Assembly: GCF_900095215.1 (NCBI RefSeq)
Contig: NZ_LT606949.1
Coordinates: forward strand, 488,284-552,283
From: Polynucleobacter necessarius
GTDB taxonomy: Bacteria > Pseudomonadota > Gammaproteobacteria > Burkholderiales > Burkholderiaceae
Length of the DNA: 64,000 nucleotides
Reading direction: 5' to 3'
Shown here: one piece after another, positions 1-64,000 of the stretch
Position numbering within the stretch: position 1 is the first letter of the stretch
Layout of the letters: each line of letters starts with the position of its first letter
Program-made: the position numbers and the translations under genes
The notes under the pieces: generated by a model
What the model was told of the DNA's origin: nothing
Databases searched by the model: none
Seen by the model: the letters and a program-made list of their open reading frames with translations, nothing else

Positions 1-467
1 AGCCAGATGTGGATCCTGGTGTCCAACAGGCCGCCTTAAAGAGAATGTTTACCGATCCTCATTTCAACATCATGGATGGATTGGATATCTATATTGATGA
101 CTACAGCAAGCTAGATCCTCTGCCGCCAGGCATGCTGGATAGAATGGTGCAAAGTGATATGTTGAAGCTTTTTCCTCAAGCGCCCGAGACAACGCAAAAT
201 ACAAAACAAGCCGAGCACCAAGTTGACGATCTGTCGATCGAGAGCGGTAAATTGGAGGTGCGGCAGGAAACTGATTTAACATCCACACAGCAAAAAGCCT
301 CCGATCGCTTGGCTCAAGTGCCACATGAAGTGTCAAAAGAGCATGAACAGAAAAAACCTAAGAAGATAGCGCATGAGGCAAAAATTAGTCTGCCATTGCA
401 ATTGCAATGGCACTATGCCTTTGGATGCAAAAGCCTTGGGTGTGCCAATTCATCAATCTTGATGTAG
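1..467 (+). CDS. DUF3306 protein of formate dehydrogenase cluster (5' end outside window)
   Basis: The frame is open from the window edge, so the start lies upstream; the GTG at 9 is internal. The first ~55 residues match my memory of the DUF3306 family, with the segment DPHFNxMDGLDxYIDDY followed by a low-complexity Gln/Glu/Lys-rich tail. DUF3306 proteins accompany cytoplasmic or periplasmic formate dehydrogenases in betaproteobacteria; their exact role is unknown to me. The last ~30 codons overlap the ferredoxin-like gene that starts at 373 in another frame. The tail after that point may be readthrough past a lost stop. Confidence 0.7.
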   Translation, partial: PDVDPGVQQAALKRMFTDPHFNIMDGLDIYIDDYSKLDPLPPGMLDRMVQSDMLKLFPQAPETTQNTKQAEHQVDDLSIESGKLEVRQETDLTSTQQKASDRLAQVPHEVSKEHEQKKPKKIAHEAKISLPLQLQWHYAFGCKSLGCANSSILM

Positions 468-2470
468 ACAAGAAGTAGGCTCTTTTTTAAAAGCCTGAGA
501 TGATTCGGATTCTTTGGTGGTTGCCTGTACCCAAGAGGGCGCGCTGTTTAGTGAATTGGCCGATCAAGTCGAGCAGCCTCTGATTGCGCCACTGCGTTTT
601 GTCAATATTCGTGAAGTGGCCGGCTGGACGCAAGAGGCCAAAACCTCTGGCCCTAAAATTGCCGCGTTATTGGCATTGGCGGATATACCCGAGGCTGAGC
701 CTGTTCCAGTTGTGAACTATGAAAGCCGGGGTAGATTGTTGATTATTGGCGCTGGATCACAGGCCATTCCATGGGCTGCAAAACTCAGTTCCTCACTAGA
801 TGTTTCTGTTTTATGTACTGAGCCTGGTGACTTACCGCTTACTCGAGGCTACCCGATTTACACCGGTGGGATAACTAAGCGAGATGGATATTTAGGAAAT
901 TTCTCGGTGAGTTGGGATTTACAAAACCCGATTGATCCTGAGATGTGCACTCGCTGTGGAGCTTGTGTTGAGGCATGTCCTGAACAAGCTATCGATCTTT
1001 CTTTTCCGATTGATTTAAACAAATGCAAATCCCATCGCGCATGTGTCACTACTTGCGCAAGTATCGGCGCTATTGGTTTTGATCGCAAAGAGCGAGATCG
1101 TCATTCTGAATTTGATCTTATTTTAGATTTGCGTGCAGATCCAAAGATGCGCATGAGTCAAACTCCACAGGGCTATTTCGCTCCTGGAACCGATCCTCTG
1201 GAGCAGGCATTGGCTGTTAATCAGTTATCAGAAATGGTTGTGGAGTTTGAGAAGCCTAAATATTTTGCTTATAACGAAAAGATTTGCGCGCACGGTCGTA
1301 ATGGCAAAGTGGGTTGTAGCGCTTGTATTGATGTTTGTTCGACCGGAGCCATTGGGTCGATATTTAAAAATGGCCAAGGCTCAGTTGAGGTGAACCCCAA
1401 TCTTGGTATGGGATGTGGGGCTTGCGCAACGACATGTCCTTCTGGCGCTATGCGATACAACTACCCTAGTGTTTCTCATCAAGGTAAAGAGGTGAAGACA
1501 CTAGTCAGTGCGTTTACGGCAGCAGCTAAAAAGTTGAACCAGGCGATTGCCCCCCAGCTTACTTTTGCATACCTTAAAAGCTGGCACGCAAATGATTGAC
1601 GGATTGGGTAGGTCTGCACATTTCATGCCAAAACAGTTTGAAGGCTTGCCAGCGTTTGTTATTCCTTATGGCATTGAGCATATCGCCTCTATCGGCCTGG
1701 ACTTATGACTTGGAGCTCTCTCGTATGGTTTTGCCGATGTCACACTACTGTTAAGTGGGAATGAGGACCCCGCATACCGCGCCGCTCTTGAAGAGCAAGC
1801 GAATTTAGCAAATAGCATCCTGAAGGCTTATGGCTTTAATGAGCGCATTCATTTGATATTGGCAAGCTCCCCTGATGATTTATCCGCAGTGTCTAAAGCA
1901 ATGGGATTATTCCGTCAGCGAAGAGCTCTGAGTCCCATCTGCACTCCTGCAAGTATTGGTTTATCCAATCAAAAACGTGAAACGTTGGAAGCGGTTTTAG
2001 AGCATCTGCAAAAACAAGCAAAGACACCATTGCCGGAGGCGGGTGTTGCGCTCCCGAAGTCTTCCTTGTTAGGTGGTTTGGCAATTAATAAAAATGCATG
2101 CACCTTGTGTATGTCTTGCGTAAGTGGCTGTCCTGAGGGTGCGCTTTTAGATAATCCAGATGAACCCATTCTTTCCTTTATTGAAAAGCCGTGCGTTCAA
2201 TGCGGTCTTTGTGTGCAAACTTGTCCTGAAAAAGCGTTGACCCTTGCGCCACGTTTGCAGACGATTGAGCAGCGCAAACAAAAAGCTGTTCTTAATGAAA
2301 CCCAGGCATTCCATTGCATTAGCTGTGGTAAGCCATTTGGCACTTTGAAGATGGTTGATCTGATGTTGACTAAATTGGGTGCTCATGGTGCTTTTGCTGG
2401 AGCAGCAATGGACAGATTGAAAATGTGTAGTGATTGTCGGGTGGTGGATATGGTGAAAAAAGAGATATGA
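373..2470 (+). pseudogene. 4Fe-4S dicluster protein of formate dehydrogenase cluster, multiply broken
   Basis: The ATG at 373 opens a frame with an N-terminal CHCN motif that continues into a long ferredoxin-like protein of about 690 residues. It holds several CxxCxxCxxxCP clusters (near 950-1060, 1310-1440, 2100-2230) and a C-terminal CxxC pair. The family accompanies TorD, FdhA and FdhB and probably helps electron transfer or maturation (inference). Lesions: TGA at about 454 and 499, a one-base insertion in the AAAA run near 1574 that leads to TGA at 1597, and TGA near 1707 in the restored frame where a Trp is expected. The end overlaps the chaperone start by ATGA. It cannot give a full-length product. 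Confidence 0.85.
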
Positions 2471-3159
2471 GCGCAATGACCAAAGCGACAAACAAGGCAA
2501 TGCCTACAGAGCATTCTTCTGTGGAGGTTGGGGATGTGGGTTTGCCAGAAGAGCTGGCAAGAGCGGATTTGTATGACTTAATCGCTCGCTTTTTTCAGAT
2601 GCCGCCTGCCCAAGACGTGTTGAATCAAATCGCAGCTACAGCCGATCAGCATGATGCTGCTGACGAGGCGCCTTTGGCTCGGCTTTGGATGGATGTGGTT
2701 GAGGTTGCCAAGAACAATCCAGCCAAGGCTTGGCATGACGAGTTTGATCTCAATTGCATCAGTGTAGGTAAGCCTAATGTTGTTTTGAATGGTTCTTTTT
2801 ATATGGCCGGCCATTTAAACGAAAAAGCTTGGGTCAATATTCGTCAGGCACTCGAAGAATTTGGGTTGGAGGCTTCGGAGGAGGTGACTGAAACTGAAGA
2901 CCATATCTCAGCACTGTGTGAGGTCATGCGCTACCTCATTGCGGGAGGTGATGTTGAGATATCAAATCTTACAAATCAAAGGATTTTCTTCAACGAACAT
3001 ATTCGTCCTTGGTATGACGAATTGTGCGATGCAATAGAAGATATTCCGGAAATGCATCTGTACCATCCCGTTGCCGCACTTACCAGAGAATTCTTGGCGA
3101 TTGAGAGTCAAGGTTTTGACATGATTTTATGTTGCGTTGCAGCATATGGAAATGCCTAG
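2467..3159 (+). CDS. TorD/DmsD-family formate dehydrogenase chaperone
   Basis: A 230-residue protein of the TorD (nitrate reductase delta) chaperone family, which binds molybdoenzyme precursors and their Tat signal before cofactor loading. The start at 2467 is chosen because it overlaps the TGA of the preceding gene as ATGA, the usual coupled arrangement. Family-like features are the LARADLYDLIARFF segment near the N terminus and the FFNEHIRPWYDEL segment near residue 185. It looks intact although its client FdhA downstream is broken, so it may be an orphan chaperone on the way to decay. The final residues (ILCCVAAYGNA) look unusual and may reflect a drifted C terminus. Confidence 0.8.
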   Translation: MSAMTKATNKAMPTEHSSVEVGDVGLPEELARADLYDLIARFFQMPPAQDVLNQIAATADQHDAADEAPLARLWMDVVEVAKNNPAKAWHDEFDLNCISVGKPNVVLNGSFYMAGHLNEKAWVNIRQALEEFGLEASEEVTETEDHISALCEVMRYLIAGGDVEISNLTNQRIFFNEHIRPWYDELCDAIEDIPEMHLYHPVAALTREFLAIESQGFDMILCCVAAYGNA

Positions 3160-3244
3160 CAATTACCAATGAAGCAAATATGTCAAAAGTGCAATTACGG
3201 ATTAAACTTGACGGGAGTCAAGAATAATTAGATAGGAGCATGCC

Positions 3245-6065
3245 ATGAGCATGAAATCCAAAGTTGCCATCGGCAGCCGCTGAACCAAGTAAAGCCATGC
3301 TTGATGGCAATGGCAAGATTGAAGTCAAGAGATCTATCTGTACTCATTGTTCCGTTGGCTGCGCAGTAGATGCCACCGTTCAGAATGGTGTTTGAGTGCG
3401 TCAAGACCCGGTATTTGATTCGCCTATTAATTTGGGCGCGCATTGCGCTAAGGACGCTGCTTTGCGTGAGCATGGCCACGGCGATTACCGTTTGCGTTAT
3501 CCAATGAAGTTGGTGGACGGTAAATATCAACGCATCTCTTGGGATCAGGCGCTGACTGAAATTATCGTTCAAATGAAGAATATTCGCGAGAAGTATTCTC
3601 CAGATGCGATGTTCTTTATTTGATCATCTAAGCACAACAACGAACAGGCCTACTTGCTCCGTAAGTGGGTCTCTTGCTTTGGCACAAACAATACAGACCA
3701 TCAGGCCCGTATCTGTCACTCCACCACTGTTGCCGGTGTTGCAAACACCTCGGGCTACGGTGCGATGACCAACAGCTACAACGACATGATGAATGCCAAG
3801 GCCGCTTTGTATATCGGCTCTAATGCGGCTGAAGCCCATCCAGTTTCGATGTTGAGCTTATTGCACGCCAAGGAAAATGGTTGCAAGGTGATTGTGGTTG
3901 GTCCGCGTTACACCCGTACGGCTGCCAAGCCTGATCAATATATCCGTATTCGCTCTGGTACTGACATTCCTTTCTTGTTTGGACGTCTGTATCACATTTT
4001 CAAGAATGGCTGGGAAGACAAGAAATACATCAATGACCGTGTTTACGGCATGGAAGAGATCCGCAAAGAAGTGATGGAGAAGTGGACTCCTGCCGCAGTT
4101 GAAGAAGCTTGTGGCGTACCTGAAGCTCAAATGTATCAAGCTGCCAAGACTATGGCGATGAATCGTCCTAGCACGGTTGTTTGGTGTATGGGTCAAACGC
4201 AGAACGCTATTGGTAATGCCATGGTGCGCGCTGCCTGTATTTTGCAGTTGGCATTAGGTAACGTAGGCAAGTCTGGCGACGGTACACATATTTTCCGCGG
4301 ACACGATAACGTTCAAGGTGCCACTGACGTTGGTCCTAACCCAGACTCCTTGCCTGGCTACTATGGTCTCGCTGCTGGCTCGTGGAAACACTTCGCAACA
4401 GTTTTGGGTGTTGACTACGATTCGATTAAGGGCCGTTATGCGCCAGACATGATGGAAAAGTCTGGTACGACCGTTTCTCGTTGGGTCGATGCTGTTCTCG
4501 AGAAGAACGACATGATCGATCAGAAAACAAACGTTAAAGGTTTGTTCTTCTGGGGTCACGCACCTAACTCGCAAACTCGCGGCCTAGATATGAAGCGCGA
4601 GATGAATAAGTTAGACCTCTTGGTGGTGGATCCATACCCAAGTGCAACTGCGGCAATGGCAGCAATGCCGGCAGCAGAGGGCGACGTTGTAAACAAGAAT
4701 CGCAATGTTTACTTGTTGCCAGCCGCAACTCAGTTTGAAGCTTGCGGCACTGCAACAGCGTCAAATCGCTCTTTGCAGTGGCGTGAAAAAGTAATTGATC
4801 CATTGTGAGTCTGTGCCTGACCATGTGATCATGCAGGCATTTGCCGATCGTCTTGGCTTTGGACAAGAGTTGTCCAAGAACTACAAAATGCTCAGTTCTA
4901 AATTTGCCGTTAAGCAATGGAAAGAGCCGCAAATTGAGGATATCTTGCGCGAGATCAATCGCTCCGTATGGACCATTGGCTATACAGGTCAAACTCCTGA
5001 GCGCTTGAAAGCGCATATGAGAATGGTTGCCACATTTGATCCGAAGACATTGAAGTCTCGTGGTGGAGTGGATTCGGTGACCGGCTATGACACCACTGGT
5101 GATTACTATGGTCTGCCTTGGCCTTGCTATGGCACTGCTGCAATTAAACATCCTGGATCACCCAACCTCTATGATACCAGCAAGAGTGTGATGGAAGGGG
5201 GGGCGGCAACTTCCGCGCAGACTTCGGTGTTGAGCGCGATGGTGTGAGTTTGTTAGCTGGTGACGGTTCTTGCTCTAAGGGTTCTGCAATCACCACTGGT
5301 TATCCAGAGTTCGATCACGTATTCGTGAAAAAACTGAGTTGGTGGGATCAGCTAACGGAAGATGAGCAGAAGTTCGCAGAAGGCAAGAACTGGAAGACTG
5401 ACTTATCTGGCGGTATTCAGCGTGTTGTGATGAAGAATGGCTGCCATCCATTTGGTAACGCCAAATCTCGCGCAGTGGTTCGGAACTGCCCAGATGCAAT
5501 TCCAATTCACCGCGAAGCGCTCTACAGTACAAATGCGCCAATGATGCGCAAGTACCCAACTGCCGCAGATAAGAAGAATTGCTGATGCCTACCAACTCTC
5601 TATAAGACTGTTCAAGACCAAAACTTGAATCAGAAGTTATATGAGAAGTTCCAAATCATTCTGACTTCAGGTCGTTTGGTTGAGTATGAGGGTGGCGGTT
5701 ATGAGACCCGTTCAAATCCATGGTTGGCTGAACTCCAGCAAGAAAACTTTGTGGAGATCAATACTAAGGCCGCAGCAGATAGCGGTATTAAGAATTGGGA
5801 TTATGTTTGGGTCAAGTCGCCAACCGGCGCCAAGATCAAAGTTCGTGCGTTAGTGACTGAGCGTGTTAATCAGGGTGCTGCGTTTGTGCCATTCCACTTC
5901 GCTGGCTGGTGGCAGGGCGCTGACTTGCGTAAATACTATCCAGAAGGCGCTGCGCCTGTAGTTCAGGGTGAAGCGGTTAACACTGCAACTACATACGGTT
6001 ATGACAGGGTGACGATGATGCAAGAAACGAAAACCACGATGTGTCAAATCGAGAAATGTGCCTAA
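3245..6065 (+). pseudogene. fdhA: Formate dehydrogenase alpha (molybdopterin) subunit, broken
   Basis: Recognisable as the ~950-residue catalytic subunit: a 4Fe-4S motif (CTHCSVGC near 3335-3360), the active-site segment ARICHSTTVAG near 3700, and the C-terminal molydopterin-dinucleotide domain. The catalytic residue is Cys, not selenocysteine, so the TGA codons are not Sec sites. Lesions: the first 12 codons (from 3245) run in a different frame from the rest and the Tat signal region is missing, so an internal deletion near 3280 is inferred; TGA at 3393 (Trp expected), 3621 and 5583; frameshifts near 4805 and in the G7 run near 5198. The next gene, fdhB, follows after 27 bases. Confidence 0.92.
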
Positions 6066-6092
6066 GTCAAAAAATAAGGTCAGGAGCACACA

Positions 6093-6751
6093 ATGGCAAG
6101 AATGAAATTTATTTGTGACACAGAACGATGCATTGAGTGCAACGGTTGTGTCACTGCCTGCAAGAATGAAAACGAAGTGCGTTGGGGTGTTAATCGTAGT
6201 CGCGTTGTGACGGTGAATGATGGCATCATTGGTCAAGAAAAATCAGTATCAGTTGCTTGTATGCACTGTAGCGATGCGCCTTGTATGGCCGTCTGCCTGG
6301 TAGATTGTTTCTATCGCACAGATGAGGGTGTTGTCCTGCACGATAAAGATATCTGTATCGGGGTTGCGGCTACTGTTCGTTTGCTTGCCCATTTGGCGCG
6401 CCACAGTTCTTGAGTAAGGACGCCTTTAGTTCCCGCAGCAAAATCGATAAGTGCACATTCTGGAGTGGTGGTCCAGAAGAAAACGGCAGTGTTGCTGAGT
6501 TTGAGAAGTATGGTCGTAACCGCTTGGCAGAAGGTAAGTTGCCACTTTGTGCTGCAATGTGTTCTACCAAGGCCGTGATTGGTGGGGATAGCGATGTGAT
6601 TAGCGGCATCTTCAATAATCGTGTCGCCACCCGCGAGAAGAATGGCAGATATCCAGGGTCGAAAGCGTTTGGTTGGACTACTGCTTATGTTGGCCCTGAT
6701 GCCCCAGCGTCAACTCCAACGCCTGCCGTGAAAATTCCAGGAGCTAAATAA
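6093..6751 (+). pseudogene. fdhB: Formate dehydrogenase beta (Fe-S) subunit, frameshifted
   Basis: The iron-sulfur electron-transfer subunit of formate dehydrogenase, about 215 residues. The first half has CIECNGCVTACKNE and CMHCSDAPCMAVC motifs. A net frameshift near 6360, inside the motif that should read CIGCGYC, moves the remaining cysteines to another frame, which resumes at about 6375 and runs to 6751. In that second part the residue expected to be a cluster-binding Cys is Trp (CTFWSGG, near 6460), and the Pro after a cluster Cys in the first part is Leu. Loss of the frame and of ligands makes a working subunit very unlikely. The stop overlaps the next ATG by one base. Confidence 0.9.
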
Positions 6752-6987
6752 TGAAAGCCATTTTGAAAACGCTCGGTTTATGTTTTGCAGCAGCGGCTTT
6801 ATTGGCTGCATTCTCTGAACCCCCAGAAATTGCTGCTAAAGCTGCAAAGCGTCCGGATGTGGCGCCTTACATGGGCGCTAACAATGGATTCATGACCAAA
6901 AATTGGACGCCGGGTAATCAGGCCAGCTGGACTAAGTCGATTGACAAGCGCACTCAGGGTCAAAACGAATACAGTCGCGTTAAGTGA
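6751..6987 (+). CDS. Small exported protein of the formate dehydrogenase cluster
   Basis: A 78-residue protein with a hydrophobic N-terminal signal (about residues 4-20) and a polar remainder ending in KRTQGQNEYSRVK. Small proteins of this kind sit between fdhB and fdhC in related clusters. The signal ends in AAFSEPP; where I would expect a lipobox Cys there is Phe-Ser, so a former lipoprotein may have lost its anchor site (inference). It overlaps the fdhB stop by one base, so it was translated in the same operon. Function unknown. Confidence 0.65.
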   Translation: MKAILKTLGLCFAAAALLAAFSEPPEIAAKAAKRPDVAPYMGANNGFMTKNWTPGNQASWTKSIDKRTQGQNEYSRVK

Positions 6988-7028
6988 TCAACTAAACAAC
7001 AATAAATAAAACGAAAACATTTAAGGAC

Positions 7029-8208
7029 ATGTGTATGAAACGATCATTTTCTAAAGTTCTACGCACTTTGGTGGTGACTGCTGGTTTGTCGCTGACATTG
7101 GCAAGCGGAATCAGTTTTGCTGAGCGCGCGCCGATGGCGCCCTTGCCATCTCCAAGTGGGGTGGATATTCCACCTTTATCCGTACCAGTCAATCTCAATG
7201 CTTTAGCAAACGGAACTCAGGCTCAGGCGCAACCGGATAACCCCTCTATCTTCACTTCTGCAAATAGTGATCCGCATAACTACGTCAGCATTCCTGATAA
7301 GGAAGCCAGCGTTCTGATTCAGTGCTCTGGCCAAGAGTGGCGCGTGATTCGCAATGGCGTCATTACTGTGTATGGCGGTTGGTTGTTGGCCTTAGCCTTT
7401 TTTGGAATCATTGCGACTTATACGCTTAAAGGCCCCATGAAATTACATGAGCCAATGTCGGACGTAAAGATCAAACGTTTTAGCGCGTTTGATCGTTTGG
7501 TGCATTGGTTCATGGCATTTAGCTTTTTAGTATTAGCTTTTACTGGCTTATTGATTTTGTACGGTAAGTATTTTGCGATGCCATTGATAGGTGGGACGGC
7601 TTACGGCTCGTTCTTGATGGTTTGCAAGAATATCCACAACTTTACCGGCCCTTTATTTACGATTTGTATCGTCATTTTCTTCTTGCTCTTTGCTTACAAA
7701 AATGTGTTTGGTAAGGGTGACATGGCATCGATTATGGGTTTTGGAGGAGTTTTTTTCAGGCAAACATATTCCAGCGGGCTTCTTTAATTTCGGTGAAAAG
7801 TTCTGGTTTTGGTTTGGGATGACCTTCTTGGGATTGGTAATATCAGGCTCTGGATTTGTGCTCGACATGATTTTGCCTTTTATGACCTTGGAATACACGC
7901 GCGGCACAATGCAAATCGCGAACATCATTCATAGCAGTGCCGCAATTTTGATGACTGCCATGACGATGGGTCATATCTATATTGGTACGATTGGTTCACA
8001 GGGATCAATCGACGGCATGAAGACTGGATATGTGGATGCTACTGGGGCTAAAGAGCACCATGAGATCTGGTACAACAAGGTGAATAAAGAAGGACAAAGC
8101 CATGAAAAAGATCATTGCTTTTACATTCTGCGCATTTGCCTCTGCTACAGCTTTTGCAGCTCTCCCGCCGTTAACTCCGGAAGCACAGGCGGCAGCGGAT
8201 TTAGCTAA
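7029..8208 (+). pseudogene. Formate dehydrogenase gamma subunit (cytochrome b), frameshifted
   Basis: Starts with a signal peptide (residues 1-30), then a periplasmic stretch and four hydrophobic helices with the heme-ligand-type histidines expected of formate dehydrogenase cytochrome b556 (LVHWFMAF, KNIHNFTG, ANIIHSSAA, MGHIYIG). The subunit passes electrons from FdhB to quinone. A one-base shift near 7748, in a T/G-rich stretch, ends the first frame at 7787; the third and fourth helices continue in another frame from about 7750. That frame stays open to 8208, running over the start of the next small gene, so the original stop is probably near 8100. No full-length product is possible. Confidence 0.9.
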
Positions 8209-8391
8209 AGCAAAAACCGCCTACGGCGATAAGGTTGGCGCATATAAATTTGTTTAGCGCACAACAAGGTGGCAGATCAATTTAGGGCACCTGGAACTCC
8301 TGCGCCTGGCGTATGCACGGCTGCACCTCCATTTACTCCACCAGTGGCTGCCGCAGCTCCGGCTGCTCCAGCTGTACCTGCGGCTAAATAA
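8102..8391 (+). pseudogene. Small periplasmic protein at end of fdh cluster, frameshifted
   Basis: The ATG at 8102 begins a signal peptide (FTFCAFASATAFA) and a short mature part. The frame meets TAG at 8258; the adjacent frame continues with AHNKVADQFRAPGTPAPG and an Ala/Pro-rich tail to TAA at 8389-8391, so one small indel near 8255 explains the break. I recall similar ~95-residue exported proteins next to betaproteobacterial formate dehydrogenases but cannot name a function. Confidence 0.65.
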
Positions 8392-8393
8392 GG

Positions 8394-9090
8394 TTAGTCG
8401 TTAAGCAGCTCTTGATGTAGGTAGCGTTTCTCTGCTGGTGTTTGAGGCTGATTCAAGAAGGGGTCTACGGGTCCATTTTCTTTTATCTCGCCTTTGTCAA
8501 GAAAGATGATGTGTTCAGCGAGTCTTTGTACTTGAGCGAGTTGGTGGGATGAAAAAATTACATTCGCACCTTGTCGGTTACATTGGCGAATCAGATCTTC
8601 GCCTTGTTCAGTTGCATTGGGGTCGAGATTGGCTATAGGTTCATCTAGCAATACTAAATTTGGCTGCAAGAGAATGGCCCTGCCAAGGCAAAGCTTTTGT
8701 CTTTCTCCGGTGGATAGTTTGTGGGCTGGACTAATGTCTAGATTATCTAAACCCACCTGCGCCATCACCCGATCTACATCGGTATTCCGAATCGATGGAT
8801 CGACATCTCGCGCTATTCCCAGATTGGCTTTAGCCGAGGCTTTAATCATGAGTGTGCGGTGTAAGATTTGGCTTGAAGGAATAAGTCACCGTGCCTGAGT
8901 CAGGCTTGATGAGCCCATCTAGGAGCTTCAGTAAAGTAGTTTTTCCGGCGCCGTCTGGGCCAATGCATGCGGTAATTCGGTCTGCGGGAATGATGGCATG
9001 AGCAATATTAAGGATGGTTCTGCCATCACTCTTGACAATAATGTCTTTGACCTCAATGAGTCTCTCAAAAGTCTGTGTTGTACTAACCAT
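8394..9090 (-). pseudogene. tupC: Tungstate/molybdate ABC transporter ATPase (TupC-like), frameshifted
   Basis: ABC ATPase of ~230 residues. Walker A reads GPDGAGKTT (Asp where Asn is usual), the signature is LSTGERQKLCLGRA, Walker B LVLLDEP, and the switch His is in SSHQ. The start at 9090 overlaps the end of the permease gene. A one-base deletion near 8850, in the Q-loop region, breaks the frame after about 80 residues; the second part continues to 8394. Pairing with the TupB-like permease and closeness to formate dehydrogenase, a Mo/W enzyme, support tungstate or molybdate as substrate. The gene is dead as written. Confidence 0.85.
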
Positions 9091-9778
9091 AGCGACGCTC
9101 CGCAACTTGGCAAACCGCAAAGGTAAGTAGATTGGCAAACAAAACGATGGTCAGCAAGACAATGCCGAGCGCAAGAGCGAGAGGTAGATTACCTTTGCTA
9201 GTCTCTATGGCAATCGCGGTTGTCATTGTTCTAGTTGAATGATCAATATTGCCGCCAACAATCATTACTGCTCCAACCGCTGAAATGACTCTTGCTAGGA
9301 CAGCAAGAATAGCAAGGATGAGCGAGAAGCGGCAATCCCATATCAGCCATTTAAAGCGAGACAGAGGGGGGAATCTGAGGCTGAGAAAGAAGTCACGGTG
9401 AATTTTCCAGGAGTCCTCCAATATTTGGCGTCTAAGAGTGGCAATGAGAGGGGTTGTCAGTAATGTCTTGACCACAATCATCCCATTGACTGTAAATAGC
9501 CATCCCCACATCCCTAGCGGCCATGTGCGGGACAACATGAGATATACCAGGACCCCAACGATTACAGTGGGGACGCCCATCAGGGTATTAAGGGTCACAA
9601 TAATCGTTTTCTTGCCTGCGAATCGTTCTGTAGCTAGAAGTGCTCCAATTGGGAGGCCCAGCAGTGCTCCAATCAGCAAAGCCGTGAGACTAACCTGTAG
9701 CGAAATCCAGACGATCCCAAGCACTCCGCCATCCAAATGGGTGAGTAGGGCGAGGGCGTCCTGAAAGGCTTTTCACAT
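9083..9778 (-). pseudogene. tupB: Tungstate ABC transporter permease (TupB-like), stop at codon 2
   Basis: A ~230-residue membrane permease with several hydrophobic helices and the EAA-like segment typical of TupB/WtpB transporters. The natural start is inferred at 9778 because the reading frame carries a well-formed cytoplasmic N terminus (KAFQDALALLTHLDGG) from there. Its second codon is TGA (9773-9775), probably once TGG. The rest of the frame, 217 codons from an internal ATG at 9736, is open, so a shortened product could still be made by internal initiation. It overlaps tupC. The ligand-binding partner tupA lies about 46 kb away in this window and is also broken. Confidence 0.8.
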
Positions 9779-9843
9779 CACTTGATTCTATCAAGGCAGT
9801 GGCAAAATGGCTGTAATGAGACTGATTTCCCTATTGTCGACTA

Positions 9844-10044
9844 ATGGCTGAAGTGGTTTGCCTCTGCAATGAGGTCCTCGACGTGGAGTTGCGCGAGTAC
9901 TTGGATACCCATCCGGTAGACTCCATTGAAGAATTGCGAGAGCAGGCCTCTATTTGCAATAAATGTATGCAGTGTCAGGATCTAGTTGAGGGCGAGATTT
10001 ACCTGGCGCGCGTTCGGCGTCAGCGTGCGGCGGGGCAGTTCTGA
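9844..10044 (+). CDS. BFD-like [2Fe-2S] protein
   Basis: A 66-residue protein with CLCN near the N terminus and CNKCMQC near residue 40: four cysteines in the BFD-like [2Fe-2S] arrangement used by bacterioferritin-associated ferredoxin and related domains. Family members release iron from bacterioferritin or serve as small electron carriers. No bacterioferritin gene is visible nearby, so the specific role is open. Its TGA overlaps the next ATG (TGATG), which implies translational coupling. It appears intact. Confidence 0.75.
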   Translation: MAEVVCLCNEVLDVELREYLDTHPVDSIEELREQASICNKCMQCQDLVEGEIYLARVRRQRAAGQF

Positions 10045-10817
10045 TGGATTCAAAAAACGCTTCTCGCTTTACAGTTTTGATCATGAATGTTCACAAAGGT
10101 TTATCACCTTTGCATCGACACTCAACAATTTATCAATTGCGCCAGAAAATGCGCAGCCATTATCCTGATCTACTTTTCTTACAAGAGTTGCAGCAGGAGC
10201 ATCGGGGTAGGTCGATGCGTTTTGATCAATGGCCACTGACAGAGCTAACACACTTTCTTTCCGAGGATTTTTGGCAGCACTGGCATTATGGAAAAAATGC
10301 CAAGTATCGTGATGGGCATCATGGTAATGCGCTTCTTTCTAAGCACCCTCAGCAAAAGGGTAACAACTACGATATATCTGCGTATCGCTTTGAGAGTCGC
10401 GGGCTGCTGCACAGCATTACAAGACTAGATGGCGTAGATACGCCCATCCATTGTTTTTGTGTACATTTAGCGTTTTTTGAGCGTGGCCGGGAGCGACAGT
10501 TGGAGGCTATTATTGGGCACATTCAACATTTGGCTCAAGATGGACATACGATCGTCGCTGGAGACTTTAACAAGAGTTTGCTGATTGACAAACGAATTGC
10601 AATCTTTGGTTCAGTTAACTTTGACCAACGCAGCTTGCGTCTTAATTTTGAAATCAGTCTGATTGTGTATAACGTTGATTTTTGCGCCAAACTTGGGAAG
10701 TTGATTGAGTCATACTTGGCTCAATCGGATTATGTCGATCCGCAAGCCTGGACGAAGAGGCCAACATGGCGTCGCTACCTTGAGAATGCTGCACACCTCA
10801 CTTCGCCACTGCTTTAA
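10044..10817 (+). pseudogene. In-frame chimera: YbhP-like EEP hydrolase joined to cardiolipin synthase B C terminus
   Basis: One 257-codon open frame made of two families. Residues 1-~175 are an endonuclease/exonuclease/phosphatase (YbhP-like) domain with MNVHKGLS, LQE, GNALLSK, VHL and ending at AGDFN. From KSLLIDKR onward it is the C-terminal phospholipase-D domain of ClsB, with GSVNFDQRSLRLNFE. In E. coli ybhP and clsB (ybhO) are adjacent in this order, so a deletion of roughly 1 kb or more that joined neighbours is the simplest origin (inference). The join removes the last EEP catalytic His motif and the His of the second HKD motif, and the first HKD motif is absent, so neither activity should remain. 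Confidence 0.8.
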
Positions 10818-11998
10818 ATTGCCCCGCTAGCTCGCATATTGGCGATATCAGACTCCTCTAATCCCAATTCTTTCAGGATCGCATTCGTGTGCTCTCCGAC
10901 TGCGGGTATGGGATCCATGCGATAGTCATAACTATCATTTAAGCCGGGCGGTAGTAGGGCGGCGATAGCGCCATTAGGGCTATCCACTTCAGTCCAACGA
11001 TTTCGGGCTTTCAGTTGTTCATGCTTCCAAAGGCCTTCCATGTCGTTGAGATGGGCGTTCGCGATCTGAGCTTTTTCCAATCTTGCGATTCATTGCTCGG
11101 AAGTCAGTTGAATAAAGCAACTATTAATAATTTCTAGAAGTTCGGCGCGTTTTTCATTGCGCTTAAAGTTGCGATCAAAGCGCTCGTCTTTGGCGAGATT
11201 TGGATTCTCTAATACAAGCTCGCAAAACTGCACCCATGCACGCTCATTTTGAAGCCCCAGCATGACAGTTTTGCTATCGTCCGCTTTAAAGGGGCCATAC
11301 GGATAAATGGTTGCATGAGAAGCGTCATTTCTCGGTGGAGGTTCCGCCCCCTTGTAGGCGTAATACATGGGCAAGCTCATCCATTCACCAAGAGATTCGA
11401 GCATGGAGATGTCGATCACTGAGCCTTTGCTGGTTTTCCCTCTTGGCAAAAGGGCAGCTAAGATGTTGGTATAGGCGTACATGCAGGCCGCAATATCAGC
11501 AATCGAATTGCCCGCTTTGCTCGGTGTTTCCGGAGTTCTGGTAACCGATAAAAATCCAGTCTCACTCTGAACCAAAAGGTCATAGGCTTTTTTATCGCGA
11601 TACGGACCATTATTACCGTAGCCAGAGATATCGCAGAGAATCAGTTTTGGATTCTCTTTTTGCAATACTTCCGCAGTCAGTCCCATGCGAGCCGCCGCGC
11701 CTGGCGCTAGATTTTGTACCAGCACATCCGCTGTCTTTAATAGCTCCTTCAGTGTGGCAATCGCAGCTGGCTGCTTTAGATCTAAGGTCAAACTCTCTTT
11801 AGATCGATTTACCCATACGAAGTGAGAGCAAAGTCCGTCAACCTGCGTGTCGTATCCTCTAGCCAAGTCGCCTCCATCGGGCCTCTCCACCTTAATAACG
11901 CGCGCTCCAAAATCGGCTAACTGGCGCGTGCAAAAAGGTGCCGAAATGGCATGTTCTAAAGAAACAACGGTAATGCTATCTAATTGGCGAACACTCAT
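10814..11998 (-). pseudogene. CaiB/BaiF CoA-transferase, premature stop
   Basis: A ~395-residue class III CoA-transferase, which moves CoA between carboxylic acids. Start at 11998 (MSVRQLDSITVVSLEHAISAPF); the family's nucleotide-binding and dimer segments DFGARVIKVERPDGGD, NRSKESLTLDLK and YDLLVQSETG are present. TGA at 11090-11092 interrupts the same frame about 90 residues before the natural end. The catalytic Asp region (near YDLLVQ) lies before the stop, but the lost C terminus includes interface residues. It lies just downstream of the intact acyl-CoA dehydrogenase on the same strand and probably formed one operon with it. Confidence 0.85.
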
Positions 11999-12014
11999 AT
12001 TGATCTCGATTAGA

Positions 12015-13184
12015 TTAGAAAGAACGTGGGAGGCCGAGGATGCGCTCGGCAACACAGGAGTAAATCAACTTTGTCGAGATTGGCGCTACTTGATAGAGGC
12101 GAGTCTCGCGGAACTTACGCTCAACATCGTATTCATTGGCAAAGCCAAAGCCACCATGAGTCTGCAAACATACGTTCGCCGCTTCCCAAGAAGCTTTCGC
12201 CGCCAAATACTTGGCCATATTGGCTTCGGCACCGCAAGGCTCTTTCGCATCAAAGAGATTACAAGCCTGAAAGCGCATCAGGTTGGCTGCTTCAGTTTCA
12301 ATATAGGAATCTGCAATTGGAAACTGAATGCCTTGGTTTTTGCCAATAGGACGATCAAACACCACACGCTCATTAGCGTAGCGACGGGCTTTATCGACAA
12401 ACCAGTAGGCATCGCCAATACACTCGGCGGCGATCAGGGTGCGCTCTGTATTAAGGCCGTCGAGGATGTACTTAAAGCCTTTGCCTTCCTCACCGATCAG
12501 ATTTTCAGCAGGAATTTCTAGGTTATCGAAGAATACTTCATTGGTTTCATGGTTGACCATATTGGCAATAGGCTGGATATCCATACCCTTGCCAATGGCT
12601 TCTTTCGGATCAACGATAAATATCGACATGCCTTCGGATTTTGTAGTCACTTCGGCCAGTGGAGTAGTGCGCGCCAGGAGAATCATCAAATCAGAATGCT
12701 GAATGCGAGAGATCCAGACCTTTTGTCCGTTTACGACATACTTGTCACCTTTTTTCACTGCGGTTGTCTTGAGCTTGGTAGTTTCGGTTCCGGTAGTTGG
12801 CTCAGTTACCGCCATCGTTTGTAAACGAAATTCGTCAGTAGCTATCTTTGGTAGATAAAGTTTCTTTTGAGCATCAGAGCCATGACGCAATAAGGTACCC
12901 ATGTTGTACATCTGACCATGACAAGATCCGGCGTTGCCGCAAGAGAAGTTGATTGCTTCCATGATCACCGAGGCTTCAGCCAAACCAAGACCTGAGCCGC
13001 CGTATTCTTCAGGGATCAGGGCGGCTAACCAGCCTGCTTGCGCCATTGCATCGACAAATGCTTCGGGATAACTGCGCTCATGGTCAATCTTTTGCCAATA
13101 AGCGGAATCAAAGCTTCCGCAAAGATCGCGCAAAGCCTCGCGTATATCTTGGTATTGGTCTGGCTTTGGAATAGGGTGATTCAT
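12015..13184 (-). CDS. Acyl-CoA dehydrogenase
   Basis: A complete 389-residue flavoprotein of the acyl-CoA dehydrogenase family, oxidising acyl-CoA to enoyl-CoA with electrons passed to ETF. Visible features are the N-terminal helical domain (IPEEYGGSGLG near 55), the FAD segment MAVTEPTTGTET near 125, YVVNGQKVWIS near 148, and the C-terminal QTHGGFGFANEYDVERKFRE near 345. The usual C-terminal EG(T/S) catalytic segment reads QVAP, so the base may sit in the NTERTLIAAE segment (inference). It is one of few intact enzymes in this part and sits directly upstream of a broken CaiB-type transferase, so its substrate supply is unclear. Confidence 0.88.
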   Translation of the reverse strand: MNHPIPKPDQYQDIREALRDLCGSFDSAYWQKIDHERSYPEAFVDAMAQAGWLAALIPEEYGGSGLGLAEASVIMEAINFSCGNAGSCHGQMYNMGTLLRHGSDAQKKLYLPKIATDEFRLQTMAVTEPTTGTETTKLKTTAVKKGDKYVVNGQKVWISRIQHSDLMILLARTTPLAEVTTKSEGMSIFIVDPKEAIGKGMDIQPIANMVNHETNEVFFDNLEIPAENLIGEEGKGFKYILDGLNTERTLIAAECIGDAYWFVDKARRYANERVVFDRPIGKNQGIQFPIADSYIETEAANLMRFQACNLFDAKEPCGAEANMAKYLAAKASWEAANVCLQTHGGFGFANEYDVERKFRETRLYQVAPISTKLIYSCVAERILGLPRSF

Positions 13185-13338
13185 GAAGGTCTCGATTTAT
13201 AGGTTTTATGGTTTATTTACTGACAGAGCCATTGGTTTAAGCAAGATTTAACAATATTGGATATTGACTAAAACAAGGCAAAATAGTCCTCATGAGACTC
13301 AAGATTATTTGCTCCAATACCCTAGGAGGTGTTTTTGA

Positions 13339-13842
13339 ATGGATGGTGTCTTCGAGCATTTTTTTAGCTGGTTTGGAATGCCTTCAGTGGGCTTGCCTGC
13401 AGTCTTTGTTAGCGCGTTTATTTCCGCGACCTTAATTCCGGCTGGTTCAGAGCCAATTCTGTTTGGTTATGTCACTCTAAATCCCCATTTATTTTGGGTC
13501 GCAATAGCCGTTGCCACAATCGGTAATACATTCGGCGGTATGTTGAATTGGTGGCTTGGAGTGTTGGCGCGCAATAGTTTTAAATCCATGGATGAGCCAA
13601 GAGACAGTCGTTTAAAGCGCTGGCTGGGAGATTGGGGTCCCAAGTTGTTGCTGTTTTCCTGGCTGCCAGGATTTGGCGATCCCTTATGTTTGGCTGCTGG
13701 ATGGTTGAAACTTCCCTGGCAGCCATGCCTTATTTACATGTTTATAGGTAAATTATTGCGTTTTGTTACGCTCACCTCGCTTCTGGGCTTAGTCCCCGAT
13801 AGTTTTTGGCATCAACTGGGACACTGGTTGCACATCATCTAA
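13339..13842 (+). CDS. YqaA-family (DedA-like) inner membrane protein
   Basis: A 167-residue membrane protein with about four hydrophobic segments and the VTxxNxxGGMxNWWLG motif and WLPGFGDP loop characteristic of the YqaA subgroup of the SNARE-associated/DedA superfamily. A ribosome binding site (aggaggt) lies 7-13 bases before the ATG. The 3' end overlaps the last codon of livF, which is on the other strand, by four bases. DedA-like proteins have been linked to lipid scrambling and membrane homeostasis; the precise role of YqaA is not known to me. No lesion is seen. Confidence 0.8.
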   Translation: MDGVFEHFFSWFGMPSVGLPAVFVSAFISATLIPAGSEPILFGYVTLNPHLFWVAIAVATIGNTFGGMLNWWLGVLARNSFKSMDEPRDSRLKRWLGDWGPKLLLFSWLPGFGDPLCLAAGWLKLPWQPCLIYMFIGKLLRFVTLTSLLGLVPDSFWHQLGHWLHII

Positions 13843-14541
13843 ACCGCGCAATACTTTTGCTGAATCTCATCATTATTCAAGAGGTTCTGAGCGGTGTCAT
13901 GAAACACAATCTCACCTTGATCCAGAATATAGGCTCTGTCGGAGATTTTCAAAGCCTGCTGTACGTTTTGCTCGACCAAAAGAATCGTGAGGCCTTGCTG
14001 TTTTAATTTGGCAAACAACTCAAACATTTCATCCACTAAGACTGGCATGATGCCTTCTGAGGGCTCATCCAGCAGAATGACCTTAGGCTTGCCAATCATG
14101 GCTCTAGCAATCGCTAGCATTTGCTGCTCCCTGCCTGACAGAGAGGTGCCATCTTGATGAAGGCGTTCTTTCAGCCTGGGAAAAATTTCGGCAATTTCAT
14201 CAACTAGTGCACTCATACCGCCTGAGTTCTTCTTGGCGATCACGCCAAGTTCTAGGTTTTCCTTAACGGTTAGCCCTGGGACAATCCGGCGATCTTCTGG
14301 TACATAAGCTAGTTCCAAATGAAAGCGTTCATGAGCAGGCAAATCCAAAAACGAGATGCCATCAATTGCGGCTTTACCTTGACGCTTGGATAGTAGACCC
14401 ATTAATGAGCGTAGGGTGGTTTTTGCCTGCGCCATTGCGACCCATCAAGGTGACAATTTCGCCTTTATTGACTTGAAGCGATACTCCTTGCAATACATGA
14501 CTGCGGTCATACCAAGCGTTTAAATTGTCTACACGCAACAT
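13839..14541 (-). pseudogene. livF: Branched-chain amino acid-type ABC ATPase LivF, frameshifted in Walker A
   Basis: Start at 14541 (MLRVDNLNAWYDRSHVLQG). The frame breaks inside the P-loop: the run of five A near 14425 has one base too many, so GRNGAGK is followed by out-of-frame codons. The remaining ~195 residues continue in the next frame with LSGREQQMLAIARAM, LLDEPSEG and LLVEQN, normal for LivF. Last gene of the livKHMGF operon as read on the minus strand. All five liv genes here carry separate lesions. Confidence 0.9.
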
Positions 14542-14555
14542 AGTTTGCTTGCCGT

Positions 14556-15310
14556 TTAACCTTGACCAAGGTACACGCGACGTACCTCGGCATTATTTTG
14601 AATTTCTTCTGGTGTACCTTCTGCTAAAAATTCACCATGGTGCAAAACGATGATGCGCTTGCAAAGACCCATAATGAGCTTCATTTTGTGCTCGACCAAA
14701 ATGACTGCCCGTTCATTTGCTAAAGTTCGTATGAGCTCCATCATGACTAAGTCTCTTCTGGAGACATTCCGGCTGTAGGCTCATCCAGTAAAAGCAGGCT
14801 AGGATTACAGGCTAACGCCATTGCAATTTCGAGAGCGCGCTGCTGTCCGTGGGTCAAGTCGCCTGTCTTTTTGTTGCGCAAGTGCTCAAGATTCACTCGA
14901 TGAAGCAGCTCATCGGCAATCTCAATAGGCTTAGGATAACTTTGCGCATTGCGCAGAAAGTTATGGCGGGTGGTTTCCATTTGAGCGGCAACACGAACAT
15001 TCTCATGAACGCTTAATTGCTTAAAGACGTTGGTAATCCGAAAGCTTTTGGAAATTCCGATGGGAGCAAACGCATGTTGCTGCATGCCAGTAATGTCTTT
15101 ACCATTAAATAGTATTTGTCCGCTGGATGGGGGAAAGGCACCACTTAAGACATTGAAGAAGGTGCTCTTATCAGCGCCATTGGGTCCGATAATTGCGGTT
15201 AACGTTCCAGGCATAAAGCTAGTAGATACATTTTGCAGAGCCTTGAACTTACCAAAGCTCTTACTGACGTTACGCGCTTCAAGAATGGGGGTTGTAGTTG
15301 CGCTACTCAT
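14556..15310 (-). pseudogene. livG: Branched-chain amino acid-type ABC ATPase LivG, frameshifted
   Basis: LivG-type ATPase of ~250 residues. The first frame ends at 14747 just after Walker B (LLLLDEPTAGMSPEET); the last 62 residues, with ILVEHKMKLIM, follow in another frame, so one small indel near 14750 is inferred. Walker A reads GPNGADKST: the invariant Gly before Lys is Asp, a second disabling change. The LTHGQQRALEIAMAL signature is still good. It overlaps the end of livM by one base. Confidence 0.9.
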
Positions 15311-16272
15311 TATTTTGAATCCTGATTAATTTGTAGATTGCTCAGAATAGTTCCCCAGATTCCCTTGTGGAAGAACAGCACAAAGAACATGAAAACCAAG
15401 CCAACGACGGCCATCCAGTGTTTGGTAAAGGTAGTTATGACATCTTCTAAATAGAGCATGACCGCTGCGCCAATGAAAGGGCCAAAGAAGGTGCCCATGC
15501 CGCCCAGAATACTCATCATGACCGCTTGTCATGCTTGCAAGTAGTGCAGAGAGTCGATTGGAACGATGGAGAGGTGCAGGGCGCGTAATGAACCAGCTAA
15601 GCCGCAAATGGCTTCTGCAAAAACAACTACCAATAGTTTGTTGGTGCGAGCCACATTAAATCCACAAGCTGCCGCACGCTTTTCATTTTCGCGAATCGCC
15701 TCCATTACTGCGCCTAAAGGAGAGTGTAGGATGCGTGAGATTAGCCAGATCGCAATCACTACGAAGAAGAGAATGACGTAGTACTTCACTAGGGGATTTA
15801 AAAAATCAATTGGAATACCTAGGATGGTGAATTCACCCACTCTCACGCCGCGCAAACCATTCTCACCGCCTGTAAGGCTTTCCGCTTTATAGAAGATGTA
15901 ATACACAATTTGACCAAGAGCCAATGTCACCATTGAGAAATAGATCCCGCGAGTGCGAATGGACAAGTAACCAATAATAAGGCCGCCAATGGCTGCACCT
16001 ACGATACCCGTGAGAATGGCGATTCCCCAAGGTATGCCGTAATGAACGATGGCAATACCGGTGAGGTAGCTGCCAATACCTAAAAAGGCTGCATGACCAA
16101 AGGAGAGGAGTCCCATATAGCCAAATAACGAGTTAAAGCCCATAGCGAATAAACCAAAGATCAAAATATTGATCGCCAGAGCTTCGTACGGCACGATGAA
16201 TGGAAAGATTGCTAAAAATAGCGTGCTAGCTAGTACGCGATGACGTGCACTGAGTTGAAATAATGAGTCCAT
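15310..16272 (-). pseudogene. livM: Branched-chain amino acid-type ABC permease LivM, premature stop
   Basis: Membrane permease of ~320 residues with many hydrophobic helices and the conserved cytoplasmic loop AIRENEKRAAACGFN. TGA at 15529-15531, in the segment that should run HYLQA-x-QAVMMSILGGMG, cuts it about 70 residues early; the rest of the frame is open to 15310 and ends with normal C-terminal sequence. Only the one stop was seen. It lies 14 bases after livH. Confidence 0.88.
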
Positions 16273-16286
16273 AGATATACGGAGTC

Positions 16287-17172
16287 TTAGCCCATCGCTC
16301 CTGCTTTACCAAATAAACCTTGTGGGCGAATTAATAACGCTACGGCCATCAATACAAAGATAGATAACTCTGCCAAGTCGGGGAAGAAGAGTGAGGTCAT
16401 GCTGTAGACCACGCCTACTAGTAAGCCGGCAATAACAACTCCAACAGGTGAGCCCATGCCGCCAACCACAGTCACCAAAAATGATTCAGCCAAAATAGGA
16501 ATACCCATTTCTGGATTTACGGATCTCGTTGGTGAAGCAAGTATTCCTGATAGGCCGGCAATTGCGCAGCCTAGGCCGAAGACCAGTAGCCAAACCTTAG
16601 CAATATCAATACCCAAGACCTTCACGATTTCTTGATCGGCTGCACCCGCTTTAATCATTAGGCCATAACGGGGTTTTTTGAATAAAGAACCACACGCCTA
16701 AGATAATTACAGCGGTAGCGGCTATTAGGAATAAGCGGTATTTCGGGAAGTATCCAATACCGACATTCACCGTTCCAGTACGGCCTTCCGGAGTCGCTGA
16801 AGGCAATCCTTCAATACCAAAGGTAATGCGCATGACCTCAATCAATACATAGGAGAGGCCAAAGGTGAGTAGTAGCGGGTAATCCAGTCCGAGACCATAT
16901 AAAGGCCGTACTAACAAGAGCTCGGTTAAAAGGCCGATTGCTCCCGCAAACAATGGAGTTAGCACTAGGCTAAACCAAGAACTTCCAGTAATGCCCAAGA
17001 AGTAAACACCTAAAAAAGCGCCCACCATAAAAAATGCGCCATGGGTAAAGTTCACCACATTGAGCATACAAAAAATCAGACATAAGCCCATGGCGAGAAG
17101 TGCGTAAATGCTACCTAAGGCGATGCCCGTAAGCAGCTGCATGCAAAGAAGTTCAAATGTAATACTGGTCAT
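16287..17172 (-). pseudogene. livH: Branched-chain amino acid-type ABC permease LivH, frameshifted
   Basis: Permease of ~295 residues. The first frame ends at 16651; an extra C in a CCCC run near 16672 explains the shift, since removing it restores FFIQKTRYGLMIKAGAADQE and joins the two halves. The C-terminal half keeps the LivH core (LSGILASPTRSVNPEMG, VVGGMGSPVG). First permease gene after the substrate-binding protein gene. Confidence 0.9.
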
Positions 17173-17259
17173 AAATATACTCAGAAAATAACTCCCCTAA
17201 ACCTAATAAGGGAGGGGGTGGATCGGGGTGAATTTATCATCCACTCTGAAATTTTTGGA

Positions 17260-17960
17260 TTAAGCTTTGTGGCCTAGTTCTGCGCAAGAGCGCATGTTTT
17301 TCTCGGTTGTGGGCTCAATCGTTAACATATTGAAGACGTCATACTTGTCTTTCATATTTTTCGATTTCGACTCTACGATGATCACGGTTTGGACTGCTTG
17401 GTGGTCACACTTACGGTAGTGCTCGGGACCCTTGTACCAGTCGTATTGCGCGGGATAGCATAGCGTGACACAGCACCAGCAGTCATAGTTGGATTAAGCG
17501 CTTCGTGGAATGTATAGACGCTCCAGTCTTTCGCGTCGTTAATCGCATCAGACTGGCTAATGGAGTTGAAGAGAACCTTACGCTCTTTACATACCGCGTT
17601 GATTGAGAGTTGTGTCGCTGCGGAAAGCGAGCCCACAACAAAGTTCACTTTGTCTTTCTCAATCAATTCCAATGTACGAGTTGCCGCTTCGCCTGGATTT
17701 AACTTGTCGTCGCGCACTAACAATTCCGCTTTGCGTTCGTTAAAACCACAAGCATCATTCAATTCTTTAATAGCCAACTCCGCAGCATTTACCTGGTCCT
17801 GGGCTTCGGCGGAGAATGGGCCGGTTAACGGTGTCGGAAAGTCAATCTTGATCGTGTCAGCTTGAGCATGCGCAACGTTTAACCATAGTGGAGTGCTTGC
17901 TGCGGCAGCTCCACCAATCAACATCTTGCGTCTCGTTTGATTCGTTACTTTTTGTTTCAT
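17260..17960 (-). pseudogene. Liv-type substrate-binding protein with large internal deletion
   Basis: Starts at 17960 with a Tat-like signal (QTRRKMLIGGAAAAS) and a normal N-terminal periplasmic lobe to about AVSRYAIPR near 17455. The sequence then jumps to the C-terminal end of the family (YDWYKGPEHYRKCDHQ, continuing to ELGHKA and TAA at 17260) in a different frame. A typical LivK-type receptor is ~400 residues; about 150 in the middle are gone. The deletion removes the hinge and most of the second lobe, so ligand binding is lost. It probably fed the adjacent LivHMGF proteins; the ligand, likely an aromatic or amide compound rather than an amino acid, is unknown. Confidence 0.85.
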
Positions 17961-18012
17961 GGTTGTCTCCTCCCTATAAAACTTTGTTAAATAAGAATGC
18001 TTTTTATTTTTT

Positions 18013-19274
18013 TTAAATCTTAACTGAATGCGCCTTTTCATGTGCGTATTCAGGTACTGCTTTCCCTTGAGCTAATAGATCGCTAATATCAATTGCGGTT
18101 TCCACCATCACAGTATCGACATTTCTTTTAAGCTTCTCGTGCTCTCTATTGCCCTTGCTGCCCTGAGCTTGCATATAGCGCCCCAAATACTGTGCTCTAG
18201 CAACCACTTGCTGACCAAGCTTGAGGCGTTCCTCGCTATAAGTATGTAAAGCTTCTGGTGTGGCGCCAAGTGCTGCAATATGCTTTGCAATCACCATCGC
18301 TTCGTCACCCGCTTTTGTGACGCCCATGCCAACATGAGGTCTACCAACAAAGGCAGCGTCGCCCATTCAATGCGATTCGCCCAAAAACAATTTGTTCGGC
18401 TCTAACGTCATAAATTACTTGCAAGAATGGCGCCGCAGTTTTCTCCAGTATTTTCGCGTATTGGGGCGCCAATATCTCTTGCGCTACTTTTCGCATGTGA
18501 GCAATGTGTTTCCAGGAAACCTTGAGTGGGGGAATGCCGGTAGGGTAGTAATGACCATCGTCGTCAGTCAAAAGGCTGACCAGGTCCTCATGTTTCGAAG
18601 CGGGTCGATACCAAACAAAGTTGTAGCGACGCTTCACGGGGCGAGTGTCATTGCCTTAGCCTGCCACTGGGTAGCCCAGCATTTGTTCTCCGTTAGGTAG
18701 GCAAAAACCAAAGCGATTAAATAGCGTCTTCAGTGTGTAAGTGGATAAACAAGCTTCATCGCACACGCCACGCTATATAGCCGGCATATTCAGGTTGAAT
18801 TTGTGGGGCTACTTGGGCTCTTACTGCAGAACGTATGCCGTCAGAGGCAATCAAGATCTCGGCATCATATTGGCTGCCATCCTCACATAGCACTTGTACG
18901 CTATTTGGATCTTGAGTAACTGTTTTGACTGTTTTGCCTTGAAGATAGCGTGCGCCTGGAAAGCTTTCCTTCAGCATGTGATACAGACGACTCCAAGATG
19001 TAAGCACTTGAAGTAACTCCCTTTCCCCCAGACTTTGGCCGTCAGCACCTAAAGTCATACGCTTGGTAACGGCTACACCCAGGGTTTCATCGACAGTAAC
19101 GCCGGCGGCACGGAGTGCTTCAGCTAAGGCGTCATGCGTCACAATACCCGCGCCACGGCCATCCAAGAATCCAGTTGTCTTCTCAAGCAGGGTGACGTCA
19201 TGTCCTTGTCACAGCAAAATATTCGCCGCAAACAAGCCGCCAAGAGAGCCGCCAATAGCCAGGATTTTTGCCAT
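18013..19274 (-). pseudogene. FAD-dependent monooxygenase (hydroxylase), multiply broken
   Basis: Start at 19274 with the FAD motif IGGSLGGLFAANILL. Lesions on the path: TGA at 19209-19211 (codon 22), a frameshift near 18765, TAA at 18656-18658, and a frameshift near 18370 before the GDAAFVGRPHVGMGVTKAGDEA segment that binds FAD ribitol. The overall ~410-residue layout matches class A aromatic hydroxylases (PHBH fold, UbiH-like). With the neighbouring VOC protein, CO-dehydrogenase-like genes and liv transporter it points to a lost pathway for an aromatic or heterocyclic substrate (inference). It is among the most damaged genes here. Confidence 0.85.
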
Positions 19275-19283
19275 CAATCGCTC

Positions 19284-19741
19284 CTATGCTGCCTTGGCGT
19301 CCAGAGCCGTTTTTTCTTCAGCCGTGTAGTTTAGTTCAATAACGACACCATTGGGATCATCTAGAAATATTTTGTGAAGCTTTAAAACTGGTACTGTGCG
19401 TTCGCGATAAGGAATCTTGAGCTCTTTTAAAAGCGCAATTTTTTCCTCAAGCCCATTTGCGAAGAAGGCGATGTGATCTACCGCGCCGGATCCATGTAGA
19501 GAGCTAGGAGCACGATCTCCAAAATATTTCTTAAGTCCGCTAGGATCATTTTATCGATGGCAATTAAGTGCAGCACTGCGTTTGCCAAGCTGCTTTCATC
19601 ACCGTTATAGAGCCAGACCCCTGGAAATGGAAATTCTGGCCTTGGACCAACAGTTAAGCCTAATACCTTGCTAAAAAATTCAGTGGTTTTTTCGATTTCC
19701 AGACTGCGAATGGAACAGTGATTTAGGCTTAAGTTAGACAT
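19284..19741 (-). pseudogene. VOC-family (glyoxalase/dioxygenase-like) protein, frameshifted
   Basis: Start at 19741 (MSNLSLNHCSIRSLEIEKTTEFF), a ~150-residue vicinal-oxygen-chelate protein with two beta-alpha-beta-beta-beta modules. The frame breaks near 19553, where a run of A is one short of what keeps KNDPSGLKKYFG in frame. The second half continues with GAVDHIAFFANG and DPNGVVIELNY, which carries the family's metal-ligand Glu, ending at TAG 19284. Likely substrate: the product of the neighbouring monooxygenase (inference). Confidence 0.85.
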
Positions 19742-19755
19742 GATGATCCTTTGAA

Positions 19756-20448
19756 TTAAGCGAATAATGATTTTGCGGAATGGAGGTAAGACTGCACTCG
19801 ATCACGAATGATTTCTTGTTCTGTATTGTGGCTTTCAGCGCCATATATGGCTTGGCCATAGATCCAACGGCGTATGCCGATGTAAAAGATGCCGCCATGT
19901 AAGCCCATTAAAAATTCAAGCTCGCGTTGCGTTGGTTTGGAGGTATCCGCTCTGCCGCAATACTTGCGTGTTTAGCGAATAAGTCTCGGCAATAAACGCG
20001 TACGCAAAAGCTCAAAGAAGCGATCGCTAATTGAGTGATCACTTAAGCCAGAGAAAATCAGGATGCGAACAAAGTCATAAGCCAATACTGTGTTGGAATA
20101 GTCCAGGTAAAATGCATTGAATTTTTCTTCGGGTGTCAGTGATTCGTCATCCAGCAACTCTTCCCATTCTGGTTTCCAGCGAGATTCAAAAACTTCTTTG
20201 TAGACTTCTTGAATCAAAGCATCTTTAGTGTGGAAGTAGTGATAGAGCAGGGTATGGGTGATTTCCAGCTCTTTAGATAAATTTCTGAGTTGGTCATCAA
20301 TGCCATTTCTGGCAAAGAATTGAATGGCGCTATCGAGGATTTGACGCTTACGTTCGGCTGTGCCCATTCGCTTTCTGGTTGGCATTGATCCGCCTGCTGA
20401 AATTTCAGCATTATTTTCGCTGGAAACGTGATCTTTAGTAAAACGCAT
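19756..20448 (-). pseudogene. TetR-family regulator, premature TAA
   Basis: Helix-turn-helix regulator of ~200-230 residues with the TetR N-terminal segment RKRQILDSAIQFFARNG and HTLLYHYFHTKDALIQEV. Translation could start at 20448 or at the internal ATG near 20388. TAA at 19972-19974 (probably once GAA) cuts the last ~70 residues of the ligand-binding domain; the frame is otherwise open to 19756. Divergent from the coxG-like gene, with a candidate operator between them. It may have controlled both arms of this catabolic island. Confidence 0.85.
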
Positions 20449-20477
20449 GGGTTCTCAGAGTTGATCCGAATTTGGAC

Positions 20478-20509
20478 TTATTGACCAAAAGTTAAAAATT
20501 GGTAGATAA
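20478..20509. promoter_or_regulatory. Candidate TetR operator (inverted repeat)
   Basis: Two 11-base arms, TTATTGACCAA and TTGGTAGATAA, with a 10-base A-rich spacer; they pair as an inverted repeat at 9 of 11 positions. The site lies between the divergent TetR and coxG-like genes. Binding is inferred from position and symmetry only. Confidence 0.45.
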
Positions 20510-20541
20510 GACTCTATTCGTACAAACCCCAAGGAGATCGT

Positions 20542-21018
20542 ATGGAACTGAATGGCGAACAATTGATATCCGCTTCAATCCCTGATATTTGGAGGGGTGT
20601 GAACGATATTGACGTTTTAGCCAGGTCTATTCCAGGTTGCGAGGAGATCAGCAGAATCTCACCGGAGGAGGTTCATGCCAAGGTGATGTTCAAGATTGGG
20701 CCTTTTAGAGCCCGTTTTGCCGGGAAATTGCTCCTGAGTGACATCATTCCAGATCAGTCTTGCTCGATGGCCTTTGAGGGTTCTGGTGGTGCGGCCGGGT
20801 TTGCTAAAGGTAAGTCCCGGGTTGATCTGAAGCAAGCTGAAGTGGGCGCATTAGTTTCATGCACAACCGAGGCGTCCATTGGCGGTAAGTGAGCGCAAAT
20901 TGGTGGACGTTTGATCAGTGCGTCAGCAAAAAAGATCGCGGATGATTTTTTTCAAAAGTTCGCAAAAGAATTAGGCGGGGAGACAGTGGCGTTGGAATCA
21001 GACGTCAGTAGTAACTAA
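20542..21018 (+). pseudogene. CoxG-like (CO dehydrogenase subunit G, SRPBCC) protein, premature stop
   Basis: A SRPBCC/START-fold protein of the CoxG family, ~160 residues, involved in recruiting or assembling CO-dehydrogenase-type molybdoenzymes. TGA at 20890-20892 interrupts the highly conserved GGK-x-AQ-x-GxRLI segment where Leu is usual. After it the same frame stays open to TAA at 21016. Beyond that to 21120 the DNA is A-rich with Lys codons and further stops, which looks like a decayed Lys-rich tail. An aaggag ribosome site precedes the ATG. Confidence 0.8.
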
Positions 21019-21120
21019 AAAAGCAGCATCAAAACTAAAAAAGTAGTTGCAGTAAAAAAATAAAGTAGTGAAAAATAAAAAGCTACAAAAGCTTATTACC
21101 TTGGTTGTGGAGGAGACGTA

Positions 21121-21889
21121 ATGCAAGCCGCAGCATTTGAGTATGTAAAGCCGAAGGCATTGCAAGAGGCTTTATCTTTGCTTGAAGAAGCTGGCGAAGA
21201 TGCCCGCTTAATCGCGGGTGGACAAACATTATTAGCAACACTCAATATGCGTTTGTCTGAACCTAGTGTGTTGATTGATATCTCTGATGTCGCAGAGCTA
21301 AAAGGTATCTCGATTGTTGGCGATAGTTTGCGTATTGGCGCTTTGGTTACGCATACTGAAATTGAAGATTCGGAATTGGTAGCAAAACACGCGCCATTGT
21401 TAAAGGCCGCTGCGCCGCATATTGCACATCGCGCGATTCGCAATCTCGGGACATGGGGCGGCTCTTTAGCCTATGACTATCCTGCCGCCGAATGGCCAGC
21501 CTGCAGGCTGGCATTGCGGGCTACGATGATTATTCATGGTCCAACAGGTGAGCGCCGCATCTCCGAAAAAGATTTTTTATTTTCACGAGCTAGCCAGACG
21601 TCATGGTGATTATGCCGTTTCTGGGCTTGCAGCGGTTGCGCAAACACAAGGTGATGTTTTAACTAATTGCGCTTTCACATTCTTCTCGGTTGGCGCCACA
21701 CCAGTGATGGCTATAAAAGCACAAGATTTGGTCGACGGCCAAAAGTTAAATAACGAATTGATTGCTCAAGCTGTTGCTGCTGCGCGTAATGAAATTGAAG
21801 CTATCGCGGATATTACTAGTGGCGCGGAAGCCAAGCAACACCTCATTGGTGTTTTGCTTGAGTGCGGCCTTAAACACATGATTGCTTAA
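21121..21889 (+). pseudogene. FAD-binding subunit of xanthine/CO-dehydrogenase-type enzyme, broken
   Basis: The medium (FAD) subunit, normally ~285 residues. The N-terminal FAD motifs AGGQTLLATLNMRL and RNLGTWGGSLAYDYPAAEWPA are clear. Near 21585 the sequence jumps from EKDFLF to YFHELARRHGDYAVSG in another frame; comparison with the family suggests ~25-30 residues are deleted at the join. The C-terminal domain then runs to TAA at 21887. It transfers electrons from the Fe-S subunit to an acceptor in the intact enzyme. Confidence 0.85.
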
Positions 21890-21932
21890 TGTTCAGCATA
21901 AAAATTAGCCGCGGAAGAATTTGGAGATCAGA

Positions 21933-22442
21933 ATGACTTTGAAGAAGAAAATTGCAATGACCGTGAATGGTCAACTCGTCAACGCCGAAGTTGAGCCACG
22001 CAGACATCTGGTCGATTTTTTGCGTGAAGACCTTCATCTAAAAGGCCCTCATTTGGGTTGCGAACAGGGCGCTTGCGGTGGTTGCACAGTCGAGGTGGAT
22101 GGGCAAATTATTCGCGGCTGTCTCTTTTTGGCCGTTCAGGCCGATGGTAGCGTGGTTGAGACGGTCTAGGGGCTTACAAAAAGCGGTGTTTTAACCGACC
22201 TGCAAGAATCTTTTATGCGGCATAACGCAATGCAATGCGGCTTCTGTTCTTCGGGCATGTTGTTGGCTGCGGCGGAATTAATAGAGAAGCAGCCGAAAGC
22301 AACGCGCGAACAAGTGCGCGAATGGATTTCTGGAAACTACTGCCGTTGCACTGGTTCCCACTCTATTGTGGATGCCATTCTCGATGTATTGGATGCTCGC
22401 GCTAAGGGTCAAAAAATTAAACCTGTCCTTGCTAACGCTTAA
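21933..22442 (+). pseudogene. [2Fe-2S] subunit of xanthine/CO-dehydrogenase-type enzyme, premature TAG
   Basis: Small subunit of ~168 residues with both cluster motifs: CEQGACGGCTV plus the distal C of RGC in the first, and CGFCSSGML with NYCRCTGSHSIV in the second. The start is the ATG at 21933. TAG at 22167-22169 falls between the domains (VETV-stop-GLTKSG), probably once GAG. No other lesion, so this gene was a single-mutation loss. Confidence 0.9.
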
Positions 22443-22462
22443 GGTATTAAGGAACACGCATT

Positions 22463-24836
22463 ATGAATAAGTCAAGTGATTTGAAGGAAATGGTTCTGGA
22501 TCCCGTAACAAACGATCAGCGCTATATTGGCCATAGCGAACCAAGACATGGCGCACGTCGCCTGCTCGAGGGTCAAGGAACTTATATTGATGACATTCAG
22601 TTGCCACGTATGGGGCATGTTGTGTATTGGTGCTCACCTGTAGATGAAGATCGGAAACATGCATACAGAGCACGCAAGCAAGATGCCAGGGGTATTGGCG
22701 GTGGTAGATGGCGTGCAAATGGCAAAGATTTGTAAACCTTGGGTGGCTACGTTAGGTCACTTGGCCGGTATGAAGTCTGCGCCTCAATATGCTTTAGCAA
22801 TTGATCGTGCTTGCTGGCAGGGTGAGCCGGTAGTTGCGGTTGTTGCGGAAACTAGGGCGCAAACAGAAGACGCGCTTCAGCATATTGAGGTTGAATTGGA
22901 GGAGTTGCCTGCGGTGGTTTCCATGGAGACAGCGCTCGATGCAGAAACACCATTCATTCACCCAGAGCTTGGTGACAATTTATGTTTTACGCGAAGCTTA
23001 GATGTTGGTAATATAGATGAAGTATTTGCGACGGCTGATGTAGTGGCGGAGGCCGTATTTGGGTTCGGTCGTCATACTGGTGTCACGCTGGAACCTCGTT
23101 GTCAGATTGCCGATTACAACCCAGGTGATCGTCGCCTAACCGTGTATCACTCACAGCAAGCGCCCCACATGATGCAGGATTTATATTGTCGTCAGTTCGG
23201 ATTATCCGAGTCTGATGTGCATGTCATCTGTAAAGATGTTGGCGGTTCTTTTGGCAATTAAGGTTCACGCATATCCAGATGATTGCGCGACTGTGGGTCT
23301 GGCAATGATGTTGCAGCGCCCAGTGAAATTTGCTGCTGATCGCTTAGAGTCATTTACGAGCGATATCCATGCACGCGAGCATCGTATTAAGGGCCGTATT
23401 TCTGCCAATACAGTAGGGGATATCTTGGCATTTGAGATTGATGAAGTAACTGCTATTGGTCCTTATTCTATGTTTTCTCGAACAAGCGCAATTGCAGGAA
23501 ATCAGGTGGTGAACTTGGTTGGTGGCCCTTATAAGCATCAAAACTATCGCGCTCATCTAAACGTCGTCTTCCAAAATAAAACCTCAACCTGTCAGTATCG
23601 CGGGGTTGGTCACCCAATTGCTTGCGCGGTAACCGAAGGTTTGGTTGATTTAGATTCCAAGAAATTGCAGATGGATCCGCTGGAGTTTCGTAGGCGAAAC
23701 GTCATTCCTGACGACGCTTATCCATGCTCCGGAATTTCTGGTATCAAGCTAGCTGTTCTTTCCAATGAGCAATGCTTGCAGGCAATTGAAAAGATGATGG
23801 ACTACCCAGCTTTGCGTAAAGAGCAGATGGAATTACGCAAGAAGGGTATTTATCGCGGCATTGGATTTGCAACATTGATTGAGTTAACAAATCCAAGTCC
23901 TGCATTCTATGGCGTGGGTGGCGCGCGAATTGCTTCTCAGGATGGCGCCACTGTTCGCATGGATCCTAGCTGGGTCATTTCAGTATTAAGTGGCGTTGGC
24001 GAACAATGCCAAGGAACGGAAGGCATCTACACCCAAATTGCCGCTGATGCAGTAGGTGTTTCAATCGATCAAGTACGCATTGTCACTGGTGATACAGATG
24101 TCACTCCATACGGCGGAGGTACTTTGGCATCACGCGGTGCTGGCGTAGGGGGGAAGCGGTTCTTTTAGCTTCTCAAGCCTTGCAAGAAAATATTCTGAAG
24201 CTTGCTGGAGCGATTTTGAATCGCCCAGATGCTGAATTGATCGCGCGTCGTGGCCATGTTTTAGATAAGGCGACTGGTGAGCAGTTATTGCCATTTAGAG
24301 AAGTAGGCAGGGTTTGGTATTTCCGCACGGATACTTTGCCTGCAGGTTTTTCCGCTGACTTAATGGTGACGCGTCATTACACGCAAAAAGATGATCCATT
24401 TATCTTGACGAATGGAGTTCAAGCTTCTTACGTTGAGGTGGATCCAGAAACCGGATTCGTCAAATTATTAAAACATTGGGCGGTTGAGGATTGTGGACGA
24501 GTGATCAATCCCACGTTGGTAAATGAGCAAGTTCGCGGCGCAAGCGTGCAGGGTATTGGCGGTGTCTTATTTGAAGAGTGTCTCTACGATGAGAGTGGCT
24601 TGCTGCGTAACGGCAGTATGGCCGATTATTTGGTACCGATGGCCAATGAGATGCCTGATATCGAAGTAGCTCACGTAGAGACTCCTACACAGTCATCTAA
24701 ATTAGGCGCCAAGGGCGCGGGCGCACCAGGCGCGGTTCAAAATGCGATCAATGATGCTTTGGCGCCATTTGATGCCACTGTTTTTGATCAGCCAATCACC
24801 TGCGAAAAGATTTTGCGCGCCCTCAAAAAGATTTAA
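22463..24836 (+). pseudogene. Molybdopterin subunit of xanthine/CO-dehydrogenase-type enzyme, three frameshifts
   Basis: Large catalytic subunit, ~790 residues. Recognisable: YIGHSEPRHGARRLLEGQGTY at the start, GGSFG and CQYRGVGHPIA in the middle, GVGEQCQGTEG and LGAKGAGAPGAVQNAINDAL near the end. The active-site loop reads QYRGVG, not the AYRCSFR of true form I CO dehydrogenase, so it is an uncharacterised xanthine-dehydrogenase-family hydroxylase. Lesions: a frameshift near 22640 with apparent small loss, one extra A near 23256 (GGSFG-x-IKVHAY), and one missing G in a G6 run near 24152. With the FAD and Fe-S genes and coxG it formed one operon. Confidence 0.9.
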
Positions 24837-24980
24837 TAAAGACCAACTAGACCTCATTTTTAGTGGATTTAAGCTGCCATGGATGATGCTCCCCCGGGGC
24901 GGTTCACCACATCCTGTAACATCAAGTTTTGGGGTAAATCGTGATGAAAACCATCTGGTTAATTTGATACGGTAAAAGAA

Positions 24981-25757
24981 ATGTCTACATTAAAAGGTAA
25001 AACTGCCCTAGTCACTGGCTCTACCAGCGGGATTGGTTGAGGAATGGCCATTGCGTTAGCAAAGCAAGGTGTCAATATTATGGTGAATCGTTTTGGTGAG
25101 AAGGAGGAAGCAATTGCCAACATTAAAGCATGTGGGGTAGAAGTCGATTATCATGGCGTTGATATGAGTAAGCCTGCTGAAATCGAAGATCTCATCAAGC
25201 AAACAGAAAAGCGTTTTGGTTCGTTAGATATTCTGATTAATAATGCCGGCATTCAATACACTGCGAATATTGAAGAGTTTCCGACGGATAAATGGGATGC
25301 CATCATTGCCATTAATTTGAGTTCTGCGTTTCATACAACGCATCACGCGTTGCCTGGTATGAAAAAGCGCAACTGGGGTCGCATCATCAATATTGCCTCA
25401 GTACATGGATTGGTGTCTTCAACTCAGCAGGCCGCCTATGTCGCTGCTAAGCACGGTATTGTTGGTTTGACTAAAGTGACTGCCTTAGACAACGTACGTA
25501 CTGGTATTACCTGTAACGCAATCTGCCCAGGCTGGGTTTTAACGCCGCTTGTTCAAAAACAGGTGGATGCTCGTGCGGAGCGTGAAGGCATTTCTAACGA
25601 AGCCGCTAAGACCGCCTTGGTGTCGGAAAAACAACCGTCTGGGGAGTTTGTTACGCCCGAACAATTGGCGACCCTAGCGGTATTCCTTTGCGGGCCAGAT
25701 GCTTCCGAAGTTCGTGGTGTGGCTTGGAATATGGATGGTGGCTGGACTGCTCAATAA
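24981..25757 (+). pseudogene. 3-hydroxybutyrate dehydrogenase-like SDR, stop in NAD motif
   Basis: Short-chain dehydrogenase of 258 codons. The coenzyme motif is TGSTSGIG-stop-G: TGA at 25038-25040 is where Leu or a similar residue is normal. After it everything is well kept: NNAG, catalytic Ser near IINIASVHG, YVAAK with catalytic Tyr and Lys, CPGWVLTPLVQ and the terminal MDGG. Length and the PGWVLTPLV and DGG segments fit D-3-hydroxybutyrate dehydrogenase. A product starting at the ATG at 25044 would lack the nucleotide-binding loop. A strong terminator follows. Confidence 0.88.
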
Positions 25758-25779
25758 GCCAAAAAGCCCTCTGGTATTC

Positions 25780-25812
25780 AATGCCGGCAAGCTTCTTGCC
25801 GGCATTTTTTTA
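25780..25812 (+). terminator. Rho-independent terminator after SDR gene
   Basis: A perfect 12-bp stem (AATGCCGGCAAG / CTTGCCGGCATT) with a three-base loop, followed by a T-rich run. It lies 22 bases after the SDR stop and closes the cox-like operon. Confidence 0.9.
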
Positions 25813-25956
25813 TTTGATCTCAGCAAACAAGAATAAGAGGCGCAATGAAGGCTAAGTCTCTATTTTCAGTAAGAATTCTTAATTTTGGCGCGTACAAACA
25901 AAATTGACAGAATCGTTTATAGTTAGACCCATTATTTACTCATAGGAGATCCTTCC

Positions 25957-26550
25957 ATGGCATCAATTTTGACATCTTTAGGGCGCACCGTTTTTGCGGG
26001 TTTCGTTCTTCTCGTTTTAATTATTTTGGCTTTGGGCGGTAACTTTAGTTCTGTCGAGCTCCCATTTGTTTTCCGTTGGTTGCACGTGATGTTTGGCGTA
26101 ATGTGGATTGGTTTGCTCTGGTACTTCAACTTTGTGCAAATTCCTTCTATGCCAAAGATTCCTGATGAGCAAAAACCAGCGATTGGTAAAATAATCGCAC
26201 CAACAGCATTGTTCTGGTTCCGTTATGCCGCTTTGTGTACTGTAGTGACTGGTTTGATCGTTGCTGGTTTGAGTGGCTACTTGCACCAAGCTTTCACATT
26301 ACAAGCCCCATTCCGCGCAATCGGCTTAGGTATGTGGATTGCTTTGGTGATGGCGTTTAACGTTTGGTTCATTATTTGGCCCAATCAAAAACGCGCTCTT
26401 GGCATCGTTGCTGTTGAGGCTGATGTAAAAGCAAAATCAGCTCGCGTTGCAATGTTGACATCACGCTTGAACACCTTGTTATCTGTACCAATGTTGTTCT
26501 TGATGGTTGTGCAATCGCACAACACTACTTGGTTTGTGATTGTTTCTTAA
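25957..26550 (+). CDS. PuuD-like (urate hydroxylase N-domain) membrane protein
   Basis: A 197-residue membrane protein with about four hydrophobic helices and the segments FRWLHVMFGVMWIGLLWYFNF and FNVWFIIWPNQKRALG, resembling the membrane domain of PuuD and the COG3748 family. His and Trp residues in the helices suggest heme or quinone contact, but that is inference. Only the membrane part is present; there is no cytochrome c domain. It has an aggag site before the ATG and its own terminator. Intact. Confidence 0.7.
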   Translation: MASILTSLGRTVFAGFVLLVLIILALGGNFSSVELPFVFRWLHVMFGVMWIGLLWYFNFVQIPSMPKIPDEQKPAIGKIIAPTALFWFRYAALCTVVTGLIVAGLSGYLHQAFTLQAPFRAIGLGMWIALVMAFNVWFIIWPNQKRALGIVAVEADVKAKSARVAMLTSRLNTLLSVPMLFLMVVQSHNTTWFVIVS

Positions 26551-26570
26551 TCACCACGGTTTGTATACAG

Positions 26571-26600
26571 AAAAGGCCCGCAATGCGGGCCTTTTTGTTT
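26571..26600 (+). terminator. Rho-independent terminator
   Basis: Stem AAAAGGCCCGC / GCGGGCCTTTTT with a three-base loop, running into a T stretch, between the PuuD-like gene (+) and the rubredoxin reductase gene (-). The flanking A and T tracts suit termination from both sides. Confidence 0.9.
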
Positions 26601-26614
26601 CCAGGGAGGGCTGC

Positions 26615-27799
26615 TTAAGCCAGAATTGCTGGGAGTTCCTTGGTAAGGGCGCCACGTTGCGTGGTGGCTGTGCCCATTAGTGCAAAACCCAACAACTTAC
26701 CATCCGCAGATTCAAAACGAGCCGCTAGGCCACCTTCAATGGCGGTAGTTAACCATTTGCCTTCGGCGCCTTTCGCTGGTGGAGAAACTACAGTAGCTAA
26801 AGCGGGGGTCTTCACCATTACTGGCATGGCGGGATAGCTTAATGACGTAGTTTGTCCAATCAAGGTTGGCGCTAATGCTCTTGCTGCCTGCATGATCGGC
26901 ATGACGTAAGGCAAAACCAAACCCTCAACTTCTGCGCAATCACCAATGGCAAAGATATTTTTAATATTGGTTTCAAGCTCGCGATTTACTTGTATGCCTA
27001 TACCAGTATTGATGCCGGTTGATTTAGCTAAATCTATTCTCGGATTTAAACCAACGGCGGACAAAAATACATCACTAACAATCGTATTGCCATTTGCTAG
27101 TGTTATCGGTAAAGATTCGCCTTCGCGGTCAATTGCTTCTACGGTGGTGGAAAGATGCCAGCGCACTCCTGCGTTACTTAACTTTTGTTGTAGCTCTAGA
27201 GCTGCGGCTTCCGGTAAAAGACGTCCTAAGGCTTGAGGTGCCAAGTCTATTACGTCAACCTCATACCCGCCGAGTGCAAGATCGTTGGCGAATTCACAGC
27301 CAATTAAGCCTGCGCCTAGAATAACAATTTTCTTTTTCCCGGCAATGGCATTTCGAAAATGCGCATAGTCCTCAAGATCATTCACGGCAATAACTTCATT
27401 GGCTGCGTTGCCTTGTAGCGGTAGGCGAATCTGATCCGCACCCAGAGCCATCACTAGTTTTCCGTATGACACTTCACCGTTGCTAGTTTGAATAGTTTGC
27501 GCGTCAGGGTTGATTGAGTTGACATCGCAATTACCAAAAATGGTCAGCTCTAGTTGTGCTGCCATACCATCCGCGGGGGTGGATATTAACTGCGCCGCTT
27601 CTTTCTTGCTAGCGAGCGCAGTGGAGAGCATTGGTTTGGAATAGAAATAGCCAGGCTCCCGCGTTATCAGTGTGATGGGAGCTGTTTTATTTAGCTTGCG
27701 CATTTCTCGTATCACGGTATAACCAGCCAATCCACTGCCAATAATGACAATTGAGGATTGGGATTGAGGGGTGGTCTGATCCAAGGCTGGGTTCTCCAA
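26615..27799 (-). CDS. Rubredoxin-NAD(P)+ reductase-like FAD oxidoreductase
   Basis: A 394-residue pyridine nucleotide-disulfide-type reductase. FAD motif IIGSGLAGYTVIREMR near residue 20, NAD motif ILGAGLIGCEFANDLALGGYEV near 160, second FAD segment IFAIGDCAEVEG near 285. No CxxC redox disulfide is present, which fits rubredoxin or ferredoxin reductases. The rubredoxin gene lies immediately upstream on the same strand, so the pair likely moves electrons from NAD(P)H to rubredoxin. The natural partner of such a pair in oxidative stress is rubrerythrin, whose gene next door is broken. Intact. Confidence 0.85.
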   Translation of the reverse strand: MENPALDQTTPQSQSSIVIIGSGLAGYTVIREMRKLNKTAPITLITREPGYFYSKPMLSTALASKKEAAQLISTPADGMAAQLELTIFGNCDVNSINPDAQTIQTSNGEVSYGKLVMALGADQIRLPLQGNAANEVIAVNDLEDYAHFRNAIAGKKKIVILGAGLIGCEFANDLALGGYEVDVIDLAPQALGRLLPEAAALELQQKLSNAGVRWHLSTTVEAIDREGESLPITLANGNTIVSDVFLSAVGLNPRIDLAKSTGINTGIGIQVNRELETNIKNIFAIGDCAEVEGLVLPYVMPIMQAARALAPTLIGQTTSLSYPAMPVMVKTPALATVVSPPAKGAEGKWLTTAIEGGLAARFESADGKLLGFALMGTATTQRGALTKELPAILA

Positions 27800-27847
27800 A
27801 ATAACGAGCAGTTAAATAGTTAAGCGGTAAAAGATGGTGTGGGAGTA

Positions 27848-28015
27848 TTAGCTTATCTGAACCATTTCAAAGTCAGCCTTTGCGACGCCGCAGTCTGGAC
27901 ATTCCCAGTCTTCAGGCACATCAGTCCAGAGCGTTCCTGCGGGAATGCCATCTTCTGGAACACCCTTAGCTTCGTCATAAATATATCCACACACGATACA
28001 TTGGTAGGTTTTCAT
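27848..28015 (-). CDS. Rubredoxin
   Basis: A complete 55-residue rubredoxin: [18 protein letters not shown] near the start and [14 protein letters not shown] near the end, giving the two CxxCG iron-binding loops. One mononuclear iron for single-electron transfer. It precedes its putative reductase by about 50 bases in the same direction. No lesions. Confidence 0.93.
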
Positions 28016-28048
28016 AATAATTCCTGAAATAGATTGTTAATTTTAAAT

Positions 28049-28565
28049 TTAATTGTGAATTGTTTCTGTGTATGACTTATTGGGCGGCAAATGCCTTGCT
28101 TTTTCCAAAGCTTGTTTATAGTGATTTGCATGACGCTCTTCAACATTTGCCAAGGCTGTGAAACGCTTTGCTGCTTTAGCCAATACCGCCTGAAATTGTT
28201 CTGCATGCTCTTTTGATTCCGCGATTTGCTCATCAATCTCTTTCTTGTATTCCGGCAGTATTGCCTGCTTCTATTGCCGTTTTACGGAATGATGGATACA
28301 TTTCGGTATATTCATATGTTTCCCCTTCAATCGCAATCTCTAGGGCGCGTGTAGGAGTAATGGTGTTAGCGGGGTATAGTAAGTCTAAGTGGCCAAAGGC
28401 GTGCATGACTTCTTGATCGGCCGTAGCTTCAAATATCTTCGCCGTTTCTTCATCGACAGCAGCGCGCGCTAATTTAGCGAAATAGCGATACTTGATGTGA
28501 GCCATGGATTCCCCAGCAAAAGCTAACTCCAGGTTATGGATGGTTTTAATTTCTGGACGTGTCAT
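28049..28565 (-). pseudogene. Rubrerythrin, frameshifted
   Basis: Ferritin-like diiron protein. From the ATG at 28565 the first helices read TIHNLELAFAGESMAHIKYRYFA and EETAKIFEATADQEVMHAFGHLD, with the ExxH-type metal ligands. Near 28255 the frame is lost after EAGNTAG; the second helix pair (EIDEQIAESKEHAEQF, NVEERHANHY) continues in another frame to 28049. The second half of the four-helix diiron site is therefore not made. Divergent from oxyR, which may have regulated it. Confidence 0.87.
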
Positions 28566-28626
28566 TTTGATCCCTTTCAATTTGCATTCAATTTGTTGAG
28601 TCATATAAATCGATAATGAGGGAGAT

Positions 28627-29526
28627 ATGGCTTATTTACCGTCTTTAAGGCAGTTGGGTTATTTCGTTGCTTTGGCCAAGGAACTCAACTTCACACGGGC
28701 GGCCCAAGCCTGTTTTGTCGGGCAGTCCACTTTGAGCGCAGGCTTAAAAGAGTTGGAGGATGCGCTGGGGATTCATTTGGTAGAGCGCGATCGCCAGAAT
28801 GTATCTATCACCCCGATTGGATTGGAGGTGCTTGAGCGCGCTAAGCTGATTTTGGCCGCCTCTGAGGATTTAGTCGAATATGCAGACGCCACTGGTAAGC
28901 CAATGACTGCGACGATTCGGCTGGGCGTCATACCAACGATCGCCCCATTTTTACTACCAACAGTCTTACCAGAAATTCGGCGGCGTTTTCCGGAGCTCAA
29001 AATTACTCTAAGAGAAGATCTGACTGCACACCTACTTTCAAGATTGGCTGAACATACGCTGGACTTTGCTTTAATTGCGTTGCCATATGATGTGAGCGGC
29101 CTTCTGGTCGAAGAGTTATTTGATGATCATTTTTGGCTTGTTGCAACAGAGGGAGATCCAGCTTTAAAGGGTAAGGAGGTTACCTTGCCGGCCAAGATGG
29201 CTGAGCGACTCTTATTGCTAGAAGAGGGGCATTGCTTGCGGGAACATAGTCTCCAAGCCTGCAAGCGTGCTGATATTCGTAAGGCTGAAGGCTTGGAAGC
29301 GACTAGTTTATTAACCTTGTTGCAAATGGTTGAGTCTGGCTTTGGTATCGCATTGCTCACCGGCATGGCGGTAAAAAGTAGCTTATTAAATAATTCTGAA
29401 TTAGTGGCCAAGGAATTGGCGGCGCCAGCCCCAAAAAGAGTTATCGCCTTGGTTGCGCGTGCTGCTACCGCGCACACTCAGGAGTTTCAGGCCTTATCTA
29501 GCTGTATTCGCGAGCGGTATTCTTAA
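28627..29526 (+). CDS. oxyR: OxyR, peroxide-sensing LysR-type regulator
   Basis: A complete 299-residue LysR regulator. N-terminal helix-turn-helix (LNFTRAAQACFVGQSTLSAGLKELEDALG, split here only by family layout), then a substrate-like domain. The diagnostic feature is GHCLREHSLQAC, two cysteines nine residues apart exactly as Cys199/Cys208 of E. coli OxyR, which form a disulfide on H2O2 exposure. A gagg ribosome site lies just before the ATG. Divergent from a broken rubrerythrin gene. Its retention suggests peroxide defence still matters. Confidence 0.92.
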   Translation: MAYLPSLRQLGYFVALAKELNFTRAAQACFVGQSTLSAGLKELEDALGIHLVERDRQNVSITPIGLEVLERAKLILAASEDLVEYADATGKPMTATIRLGVIPTIAPFLLPTVLPEIRRRFPELKITLREDLTAHLLSRLAEHTLDFALIALPYDVSGLLVEELFDDHFWLVATEGDPALKGKEVTLPAKMAERLLLLEEGHCLREHSLQACKRADIRKAEGLEATSLLTLLQMVESGFGIALLTGMAVKSSLLNNSELVAKELAAPAPKRVIALVARAATAHTQEFQALSSCIRERYS

Positions 29527-29542
29527 AACGGTAACGAGTTGC

Positions 29543-29716
29543 TTATTTATCTTCTGGGTCTTTTAAAAGATCGTATTGATTAGCTACGAGCAAAAGAGTA
29601 AGGGATGCAAAACCCATGGCAAAAAATTGCCACTGATGCAACATGGCGGTCCCCACCACAGTCATCAAGACAGTCCAGCCGATAGCCATCTTGGCTTTTT
29701 TGGAAAGTGGCTTCAT
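29543..29716 (-). CDS. Small membrane protein
   Basis: A 57-residue protein: basic N terminus (KPLSKKAK), then two hydrophobic helices (IGWTVLMTVVGTAML and FFAMGFASLTLLLVAN), ending in LLKDPEDK. No family recognised. It lies 24 bases upstream, in transcription order, of nothing obvious on the minus strand except the oxyR 3' end; cytochrome b561 lies just upstream, so the two may be co-transcribed. Start ATG at 29716 with no clear alternative. Confidence 0.6.
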   Translation of the reverse strand: MKPLSKKAKMAIGWTVLMTVVGTAMLHQWQFFAMGFASLTLLLVANQYDLLKDPEDK

Positions 29717-29740
29717 TTATTTTTTTACTCCAGATTTAGT

Positions 29741-30265
29741 TTAGCTAGGAATTTTATTCAACATGCGACGCGGTGTATCGTCCTTTAAGGCGTAATGTTG
29801 CCATAAGCCCGCCAAAGCATGAAGCCCGATAAGGAAATAGAGTGAGTTTCCTAACAATTCATGAATGCCTGTAACCATTTTTTTCATTTCTGGATTGGGG
29901 GTCACTAATTGAGGCCATATCCAGCCAAAGAAATGGAGTTCTTTTCCACCATACTGAAAATACAGAATGCCAAAGCTGGGCGATATCAGGAGTAAGGCAT
30001 GCAGCAACCAATGCATCGACTTGGCTAGAGTCACAAAAACGGGTTTGGGATTTGTGGGGGTGGGTACATCGAATATGAAGCGCGCACCTAAACGCAATCC
30101 CATCAGCAGACCAAAGAGGCCATGAATAGTTTTGCACGATTCTCTTGTTTCACTACCTTTGGGGTATTGGCCTTTTAGTTCGATGGTTACAAAAGCTGAA
30201 ACTACCAGCCAAAAGATCAACCGATGAAAAAAGATAGAAATCCGGTGGTATTGAGTTTTCGACAT
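29741..30265 (-). CDS. Cytochrome b561 family protein
   Basis: A 174-residue four-helix membrane cytochrome of the CybB type. Histidines suited to heme b ligation occur in ISIFFHRLIFW, CKTIHGLFGLL, SMHWLLHALLL and GLHALAGLWQHY. The start at 30265 (MSKTQYHRIS) is chosen because a Fur-box-like sequence lies about 35 bases upstream and would otherwise be inside the coding region. CybB-type proteins oxidise ubiquinol and can pass electrons to superoxide. Intact. Confidence 0.83.
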   Translation of the reverse strand: MSKTQYHRISIFFHRLIFWLVVSAFVTIELKGQYPKGSETRESCKTIHGLFGLLMGLRLGARFIFDVPTPTNPKPVFVTLAKSMHWLLHALLLISPSFGILYFQYGGKELHFFGWIWPQLVTPNPEMKKMVTGIHELLGNSLYFLIGLHALAGLWQHYALKDDTPRRMLNKIPS

Positions 30266-30298
30266 GGAGATAGGTTGTTGAATGAATTCAAAATAAAT

Positions 30299-30317
30299 GA
30301 TAATGAATCTCATTAAC
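30299..30317 (-). promoter_or_regulatory. Candidate Fur box upstream of cytochrome b561
   Basis: GATAATGAATCTCATTAAC matches the 19-base E. coli Fur consensus at 15 of 19 positions by hand. It lies about 35 bases before the cytochrome b561 start. This suggests iron-dependent control; binding was not tested. Confidence 0.55.
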
Positions 30318-30360
30318 ATTATCCACGTTATGGGCAATTTCCTCGACCAGCTGCTAAGCC

Positions 30361-30553
30361 TTAATTATTGAGTCTGACTTTCGCGCTCAGCTCGTTGACT
30401 GCACCTCGTTTATCTACTTGAGAGAGTCTACGGGTTTCAACCTCAAAGTCGAATTGTCCCGGGTGAAATTCTTCATCATTCTGCAGGTGAATGGCATAGG
30501 TCCAGACCAGTTCCCGGCCTCGGTTTTTTAAATACATCAACTACACGCTTCAT
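30361..30553 (-). pseudogene. Short conserved-looking protein, frameshifted in A run
   Basis: From the ATG at 30553 (MKRVVDVFK) the frame is lost in a run of six A; dropping one A restores NRGRELVWTYAIHLQNDEEF and a charged tail to TAA at 30361, giving a ~63-residue protein. I do not recognise the family; the composition (Trp-Thr-Tyr strand, then acidic stretch) suggests a small beta-rich domain. The smooth continuation in the second frame supports a real former gene. Confidence 0.55.
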
Positions 30554-30602
30554 CTGAGTTGCCTTTGTGGTGATGCTTATTTGCTACTGATGGATGGGGT
30601 GG

Positions 30603-31364
30603 CTATATTTGTTTGTTGGGTAAGACTATTTTTTTTAATGCCACCAAGTTTCTAGATTCAATGCGAATCGCTCCGCTCCTTGGGCTATCAATATCGGCAA
30701 TCAAAAAGAAGGATACCGAGATCACGAAGGGAAAGATCATGAAGAGACCGGTGCTCTTCTTAAAATTCCGGGCGCCAAAACCCACCACTGCAATCGCTGC
30801 CATTAAAGCCCATGCCGTATAGGGGATGCGATTCCACCAAGAAGCCTGCACGTAGCCTTGGGAGTTGATGACATCATGCATGCCGGATGCAACCAGTGCG
30901 ATCGTTGGAGAGGGTTGTGTGCGAACGGTCGGAAGAATTTCATTCCAAAGGGCTGTTTGCAGCTTATCCATTTGATTGCGTATCTCCTGAATCTTGTCCG
31001 GACTTTGCTTGGAGTAAAACAGAATGCGTTGATCTATATATTGAAGCAAAAGATCCTTGGTTGCGGCAGCCGCCTTAGGAGGTAAAAAGTCGGCGCGTAA
31101 GTATTCGATTCCAATAGCATTTGCTTCGGCTTCCTCATATCTCTCTCGTTGATCATGGCGATCAATGGCCCTTGAGAATGTGAAGCCAATAATTAGGCCG
31201 AGCAAAGTTAAGGTGGCCGTCTGGATGATGCCTAAATCTTGAGAGGTCTCCGTGTCTTTAGAGCGGAAAGGACTGAGCACGGCGAACCCAAACCAAACGG
31301 CAAGGGCGAGCGTTAGGAACGTTACCCCAAATAGGATAAGAGGGTGGTTTAGAAGGTGAAAAAT
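30603..31364 (-). pseudogene. DUF4239-like membrane protein without an ATG start
   Basis: A ~250-codon frame with hydrophobic segments at both ends and DRHDQRERYEEAEANAIG after the first pair, the signature of DUF4239 (bestrophin-like) proteins. In-frame sequence upstream of the first ATG (31280) encodes a further transmembrane helix (HLLNHPLILFGVTF), so the true start is earlier. The first codon after the preceding stop is ATT at 31362-31364, directly after the lldD TAA. Either ATG became ATT, or a rare non-ATG start is used. The rest of the frame is intact, so status is uncertain. Confidence 0.6.
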
Positions 31365-32412
31365 TTAAAAAGTTCCCGGATACAAAATATCTTTAGTTAT
31401 ATTCTGAATGTCACGATGACCTGTAAATGCCATGGCGATATCTAGCTCGTTATGAATGAGTTCTATGCACTTGGTTACACCGGCTTCACCCATAGCCCCT
31501 AAACCATATAAAAATGGGCGACCAAGCATCGTGCCACGCGCACCCAAAGCCCATGCCTTGAGAACATCTGGACCGGAGCGAATGTCGCCATCCATCCAGA
31601 CTTCAATATTTTGGCCAACAGCATTGACGATCCCAGGTAAAGCATTGATGCTAGATACCGCACCATCTAATTGACGTACACCATGGTTAGAAACAATTAA
31701 TGCATCTGCGCCAGAATTTGCCGCTAAGCGTGTATCACCTTCATCCAAGATGCCCTTGATAATCAACTTGCCGCCCCAGATTTTTTCATCCACTCCACAT
31801 CGCCCCAATTGCGGCCTGGCTCAAATTGTTCCGCAGTCCAGGAGGAGAGAGGACATATTGATCATATTGGCAATAGTCAGTTTGGGAGGGGCTGAAAGAC
31901 CATTCTTTCACTCTTTGTGGCGTTGGCCCAGAATTTGTAAATCTAAGGTGAGAACAAGCGCGGAGCATTTAGCTGCTTTGGCACGTTCAATAAGACGTTC
32001 AATAAAGCCGTGATCTTTCATGACAGAGCTGAAACCAAAATGGTTTCGTAGTGCGCTCCGCCACATCCTCAATGGCACAAATACTCATAGTGGATAGGCA
32101 GAATGGCACACCAAACTTCTCAGCGGCCTTAGCGGCCAAAATTTCACCATCAGCATGCTGCATTCCAGTGAGGCCAGTGGGTGCGAGCGCTACCGGCATT
32201 GCAACCTCTTGACCAACCATGGTGGTCTTGGTAGTGCGGTTTGTCATATCCACCGCTACACGTTGGCGCAATTTAATTTTTTGAAAGTCAGATTCGTTGG
32301 CGCGGTATGTAAACTCCGTCCAAGAGCCCGATTCTGCATAGTCATAGAACATCTTGGGGGTACGCTTTTGGTGGAGGACCCGCAAGTCTTCTATATTGGT
32401 AATGATTGCCAC
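31365..32412 (-). pseudogene. lldD: L-lactate dehydrogenase / alpha-hydroxy-acid oxidase (FMN), multiply broken
   Basis: FMN enzyme of the LldD/glycolate-oxidase family, normally ~380 residues. N-terminal segment NIEDLRVLHQKRTPKMFYDYAESGSW and APTGLTGMQHADGE are clear, as are GGKLIIKGILDEGD, IVSNHGVRQLDG (active-site His) and DGDIRSGPDVLKA at the C-terminal side. Between them: frameshift near 32050, TGA near 31910, a deletion of several dozen residues near 31870, and a missing A in an A run near 31790. Lactate oxidation through this enzyme is lost. Confidence 0.87.
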
Positions 32413-32556
32413 AATGTATCCTTCTATTAACGCTATTTAGTTAAAGCAAATGCTTCATTTAAGCGCTATCTTAGCAATACCAGGCATTTGTTTCTACAAT
32501 GCTAGGGTATCCCTTGTCTGGGGACCTCAAATAACTACTTCCCGCTAAGCCGCTGA

Positions 32557-33460
32557 ATGCAACAACTGAATTTCGCCACTATTGCCTACTGAATCACCGC
32601 CACCGCTTTATGGGCGGGTAATGCGATTGCAGGCCATGTATTAGTGGGCAGCATCTCTCCAATTACCTTAAGTGCAGTTCGCTTGGGATTGGCTGCCTTG
32701 CTCCTGCTTCCTTTGGGATGGTGTGTGTTCATGCCCAGCAGCGCGTTGTGGCTGAGCAAAAAGCGCTTTTTGCTCTTGGGCTTGTTTGGTGTGTGTAGTT
32801 ATAACGTGCTCTTGTATCTTGCTTTGCAAACTTCTACCGTAATCAATGTCACCTTGATTGGCGCAAGTATGCCTATTTGGATGCTCTTTATTGGTGGCGT
32901 TTTTTATCAAGTAAAGCCAAGTCTATTGCAAATGATTGGCGCAATCGTCAGTTTGCTTGGCGTGGGAATAGTCTGAACGCGCGGTGATCTCGCAGTATTG
33001 CTATCCATGCAAATGGTTATTGGAGGTCTTTTGATCATGCTGGCCACGATTTTGTGGGCTTTTTACAGCTGGATGTTAAGTCGCCCAGGTACGAGTACGG
33101 AGCGTCAATGGCCATGGGCAGAGTTTTTGATAGCTCAAGTCATGGTTGGTCTTTTGTGGACAGGATTTTTTGATGGCTTTGAAATTGCCACCGGCCATGC
33201 TTTTATTGAACTTAACTGGTGGACAGCCTCTTTGATTTTGTTTGTTGCGATTAGCCCATCTCTGATTGCTTATCGTTGCTGGGGTTTGGGTGTAAGTGGG
33301 GCGGGGCCAACGGTTGCCGCTTTTTGTTGCTAATTTCATCCCTTTGTTTACCGCGCTCCTATCGGCCGCGATGCTGGGTGAACCCCCGCAATTCTTCCAT
33401 GGTCTTGCATTCGCGCTGATTGTTGCCGGCATCGCCATTTCCTCTAAAACGGGACAATAA
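32557..33460 (+). pseudogene. EamA/DMT-family transporter, two stops and a frameshift
   Basis: Ten-helix drug/metabolite transporter of ~300 residues with two EamA repeats. From ATG 32557: TGA at 32590 after 11 codons, TGA at 32974 between the repeats (GIV-stop-TRGDL, Leu usual), then a one-base shift near 33327 (AAF-x-ANFIPLF). After the shift the last helices continue normally to TAA at 33458. Substrate unknown. A second EamA pseudogene lies at 35793-36770. Confidence 0.85.
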
Positions 33461-33474
33461 ATTCACAAAGCACC

Positions 33475-33500
33475 AAAAAAGCCCTTTTCAATAGGGTTTT
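33475..33500 (+). terminator. Possible terminator between transporter and aminotransferase genes
   Basis: A-run, GCCCT, short loop and AGGGTTTT form a stem with one bulge, followed by GACG rather than a long T tract. Weak candidate. Confidence 0.4.
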
Positions 33501-33573
33501 GACGTGATTCGCCCAAAATACCCTTAAATCAGTATCATTTAGGCCTTATTACAGAAATTCCTAGGCAATTACT

Positions 33574-34719
33574 ATGCCAGGCTTACTCCCTAATGTTGAT
33601 CCAGACGGTTTATTGGAGTTCTCGGTCGTTTACACGGACCGATCTTTAAATCACATGTCTGAAGAGTTCAAGCGCGTGATGGTGGATATTTCTGGTGTGC
33701 TCAAAGATGCCTATAACGCAAGTTCTGCAGTGATCGTTCCCGGTAGCGGCACTTTTGGTATGGAGGCTGTTGCCCGTCAGTTTGCCAATAATGAAAAATG
33801 CTTAGTTTTGCGTAATGGTTGGTTTAGTTATCGCTGGACACAAATTTTTGATTTAGCTCACATCACTAATGACGTCACTGTTCGGAAAGGCCATCAGTGA
33901 GAGGATTCGGCGCAGGGTGTTTTTGCTCCAGCTCCAATTGAAGAGGTGGTGGCGTTTATTAAGAAAGCAAAACCAGCCGTAGTATTTTCGCCGTATGTGG
34001 AAAGTTCCGCTGGCATCATTCTTCCGGACGATTACCTTAAGGCGGTTGGTGAATCGGTTCGCTCTGTTAACGGCTTGTTTGTATTGGATTTTATTGCTTC
34101 TGGGGCAATGTGGGTTGATATGAAGTCCTGCAATGTGGATGTTCTTATTACAGCGCCACAAAAAGGCTGGAGTAGTTCTCCATGCTGCGCATTGATTGCC
34201 CTCGGCGATCGCGCGCGTGAGCGTATTGACGCAACGCAAAGCAGCAGCTTTTCTATGGATCTGAAAAAGTGGCTACAGATTATGGAAGCTTACGAAAATG
34301 GTGGTCACGTGTATCACACCACGATGCTTACGAATGCCCTCAAGATTTTGCGTAACGTCATGAAAGAAACTCAGGCCCTTGGTTTTGCCGTGCTAAAAGA
34401 CAAGCAAATAGAGCTCGGTACAAAAGTGCGTAACCTCTTGGTTTCAAAAGGATATAACTCTGTATCGGCTAAGGGGTTTCACGCTCCAGGCGTAGTTAGC
34501 TACACCAAAGATCCTGATATTCAATCTGGCAAGAAGTTTATTGCGCTTGGTTTGCAGACTGCTGCTGGGGTGCCCTTGCAAGGCGACGAGAGACCAGACT
34601 TCCGCACTTTCCGCATCGGTTTATTCGGCTTAGAAAAATTGGCGCATGTGGATCGCACCGTGGGACACCTTGCCGCCGCTTTAGAAAAAATTACAGAGAC
34701 TGAAGCGCAACCCGCGTAA
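33574..34719 (+). pseudogene. Class V aminotransferase, premature TGA
   Basis: PLP enzyme of ~380 residues resembling alanine/serine-glyoxylate aminotransferases: PGLLPNVDPDGLLEFS, VIVPGSGTFGMEAVARQF, DFIASGAMWVDM, and the Lys segment APQKGWSSSPC carrying the PLP lysine. TGA at 33898-33900 cuts the product to 108 residues; the frame continues to TAA at 34717 without other lesions. Single-mutation loss. Terminator-like hairpin follows. Confidence 0.87.
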
Positions 34720-34746
34720 GGGCTCCGGTAGTTAAGCGATAAAGAT

Positions 34747-34776
34747 AAAGGCCATCAGATGATGGCCTTTATTACT
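34747..34776 (+). terminator. Hairpin terminator after aminotransferase
   Basis: Perfect 11-bp stem AAAGGCCATCA / TGATGGCCTTT with a two-base loop, followed by a weak T-containing tail. It separates this gene from the convergent nitrobindin-like gene. Confidence 0.75.
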
Positions 34777-34810
34777 TTGCCCGCAATCCATTTTGCATTG
34801 ATCTAGTGGC

Positions 34811-35440
34811 TTACCTCGCCAAGGGATTGGGGGTCGCCTCTCCAATTTTAATCAAAGTATTTTTATCTACGTGATGAAACAATTCAGCCTAACCTTTAAT
34901 TTTCATGACGCTATCTTGTTCGTAAGACCAGATGCCGTCATTGTGTATGGATACCTGAATACGAAACTCGACCGTCTTAAATGCGTAATCCAAGAAAGGG
35001 TTTGAGGAGATTCACGCGCAACGATCGTCTTCTTTTGCGATCAGCTCAAATTGTTTTGCATCTGGCGCGGCGTTACCGGTTGCCATCGTAATCATGCCTC
35101 GAGGAATCGTTAGGGTGTGAATGATATTGCCGGTTGCGGGTTCCCAAAGCCAGTATCCCACCTGGTCGTGATAGGTCTTTACTTGATCTGGTTTGGTAAT
35201 GTGGGAGTGATACCGTAGGCCATAAAACAATTGAGGCCCATGGGTTTGAGTGTCGATAGGTTGGAGTTCAATGCGCTCAACATAGGCTTGTGTTTTTGGG
35301 CCGTCGGCTTTAGGTTTGACATCCAAGCCCCTCACACCTTCCAAGATGCCGGCCATGCCCGTCAAGGGCCCAAGCTGCTCCAAGGTATTCAGTGAATAAC
35401 CCTTGAGTTCGGTAAAGATGTCGCTCGGAAAATCACTCAT
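34811..35440 (-). pseudogene. Nitrobindin-like (heme-binding FABP/DUF1794) protein, two stops
   Basis: Beta-barrel protein of ~209 codons from ATG 35440. Family-like strands: LGPLTGMAGILEGVRG, LFYGLRYHSHI, YWLWEPATGNIIHTLTIPRG. In the same frame: TGA at 35012-35014 (before ISSNPFLDY, Gly plausible) and TAG at 34889-34891 (KG-stop-AELFHH, Gln plausible). After both stops the sequence is normal, including the final FHHVDKNTLIKIG that carries the conserved His pair, ending at 34811. No indels. Confidence 0.85.
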
Positions 35441-35520
35441 AGCCTACTTTTTAAAAAGAAGTATTTATCTCAATTTTTTGAGTATTATTAAATAATCCAC
35501 AAACCATCTTGGAGAATTAC

Positions 35521-35781
35521 ATGATTTCTCGTATCGCACGCCTTAGCCTAGCATCTCTTATTTCTGCCGCTATCGGTATGACTCCAATCTCTGTAATGGC
35601 TGCTGATCCAGCCCCCGCTCCAGCGCCAGCTGCCGTACCAGCTCCGGCTGCCGCTCCTGTCGCCACCACGACTGAGAAGGCTACTGAGAAGCAAGCTAAG
35701 AAAAAAATCAAGAAAGAAAAGCAAGCCGAGAAACAAGCGAAAAAGAAATCCAAAGCAGCCGCTGATTCTGCGGTTCAGTAA
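35521..35781 (+). CDS. Exported Ala/Pro/Lys-rich small protein
   Basis: An 86-residue protein: signal peptide (residues 1-28, ending in VMAAD), an Ala-Pro repeat stretch to about residue 50, then a highly basic Lys-rich tail. Start at 35521 chosen after the ggaga site. No enzymatic motif. Similar Lys/Ala-rich exported proteins exist in Burkholderiaceae with no known function. The low-complexity composition makes it slippage-prone, yet it is intact. Confidence 0.65.
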   Translation: MISRIARLSLASLISAAIGMTPISVMAADPAPAPAPAAVPAPAAAPVATTTEKATEKQAKKKIKKEKQAEKQAKKKSKAAADSAVQ

Positions 35782-35792
35782 TTCAGCACCCC

Positions 35793-36770
35793 TTAATTGA
35801 GGGGTGCTGCGCCATCAAAGTCATCAGCTCTTTTTTGGGCTGGTGACTTTTTTCTTGGAGCATCGTGACGCACTAAGAGCCACATTGCTGTAATCACTAA
35901 AGTCATGCCACTGATTTGTGGCCAAGTAATAGGCTCTGCCAGAATGAAGTAACCCATCAAGATGGTGGAAACTGGGCCCAGTATTCCAGCCTGTGCCACC
36001 AGTGGTGAGCCAATTTGATTGAGGCGATCATAATCAGCAGCATTGGTATTGCTGTGCATAAGCTTGCATTGAGCAGGCTATACCAATAGAGATTTGCGGC
36101 AGTTGCTCAAAGATTGCTTTCGGACTATGAATGGTGGATTGCAATATGCTTAAAACCGCAGAGGCTGAGCTGGCATAGACAACAAGACGTACGCTGCCAA
36201 TCCGTTTGACCATCTCACCAGCGCCAAGCATATAGGCGGCATAAGAGCATACGCTTCCAAAAACGAGAAACATACCCAGCCATGCGCTGATCCCTGTTGA
36301 GCTGGCATCTTGAATAAAGACAATAAAAACCCCGATGTAGCCAACGACCAGCGAATAGCGTTGCAATTGAGAAACAGGCTTTCTCAAAACAAAGTAAGAA
36401 ATAATGAGCACGATGGTTGGCGTGAGATAGAGAACGATGCGTTCTAGACCAACGAGATATGTTGAAGTCCTAACAAATCAATATAGCTTGATAGGAAATA
36501 GCCTAAAAATCCTAGGAAACATAATTTACCGCGATCAAGCCAGGAAATAGGACTCATTGCTTTACGGCGAGATTCCCACCAGAAAATTCCCCAAAATAAG
36601 GGGAGCGCCATGAGCATGCGTAGAGCCACAAGCGTTTCCGCATTAGCGCCGTAACCAAAAGCCAGTTTTACTAGAATCGCTTTTCCTGAAAACAGCATCG
36701 ATCCGATCCCGGCCATGAGGATGCCGTAGAGATAGCGTTGACAATGATGTGCTGCGCTTACTGAATGCAT
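35793..36770 (-). pseudogene. EamA/DMT-family transporter, two frameshifts
   Basis: Second EamA-type transporter, ~300 residues, in three frames. N-terminal repeat from 36770 (GILMAGIGSMLFSGKAILVKLA) ends near 36440, where GLERIVLYLTPTIVLI follows in another frame; a second break near 36060 separates the middle from the last helices (GILGPVSTILMGYFILAEPITW). Ends at 35793, just past the stop of the Ala/Pro/Lys-rich gene on the other strand. Confidence 0.83.
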
Positions 36771-36776
36771 AACGAT

Positions 36777-37701
36777 TTATGGCAGCTTATTTGACAGGGA
36801 TCGCATCTCTAAAATAGTCTCTGACGGTGTAGGGCCAATAGGGCAAATGCCTTTATCAATCAGGCTGTCGGCTGCTCTGGCATGAAACTCAACTGCAATT
36901 CCGTTCGCCTCCCATAGATCTAGATGGTGCCGAACTCCCTGACCAGCAATGGCTGCAATGCTTCCCGTCAGCACATCACCCATGCCTCTCGTTCCAATGC
37001 AGGGGGTTCCCGCCATGCATTGCACTGGGGGATGTTGTGGAGAGGCGATGAGGGTGTGTTGCCCTTTCAGGACTATGATCGATTGGGTTAATTCCACTAA
37101 CTGTTGAATGGCTTTTAAGCGATTGGATTGCACTTGTTCAGTTGTGGTTTTTAAAAGTTTCGCCGCTTCACCGGGATGAGGGGTGAGTGTGGTAAGGCCT
37201 GGGTATGTTGTATTGCGTTCTCTGAGTTGCTCAAGTAACTCAGGTGATTCACTAATCAGGTTAAGGGCATCGGCATCAATGATCAATGGAATCTGCGGAT
37301 AGGAGAGTGATGCGCACAAACACTGGTATGCAAGTTCGGATTTTCCGGGGCCAGGGCAAATCGCAATGAGATCGGGTTGGGTGGCAATCCATGTTTTCTG
37401 GATATTCTTTTCCGCAAGACGAATCATCAGTTCAGGATGATGAATGTCGACACGAGTCGATGCGGGATCTAGAGTTTCTAAGATGGTCCAAGCCTGCGCC
37501 TCAATGCAAACACGCGTTGCCTGCCAATAGGAGTGCGCCAGCCATGCCAGGCGCACCACCAATTAAAACCACCTTGCCTGCATTGCCTTTATACTCTGCG
37601 GTTTCGCGCTTAAGAAGCTTTGCTAGCCCAAGCGTATTTAGGTTTGCTGGTGGAGAGTTCATCGGAATAGTATCGCTCTGATTTCGGGGGTATTGAGTCA
37701 A
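36777..37701 (-). pseudogene. ADP-dependent NAD(P)H-hydrate dehydratase, stop plus frameshift
   Basis: Ribokinase-like repair enzyme (NnrD type) that dehydrates damaged NAD(P)H. From 37701: KVVLIGGAPGMAGALLLAGNA, then TGA at 37501-37503 in the ACLH-x-GAG segment and an extra T near 37490, after which WTILETLDP continues in another frame. Later motifs are good: CPGPG, DADALN, LTPHPGEAAKLL, and the catalytic GMGDVLTG. No epimerase (NnrE) domain is present here. Confidence 0.87.
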
Positions 37702-37726
37702 TTATAGGAAAGAGTATGCTAAACAC

Positions 37727-38640
37727 ATGAAGATCCAATTTCTTGGCGCTGCAGGTGAGGTTACCGGATCACGCCATTCGGTTGAGGTGATGTTGGCTGG
37801 AAAGCCAAGACATTTCATGGTTGATTATGGAATGTTTCAAGGCGGTCGCGAGGCGACCAATAAGAATCTTGAGCTCTGCTATTCCCACCAAAAGACCTTG
37901 ATTTTGTGGTGCTAACGCATGCCCATATCGACCATAGTGGGTTACTACCGCGTTTATGCGCTCAAGGCTGTACTGGGCTCATTTACTGCACAAATGCTAC
38001 TTTTGAGCTGTTGAAAATTCTTTTATTAGATAGCGCCCATTTGCAGCGTGCGGATGTCGAGAGGGCGGAAAGAAAGAAGAAGGCGGGCAAATGGCGCGGA
38101 GAAATGCCCGTGGCTTTGTATTCTAAAGAAGAGGTCGAGGTCACTCTTAATCAGTTTGAGCCAATTGAATATGGGCAACGTGTAGAGTTGGCTTCGGGTA
38201 TTCAATTGGAGTTTCGTAATGCTGGACATATTTTGGGTTCAGCAATTGCCGTACTTGATATTACTGAAGATGGGCACCAGAAAAAACGTTGCGTCTTTTC
38301 TGGTGACGTTGGCATGAAGGGCAAAGTCTTAATGCCGGATCCTGATTTAATTAAAGATGCTGATGTGGTTGTGGTGGAGTCCACTTACGGCGGTCACCTA
38401 CACCGTAGCTTGCAAGATACCGAAGATGAGTTGTTTGAGGTGTTAACTTTGATACAAACCAAGAAGGTGGTGCGTATCCCGGTGATGCTGGTAGGTAAGG
38501 ATTGTTGGAGCGAGATGGTGAATGTCAATCACATGATGGAGTTTGGCGTGATTGATGAGGAGGATATGCGGAGCATTCATTGTTCAGAGACAGCGGTAGA
38601 GGCCTGGCAAGTGATACAGAATTGGTATCAATTGGGCTAA
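37727..38640 (+). pseudogene. Chimera: metallo-beta-lactamase RNase-like N terminus joined to LOG-family C terminus, frameshifted
   Basis: Residues 1-~230 are a metallo-beta-lactamase/beta-CASP-type exonuclease: KIQFLGAAGEVTGSRH, the metal motif THAHIDHSG, FSGDVGMKG and VVESTYGGHLHR. The join near EDELFEVLTLIQTKK switches to the C terminus of a LOG-family (cytokinin riboside phosphohydrolase-like, TIGR00730) protein, RIPVMLVGKDCW and AVEAWQVIQNWYQLG. The beta-CASP domain is missing, as is the LOG catalytic PGGxGTxxE motif. A frameshift near 37890 also breaks the N-terminal part. A deletion between neighbours at a shared DELFEVL-coding stretch is likely (inference). Confidence 0.72.
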
Positions 38641-38686
38641 CCGCCCCTGTAAAATGGGCGGATGAACCCTACGCAACCTAGCCTCA

Positions 38687-39177
38687 GTGTCTCGCTTGAT
38701 ATTCCCCAGCTACCTCTTGGGTGGGATTATGCTCTTATTGGTAATGGTGTTTCATGGGGTGATGTTGTTGCAGATTGCGAAACGCTATGAGGTAAAGACC
38801 TTTTTATATTTGGCCGAGAAAAAATACTCCGCTATTGCAGTCTGTTTCTACATTAGTGTGTTTCTCCTGTTTTTTTAACGCATATCGCTGAAATCTTGAT
38901 TTGGGGTATTGCTTTATATGTTTTTAAGTTGCTGCCGGCGCTAGGTCAAAGCATTTTATTTGGCGGGAGTACCTATACCGCAATGGGATTTCTTGAGGAC
39001 ATTCTTCCAGACGGTTGGCAAATGTTTGCGGTGATTATCGCTTTTTCGGGAATGTTCGCTTTTGCATGGACTGCTTCAGTCATGATCTCGATGACTAAAA
39101 ACTTTCGTCAAGCCTACATCAAACTGCATATGGGAAAACTTAAAATCCCATCCGAAATTATTGATCGCTTCGAGTAA
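38687..39177 (+). pseudogene. Small ion-channel-like membrane protein, frameshifted in T run
   Basis: A ~165-residue membrane protein with four hydrophobic stretches and a pore-like segment STYTAMGFLEDILPDGW, similar to two-helix potassium-channel-family proteins. The frame breaks in a T7 run near 38873; eight T would restore FLLFLTHIAEILIWG. Start uncertain: GTG at 38687, or an ATG at 38662 in another frame with an additional small shift. Confidence 0.7.
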
Positions 39178-39180
39178 TTC

Positions 39181-40394
39181 ATGAGTAAAGGGATTCCGTC
39201 ATTATCGGCGGCGGCGCGGCGGGTTTATTTTGTGCTGGAGTAGCTGGCAAGCTGGGCAAGAGAGTGCTTGTGCTTGATCACGCAGAAGTATTGGGTGAAA
39301 CAATACGTATTAGCGGTGGTGGGCATTGTAACTTTACCAACAATCACAGCAACCCATCTAATTTCCTTTCGCTTAATCCACATTTTGTTAAGAGCGCGCT
39401 TGCTCGGCATCCCTCTGCAGAATTTATCAAGCTCGTTATCTTATCCGGCATTGATTATCACGAGAAACACCAGGGGCAATTGTTTTGCGATGACTCCGCG
39501 AAACAAATCATTGACATGCTTTTTGATGAATGCGCTAAAGGGAGGGTGGCTGTGCGCAATCCAGTTTCTGTCCAATCTATTAAGCGGGATGCCAATCAAT
39601 GGATGGTGCATACCGATACCGGCATTGAAATATCGAAAGCAGTTGTAATGGCCACTGGTGGGTTGCCAGTGCCTGCGATCGGAGCTAGCGCTTATTCTTT
39701 AGATATTGCAAAGCAGTTTGGTGTAAATGTAATTGACCCAAGACCAGCTCTGGTGCCACTTTCATTTACTGCGGATACTTTTGGCAGTCTGAATGAGCTT
39801 GCTGGCCTAAGTGTCCCCGTTAGGATTGCGGCGGGTTCAAAAGGTCGTCATTATGGCGCCTGTAGATTTACTGAAGACCTACTGCTCACGCACAAAGGAC
39901 TATCTGGTCCGGCAGTGTGACAAGCAAGCAGCTATTGGGAAGAGGGCGAACCCATTCATATTGATTGGCTTGTGGCTATAGAGCGCCCCGGTGGTTTTAA
40001 TTGTGACGAGTTATTTAATAACGAAGAGAATCGTTTAAAGCTGACCGAAACCATTTTGGGCTCAGTCCTGCCGCAGCGCTTAGCCAAGGCATTCTCGGAT
40101 CAAAGAAATTTAACGGGTCGTAAGTGGGCGGAGGTGTCCAAAAAAGATCGTCAAGCCCTCAAGGAATTAGTGACAAACTGGTCGGTAAAGCCCGCAGGCA
40201 CTGTAGTCTGGAAAAAGGCTGAAGTGATGTTGGGCGGCGTTGATACTGAAGAGCTCGATGGGCGGACAATGATGTCACGCAAGTACCCAGGACTATTCTT
40301 TATTGGTGAGTCCGTAGATGTCACTGGCCATTTAGGTGGACATAATTTTCAATGGGCTTTGGAAAGCGGCTTTGCTTGCGCACAGACCTTATAA
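39181..40394 (+). pseudogene. HI0933/BaiN-like FAD oxidoreductase, frameshift and stop
   Basis: Flavoprotein of ~400 residues. From the ATG at 39181 a shift near 39192 moves the FAD motif SVIIGGGAAGLFCAG to another frame, which then runs through ISGGGHCNFTN and MATGGLPVPAIG to TGA at 39918-39920 (LSGPAV-stop-QASSYW, Leu usual). It continues in the same frame to TAA at 40392, including GGVDTEEL and GHLGGHNFQWALESGF. Function of the family is poorly defined. Confidence 0.85.
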
Positions 40395-40414
40395 GTCATT
40401 TATTAAGTTAAAGA

Positions 40415-41178
40415 TTAGTTCAACCTTTTTCTTTTTTCACGCGAGCGAATATTGAGAAGCTCAACTGATAGTGAAAAAGCCATAGCTAGATACACATATC
40501 CTTTTGGAATGTGAGCTCCCATGCCTTCCGCGATTAAAAGGACCCATACTACCGTGAGAAAAGACAGTGCCAACGCTTTAATCGATGGATGGCGATGAAC
40601 AAAATCTCCAATCGGTTTTGCGGCGATTAGCATAATGAGTACTGAGGCTAAAACTGCCGCAATCATTACGCTAATTTGAGCAACCATACCTACCGCAGTG
40701 ATCACGCTATCCAGTGAGAAGATGATATCGAGTAGGCCGATTTGCACGACTGAGCCAATAAATAGAGCCATCATAGATTTGCCACCATTTTGACTGCTGG
40801 CATTGCCCTGTTCATCGCTATGATCGCCAACTTCCACCTCAACATAAATTTCTTTTGAGGCTTTCCAGATGAGGAAGAAGCCGCCTAGCAAGAGAATTAA
40901 ATCTCTTCCGCTAATGGCTTTTTCAGCTATGCTAAACAGAGGGGCTGTAAGACCCATAACCCAAGACAAGCTCAGAAGTAACAAAATGCGCGTGACTAAC
41001 GCAAAGATCAACCCAAAGCGGCAGACTCTTTCCCGAATTTCTGCGGGGAGCCTGTTGGCGATGACGCTGATGAAAATAATATTGTCTATTCCTAGAATAA
41101 TTGCTAGAGCAGAGAGTGTTAAAAGAATGCGATCCAAGCGTTAGGGTTGCTGAGAAGTTGCAAGAGGCTGTCGATCAT
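40415..41178 (-). pseudogene. TerC-family membrane protein, N-terminal frameshift
   Basis: Integral membrane protein of ~250 residues. True start probably 41178 (MIDSLLQLLSNPNAWIAFF), which hits TAA near 41120; a T-run indel near 41113 then leads into LTLSALAIILGIDNIIFISVI, the hallmark TerC motif, with FSLDSVITAVGM later. From an internal start at 41137 a 240-residue product lacking ~15 residues could still form. TerC relatives export manganese. Status: damaged, possibly partly functional. Confidence 0.78.
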
Positions 41179-41241
41179 TTTTTACTTTGCGATTAAGGGC
41201 TTAAGGTAAAGTGTATCCAAGTAAATTTAATATTGCCTTTT

Positions 41242-42219
41242 ATGTATAAGCCCACACAAATTTTCAGGATATTTTTGCTTTACACGCTGTTATTTATTGC
41301 ATTTGGCCCTGTAGAAGCGGCCAATCCTGATAAACCTATCAAAATCATCATTGGTTTTCCAGCGGGCGGGCCCTTAGATGCGCATATTCGTCTTTTGGTC
41401 GAAAAACTGCAATCCTCATTGGGTCAAACGGTAATTGTTGATTACAAAGCAGGCGCGGGTGGTGCGGTTGGCGCTCAATATGTGATGCAATCCCCGGCTG
41501 ATGGATATACAGTACTGTTGGCCAATACAGGAACGATGGTGATTAATCCTGCGATTTACACTAAATCACCTTACGATACCTTGAAAGATTTTCAACCTGT
41601 TGCTAGAACGGCGCAGCAGCCGATTGCATTAATAGTGAATAAGGACGTGCAGGCCAATACTTTGAAAGAATTTGTGGCTTACGCAAAGGCAAACCCGGGA
41701 AAATTAAATTATGGTTCAGCGGGCAATGGTGGGGTTTCTCATTTAGTTCCAGAAATGCTCAAGAGTGAGACATGGATATTGATGGTGCATATTCCATTTA
41801 AAGGAAGCGCGCCAGCATTAACAGATTTAATTGTGGGTCATGTGCAATTTATGGCGGAGTCTGTTCCACAGGCAGCAAACTACGCGAAACAAGGCAAAGT
41901 TAAAGCTCTGGCTGTTACTAGCGCTAAACGTAATCCCGCCTTACCAAACACACCGACCGTCCTGGAAACTGGAGTTGCTACTTTAGATGTGGTTGGGTTT
42001 TATGGAATTTTGGCTCCCAAGGGGACGCCACCTGAGGCTGTTAATAAATTAAGCCAAGCCTTTAAGAAAACGCTAGAGTCACCGGAGATTCAGAAAAAAA
42101 TGATTGATCAAGGTGCTGATCCCGCCTATTTAAATGCGGATCAATTTTCCACGTGTCTCGCTGCGGAAATGCCACGCTGGGCTAAAGCGGTTAAGCAGGC
42201 TGGTGCCCAGTTTGACTAA
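41242..42219 (+). CDS. Bug/TctC-family periplasmic receptor
   Basis: A complete 325-residue tripartite-tricarboxylate-type solute receptor. Signal peptide to about VEAAN, then PDKPIKIIIGFPAGGPLDAHIR, DYKAGAGGAVGAQYVMQSPADGYT, PGKLNYGSAGNGGVSHL and HIPFKGSAPALTDL, all typical of the Bug family. One oddity is Trp in SETWILMVHIPF, where Gly is usual. No TctA/TctB membrane genes are visible. Bug receptors often work as orphans in betaproteobacteria; ligand unknown. Two other Bug genes in this window are broken. Confidence 0.87.
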   Translation: MYKPTQIFRIFLLYTLLFIAFGPVEAANPDKPIKIIIGFPAGGPLDAHIRLLVEKLQSSLGQTVIVDYKAGAGGAVGAQYVMQSPADGYTVLLANTGTMVINPAIYTKSPYDTLKDFQPVARTAQQPIALIVNKDVQANTLKEFVAYAKANPGKLNYGSAGNGGVSHLVPEMLKSETWILMVHIPFKGSAPALTDLIVGHVQFMAESVPQAANYAKQGKVKALAVTSAKRNPALPNTPTVLETGVATLDVVGFYGILAPKGTPPEAVNKLSQAFKKTLESPEIQKKMIDQGADPAYLNADQFSTCLAAEMPRWAKAVKQAGAQFD

Positions 42220-42224
42220 GAAGG

Positions 42225-42614
42225 CTAGTTGGGTTGGTTTCTCATCCAATCCGCGGTATTGAAAAAAGATTCCTCTAGCTGCTTGGCAGCGTTGCCATCA
42301 ATGTTGCATTCTTCCATTGCTTTATATATGCAGGCAAGCCACTGATTGCGTTCTTTTAAACCAATTTTGAATGGTAAGTGGCGGGCTCTAAGCATAGGGT
42401 GTCCATACTTAGGTGAGTAAATATCCGGGACACCCATCCATCCGGTTAGGAAAAACTTGAGTTTTTCTCGGGAGCTCGCTAGGTCTTGTGGGTGCATTGC
42501 ACGCAAATCGCTAAAAATGGGCTCCAGGGCCATTAAATCGTAAAAACGGTCCACTAATTCATCGATTTTATCGATTCCACCTATGGCGTCGTAAATAGAG
42601 TTGCTTTGGGTTAT
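42225..42614 (-). pseudogene. Group II truncated hemoglobin, start codon apparently lost
   Basis: Truncated 2-on-2 hemoglobin. Coding sequence with YDAIGG near the N terminus, RFYDLMALEP, then LKFFLTGWMGVPDIY, KYGHPMLRARHLPF (proximal His region) and WLACIYKAMEEC. The frame is open upstream of the GTG at 42554 to an ATA at 42612-42614, exactly where MTQS would start; a stop lies nine bases further up. ATG to ATA is therefore inferred. From the internal GTG the first helix would be lost. Otherwise no lesion. Confidence 0.7.
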
Positions 42615-42741
42615 TACCGTATTTTAATGCTGGAAATTAGGGTGATTGGCAGCCCTTCTAATTCGGTATAGATTTGAACTTGGAAGTCTTATCAATCTGT
42701 TGTGAACCCTGAATGAATACTTGCTAAGTAGTAGAGTTGGA

Positions 42742-43266
42742 ATGGACGCAAAAGATCTGCAAAAGCGGCAACAAGAAAAAGCAAACGAGTTATTTGATTA
42801 CTCACATAAGCTATTAGATGCGGCTAAGCAATTAAGCGAGCACCACATTGCTGAAATGGAGTGGGACATGAAGAATGCTCTCGATAGTGCGAAGTCAACA
42901 GCTAAAAATGACTTGGCCAAATTGAAAGGTTTGCAGGAAGAGGCGGCAAAAGAGGCTGCGAAGCGCGCTGCCGTTTACCAAAAGAAGGTCAAATCGGTTC
43001 TGAAAGATATTGGCGAGAGCGTTGCCGATGAAACAGAGAAGCATCTTGAAAAGGTTCGCAGCTCGCTGGTAAGTTGGCTAGAGGATACTGAAAATAAAAT
43101 GCCGTCCCATGCCGACAAACTTTGTAAGGTAGTTAATGAGATGTCTACTACCCGTCAGAAGATGTTTAAAGAAGGGCGACGTATAGTGAACCAAGTGGCA
43201 GATGCTGCCGAAAAGAATATTGATGACTTGGTTAAAAAAACCGGAGTTAAAAAGAAGTCTGCTTAA
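42742..43266 (+). CDS. Phasin-like helical protein
   Basis: A 174-residue, highly charged, fully helical protein rich in Ala, Lys and Glu, with heptad-like spacing from residue 10 to 140 (KANELFDYSHKLLDAAKQLSEHHI, shown only in part) and a basic C terminus ending KKTGVKKKSA. It fits phasin-type or polar coiled-coil proteins but no diagnostic motif is seen. Start at 42742 preferred over the in-frame TTG at 42721. A strong terminator follows. Intact. Confidence 0.6.
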   Translation: MDAKDLQKRQQEKANELFDYSHKLLDAAKQLSEHHIAEMEWDMKNALDSAKSTAKNDLAKLKGLQEEAAKEAAKRAAVYQKKVKSVLKDIGESVADETEKHLEKVRSSLVSWLEDTENKMPSHADKLCKVVNEMSTTRQKMFKEGRRIVNQVADAAEKNIDDLVKKTGVKKKSA

Positions 43267-43290
43267 GCCAGCTTGTCATAGCGCTGCTTA

Positions 43291-43322
43291 AAAAAACCGC
43301 CTTGAAACTGGGGCGGTTTTTT
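43291..43322 (+). terminator. Bidirectional terminator
   Basis: Stem AAAAAACCGCC / GGCGGTTTTTT with a ten-base loop, flanked by A and T tracts, between the phasin-like gene (+) and the Trp-rich gene (-), which converge here. Confidence 0.9.
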
Positions 43323-43545
43323 ATTTCCAGCCCTGTATCCAAAGCTCGCTATTGCTGAGGTCGCGCCAGGAGATTACTGATGTTTTCTGAGAGTAGACCG
43401 CTTCAATTTCTACAAGCTCAATTTTTTCGCTTGGGGGCTCAAGCAAAATTACCTTGCTGATCAAAAAATGCTTTTGTTTGGCAATCGGTTTTACCGCTGT
43501 CCATTTGGTCAGCAATAATTTCTTGGGACTCAATTTATTCGTCAT
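43321..43545 (-). CDS. TIGR02450-type Trp-rich protein
   Basis: A 74-residue protein: LSPKKLLLTKWTAVKPIAKQKHFLISK at the start (given in part) and ISWRDLSNSELWIQGWK at the end, the hallmarks of the small Trp-rich TIGR02450 family of unknown function. The ATG at 43545 overlaps the TGA of the upstream lipoprotein gene as ATGA, indicating an operon. Intact. Confidence 0.78.
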   Translation of the reverse strand: MTNKLSPKKLLLTKWTAVKPIAKQKHFLISKVILLEPPSEKIELVEIEAVYSQKTSVISWRDLSNSELWIQGWK

Positions 43546-43859
43546 AGGGCAGCGCACTGAAATTCTTTCCCCTTGATGAGAAGTGATCCTGAGGATGGTG
43601 TGAATGTAACGCTTGATTTGGTAGTCTGAGGTGGGCATTCTTGGTCAAAATAACTTTGATGTCCTAGGCTGCCACAATAGCTCAATTTATCCCCCTTGAA
43701 TTCCATTATCGCTTTACGCAGCACCATGGAAACCTTTGTGTCTGAAGGTGAGTTGCAGCTCCAGCTCGTGTAAGTTTCACGTTCGCAGGCGCCAAGCCCC
43801 AGCAAGGTGAAGATGCAGGCTAGAAGGCGAATGTAGGTCGACCCTTGAAAATGGCGCAT
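43542..43859 (-). CDS. Small lipoprotein with cysteines
   Basis: A 105-residue exported protein with signal and lipobox LLGLGAC (mature Cys about residue 25). The mature part has several further Cys (SWSCNS, SYCGS, DQECPP, FQCAAL) which may form disulfides. No family recognised. It starts beside, and overlaps slightly with, the divergent FAH-family pseudogene, so the promoters of both lie within the other gene's 5' end. Confidence 0.6.
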   Translation of the reverse strand: MRHFQGSTYIRLLACIFTLLGLGACERETYTSWSCNSPSDTKVSMVLRKAIMEFKGDKLSYCGSLGHQSYFDQECPPQTTKSSVTFTPSSGSLLIKGKEFQCAAL

Positions 43860-44754
43860 GGTCCAAGAATAGTGAATTTTTCAATATTGGGATTGGTAAC
43901 AAATGATGGCATGGTGGTGGATATCCCTGCTGAGGCAGCCCGCCAAAAGGTACAGCTATCATTCGACCCAAGTTCAACAATTTCTTTGACGGCTTCTGGC
44001 AATAAAGGGCTGGCTGAATTAGCTATCCTCTTTAAAGGTCGCGGATCAAATTTGCAGAATGTGAACAGGTAATTTTGCTCTCACCAATTTTTAAGCCTCA
44101 AAGCAATATTTACTGCGTTGGCTGGAATTACTTAGATCATTTTGATGAGGGCAAGGATAGGTGCGCTGATCAGGGCGTTACGGAATATCCAAAAGTGCCA
44201 GTGCTCTTTACTAAGGGTACGCAAACCATGAATGGACCTTTTGACTCCATTCCTTATGACGGCAGCTATTCCACCATGATCGACTGGGAGGCCGAATTGG
44301 CTGTGGTAATCGGCAAGAAATGCAAAAACATTTCCGAAGAGAATGCGATGGACTATGTTTTGGTTATGCTGCATACAACGACACTACCGCACGCGATGTT
44401 CAGCAAAAACGTCATTCTGGACAATGGTTTAAGGGTAAAAGTTTAGATGGCCACGGCCTTATGGGTCCATGGAGTGTGACTGCTGGTGGCGTTAATTTGG
44501 ACGACACTCGGATTATCTGTCGTGTGAATGGCGTAGAGAAGCAAAATGCCAGCTACAAACAAATGTATTTCAAAATCCCCGTGGTGATCGCCGAGCTCTC
44601 TCGCAGCCTAACTCTTTTGCCTGGTGACATCATTGCTACTGGTACGCCATCAGGTGTGGGTTACAGCAGAAAGCCGCCAGAGTTCTTGAAGCCAGGAGAT
44701 AGCATGGAAACAGAGATCACTGGTATCGGCATCATTCGCAACACGATTGCTTAG
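43851..44754 (+). pseudogene. FAH-family hydrolase/isomerase, two frameshifts
   Basis: Fumarylacetoacetate-hydrolase fold protein, ~300 residues, in three frames. The N-terminal domain from 43851 reads RIVNFSILGLVTNDGMVVDIP; a shift near 44070 precedes IFKPQSNIYCVGWNYLDHF; a missing T in a T run near 44357 (YVFGYAAYNDTTARDVQ in the restored frame) separates the metal-site region DWEAELAVVIGKK from FKGKSLDGHGLMGPW and GDIIATGTPSGVGY. Metal-binding Glu and Asp motifs are present but spread across frames. Confidence 0.86.
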
Positions 44755-44796
44755 TAAAGCAAGTTGGATAAGCGCAAGGACGAATATAGTGTTGTA

Positions 44797-46391
44797 TAGA
44801 ACCCAGAAGTGATGGGTTCCGTGCTTGCCTAGTTGTTTTACTAAACCAAATTCCCAATCTAGGTAGGCCTGCATTGCGGCTGGGTCAACGCTAGTGCCTT
44901 CATAAGGTCGCTTGTAGCGGTCCAGGGAAGGTGATGCTAAATGGCTTGGCCCTTTTTCAAGCTCTAGGCCGGCATTTGTCCAGGCGCCATTACCTCCATC
45001 TAAAACAAGTACTTCAGAATCGGTTAGTGTTTGCAGTTCTTGCGCTGCAAAGAGGCTGAGTTCGCTTGGCGAGCTAGTGATGACCTAACGATCAGCTTGT
45101 GGAATGTTTTGGATGGCTGGCACAAGTTGTGAGCGTAAGGCATACCAACTTCCCGGGACATGTCCTTTAATGTAATTGGTGTGTGTACTGAAATCGATGA
45201 CAATCGTATTGCTATCATTTTTTAACCAACCCGAGAGGGTTTTTGCATCTACGCTTTCTATTTTTGGAAGCGCGGGCAAAGGTGCTTGCCAGGAGCCATT
45301 TTCAGTGAGGTTAGATGTGTGAACATCATCAAGAACATAAACATCCCATGCCATCTGCGCTAACCATGAGGCTGGCATATTGGCGCGAACTCCACCACAA
45401 CTGGGATCTACGCGCACCACGCGGGCGCCTCGAACAGGGGCGACCATTTCAGTTTCTTGCACAAGCTGTCCGCCTGGCACAGATTTAAATCCTGGAGTGT
45501 GGCCCGCCTCATATTCTTCTGGGGTGCGAGTATCGAAAAAATAAGTGGTTCGATCGGCTTGCGCTTTCCAAGCCTGTACATCATTTAGATTCGCGCGCTT
45601 GACGCCAGCTCTATCGGCAACGCTACGAGCGCGAACCGCTGCTTCGTTCTTGGTGTCATTGCTTACTTCGTGAAATCTTCTGCTTTGACCTTTGTCCAGC
45701 TCTTGTCCCGCAAGAGTCAAGCCGATCGTGCCATTCCGCAGCGCGTTGGCTTCATTTGGAATGCCGGCGTTAATGAGTGATTGGGTTCCGATAATGCTAC
45801 GGGTTCTGCCTGCGCAGTGCACAATCACCTTCGTTTTGGGATTGGGGGCTAACTCAGGGAGTCTGAGGACTAGCTCCGCTCCAGGAACGCTAATTCCGAT
45901 TGGAATACTCATCGTGTTGTATTCATCAAAGCGGCGAACGTCCGCAACCACCACATCCTCTTTGCTATCGATTAAATGTTTTACTTCTTGTGCTGATACA
46001 GACGGAGTATGACGCTTGAATTCCACGTATTCACCAAAAGACTTACTCGGGACATTAACATCCTTCAATACTTCGCCGCCTGCCGCCTTCCATTTTTTTA
46101 CGCCGCCTTCAAATACGGAAACATCGGTATAACCCAGGCTCGTTAATCGTTGCGCAGCTAATTGCGCATATCCTTCGATCCTTCGCCATCATCTAGCGTG
46201 ACGATGGGCGTATTCTTCTTAGGTAGCTTGCTGTAAGCATCAATCTCAATTCTGGATAGAGGAAGGTTTGCGGCAACAAGAGGATACTCTTGAGCATGGG
46301 GATCTTCTTCGCGCACATCCAAAAATCCAATCTCCTCTTTGTTCAGAAGTTTGTCGCGGATAAAAGAATATTTTTTAGTTTGAATGGCCAT
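44797..46391 (-). pseudogene. Multidomain rhodanese-type sulfurtransferase, frameshift and stop
   Basis: Four-rhodanese-domain protein of ~530 residues from ATG 46391. First domain FLDVREEDPHAQEYPLVAANLP; a shift near 46170 breaks the frame before YAQLAAQRLTSLGYTDV. The second domain has the active-site loop VIVHCAGRTRS with catalytic Cys; the third has FFDTRTPEEYEAGHTPG. TAG at 45085-45087 cuts the fourth (ADR-stop-VITSSPSE, Tyr plausible). After it the frame remains open well past the expected end (HGTHHFWVL at 44797) to 44650, so the original stop is also lost. Confidence 0.85.
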
Positions 46392-46447
46392 GTTGTCTCT
46401 GAATTATTTTTTTATTAATGAATTTAATTGGCTAATGAAATTTCTGA

Positions 46448-47421
46448 TTAGTCTAGTTTTGCACCAGACTTTTTAATGGCCTCTCCCCAGCGCGAAATTT
46501 CATGATTGATATACGCCGCAAGTTCAGGGCGAGTCATTTTGGGAGCGCTTGCACCAATGGCTGCCCAGCGTTCTTTAAGTTCTGGAGAGGCGAGTGCTAT
46601 TTGCACCTCGACACTCATTTTGTCGACGAGATCTTTGGGTGTGCCCACATCGCATACCAGCTAGACACGATGAAATTGGATATTCCTAATTCTTGAGCGG
46701 TTGGAACATTTGGAAAAGCATCAACTCGTTTTGAAGTCGCAACCGCAACCGCAATGAGTTGACCATTCTTGATAAATGGCGCCGCGCCTGCTAGGGCGTC
46801 AAACATCATATCCACTTAGCCTGCGACTCAATCCTGCAAAGCAGGACCTGTGCCGCGATAGGGAATATGAGTAATGAATAATTTGTTCTGCATCTTAAAG
46901 AGAGTTCGCCGGTTAAATGCTGTGATGTGCCATTGCCGGTGGATGCGTAGTTATCTTTTCCTGGATGCTTACGAATCTCTTCCATGATTGACTTCAAATC
47001 ATTTTTTGGAAACTTCTTTGGGTGCACCACAATGACATGGGGAACGCTGCCGATAATGGCGATAGGCTCAAAATCTTTGGTGATGTCATAAGGAAGATTG
47101 GAGCACGTGCTCGGTGCAATTGAATGATGCACCGCACCAAGGAGCCAGGTGTAACCATCTGGCGCCATTTTTGCCGCAACAGCAGCACCTAGAGTGCCTC
47201 CTGCGCCCCCGCGATCGTCTGCCACGATGGAATCATTTAATTGGGTTGATAGTTGCTTAGCTAGAGCGCGTCCAAAGGCGTCTACAGCGCCTCCTGGTGG
47301 GTGGGTGGAATGGGTTTATGAAGGTGATGGGCTTGTTTGGGCTTGGCCAGGAGCTGGTTTGAGCAGTGGCTAGGCATCCAATGAGTGAGCCAATGAGTAG
47401 TAGTAGGATTTTTCTCAACAT
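46448..47421 (-). pseudogene. Bug/TctC-family receptor, multiply broken
   Basis: Second Bug receptor. Signal from 47421 (RKILLLLIGSLIGCLATAQ), then the strand PITFINPF is followed by a frame-breaking repeat of CCCA units near 47300 where the family has PPGGAVDAFGR. The middle runs ADDRGGAGGTLGAAVAAKMAPDGYTW to ASTGNGTSQHLTGEL; more shifts near 46890, 46810 and 46630 split the C-terminal domain, which ends SRWGEAIKKSGAKLD at 46448. At least four lesions. Confidence 0.85.
47294..47309. repeat. Short CCCA repeat disrupting Bug receptor gene
   Basis: On the minus strand CCACCCACCCACCAGG: three CCCA-type units where the family pattern needs only one (TTCCCACCAGGA). Slipped-strand expansion is inferred; it shifts the frame. 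Confidence 0.5.
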
Positions 47422-47580
47422 ATTGGGCTTTCCAGGCTATTTTTCATGAATTGAGCTATTTTGGCTGAAGCCTTAAATATAAGAGTTATCCCTGATTTAG
47501 GGGGCGATTTTCTATGGTTTTTATAGAGATATACTGACTTGGCTGTCGGTATGAATATTCATTTGTTAATAGGAGACGAG

Positions 47581-47769
47581 ATGTCACAACACGATACATT
47601 GTTGGCTGCTTTGGAAACATACAAAGCTGAAAACGAAAAATTTATTGAAAAAGGTATTAAGGCATCCGCTGCGCGCGCACGTAAGGCCTTGCAAGACATT
47701 GCTGGTGCATGCAAAGAGCGTCGCAAAGAAATTACAGCCGCCAAAGAAGCAATGGAAGCTAAGAAGTAA
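47581..47769 (+). CDS. Small basic histone-H1-like protein
   Basis: A 62-residue basic, Ala/Lys-rich helical protein (SAARARKALQDIAGACKERRKEITAAKEAMEAKK, shown in part). Small conserved proteins of this kind occur across Burkholderiaceae; nucleoid association is possible but not shown. The ATG at 47581 has an ideal aggagacg site 8 bases upstream. A strong terminator follows, so it is monocistronic. Intact. Confidence 0.68.
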   Translation: MSQHDTLLAALETYKAENEKFIEKGIKASAARARKALQDIAGACKERRKEITAAKEAMEAKK

Positions 47770-47790
47770 TTTTTGCTTCAGAATATTGAT

Positions 47791-47820
47791 AGGCCTAGCT
47801 TTCGCGAGCTAGGCTTTTTT
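47791..47820 (+). terminator. Rho-independent terminator
   Basis: Stem GCCTAGCT / AGCTAGGC with a six-base loop, then TTTTTT, 22 bases after the small basic protein gene. Confidence 0.88.
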
Positions 47821-47849
47821 ATTTACGGTATCCAGAATTCCAGATTGTC

Positions 47850-48143
47850 TTAGACAGAGACGCTAAGTAAAGTGAGCTTCATCGCTTTGCTCCGAATGGA
47901 TAGAAGTGATTGATACTCTGGGCTGTTGGCCCAATTGTGAGCATCTTGCGTGCGTGAAAATTCAAGCTCTACAAAAGCGCTAAAAGGCGTGCAACCGAGT
48001 TCATTCCAGAATAGCTCGGCTATTGAGCCCCGGTTTTGAATCGTACCCTTATAGAGTTCAACAGTTTGACCTACCTGAGATCGGTATTGTTCAAAAGCGT
48101 TTTGATCGCTTAACTACATCAGCCAAATGACCTTGACCATCAT
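47850..48143 (-). pseudogene. DUF1330-like small protein, early TAG
   Basis: About 97 codons from the paired ATGs at 48143/48140 (MMVKVIWLM). TAG at 48114-48116 is codon 10; the frame then continues without break through DQNAFEQYRSQVGQTVELYKG and FWNELGCTPFSAFVELEF to TAA at 47850. Layout resembles DUF1330/dimeric alpha-beta-barrel proteins that carry FVELEF and a closing helix. No function assigned. Single nonsense change. Confidence 0.72.
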
Positions 48144-48199
48144 GCTCCTTTGTATAGATTGCTAACACTAGGGAAGTATATCCACGCTATAGTTAAGGT

Positions 48200-48475
48200 A
48201 TGGATAGAGAGCAATTTTTGTAGAGACTTCGTGAGAATGGGTTTCCTGAGCCGGTAGAGGTTCAGCAGCCCCCTAACGGTCATCTTGATACTCACGAGTA
48301 CCCATTTGAAGTTAGGGCGCTCGTTCTTCAAGGCAGTATCGATATTATGGTTAGCGGAGTGAATAAGGTATATACCGCTGGTGACATTTTTCGACTGGAC
48401 TGGAAGCAGCCTCACTCAGAATCATATGGGCCTGAGGGCGTGAAATACTTGGCCTCCAGAAAACATTCACACTAG
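48200..48475 (+). pseudogene. Small cupin protein, early TAG
   Basis: A 91-codon cupin: RLRENGFPEPVEVQQPPNGHLDTHEYPFEVRALV (given in part) has the metal-binding GHLDTHEYPFE pattern, then GDIFRLDWKQPHSE with the second His. TAG at 48221-48223 is codon 8 (EQFL-stop-RLREN, Gln plausible). No indel. Directly upstream of the 3-hydroxyisobutyrate dehydrogenase pseudogene. Confidence 0.75.
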
Positions 48476-48482
48476 GAGCGCT

Positions 48483-49370
48483 ATGAAAATCGGATTTATT
48501 GGTTTGGGAAATATGGGCTGACCAATGGCCCTGAATTTATTAAAAGCAGGTCATCAAGTATGTGGCTTTGACTTGGTCAAGGCTCAGTTGGATCCATTTT
48601 CAGCTGCAGGGGGTGTTGTTGCAGCGAATGCCAATGAAACCGCCCAAGATGCCGATGTGTTGATTAGTATGTTGCCAGCATCACGCCACGTAGAGGGTTT
48701 ATATCTTGGTGATAAAGGTATTTTGGCTAATGTGAATCCTAAAACACTTCTCATTGATTGCTCAACTATCGCCCCCAAGGTTGCGCAGGGTGTAGCCACG
48801 GCTGCTAAGGCCGCGGGTTTTACGATGATCGATGCGCCAGTTTCTGGTGGTACTGCGGGTGCCAGGCTGGCACATTAAGATTTATGGTTGGCGGTGACGC
48901 GGGAGCGGTAGGGAGCGGTAGAGTGCGCGCGTTCTTTATTGGAGAAGATGGGTAAGAATATTTTTCATGCTGGTGCAAATGGGGCAGGTCAGATCGTTAA
49001 AGTCTGCAACAACATGCTCTTGGGAATACAGATGTTGGGAACGAGTGAGGCGCTACGCTTGGGAATCGCCAACGGCATGGACCCTCAGGTTTTATCCGAC
49101 ATCATGGCAAAAAGTTCTGGGCGCAACTGGGCTTTGGAGTTATACAACCCATGTCCAGGCGTCATTGAAGATGTGCCATCTTCCACAGGCTATATGGGTG
49201 GCTTTGGCGTCGATCTGATGCTGAAAAATCTTGGCTTAGCAGTTGAAAATGCGGAGAATCTGGACGCCAGCATTCCGCTTGGAAAATTAGCGCAACAACT
49301 TTATGAAACTCACAGCAAAGCAGGTAATGGGCAGCTGGATTTCTCAAGCGTATTTAATCTGAGAAAATAA
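48483..49370 (+). pseudogene. 3-hydroxyisobutyrate dehydrogenase, stop plus compensating frameshifts
   Basis: NAD-dependent beta-hydroxyacid dehydrogenase, ~295 residues. IGFIGLGNMG-stop-PMALNLLKAG: TGA at 48520-48522 sits in the coenzyme motif where Gly is normal. The substrate loop DAPVSGGTAGA is present near 48835. A lost base near 48865 shifts the frame and brings TAA near 48876; a 10-base tandem duplication at 48901-48920 restores it, after which GANGAGQIVKVCNNML carries the catalytic Lys, to TAA at 49368. Valine-catabolism type enzyme; exact substrate unknown. Confidence 0.88.
48901..48920. repeat. 10-base exact tandem duplication
   Basis: gggagcggta occurs twice in a row inside the 3-hydroxyisobutyrate dehydrogenase pseudogene. 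Removing one copy leaves GDAGAVECARSLLEKMG, the family pattern, so the second copy is a recent duplication. Confidence 0.85.
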
Positions 49371-49371
49371 C

Positions 49372-50445
49372 TTAAACAATCACCCAGGAAACAACCAGTA
49401 GTTTTTCTTGCCGCTTGCTCATTTTGCCAATGACGCGGGCGCCCAAGAACTGGTGTTGATTGAATATTTCCAATACCTCTTTCACATTCTCAGGGCTGCA
49501 AGAGACTAGCAATCCGCCGCTAGTCTGTGGATCAGTTAATAAAGCGCGTTGCGCTGATGTGAAATTTTCTGGAATGCCGACTTCATCTCCATAGCTCAGC
49601 CAGTTTCTATCTGATGCGCCTGTAATGACACCATCGTTTGCTAGCGCTTCTACGTTGGAGAGTAGCGGCACCTGACTCCAGTCGATATGCGCTGTACAGT
49701 TGGAGCTGCGGGCCAATTCTAACGTGTGTCCAGCCAATCCAAAGCCGGTAACATCGGTTAGGGCATGCACGCCAGGTAAGTTGGCTAGATCCGGTCCCGC
49801 AGAGTTGAGCTTAGTGGTGTTGGCGATCATTTCTCGATATCCGTCCGGACTCAACAGATCTTTTTTTAAAGCAGCCGACAGAATGCCCACACCTAGCGGT
49901 TTACCGAGAATGAGTACGTCGGCTGGCTGAGCGCTCGCATTACTCTTGACGCGCTTTGGATCAACGATTCCAATCGCTACCAAACCATAGATGGGCTCCA
50001 CTGAATCAATCGTATGTCCGCCTGCGATGGGGATGCCAGCGCTGCGACAAGCTTCAGCCCCACCTTCTAGAATTCGAGCGATCGTTTTATTGGATAGCAC
50101 TTTAATTGGCATTCCAACCAAAGCAAGAGCGAACAAAGGGGTGCCGCCCATCGCATAGATATCGCTGATCGCATTGGTGGCGGCAATTTTGCCAAAGTCA
50201 AAGGGGTCATCCACAATCGGCATGAAAAAATCGGTCGTTGCTACGACCGCTTGAGATTCATTAATCTGGTAAGCAGCGGCATCGTCAGACGTCTCGATAC
50301 CAATGATTAATTCTTTTGGAAATGGGAGTTGCGGAACGTTCTTGAGGATTGCAGAGAGAACGCTGGGGGCAATCTTGCAACCACAGCCTCCGCCATGCGA
50401 CAGGGAGGTGAGACGTGGTTCGGTGGAGATATTGACTGTGTTCAT
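49372..50445 (-). CDS. selD: Selenide, water dikinase (selenophosphate synthase), Cys form
   Basis: A complete 357-residue SelD making selenophosphate from selenide and ATP. N-terminal catalytic segment GGGCGCKIAP with Cys rather than Sec, the ATP/Mg segments ETSDDAAAYQI, TTDFFMPIVDDPFDFG, AGGHTIDSVEPIYG and TGFGLAGHTLELA, and the C-terminal DPQTSGGLL. No stops or shifts. Formate dehydrogenase here is of the Cys type, so selenophosphate is more likely used for tRNA 2-selenouridine (SelU) if that gene exists elsewhere (inference). Converges with the hydroxyisobutyrate dehydrogenase pseudogene. Confidence 0.93.
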   Translation of the reverse strand: MNTVNISTEPRLTSLSHGGGCGCKIAPSVLSAILKNVPQLPFPKELIIGIETSDDAAAYQINESQAVVATTDFFMPIVDDPFDFGKIAATNAISDIYAMGGTPLFALALVGMPIKVLSNKTIARILEGGAEACRSAGIPIAGGHTIDSVEPIYGLVAIGIVDPKRVKSNASAQPADVLILGKPLGVGILSAALKKDLLSPDGYREMIANTTKLNSAGPDLANLPGVHALTDVTGFGLAGHTLELARSSNCTAHIDWSQVPLLSNVEALANDGVITGASDRNWLSYGDEVGIPENFTSAQRALLTDPQTSGGLLVSCSPENVKEVLEIFNQHQFLGARVIGKMSKRQEKLLVVSWVIV

Positions 50446-50479
50446 GTGGTGAGGTTATCAGATATAGAAGGGAGTCTAA

Positions 50480-51023
50480 TTATTGGCGTAACAGGGTTTC
50501 TATCTTTCCCTTAACTTCATCGCTATTGACATTCTCAATCGCACCAATCCATACTCCTTTGAGCTTGCCACTTTTGCCAACAAGAAAAGTGGTTGGCAAT
50601 CCTCGCGCTTTCCAAGACTTATAGACAGTGCTATTGCGATCGAGCAGCATCTCAATGCTGCGCTAAAAACCATTACCCTTTAGAAACTGTGTGATACGGG
50701 GGTTTCATTTCAGCAAGGTTTACCGCGAGAACGACAAGCCCCTTAGACTTATAACTTTCTTGAAGTTGCGTCAGCTCTTCAAATTCTTCGCGGCAAGGTT
50801 CACACCAGCGCGTCCAAAAATTCACTACAACCACTTTGCCTTTCAGGTTAGCTAGATCCACCGGTTTACCCGAGAGATTATTGAGTTGTAGTGGAGGCGC
50901 TATTTGCGATAGGCCTAGCTGAGCGACAGGACGCCACTCAGCCTTCGCTGAATAACTAGAAAGTGCAAGCAAAGAAAAAGCCAGCGTAAGAATCAGTGCT
51001 CGCGCTGGCTTATATATAAACAT
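50480..51023 (-). pseudogene. TlpA/ResA-like thioredoxin, frameshift and stop
   Basis: Periplasmic thiol-disulfide protein of ~180 residues with signal peptide (residues 1-28) and redox motif FWTRWCEPCREE. One extra C in a C5 run near 50700 shifts the frame (restored: MKPRITQFLKGNGF), and TAG at 50662-50664 follows; the remainder SIEMLLDRNSTVYKSWKARGLPTTF with cis-Pro region continues to TAA at 50480. Likely a cytochrome-c-maturation-type reductase. Confidence 0.85.
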
Positions 51024-51051
51024 ACCAATTAATAGCTTTCTAAAAACTCAA

Positions 51052-52728
51052 TTAGCCAATGCGTCTACTAGTAGTTTTGTATTTGAAGTTATCTGGATCG
51101 AGCGAGTCAAAGCGACCTTCAGTATTTTCCGCCTGGGGATACATCAAAAATGGAATTTCACCTTTCTTGCCAAGCGCTGAACCGGAGAGAGTAAGGTTAT
51201 GATTATAGTTATAGGCCATCCAATTCATCTCCCAATTACCAAAGAGGTAGTCGCGAATAGCGATGACTTTAGGATCAGTGACCGCTAAAACACCGGTCTC
51301 TTCAAGAATCATTTTACGTACGTCGGCTGGATCAACAGGCACCCAGCCAAAGCCTGCGGCATAGAATTCTGCACGACAGTGTTGCGCTTTAGTGATATCG
51401 CCACCTTTGCCCAAGCTCTTATAGCCACGTGCCGAGTTAGCAATGCGGATACCGTAAACGTCGCGCGCAGGTAGCCCAACTGAGCGGGCAAGGGCTACAA
51501 ATACTGCGTTAATGTCTGCGCATTTGCCGCCTAGATTATTGGTCTCCAACATGAGTTTGACATCGCCCTGTCCGCAGCCCAGAGTTTTAGGGTTGCGATG
51601 AGTGTTGCCCGCTACCCAGTGATAGATAGCCTGAGTCTTGTCAATGTCTCTTAGCATTTGATGTTCATCAACACAAACTAAGGACACAGCTACACCGTTG
51701 GATCCTGCTCGACCGGTACGCCCAATGCGGTGCACATAATCTTCCGGGACATTCGGTAGGTCGTAGTTCACTACATGGGGTAGTTGGTCGATATCAATAC
51801 CGCGCGCAGCAATATCAGTCGCAATTAGCGCGGTTAACTTGCCTGCTTTGAAATCAGCCAATGCTTTAGTTCGAGCGGATTGGCTTTTATTGCCATGAAT
51901 GGCCATGCTGGTGATGTCATCTTTCTCCAGCTGCGTCACTAATTTATTGGCGACATGCTTAGTGCGTGTAAAGACAAGTACTTGTTTCCAATCGTGGCTC
52001 TTAATGAGGTGAGCTAGCAAAGGATGCTTCTTAGTTCTATCAACTGGGTGAATCAATTGAGCAATGGCTTCATTAGTGCTATGGCTACGAGCTACCTCAA
52101 TTAACTCTTGGGTATTTAATAAGCCATCAGCTAGTGCTTTGATCTCAGTGGAGAAGGTTGCTGAAAATAATAAGTGTTGACGTTGTTTAGGAAGCGCAGC
52201 CAAGATTTTTTGAATGTCGCGTAAGAATCCCATGTCGAGCATGCGATCCGCTTCGTCGAGAACTAATATTTCAATATCTTTAAGAGGCACACAATTTTGT
52301 GACATCAAATCTAGCAGCCGTCCTGGTATAGCAACCAAGATATCAAGACCACCGGCAATTGCTTTGATTTGGCGGTTTGCGCCAACGCCACCAAAAATCA
52401 CTGTGGACTTCAAGCCAGTGTATTTTCCGTACGTTAGCACAGATTCTTGAACTTGAGCGGCTAACTCTCTTGTTGGAGTGAGAATCAAAACACGTAAAAG
52501 ACGTTTTCCGGAGCTTGCTTTGTTTGAAGGTAGGCGTTGCAGAATTGGCAGCGTAAAGCCAGCAGTTTTTCCGGTGCCAGTTTGTGCTGCCGCCAATAAA
52601 TCTCCGCCCTTCAGAACGGCGGGAATGGATTTTTCTTGAATTGGGGTTGGGCTGGTATAGCCTTCTTCTGCAATAGCGCGAAGAATGGATTCTGATAAAC
52701 CAAGATCTGTGAATAACATAGGGGCCAA
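51052..52728 (-). CDS. Chimeric open frame: RhlE-type DEAD-box helicase fused to transglutaminase-like C terminus
   Basis: A 558-codon uninterrupted frame. Residues 1-~360 are a complete DEAD-box RNA helicase core: [19 protein letters not shown] (Q-motif region), [20 protein letters not shown] as [15 protein letters not shown] as FSATF, and [10 protein letters not shown]. At [14 protein letters not shown] it changes to a transglutaminase-like domain with [15 protein letters not shown] (Cys), [13 protein letters not shown] (His) and VDPAD (Asp). I know no such natural fusion; RhlE normally ends in a basic tail after [14 protein letters not shown] deletion joining two same-strand neighbours is inferred. 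The helicase motifs are intact, so a functional helicase with a foreign tail is possible. Confidence 0.82.
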
Positions 52729-52820
52729 TAATGTATTGACCCGTATTCAACGTATTTAAAAATCGACTATCCCGGTCAATGTGGTGATCTGCCACGCTAG
52801 TGCGTTTGCAGTAAGAAGGC

Positions 52821-53454
52821 CTATTTTAAGTCATCCCCTCCAAAAGTCAGGGATTTGGTGAATGAAGCTGAATTCCAGAGGTTTGGTACCACTGTATTGG
52901 CATAGCCGGAAACAAAAGATTTCTCCGTTCCAGTTTCGGGATCAAAGACTGAGCGATGAATGCGTCCAATATTACCGCCATAGACATGAATGCTGATCGC
53001 AGTCTGATCGCTCAAGCTGTTCTCTACAACATGAATATCATGGGTGTTAGGTGAAACCAGGTCTACGTGTCCTGGCAAGCTGGAACATGCTTCACCGGGC
53101 CTTAAAGCTCTGGTCAGGCTGGCGGCAGTAGGGCGTTCCTGTTTCTTTGCCACGCAACTGTCCAATCATTCCCCAGACTGTGTGATTGTGTAGCGGTGTT
53201 TTTTGTCCGGGACCCAAAACAAAACTTACTACGGAGAATCGATCTAGTGGATCAGCATAAAGGAGGTATTGTTGATAGTACTGCGGGTGTGGTTTGGTAA
53301 ATTCTTCAGGAAGCCAGTCATCCACAGCAATGAGATTTTCGAGTAACTTTTTCCCTTTGGTAAAAATCACCTCCTCGCTTGGTCCTTGCTCAAGCAGGAG
53401 GCTTAGCGCTTTTACAAAAGTAAGCAGCTTCTCATCGGTCATATTGCGCTCCAT
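52821..53454 (-). pseudogene. Cysteine dioxygenase-like cupin enzyme, frameshifted
   Basis: Thiol dioxygenase-type cupin of ~205 residues. First frame from 53454 (alternative ATG at 53442): LLEQGPSEEVIFTKGKKLLENLI and the iron site LGPGQKTPLHNHTVWGMIGQLRG. The break near 53130 moves the second cupin motif (HDIHVVENSLSDQTAISIHVYGGNIG, third His) into another frame that runs to TAA at 52821. Family known for cysteine or 3-mercaptopropionate oxidation. Confidence 0.83.
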
Positions 53455-53461
53455 TATTTTG

Positions 53462-53896
53462 TTACTCAGTTAAGAAAAGCCAGTCTGGCCATGCTTTGGG
53501 TTTTAGTGTATTGGTATCAACGCAAACAATATGCAATACAGCGCTGGCTATGACTTGCAGCTCCTCGCTATCAAGGAGTTTTCTTTGCGCGGTTTGCTTA
53601 GCTGTGACTTGAGTGCGGCCGCGATGCTCAATGACTTGATTAATGTGAAGTAAGTCGTCTAAACGCCCTGGCTTGTAGAAGTTCATTGTGAGCTCACGTA
53701 TCGGCATCACAATATCGAACTCATTCATCAGTTTGGTGGGGCTCAATCCGCGTTGAGCAAGCCACTCTGCGCGACTGCGTTCAAAAATTTCCAAATAGCG
53801 TCCGTGATAGACAAAACCAGCCGCATCAGTATCGGAGTAGCACACCCGATGAATATAAGTAAAAGCAGAGGGATCTGGATTGATGTTGGTGGTCAT
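53462..53896 (-). CDS. YbgC-type acyl-CoA thioesterase
   Basis: A complete hot-dog-fold thioesterase of 144 residues. The diagnostic motif YSDTDAAGFVYHGRYLEIFERSRAEW carries the catalytic Asp and is nearly perfect. The start at 53896 (MTTNINPDP) is preferred over the in-frame 53902. In E. coli YbgC lies with tol-pal, not so here. Acts on short-chain or ACP-bound acyl groups. Intact, and one of several kept acyl-group enzymes. Confidence 0.85.
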   Translation of the reverse strand: MTTNINPDPSAFTYIHRVCYSDTDAAGFVYHGRYLEIFERSRAEWLAQRGLSPTKLMNEFDIVMPIRELTMNFYKPGRLDDLLHINQVIEHRGRTQVTAKQTAQRKLLDSEELQVIASAVLHIVCVDTNTLKPKAWPDWLFLTE

Positions 53897-53907
53897 TGGC
53901 AAATAAA

Positions 53908-54339
53908 TTATTTTGGTAATAAGAGCATCATATTACGGTGCTGAATGCCAGCTTCTTCATAGCTATCCCCATATGCTTGAAAGCCTAGTTTTTCATAAAA
54001 TGGAATAGCGTTCTCTTGGGAGTGTAGGACGATGGATTGGACCCCTTTTGATGTGGCTAACCCGGTTAATTCTTCCAGAATTTTCATTCCAATGCCCTGA
54101 TTTCTGTATCGGGCTAAGACAGCCATTCGCCCAATTTGGGCTTGGGCACCTCATAAGTCCATCAGTCGGCCTGTGCCAATGCACTTGCCATCCTTAAGTG
54201 CCAGTGCGTGAGCGGCCAAAGGGTCGAATTCATCTAATTCAAGTTCAGCCGGAACGCCTTGCTCTTGAATAAAGACTTTCTGACGCACCAAAAAGGCCCC
54301 TGATTTTGCTTCTTCCCAGGGTTTAATCAGTATTTCCAA
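53908..54339 (-). pseudogene. GNAT-family acetyltransferase, premature TGA
   Basis: A ~143-codon ElaA/GNAT-type acetyltransferase: FLVRQKVFIQEQGVPAELELDEFD and the acetyl-CoA loop region QIGRMAVLARYRNQGIGMKILEEL, then FYEKLGFQAYGDSYEEAGIQH. TGA at 54151-54153 (RLMDL-stop-GAQAQIG, Arg or Glu plausible) lies between substrate and CoA-binding parts. No indel. CGA to TGA would need one C to T change. Confidence 0.82.
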
Positions 54340-54503
54340 TGTTTGAAGACCCCCACGAGAGATTGCCCATTCAATTTACCAAAGAAGGGGTGGAATAGGC
54401 GGATGGTTCGAAATGGCATTAAAACTGCCTAAATCGATGGTTACAATGAATCGTGGTCTTGAATTAGACCCATCTGAAACCTTTTACTTAATTAGGAGTC
54501 ATC

Positions 54504-55085
54504 TTGAAGAAATCTTTATTAGCTGGTTTGTTTGCTGCGGTTGGTATCGCCAGCGCAGCCTCTGTTTTTGCGCAAGTACCTGCAAAAATGTTGCCTTTAG
54601 CGGCTGATGTTATAGTGCTGAGTGCAACGGTTGACTCTGTTGATGCTAAAAAACGCATTGTTGTGTTGAAAGATGCGGACGGTAACTTGGCGCAAATGAA
54701 TGTAGCTAAATCCATCAATGATTTAGATAAAGTTAAAAAAGGCGATGTGTTCTTGGTTGAGCATGCGCAAGCGGTTGCTGTTGGTTTGACTGCCGCCGGC
54801 AAAGATCAAAAGCCAGGTGTTTCTGGTGTGCGTTCTGTAGTAGTGGCTGGCAAAGGTTCTGCTAAGCCCTTTGAAGAAACGGTAGATACTGTATATGCAA
54901 CTGTAAAGATCTCCACGATCGATCAAAAGACACGCATCGTTACCTTCATAATGCCTAGCGGTGAGAAGCAAAAAGTAAAAGTAGATCCATCTGTTCTTGG
55001 TCTTGAGAAATTCAAAGCTGGCGATGATGTCATGGTTGAGTTTGTTGACGATACAGCTATTGGCTTCGTAACACCGAAGAAATAA
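54504..55085 (+). CDS. Exported protein of unknown function
   Basis: A 193-residue exported protein: signal peptide residues 1-23 (LLAGLFAAVGIASAASVFAQ), then two similar halves with strands such as DVIVLSATVDSVDAKKRIVVLKDADG and VYATVKISTIDQKTRIVTFIMPSG (given in part). The repeat suggests a duplicated OB- or SH3-like beta domain. No catalytic motif. Good ribosome site (taggag). Ends in a strong terminator. Intact. Confidence 0.7.
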   Translation: MKKSLLAGLFAAVGIASAASVFAQVPAKMLPLAADVIVLSATVDSVDAKKRIVVLKDADGNLAQMNVAKSINDLDKVKKGDVFLVEHAQAVAVGLTAAGKDQKPGVSGVRSVVVAGKGSAKPFEETVDTVYATVKISTIDQKTRIVTFIMPSGEKQKVKVDPSVLGLEKFKAGDDVMVEFVDDTAIGFVTPKK

Positions 55086-55125
55086 CTATTCAAAGCAACG
55101 AATAAATTGGCACTGAGCGAGTTGT

Positions 55126-55153
55126 AAAAAAGCCCGCTACTGCGGGCTTTTTT
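55126..55153 (+). terminator. Bidirectional terminator
   Basis: Stem AAAAAAGCCCGC / GCGGGCTTTTTT with a four-base loop between the exported protein gene (+) and tupA (-). Confidence 0.92.
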
Positions 55154-55966
55154 ATTTCTTGGCATTTGGGAAGAAGAGTTGCTCGCCATCACTCTTGTAG
55201 CTGGCAATGACATCTTGACCACTCTTAGAAATAAGCCAACCAATGAATTCCTGTCCTTGTGCTTTTTTCACATGAGGGAATTTCACTATGTTTACTAGCA
55301 TCACCCGATACTGGTTAAATAGTTGGGGTCGCCCTGAACCAGCATGACAAGATCGCCACGATTTTTAAAGCTAAGCCAAGTGCCGCGATCAGCCAAGATG
55401 TAGCCATTCATTGCGGAAGCGGTATTCAGTGCGGGACCCATTCCGGATCCGGCTTCTTTGTACCAGGATGGTCCTGGAGAAATGGAGATGCCGGCGCCTT
55501 TCCAGTAGCGCAGCTCTGCTGCATGAGTACCGCTTTTATCAGAGCGCGATACAAACGCCGCTTGAGCGGCGGCTATTTTCTGGAGTGCAACTTGAATATC
55601 TTGGCCACCACCGACTTTTGCTGGATCTGACTTCGGTCCTACCAGAATAAAGTCGTTGTACATTACTTCGTAGCGTTTAGTGGAGTAACCTTCTTCCACA
55701 AACTTTTCTTCAGCGGGTTTGTCATGCACAAACCCTACCTCTGAATCACCGCGACGACCAATATCTAATGCCTGGCCTGTGCCAACAGCAACAACCTTGA
55801 CTTCAATACCTGTCTTCATCTTAAAGATCGGCAACATGTAATTAAAGAGGCCGGATTGTTCGGTGGAGGTGGTGGAGGAGACCACAATACTGCTCTCTTG
55901 GGCGTAAGTTGAAAGTGATGTAACTGATAAGGTCGTTAGGATGGTGAGGAATAGTCTGCGCATCAT
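55152..55966 (-). pseudogene. tupA: Tungstate ABC transporter binding protein TupA, frameshifted in T run
   Basis: Periplasmic receptor of ~270 residues. Signal to about TYAQE, then the oxyanion-binding SSTTSTEQSGLFNYMLPIF, AVGTGQALDIGRRGDSEVGFVHDK and VSRSDKSGTHAAELRYW, all hallmarks of TupA. One T is missing from a T run near 55318; restoring it gives NYFNQYRVMLVNIVKFPHVKKAQGQEF and a normal end at 55152. The lost part is the last ~55 residues. Divergent from a ModE-like regulator. The matching tupBC genes are near 9 kb. Confidence 0.9.
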
Positions 55967-56030
55967 TGTTTGGCTGAATTTTTAAGTGGTTGATTAAATG
56001 GTTATCATCTCATACATTAATACTTATTGA

Positions 56031-56050
56031 ATATGCAAAATATTGCATAT
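56031..56050. promoter_or_regulatory. Perfect inverted repeat at the ModE-like gene start
   Basis: ATATGCAA and TTGCATAT, an 8-bp perfect inverted repeat with a 4-base spacer, in the tupA/regulator divergent region and overlapping the regulator's ATG. A candidate autoregulatory operator; a further TATGCAAATTG half-site follows. Symmetry is seen; binding is inferred. Confidence 0.5.
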
Positions 56051-57071
56051 GCAAATTGAAGCCCGCCCAACCCTGATTGTTAAAAGCCAGACTGATGGCA
56101 AAAGCTCTATAGATCTCATCTGGATTTGCCAGTTATTGCAGGATATTGGCCGCGGCAGCTCCTTAGTTGTTGCCAGTAAAAAATCGGGTGCTTCTTACAG
56201 GGGTTCATGGGGGAAGCTGAATCAAGTTGAGCATGAGTTAGGTATGCAACTCATTTTTAGAGCCAAGGGACATGGCTCAAAGCTTACTGAATTCGGACAT
56301 TTTTTCATTCAGTTTATTGAGGATATGCAAGTAGGATATTTAAAGCATGACGCTCAGTATCAAGAAATTTTGCTAAAAGAAATAAAGAAAATACAAAAAA
56401 TAGAAAGTATTCGTTGGAAATTTTTCTCGAGCAGTGATTCATTAATTCAAAAAGCCGCTGGAGCAATCAAGGGGGTGGAGCTCAAGATCGCTGGATCAGG
56501 CGAGTCCCTCGAGAGACTTTTAAATAATGAAGCGCACATTGCTGGATATCATGTTTCTTGTCCAGTGAGTTCAAGAGCAATTTATCAACGTTTGTCTAAA
56601 AACAATATTGCAATTTATCCCGTAATGAAGAGAACACAGAGATTGATTGTCAACAAAGGGAATCCGCTGCATATTCGCACGGTAGAGGATTTGGTTGATA
56701 AAAATGTGTGTTTTATTAATCGGCAGATCGGTTCTGGAACGAGATTATTGCTCGATAGCCTACTCATGGAAGAGGGGATTGATCCGCTGGAGGTGAATGG
56801 ATACCTACATGAGGAATTTACCCATTCAGCTGTGGCCAACGCTATTCTTGCGGGTAAGGCGGACGTGGGATTGGGGGTGAAAAACATTGCCATTGAAAAT
56901 AATTTGGGTTTTATCCCCTTAAAAGATGAAATTTTCTTGATCGCAATGCACAAAGAAATGGCGGCTCAAGTCATATCTTCTAAGTTGATACGCAAGATTC
57001 GCAGTTATTCTGGGGAGACTCCTGGATATAAGGCGGTGAGTTTAAATAGACAAATTCGGGACTGGCTGTAG
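56049..57071 (+). CDS. ModE-like Mo/W-responsive regulator with periplasmic-binding-like domain
   Basis: A 340-residue regulator: winged-helix domain (residues ~20-115, with GASYRGSWGKLNQVEHELGMQLIF typical of ModE), then a PBP-like domain (residues ~130-335) with QIGSGTRLLLDSLL and HSAVANAILAGKADVGLG, as in MolR-type or PBP-fused ModE regulators. It lies between tupA and modA, so Mo/W-sensing is likely. Start at the ATG 56049. Intact, although every Mo/W transporter and enzyme gene seen in this window is broken. Confidence 0.8.
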   Translation: MQIEARPTLIVKSQTDGKSSIDLIWICQLLQDIGRGSSLVVASKKSGASYRGSWGKLNQVEHELGMQLIFRAKGHGSKLTEFGHFFIQFIEDMQVGYLKHDAQYQEILLKEIKKIQKIESIRWKFFSSSDSLIQKAAGAIKGVELKIAGSGESLERLLNNEAHIAGYHVSCPVSSRAIYQRLSKNNIAIYPVMKRTQRLIVNKGNPLHIRTVEDLVDKNVCFINRQIGSGTRLLLDSLLMEEGIDPLEVNGYLHEEFTHSAVANAILAGKADVGLGVKNIAIENNLGFIPLKDEIFLIAMHKEMAAQVISSKLIRKIRSYSGETPGYKAVSLNRQIRDWL

Positions 57072-57119
57072 ACTTCTCTGATCTCAAAGTGTGCGTGAAT
57101 CCGCTAGAATGAATTTCAT

Positions 57120-57863
57120 ATGGCTATGAGACTTCTGGCTTTATTTGCGACATTATTCTTGTATGCGGGATCTGCGTTTGCGCAAATCTCTGCTATTGCT
57201 GTTGCGGCCAATATGAAGGATGCTTTTGCGGAGATTGCAGTTGCATTTAGATCTACAGGCAAGCCTGAGATGAGGGTGGTGTATGAATCCTCCGGTAATT
57301 TCACAGCACAAATTCTCAACGGAGCGCCTTTTAATTTATTTATCGCAGCAGACGAGCAGTTCCCGCTTGAGCTCTACAAAAATGGCAGAACTAGTGATGA
57401 AGGCGCTATTTATGCCATTGGTCAATTAGTCATCATCACCAAAACATCCTCAGGTATTTCTTTGTTAAATGCCAAGGCGGATATCGCAAAAGCGATCACT
57501 AAAGCAAACAAGATTGCTATCGCAAAGCCTGAGCTTGCGCCCTATGGCAGGGCGGCGGTGTAGTATTTAAAATCGGAAGGGCTTTGGGAGCTCGCTAAAG
57601 ATAAGCTGGTTTATGCTGACAATATTGGCGCGGCGACAGCTTACGTTGTCAGTGGCGCCGTTGATCTAGGGTTTACTGTTTTTTCTTTGGCTAAAACACC
57701 TGAGGTAGCTAAGCAAATGAGCCTCTTGCTAGTAGATGCAAAAATGTATGAGCCTATTAAGCAGCGCATGGTGCTGATGAAAGGCGCTCCTCAAGAAGCC
57801 GTTGATTTATATTATTTTATGCAGAGGCCTCAATCTCAATCCATCCTGCAAAAATTCGGCTAA
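57120..57863 (+). pseudogene. modA: Molybdate-binding protein ModA, premature TAG
   Basis: Receptor of 247 codons: signal residues 1-23, AVAANMKDAFAEIAVAF, VVYESSGNFTAQILNGAPFNLFIAADE (oxyanion ligands), YAIGQLVII, then KPELAPYGRAAV-stop-YLKSEGLW: TAG at 57561-57563 where Glu (GAG) fits. The C-terminal lobe (ADNIGAATAYVVSGAVDLGFT) is preserved in frame to 57863. A single nonsense change. No modBC is seen next to it. Confidence 0.9.
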
Positions 57864-57887
57864 ACCACTCCTTAGTCGCCTATTGAT

Positions 57888-58514
57888 TTATCCGGTCGCC
57901 TTCATGTATTGAAGCATGTCATGCAAAGTCCCTTTAGGTGATTTCTGTAATTGCTCTACTACTGCATCATAGTCTTGGGCGGGGCGACTCTGGCTTAGTT
58001 TGAATTTGCCAATCAAGCTCTTGATTTCAATCTCAATGCCGATAATCGCTTTGAGCATCGTTTGCACATATTCCTCCGGCGCGTCATCAAGCTTCCATGT
58101 GGATTGATGGGTTGGCTCATGAATGTCTGTCATTTGCGCGACATGACTTCTAGGCCATTGCGGAGCATCAATTAATTTCATAGCGCCTTCCGCGTGGACA
58201 ACCGCATAGTTCCACGTTGGAACTACTTTTCCAGTCTCTTGTTTGGAGAGATACCAGGCGGGGGTGATGTAGGCGTTTGGTCCATTAAAGATGACGGTGA
58301 CAGAAGCATTGCTGCTGGACGCAACTTGAGTCAGTGGATTCATTTTGGCAATGTGACCATAAAGCTTGGTTCTATCGTCACTCAACATGAGGGGCAGGTG
58401 ATTAATTTCTAGACGACCATCTAAGTTGCCGACAATAGTAGCGAGGGGGTATTCGGAAATGAGTTGAGCCAGCACTGCGGGGTCTTCAACTAAAAAATGG
58501 TTTGATAAGCACAT
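57888..58514 (-). CDS. PaiB-like FMN-binding protein
   Basis: A complete 208-residue protein of the FMN-binding negative transcriptional regulator family (PaiB): NHFLVEDPAVLAQLISEYPLATIVG, INHLPLML, HIAKMNPL, VIFNGPNAYITPAWY and VPTWNYAVVHAEG. The fold is a split-barrel flavin reductase-like domain; a regulatory role is named after B. subtilis PaiB but could equally be enzymatic. Divergent from feoAB with a Fur box between them. Intact. Confidence 0.82.
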   Translation of the reverse strand: MCLSNHFLVEDPAVLAQLISEYPLATIVGNLDGRLEINHLPLMLSDDRTKLYGHIAKMNPLTQVASSSNASVTVIFNGPNAYITPAWYLSKQETGKVVPTWNYAVVHAEGAMKLIDAPQWPRSHVAQMTDIHEPTHQSTWKLDDAPEEYVQTMLKAIIGIEIEIKSLIGKFKLSQSRPAQDYDAVVEQLQKSPKGTLHDMLQYMKATG

Positions 58515-58592
58515 AACTCAGTAGCGTAGGTGAGATGTGAATCGGTATGCATTAAGCGCGCTGATTTTGTCCTGGATCAAGCTCCGAGTCTC

Positions 58593-58630
58593 TTAAATGG
58601 TTCATTATTGTCAATGAAATAACCATTTAA
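58593..58630. repeat. 10-bp inverted repeat upstream of feoA
   Basis: TTAAATGGTT and AACCATTTAA form a perfect 10-bp inverted repeat with an 18-base spacer in the PaiB-feoA divergent region, directly upstream of the Fur box. It could be an operator or a stem-loop. No T tract is seen. Confidence 0.45.
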
Positions 58631-58649
58631 ACGAATGATATTCATTCTC
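58631..58649 (+). promoter_or_regulatory. Fur box at feoAB promoter
   Basis: ACGAATGATATTCATTCTC matches the 19-base Fur consensus at 14 positions, with the core AATGATATTCATT perfect but for one base. A TATAAT -10 lies at 58659-58664, so bound Fur would block the promoter. feoA starts 32 bases after the -10. Confidence 0.72.
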
Positions 58650-58695
58650 ATTTATCGTTATAATAGGCCTTAAACCAGCAAAAAGCACATATTGA

Positions 58696-58941
58696 ATGAA
58701 TTTAGACCAGGTCGACTTAGGCAGTCTTTATCGCGTCAGTGAAGTAAATGCCCCTAAAGGCGCTCCTCAAATTAAGGGGCAATTGGAAGATATTGGCTTT
58801 TTACCTGGCGAGCATGTCACCGTACTCCGCAGTGGTTTGTTGGGTAAGGGGCCATATATGGTTCGTATAGGGGCCTCCACTTTTGCATTGCGCCAATCAG
58901 AGGCGCGCTTGATTTTGGTTGAGCCCCAATCGCATGCCTGA
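58696..58941 (+). CDS. feoA: Ferrous iron transport protein FeoA
   Basis: An 81-residue SH3-like protein that supports FeoB: APKGAPQIKGQLEDIGFLPGEHVTVLR and GPYMVRIGASTFALRQSEARLILV (given in part). Overlaps the feoB start. Under a probable Fur box. Intact; its TGA stop also shows that TGA still works as a stop codon in this genome. Confidence 0.92.
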   Translation: MNLDQVDLGSLYRVSEVNAPKGAPQIKGQLEDIGFLPGEHVTVLRSGLLGKGPYMVRIGASTFALRQSEARLILVEPQSHA

Positions 58942-60847
58942 ATCCAAGGTCCATTTCTTCCCCAGTGAGCCCCTGGTCGCTTTATTGGGTAATCCTAATT
59001 GCGGCAAGACAGCCTTATTTAATTTATTGACCGGTAGTCGTCAGAAGGTGGCTAATTATTCTGGAGTGACGGTTGAGCGCAAAGAAGGCCGTTTAACCTT
59101 GGAGTCGGGGAAAAATATTCGCATCTTGGATTTGCCCGGCGCTTACAGTCTTTATCCTAGGTCTTTAGATGAGCGTGTAACTTGCAATGTGTTGCTTGGC
59201 AGAGCGGAAGGTGAGAAGCGGCCAGATTTAGTCATTTGCGTATTGAGTGCGATGAACTTACGTCGTAACCTGCGTTTGGTGTTGCCTGCAAAACGCCTTG
59301 GCTTGCCCTGTATTGTTGTTCTCAATATGCTCGACATCGCTAGGCGTCAGGGCCTACAGATTGACACTGCCGCACTCTCAAATGAATTGGGCCTGCCAGT
59401 TCTCACTAGCATCGGTATTCAATCAAATGGCGCGGATGAGATCAAACATTTTTTAGCCACTCTCGACTGGCGTAATTTAAGCAATCTGCGTACTGGTACG
59501 GGCGATGCTACTTTAGAAAATGTCGCGTCACATATTGCGCATGCTGAATCTGACAACATTCAGGTGCAACGAATTTTGCAAAACCTCACACTAGATCGAA
59601 TCATTCCGGATGATCTAAGTGATCGCCTGGATGCGGTATTGCTTCACCCAGTTTTTGGTCCATTGATTTTGGTAGTGCTTCTTTTTTGTATCTTCCAGGC
59701 GGTATTTAGTTTGGCAACCATACCTATGGACCTCATTAAGTCTGGGGTTGAATACACTGGTTGTCAAATCATCGAGTTCTTACCCAATACTTGGTTACGC
59801 AGTTTATTAATCAATGGGATTTTGGCGGGCTTAGGTAGTGCGGTGATTTTCTTGCCCCAAATTTTGATCCTGTTCTTCTTTATTCTTATGCTTGAAGAGT
59901 CTGGGTATCTACCGAGAGCCGCTTATCTGCTGGATAGAGTGATGGGCTCGGTTGGGCTCTCTGGTAGGTCTTTTATTCCACTGCTCTCTAGTTTTGCTTG
60001 TGCGATTCCTGGGATTCTGGCCACCAGAAGCATTTCAAATGCGCGCGATCGCATGGTAACAATCCTCATTGCGCCCATGATGACGTGTTCTGCCCGCTTA
60101 CCTGTCTATGCCTTACTAATCGCCGCGTTTATTCCCGAGCAAAAGCTTTGGGCTGGGATTGATTTGCAGGGTTTGGTTTTGTTCTTATTATACCTCGCAG
60201 GAATTTTAGGCGTCATGACGGTGGCATGGATTCTGAAGCGCTTCACTAGCGAAGAATTTAGGATGAATGCGCTTATGATGGAATTACCAAGCTATCACTT
60301 GCCTCGCTTTGGTAATTTGGCAATCAGCCTATGGCAGCGCGCTGAAATATTCTTACGTCGTGTCGGTGGAATTATTTTGCTGATGACAATTGGCTTGTGG
60401 GTTTTATCCAGCTGTCCATTTCCGCCAGAAGGCGCTACCGGTTCGCCCATTCAATATAGTTTTGCCGGCATGCTAGGTCAAGCGCTAGCGCATGTGTTTT
60501 CTCCGATTGGCTTTAATTGGCAAATTAGTATTGCTTTGGTGCCGGGGATGGCTGCTCGCGAGGTGGTGGTGAGCTCATTGGCAACGGTATACGCCTTATC
60601 AAGCTCAAGCGTGGATGCCGCCGACGCACTGATCCCATTGATTTCCAGTGGCTGGTCTTTAGCTACTGCGTTGTCCTTGTTGGCGTGGTTTGTATTCGCA
60701 CCCCAGTGCTTATCCACCATAGCGGCAGTCAAGCGGGAGACTGGAGGATGGAAGATTCCAGTCATCATGTTGAGTTATTTATTCGGACTAGCGTATTTTG
60801 CCGCATTTATTACCTATCAAATTGCTAGCGCCCTTGGCTTGGCTTGA
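58934..60847 (+). CDS. feoB: Ferrous iron transporter FeoB
   Basis: A complete ~637-residue FeoB. G-protein domain: G1 GNPNCGKT, G2-like YSGVTVERKEG, G3 DLPGAYSLYP, G4 NMLD. Membrane part with repeated gate motifs FIPLLSSFACAIPGILATR and VPGMAAREVVVSSLATVY and about nine helices. The ATG at 58934 overlaps the feoA stop. Shorter than the E. coli protein (773), mainly from a compact helical linker and C terminus. Intact. Imports Fe2+, so iron is taken up in the reduced form, as expected in a low-oxygen or intracellular setting (inference). Confidence 0.93.
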   Translation: MPESKVHFFPSEPLVALLGNPNCGKTALFNLLTGSRQKVANYSGVTVERKEGRLTLESGKNIRILDLPGAYSLYPRSLDERVTCNVLLGRAEGEKRPDLVICVLSAMNLRRNLRLVLPAKRLGLPCIVVLNMLDIARRQGLQIDTAALSNELGLPVLTSIGIQSNGADEIKHFLATLDWRNLSNLRTGTGDATLENVASHIAHAESDNIQVQRILQNLTLDRIIPDDLSDRLDAVLLHPVFGPLILVVLLFCIFQAVFSLATIPMDLIKSGVEYTGCQIIEFLPNTWLRSLLINGILAGLGSAVIFLPQILILFFFILMLEESGYLPRAAYLLDRVMGSVGLSGRSFIPLLSSFACAIPGILATRSISNARDRMVTILIAPMMTCSARLPVYALLIAAFIPEQKLWAGIDLQGLVLFLLYLAGILGVMTVAWILKRFTSEEFRMNALMMELPSYHLPRFGNLAISLWQRAEIFLRRVGGIILLMTIGLWVLSSCPFPPEGATGSPIQYSFAGMLGQALAHVFSPIGFNWQISIALVPGMAAREVVVSSLATVYALSSSSVDAADALIPLISSGWSLATALSLLAWFVFAPQCLSTIAAVKRETGGWKIPVIMLSYLFGLAYFAAFITYQIASALGLA

Positions 60848-60915
60848 TTGATATCAGAGCAAGTTTTTCTAATTTCGGATAATCTCTTAACATTCCTTGT
60901 TTAAGAGAACATTCC

Positions 60916-61312
60916 ATGCCCTTTAAATCCTTTTCCTTCCTTCTGTGCTGCATGACATGTGTGTTTATCTCTAATTCGGCTTTAGCTCAGTCTGGTGAAA
61001 ATACTTTATAAGCAAGTTTGCGCTAACTGTCACGGCACGGGAGTGCTAAATGCTCCAAAGTTTGGTGATCAAGAAAAATGGGCGCCTTTGGTCTCCGAAG
61101 GTCGGGTTACGCTAACTGCGCACGCTTATTTTGGGGTTAGGGGGATGCCGCCTAAGGGTGGAAATCCCAATCTCGGTATCGAATGGTTTTCGGATGCCTT
61201 GGTTTATATGGTAAATAACTCAGTCGGGAGCTGGAAGTCACCAGATGCAACAACAATTGTCGCCATCAACAAAGAGGTCGATGCACGCAAAGCGGGTCTA
61301 AATCAGACTTAA
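60916..61312 (+). pseudogene. Small class I cytochrome c, frameshifted
   Basis: From ATG 60916 a signal peptide (FSFLLCCMTCVFISNSALAQ) leads to TAA near 61007. The heme part is in another frame: YKQVCANCHGTG (CxxCH) and RGMPPKGG (distal Met), ending at 61312. One indel in a T run near 61003 accounts for the break. Periplasmic electron carrier of ~130 residues. It is the only c-type cytochrome seen in the window. Confidence 0.83.
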
Positions 61313-61332
61313 TTAAGCAGAGCCAATCAAGG

Positions 61333-61360
61333 GCCAACGCTTTAAGTGAAAAGCGTTGGC
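61333..61360. terminator. Stem-loop between convergent genes
   Basis: Perfect 10-bp stem GCCAACGCTT / AAGCGTTGGC with an 8-base loop, between cytochrome c (+) and a Bug pseudogene (-). It has no T tract, so intrinsic termination would be weak. Confidence 0.5.
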
Positions 61361-61373
61361 GTACGAAGCGGCA

Positions 61374-62056
61374 TTAATCCACTTTAATATTGGCATCCTT
61401 CACTACTTTACTCCACATCGTTAACTCCCTTTGAATGCGTTTGGCGGAATCCACTGGAGAGAGGTAATTCACATACACCCCAGCTGCTAATATGCGCTAT
61501 TGAACTTCGGGGCGCTGCAAAATAATTTTGATATCCGCACTGAGTTTATCGATAATGGGTTTGGGTGTTCCCGCTGGAACCAACAGTCCAAACATACTCA
61601 CCACATCGAAGTTAGGCAGGCCGGTAGCTTCCGTAACCGTAGGCACATCTGGTAGTTGACTAATGCGCGTTTGGCGGTGGTAACCGCGAGCGGTCTTAAC
61701 TGACCGGCCTGGATAAATTGCAGGGCTGCCGGTACGGTTTCAGACATTGTTAAAACCTGTCCGCCTACTAAGTCAGTCATCTCAGGGCCACTACCCTTAT
61801 AAGGTACATGCAATCAATCTAAACCAAGCTGATAGCGAAACATTTCCATCGCCAGGCGTTGTCGAGCAACGGCACCGGAGGAGGCGAATGTGAGTTTGCC
61901 GGGGTTTGCTTTCGCATAGACAATGAACTCTTTCATATTCTTTACCGGCACAGAAGGATTTACTACAAACACCAGTGGCCAAACACCCACCACATCGACG
62001 GGCGTGAAATCTTTTTCCAAGTTGTATTTGATCTTATCTTTATAGAGACTCACCAA
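61374..62056 (-). pseudogene. Bug/TctC-family receptor remnant lacking N terminus
   Basis: Third Bug receptor. It begins abruptly near 62056 in SLYKDKIKYNLEKDFTPV, so the signal and first ~90 residues are absent; the DNA upstream is the SemiSWEET gene on the other strand. Later lesions: TGA at 61814-61816 (GLD-stop-LHVPYKG), a frameshift near 61655, and TAG at 61497-61499 (RPEVQ-stop-RILAAG). The C terminus ends WSKVVKDANIKVD at 61374. Confidence 0.83.
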
Positions 62057-62317
62057 ATAGAGATTATTGGTTATTGCGCCGCATTCCTAACCACCATTGC
62101 CTTCTTGCCTCAGGCGGTTCGGTCTTGGCGTACCAAAGATCTATCGGGGATTGCCTTTGGCATGTATGCGTTATTTACTTTTGGGGTTGGTTTATGGCTG
62201 ATCTATGGCTTGATTATTGAGAAGTTGCCCCTCATTCTGGCAAATGCGCTGACCTTCATTTTGGCCTTGAGTATTTTGTTCTTGAAATTGCGCCGTATTT
62301 CTACCCAGCGGAAATAA
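62057..62317 (+). pseudogene. SemiSWEET-type sugar transporter, 5' end missing
   Basis: An 85-residue triple-helix-bundle transporter: IEIIGYCAAFLTTIAFLPQAVRSW with the PQ motif, DLSGIAFGMYALFTFGVGLWLIYG, and a third helix ending LKLRRI. The frame runs upstream with no ATG until far into antisense Bug sequence, so the start codon and promoter are lost. The join near 62050 also truncates the divergent Bug gene, so one deletion probably removed both 5' ends. The remaining three helices are intact. Confidence 0.75.
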
Positions 62318-62352
62318 CACACTAATTCACCCTAATTCATACAAAGGCTTTT

Positions 62353-63045
62353 ATGTCTTCAGTATTTGTGATTGACTCACCACCAGTTATCTCATTGCCT
62401 GTAACAGGTGATACTCGTCGTTTTGCTGTCAATCGCATTTATTGCGTTGGGCGTAACTATGCCGATCATGCGCGTGAGATGGGGCATGATCCCGATCGTG
62501 AGCCACCATTCTTTTTTATGAAGCCGGCCAATTCGATTGTGGCTGATGGTAAAGATATGGCTTATCCTAATTTATCGAATGATGTCCATCATGAAATTGA
62601 AATGGTTGTGGCGATCGGCAAGGGTGGCGCGAATATTCCCGCGGATAAAGCGCTAGAGCATGTCTATGGTTATGGGGTTGGCTTGGATATGACTAGACGC
62701 GATCTTCAGGGTGAGGCCAAGAAGATGGGGCGCCCCTCGGATAGTGGCAAAGCATTTGATCAGTCTGCGCCATGCGGTGAGATAACTCCGGTAAGTCAAT
62801 GCGGTCATCCCGCCCAAAGTCCTGTGAAGTTATTGGTGAATGGTGAGGTTCGCCAAGAGGGTGACCTCAATCAACTCATTTGGAACGTGCCTGACACCAT
62901 CGCCTATCTCTCCACCTTATTTACTTTAGAGCCTGGCGATCTCATTTTGTCAGGCACTCCGGCAGGTGTTGGCCCCGTGAAAAAAGGCGATGTATTGGAG
63001 GGGAGTGTCGTTGGCATACCGAATTTAAAGGCAAAAATTATCTAA
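62353..63045 (+). CDS. FAH-family hydrolase (fumarylpyruvate hydrolase-like)
   Basis: A complete 230-residue fumarylacetoacetate-hydrolase-fold enzyme: RIYCVGRNYADHAREMGHDP, PFFFMKPANSIV, the metal-binding HHEIEMVVAIGKGG and GLDMTRRDLQ, and LSGTPAGVGPVKKGD. The compact form and DPDREPPFFF segment fit fumarylpyruvate or maleylpyruvate-type hydrolases of the gentisate route. Other genes of that route are not in the window. Good ATG. Intact. Confidence 0.87.
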   Translation: MSSVFVIDSPPVISLPVTGDTRRFAVNRIYCVGRNYADHAREMGHDPDREPPFFFMKPANSIVADGKDMAYPNLSNDVHHEIEMVVAIGKGGANIPADKALEHVYGYGVGLDMTRRDLQGEAKKMGRPSDSGKAFDQSAPCGEITPVSQCGHPAQSPVKLLVNGEVRQEGDLNQLIWNVPDTIAYLSTLFTLEPGDLILSGTPAGVGPVKKGDVLEGSVVGIPNLKAKII

Positions 63046-63064
63046 ATTTAAAACAGGCCCATTG

Positions 63065-64000
63065 ATGAATAGTTTGCTCAAGAGATTGGGGCTTTTGTTG
63101 CTGGCGGCAGGACTACCATTTTTGCTTGCCTCTTGCGCTTCTCAACAAGCGGCCAATCCACCAGCCAGCCTCTATGCAAACGCAAGTCCATTGGATTTGC
63201 GTTTAAGCAAAGGGCCCTACCCTTATCCCTTAAAAGAATTTAAGACCTCCTTATAGGGGCAGCCGGCAAGCATGGTTTACATGGATGTCGCTGCACTCGG
63301 GAGGCCGAAAGGTGTAGTTGTGCTATTTCATGGGAAGAATTTCTCTAGCGACTATTCGGCCCCAACAATCGCGGGCTTATCTAAGGATGGTTATCGAGTG
63401 ATTTCTCCAGATCAGGTTGGTTTTGGCAAATCCTCCAAGCCTGATGTGGCCTACCACTTCGATGATCGGGCTGCTAACACCCAAGCTTTATTGAAATCTC
63501 TTAACATTCAACGAGCTTCGGTCGTTGCCAATTCAATGGGTGGCATGGTCGGCATTCGGTTTGCTCGCCTGTACCCGCAAACTGTGCAACAGTTGGTTCT
63601 TGAAAATCCTCTAGGGCTTGAAGATTACAGCAGAGATATTCCGACTCAGAAAAATGATGATTTGCTTAAGCTCGAAATGGCGCAAACCGAGACCAGTTAT
63701 CGCCGCTTTCTACAAAGTTACTTTCCAAACTGGCAACCAAGTTATGAAAAGTTTGTAGAGGTTTATGTTCGAGTGCAAAAAGACCTGGATTATCCGGCTT
63801 ACGCAAACACTTCAGTATTAACATATCAAATGATCGTGGAAAAACCGGTGGTCTCCGATTTGTCAGATTTAAAAATGCCAGTGTTATTGGTGATTGGTCA
63901 AAAAGATCCCACTGTATTTGGTCGACGCTTTGCGCCACAAGAAGCAGTGAAGTCACTGGGGAATTTTCCGGAGTTAGGCAAAAAGGCGCAGTCAGTGATT
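63065..64000 (+). pseudogene. Alpha/beta hydrolase (exported), premature TAG, runs off window
   Basis: Signal with lipobox-like LLASC (residues 18-25), then TAG at 63254-63256 (KTSL-stop-GQPASM, Gln plausible). The same frame continues through VVLFHGKNF (oxyanion region), SPDQVGFGKSSKPD and the nucleophile elbow VANSMGGMVG, and the acid region LVIGQKDPTVFG, past the window end. One nonsense change seen; the 3' end is not visible. Confidence 0.83.

Follow-up and report, generated by a model that had tools for sequence, protein, structure and literature searches.

Gene remnants fused by deletion are a known kind of product in decaying endosymbiont genomes. Obligate ciliate endosymbionts have genomes of 1.7-1.8 Mb, against 2.1-2.5 Mb in their free-living relatives, and contain more pseudogenes (PMC11253213), and P. 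necessarius in particular is described as having a genome of ~1.6 Mb with many pseudogenes (PMC5018217).

DEAD-box helicases are characterized by a series of conserved motifs (Q, I, Ia, GG, Ib, II, III, IV, QxxR, V and VI; PMC5790279), among which the Thr of motif Ib is one of four positions of this motif that contact RNA in Vasa (PMC7403622). The C-terminal extensions of RhlE-like members are reported to be poorly conserved (PMC8190605), and an RNA-binding role has been suggested for their positive charge (PMC10783127). According to the same source, E. coli and P. syringae can do without rhlE, a gene that is listed as cold-induced in P. asymbioticus (+3.5; PMC7522526).

The locus described here lies in a window of 64,000 nucleotides, the whole stretch of DNA that was analyzed, which corresponds to positions 488284-552283 of a Polynucleobacter genome assembled as a single contig of 1,703,354 bases and rated 99.94% complete. 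Since a size of 1.70 Mb and an abundance of broken genes are in keeping with obligate ciliate endosymbionts, the source organism is probably an endosymbiont itself. Within the window, an RhlE-type helicase and part of a transglutaminase-like (TG) protein are read as one protein. Like the deletion-fused remnants of decaying endosymbionts, this fusion lies in a decaying region, unites adjacent genes and has a short repeat at its join; unlike them, it has kept a frame that is open across both parts.

Composition of the fused frame

A sequence-only reading of the window had described an open 558-codon chimera of RhlE and a TG-like domain at 51052..52728. The chimera is real, with the Pfam domains of both parents present and every match above cut-off (DEAD 28-197, Helicase_C 236-342 and Transglut_core 361-467). 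The frame is open as stated; its strand, which that reading had omitted, is minus, and the plus strand across 51052..52728 is riddled with stops. The features of the locus, with the evidence for each, are as follows (window positions).

52866..53457, minus strand: gene 103, upstream neighbor, frameshifted; two frames against gene 103 of G113
51052..52728, minus strand: 558-codon fused open frame, start codon TTG; reading of open frames
51649..52728, minus strand: RhlE-type DEAD-box helicase core, codons 1-360; Pfam DEAD and Helicase_C, NCBIfam RhlE
52327..52329, minus strand: broken motif Ib (IPGR), codon 134 (ATA, Ile); codon read and comparison with homologues
51641..51648, minus strand: deletion junction GACATTGA in the D-I-D-K codons; alignment to relatives
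51052..51640, minus strand: C-terminal half of TG (from about residue 175 of 369) and stop codon; Transglut_core
51520..51522, minus strand: TG catalytic-type Cys403 (GGKCADIN); C214 is invariant in 44 aligned TG proteins
51379..51381, minus strand: TG catalytic-type His450 (KAQHC); H261 is invariant in 44 aligned TG proteins
51331..51333, minus strand: TG catalytic-type Asp466 (PVDPAD); D277 is invariant in 44 aligned TG proteins
50483..51110, minus strand: thioredoxin-like (TlpA-like) gene, downstream, frameshifted; two frames against gene 122 of G113
49372..50445, minus strand: selD, intact neighbor, used as a control; frame and comparison

The best NCBIfam model for the fused protein is RhlE (PRK10590), which matches residues 4-364 with 568.5 bits. 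Like RhlE (PRK10590; PF00270 and PF00271), the core of the fusion (1-364) aligns end to end with the model, and it is 94% identical to the RhlE of close relatives. Unlike RhlE, the fused protein remains below the curated full-length cut-off of the model (743 bits), the match stopping at 364, and it is missing the basic tail and has a broken motif Ib. Ten of the 11 DEAD-box motifs sought are present in the helicase half; the complete set claimed earlier is therefore inexact, the exception being motif Ib, which reads IPGR and not TPGR. The first residue of this motif is Thr in 119 of the 120 relatives listed and Ser in the remaining one, against Ile in the fusion.

The TG half is 91% identical to the TG gene of Polynucleobacter sp. 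86C-FISCH (G113) over the C-terminal 54% of that gene. Like the exported TG-like putative cysteine proteases (PF01841), the fusion keeps the core from about residue 176 and, as had been noted, the Cys, His and Asp residues, here Cys403, His450 and Asp466; we presume the catalytic role of Cys403 from the TG family.

Both parents have lost a terminal part. On the helicase side, the tail that is present in G113 RhlE and absent from the fusion comprises 66 residues, 14 of them K/R and 3 D/E, with a pI of 11.7, and the earlier statement that a basic tail has been replaced is correct. On the TG side, residues 1-175 of 369 are absent, including the twin-arginine leader R5-R6, which is invariant in 44 TG proteins and which we take to be a Tat signal. 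In an AlphaFold model of an intact relative TG protein (mean pLDDT 85), a beta domain occupies residues 36-118, a helix residues 172-186, and the join falls at about residue 176. Unlike the exported TG-like proteins (PF01841), the fusion thus has neither the leader nor the beta domain and lacks the opening residues of the first core helix (172-186). Its Transglut_core match is nearly whole, beginning at profile position 14 where that of intact relatives begins at 12-13. Among solved structures, 3isr, a putative cysteine protease, comes closest to the intact model (E 5.7e-16, TM 0.55 by query length), followed by the periplasmic domain of TgpA.

The TG half is therefore incomplete and would be placed in the wrong compartment; no longer exportable and deprived of its beta domain, it has most likely lost all enzymatic activity. 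The sequence-only reading had a thiol-protease-fold domain take the place of the RhlE tail; the tail has been replaced, but this wording overstates what replaced it, because the domain is damaged by the loss of the leader, the beta domain and the helix start and appears to change at conserved sites as broken genes do.

Parent genes in relatives and the deletion junction

In 12 of the 12 relatives whose locus carries both genes, RhlE and TG are separate frames on the same strand (430-438 and 371-389 codons, respectively, stop to stop), with rhlE first and the gene for the exported TG-like protein after it. This is the arrangement that had been predicted for free-living relatives. A TG relative is present in 44 of the 186 genus genomes, the source genome included, and among the matches listed for these 186 genomes only the source genome has a full-length match to the fusion. 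The RhlE-TG fusion was found in none of the 80 named TG loci and none of the 29 other genus TG loci. Among the best 120 of 7999 protein matches, none covers more than 68% of the fused query, and a helicase domain is absent from all of the best 120 TG-half matches listed; in the literature searched, no description of this RhlE-TG fusion was recognized. Homologous fusions in relatives had been named beforehand as the observation that would speak for an ancestral state, and with none found in the loci searched the fusion appears, as far as the search extends, to be derived and not ancestral.

An open frame of ~825 aa over both genes in several relatives at one point suggested an ancestral fusion. 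It came from the joining of matches, and L022, L024, L030 and L033 each contain two frames with a stop between them, by which this candidate was ruled out. A joint alignment of the fusion with the RhlE and TG sets placed TG N-termini under the helicase and was left out of the results. At 3 of the 29 genus TG loci (L062, L043 and L063, in G060, G069 and G183), the flanks fetched contain no RhlE-like frame, and TG without a nearby RhlE in these genomes points to rhlE loss in genomes of 2.0-2.2 Mb as well.

The alignment to the 12 relatives shows a missing segment of ~761-808 bases, which supports the proposal that two genes were joined by deletion, and it places the domain switch, earlier put near ~51655, at 51641-51648. 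Around the join, RhlE has D-I-E-K and TG has D-[I/V]-[D/E]-K, the codon phase is equal in both genes, and both parents carry a GA(T/C)AT(T/C)GA-like sequence. A short direct repeat, with 8-11 of 12 bases in common, is found at both deletion ends in 11 of the 12 relatives, the remaining one (L010) being left out of the count as its TG side is unmatched by the pattern used. From these observations, a single deletion, some 0.76-0.81 kb long, would have joined rhlE to TG in this decaying Polynucleobacter genome, presumably through strand slippage or a similar short-repeat recombination between the two D-[I/V]-[E/D]-K stretches. Such an event would have taken out the RhlE basic tail, the spacer, and both the leader and the N-terminal domain of TG. 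The frame would have stayed open because a deletion between in-phase repeats preserves it automatically, without selection.

A sequencing or assembly artifact would account for the join in quite another way, and it is highly improbable: the genome is one contig at 99.94% completeness, and the window differs from relatives at many sites on both sides of the join. A 12-base imperfect repeat, moreover, is too short to collapse an assembly.

Decay of the neighborhood and constraint on the two halves

Fifty-two neighboring genes were mapped from G113, with the RhlE-TG pair left out, and a gene was considered intact when a single frame covered 90% of the relative's protein and otherwise broken. Under this rule 18 of the 52 neighbors are intact and 34 are broken, in agreement with the earlier remark that most neighbors are broken. 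Five of the 34 are truncated without a counted frameshift or stop, and two broken neighbors (genes 54 and 40) sit at the window edges. The broken neighbors contain 29 frameshifts and 27 stops, that is 56 lesions in 27.9 kb, and the intact ones 2 frameshifts and 3 stops in 13.9 kb. A lesion-free stretch of 1.67 kb has a probability of ~0.03 at the density of the broken neighbors and of ~0.09 when the density is taken from intact and broken genes together. Since the locus was chosen for being open, its intactness is weak evidence, and may reflect either a recent deletion or a lasting constraint on the helicase.

Both genes flanking the fused frame are frameshifted. A fragment of the downstream one matches AhpC-TSA/Redoxin; the upstream one, gene 103, is presumably a CDO, and the Pfam scan of one of its fragments gave no match. 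Promoter-like sites are at chance level (3 found, 3.2 expected), and the terminator-like sites (4 found, 1.9 expected, sd 1.4) are not informative. Elsewhere in the window, ~11 kb of sequence (13840-24980) is without an equivalent at the corresponding position of the syntenic G113 stretch. The open frames there are themselves fragmented, and from their translations we take them to resemble pieces of an ABC transporter of the branched-chain amino-acid type and of a xanthine-dehydrogenase-like gene set.

The same two genes decay in other genomes of the genus. RhlE is split into three frames in G031 (L068) and two frames in G035 (L070) and was not found in G033 (L069), and frameshifts also disrupt TG in G031 and G033. 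By contrast, G036 and G032, which show decayed genes as well, have kept RhlE intact. The lesions at this locus in G033, G031 and G035 differ from those of the window and look independent. Across the genus, an RhlE match better than 1e-150 is absent in 55 of 186 genomes by best_E count, some of these genomes being incomplete. The source genome itself has two further DEAD-box genes whose open frames are long (483 and 487 codons) and one further TG-domain frame.

Constraint was assessed at sites otherwise invariant among 29 close relatives, with two intact and two broken genes as controls. The helicase half departs at 11 of 315 such sites and the TG half at 9 of 140, against 11/298 and 10/435 in the intact controls (pooled 21/733) and 16/293 and 34/755 in the broken ones (pooled 50/1048). 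For the helicase half, neither comparison shows a difference (P=0.56 against intact, P=0.44 against broken), and the TG half gives P=0.043 against the intact controls, uncorrected for four comparisons, and P=0.41 against the broken ones. At conserved sites, the TG half thus behaves like broken genes, as judged from its substitutions; among them is D511, invariant in 120 of the 120 homologues listed and changed to N in the fusion. A relaxed constraint on the helicase half had been suggested by selD as the control (1/187, against 8/243 in the helicase half). This claim was withdrawn: without junction codon 363, one of the eight, the comparison gives P=0.15, and the two additional intact controls (11/298 and 10/435) show that selD is unusually conserved.

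Amino-acid and silent changes were also compared branch by branch, after removal of matches below 55% identity and of genes in which fewer than 60 codons were usable. The odds ratio of the window against free-living relatives is 2.03 for the 18 intact genes (bootstrap 1.57-2.74), 2.23 for the 34 broken genes (bootstrap 1.90-2.64), 3.62 for the helicase half and 3.07 for the TG half, a measure that fails to separate the intact from the broken class. On the window branch, the helicase half has 19 amino-acid and 41 silent changes, a ratio lower than those of the pooled intact genes (307:352, P=0.03) and of the pooled broken genes (756:711, P=0.003), and this low ratio counts for constraint, past or present.

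These results bear on a further reading, in which the fusion is a new functional protein and the helicase gains a new activity or binding surface from the TG-like domain. It would draw on the kept Cys, His and Asp and on a Pfam Transglut_core that is nearly whole; set against the lost beta domain and leader, the broken-gene rate of change in the TG half, the D511 to N substitution and the failure to find a second instance in the loci and listed matches searched, such a protein is very unlikely. Equally small is the chance that the chimera is made and selected because a cytosolic TG-fold tail has partly taken over the RNA grip of the tail-less RhlE, a grip weakened by the motif Ib damage and the loss of the basic tail. 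If it were selected, it would to our knowledge have no precedent among DEAD-box helicases, the literature searched having listed none with a C-terminal domain of thiol-protease fold.

Probable fate of the chimera

Taken with the junction, the decay and the two halves, the fused frame is best explained as a chance in-frame deletion fusion in a decaying Polynucleobacter, most likely with little or no selected function, a reading to which we assign a probability of about 0.7. If the protein is made, it would consist of an RhlE core that has no tail and is damaged in motif Ib, followed by a passenger domain.

The main competitor is a retained, working helicase. Selection would in this case still act on the RhlE core, with the TG half carried along as a tolerated passenger. 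The frame is open over 1.67 kb amid many lesions, 10 of 11 motifs are kept, and the constraint on the helicase half is indistinguishable from that of intact genes and accompanied by a low ratio of amino-acid to silent changes. The cold induction of rhlE in P. asymbioticus suggests that the gene matters at times in the genus (PMC7522526), and for another DEAD-box protein it has been argued that changes in motif Ib may modify, not abolish, function (PMC7403622). Nevertheless, the Thr of motif Ib has become Ile and the basic tail is lost, RhlE is broken or gone in three other decaying genomes, two other long-frame DEAD-box genes remain in the source genome, and 55 of the 186 genus genomes (some incomplete) are without an RhlE match better than 1e-150. 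On balance, a working helicase appears rather unlikely, though well ahead of any adaptive role for the new tail. The sequence-only reading had left the choice between a neutral deletion product and a retained helicase with a new tail; the former fits better, and the latter is still compatible with the constraint on the helicase half.

As a chance deletion product, the fusion would be a snapshot of genome decay creating chimeric open frames by accident. Short codon-phased repeats shared by adjacent genes let deletions keep the frame, and an intact chimera alone is thus no evidence of a new protein. If expressed, this chimera would make it possible to test directly whether the basic tail is needed for RhlE to work.
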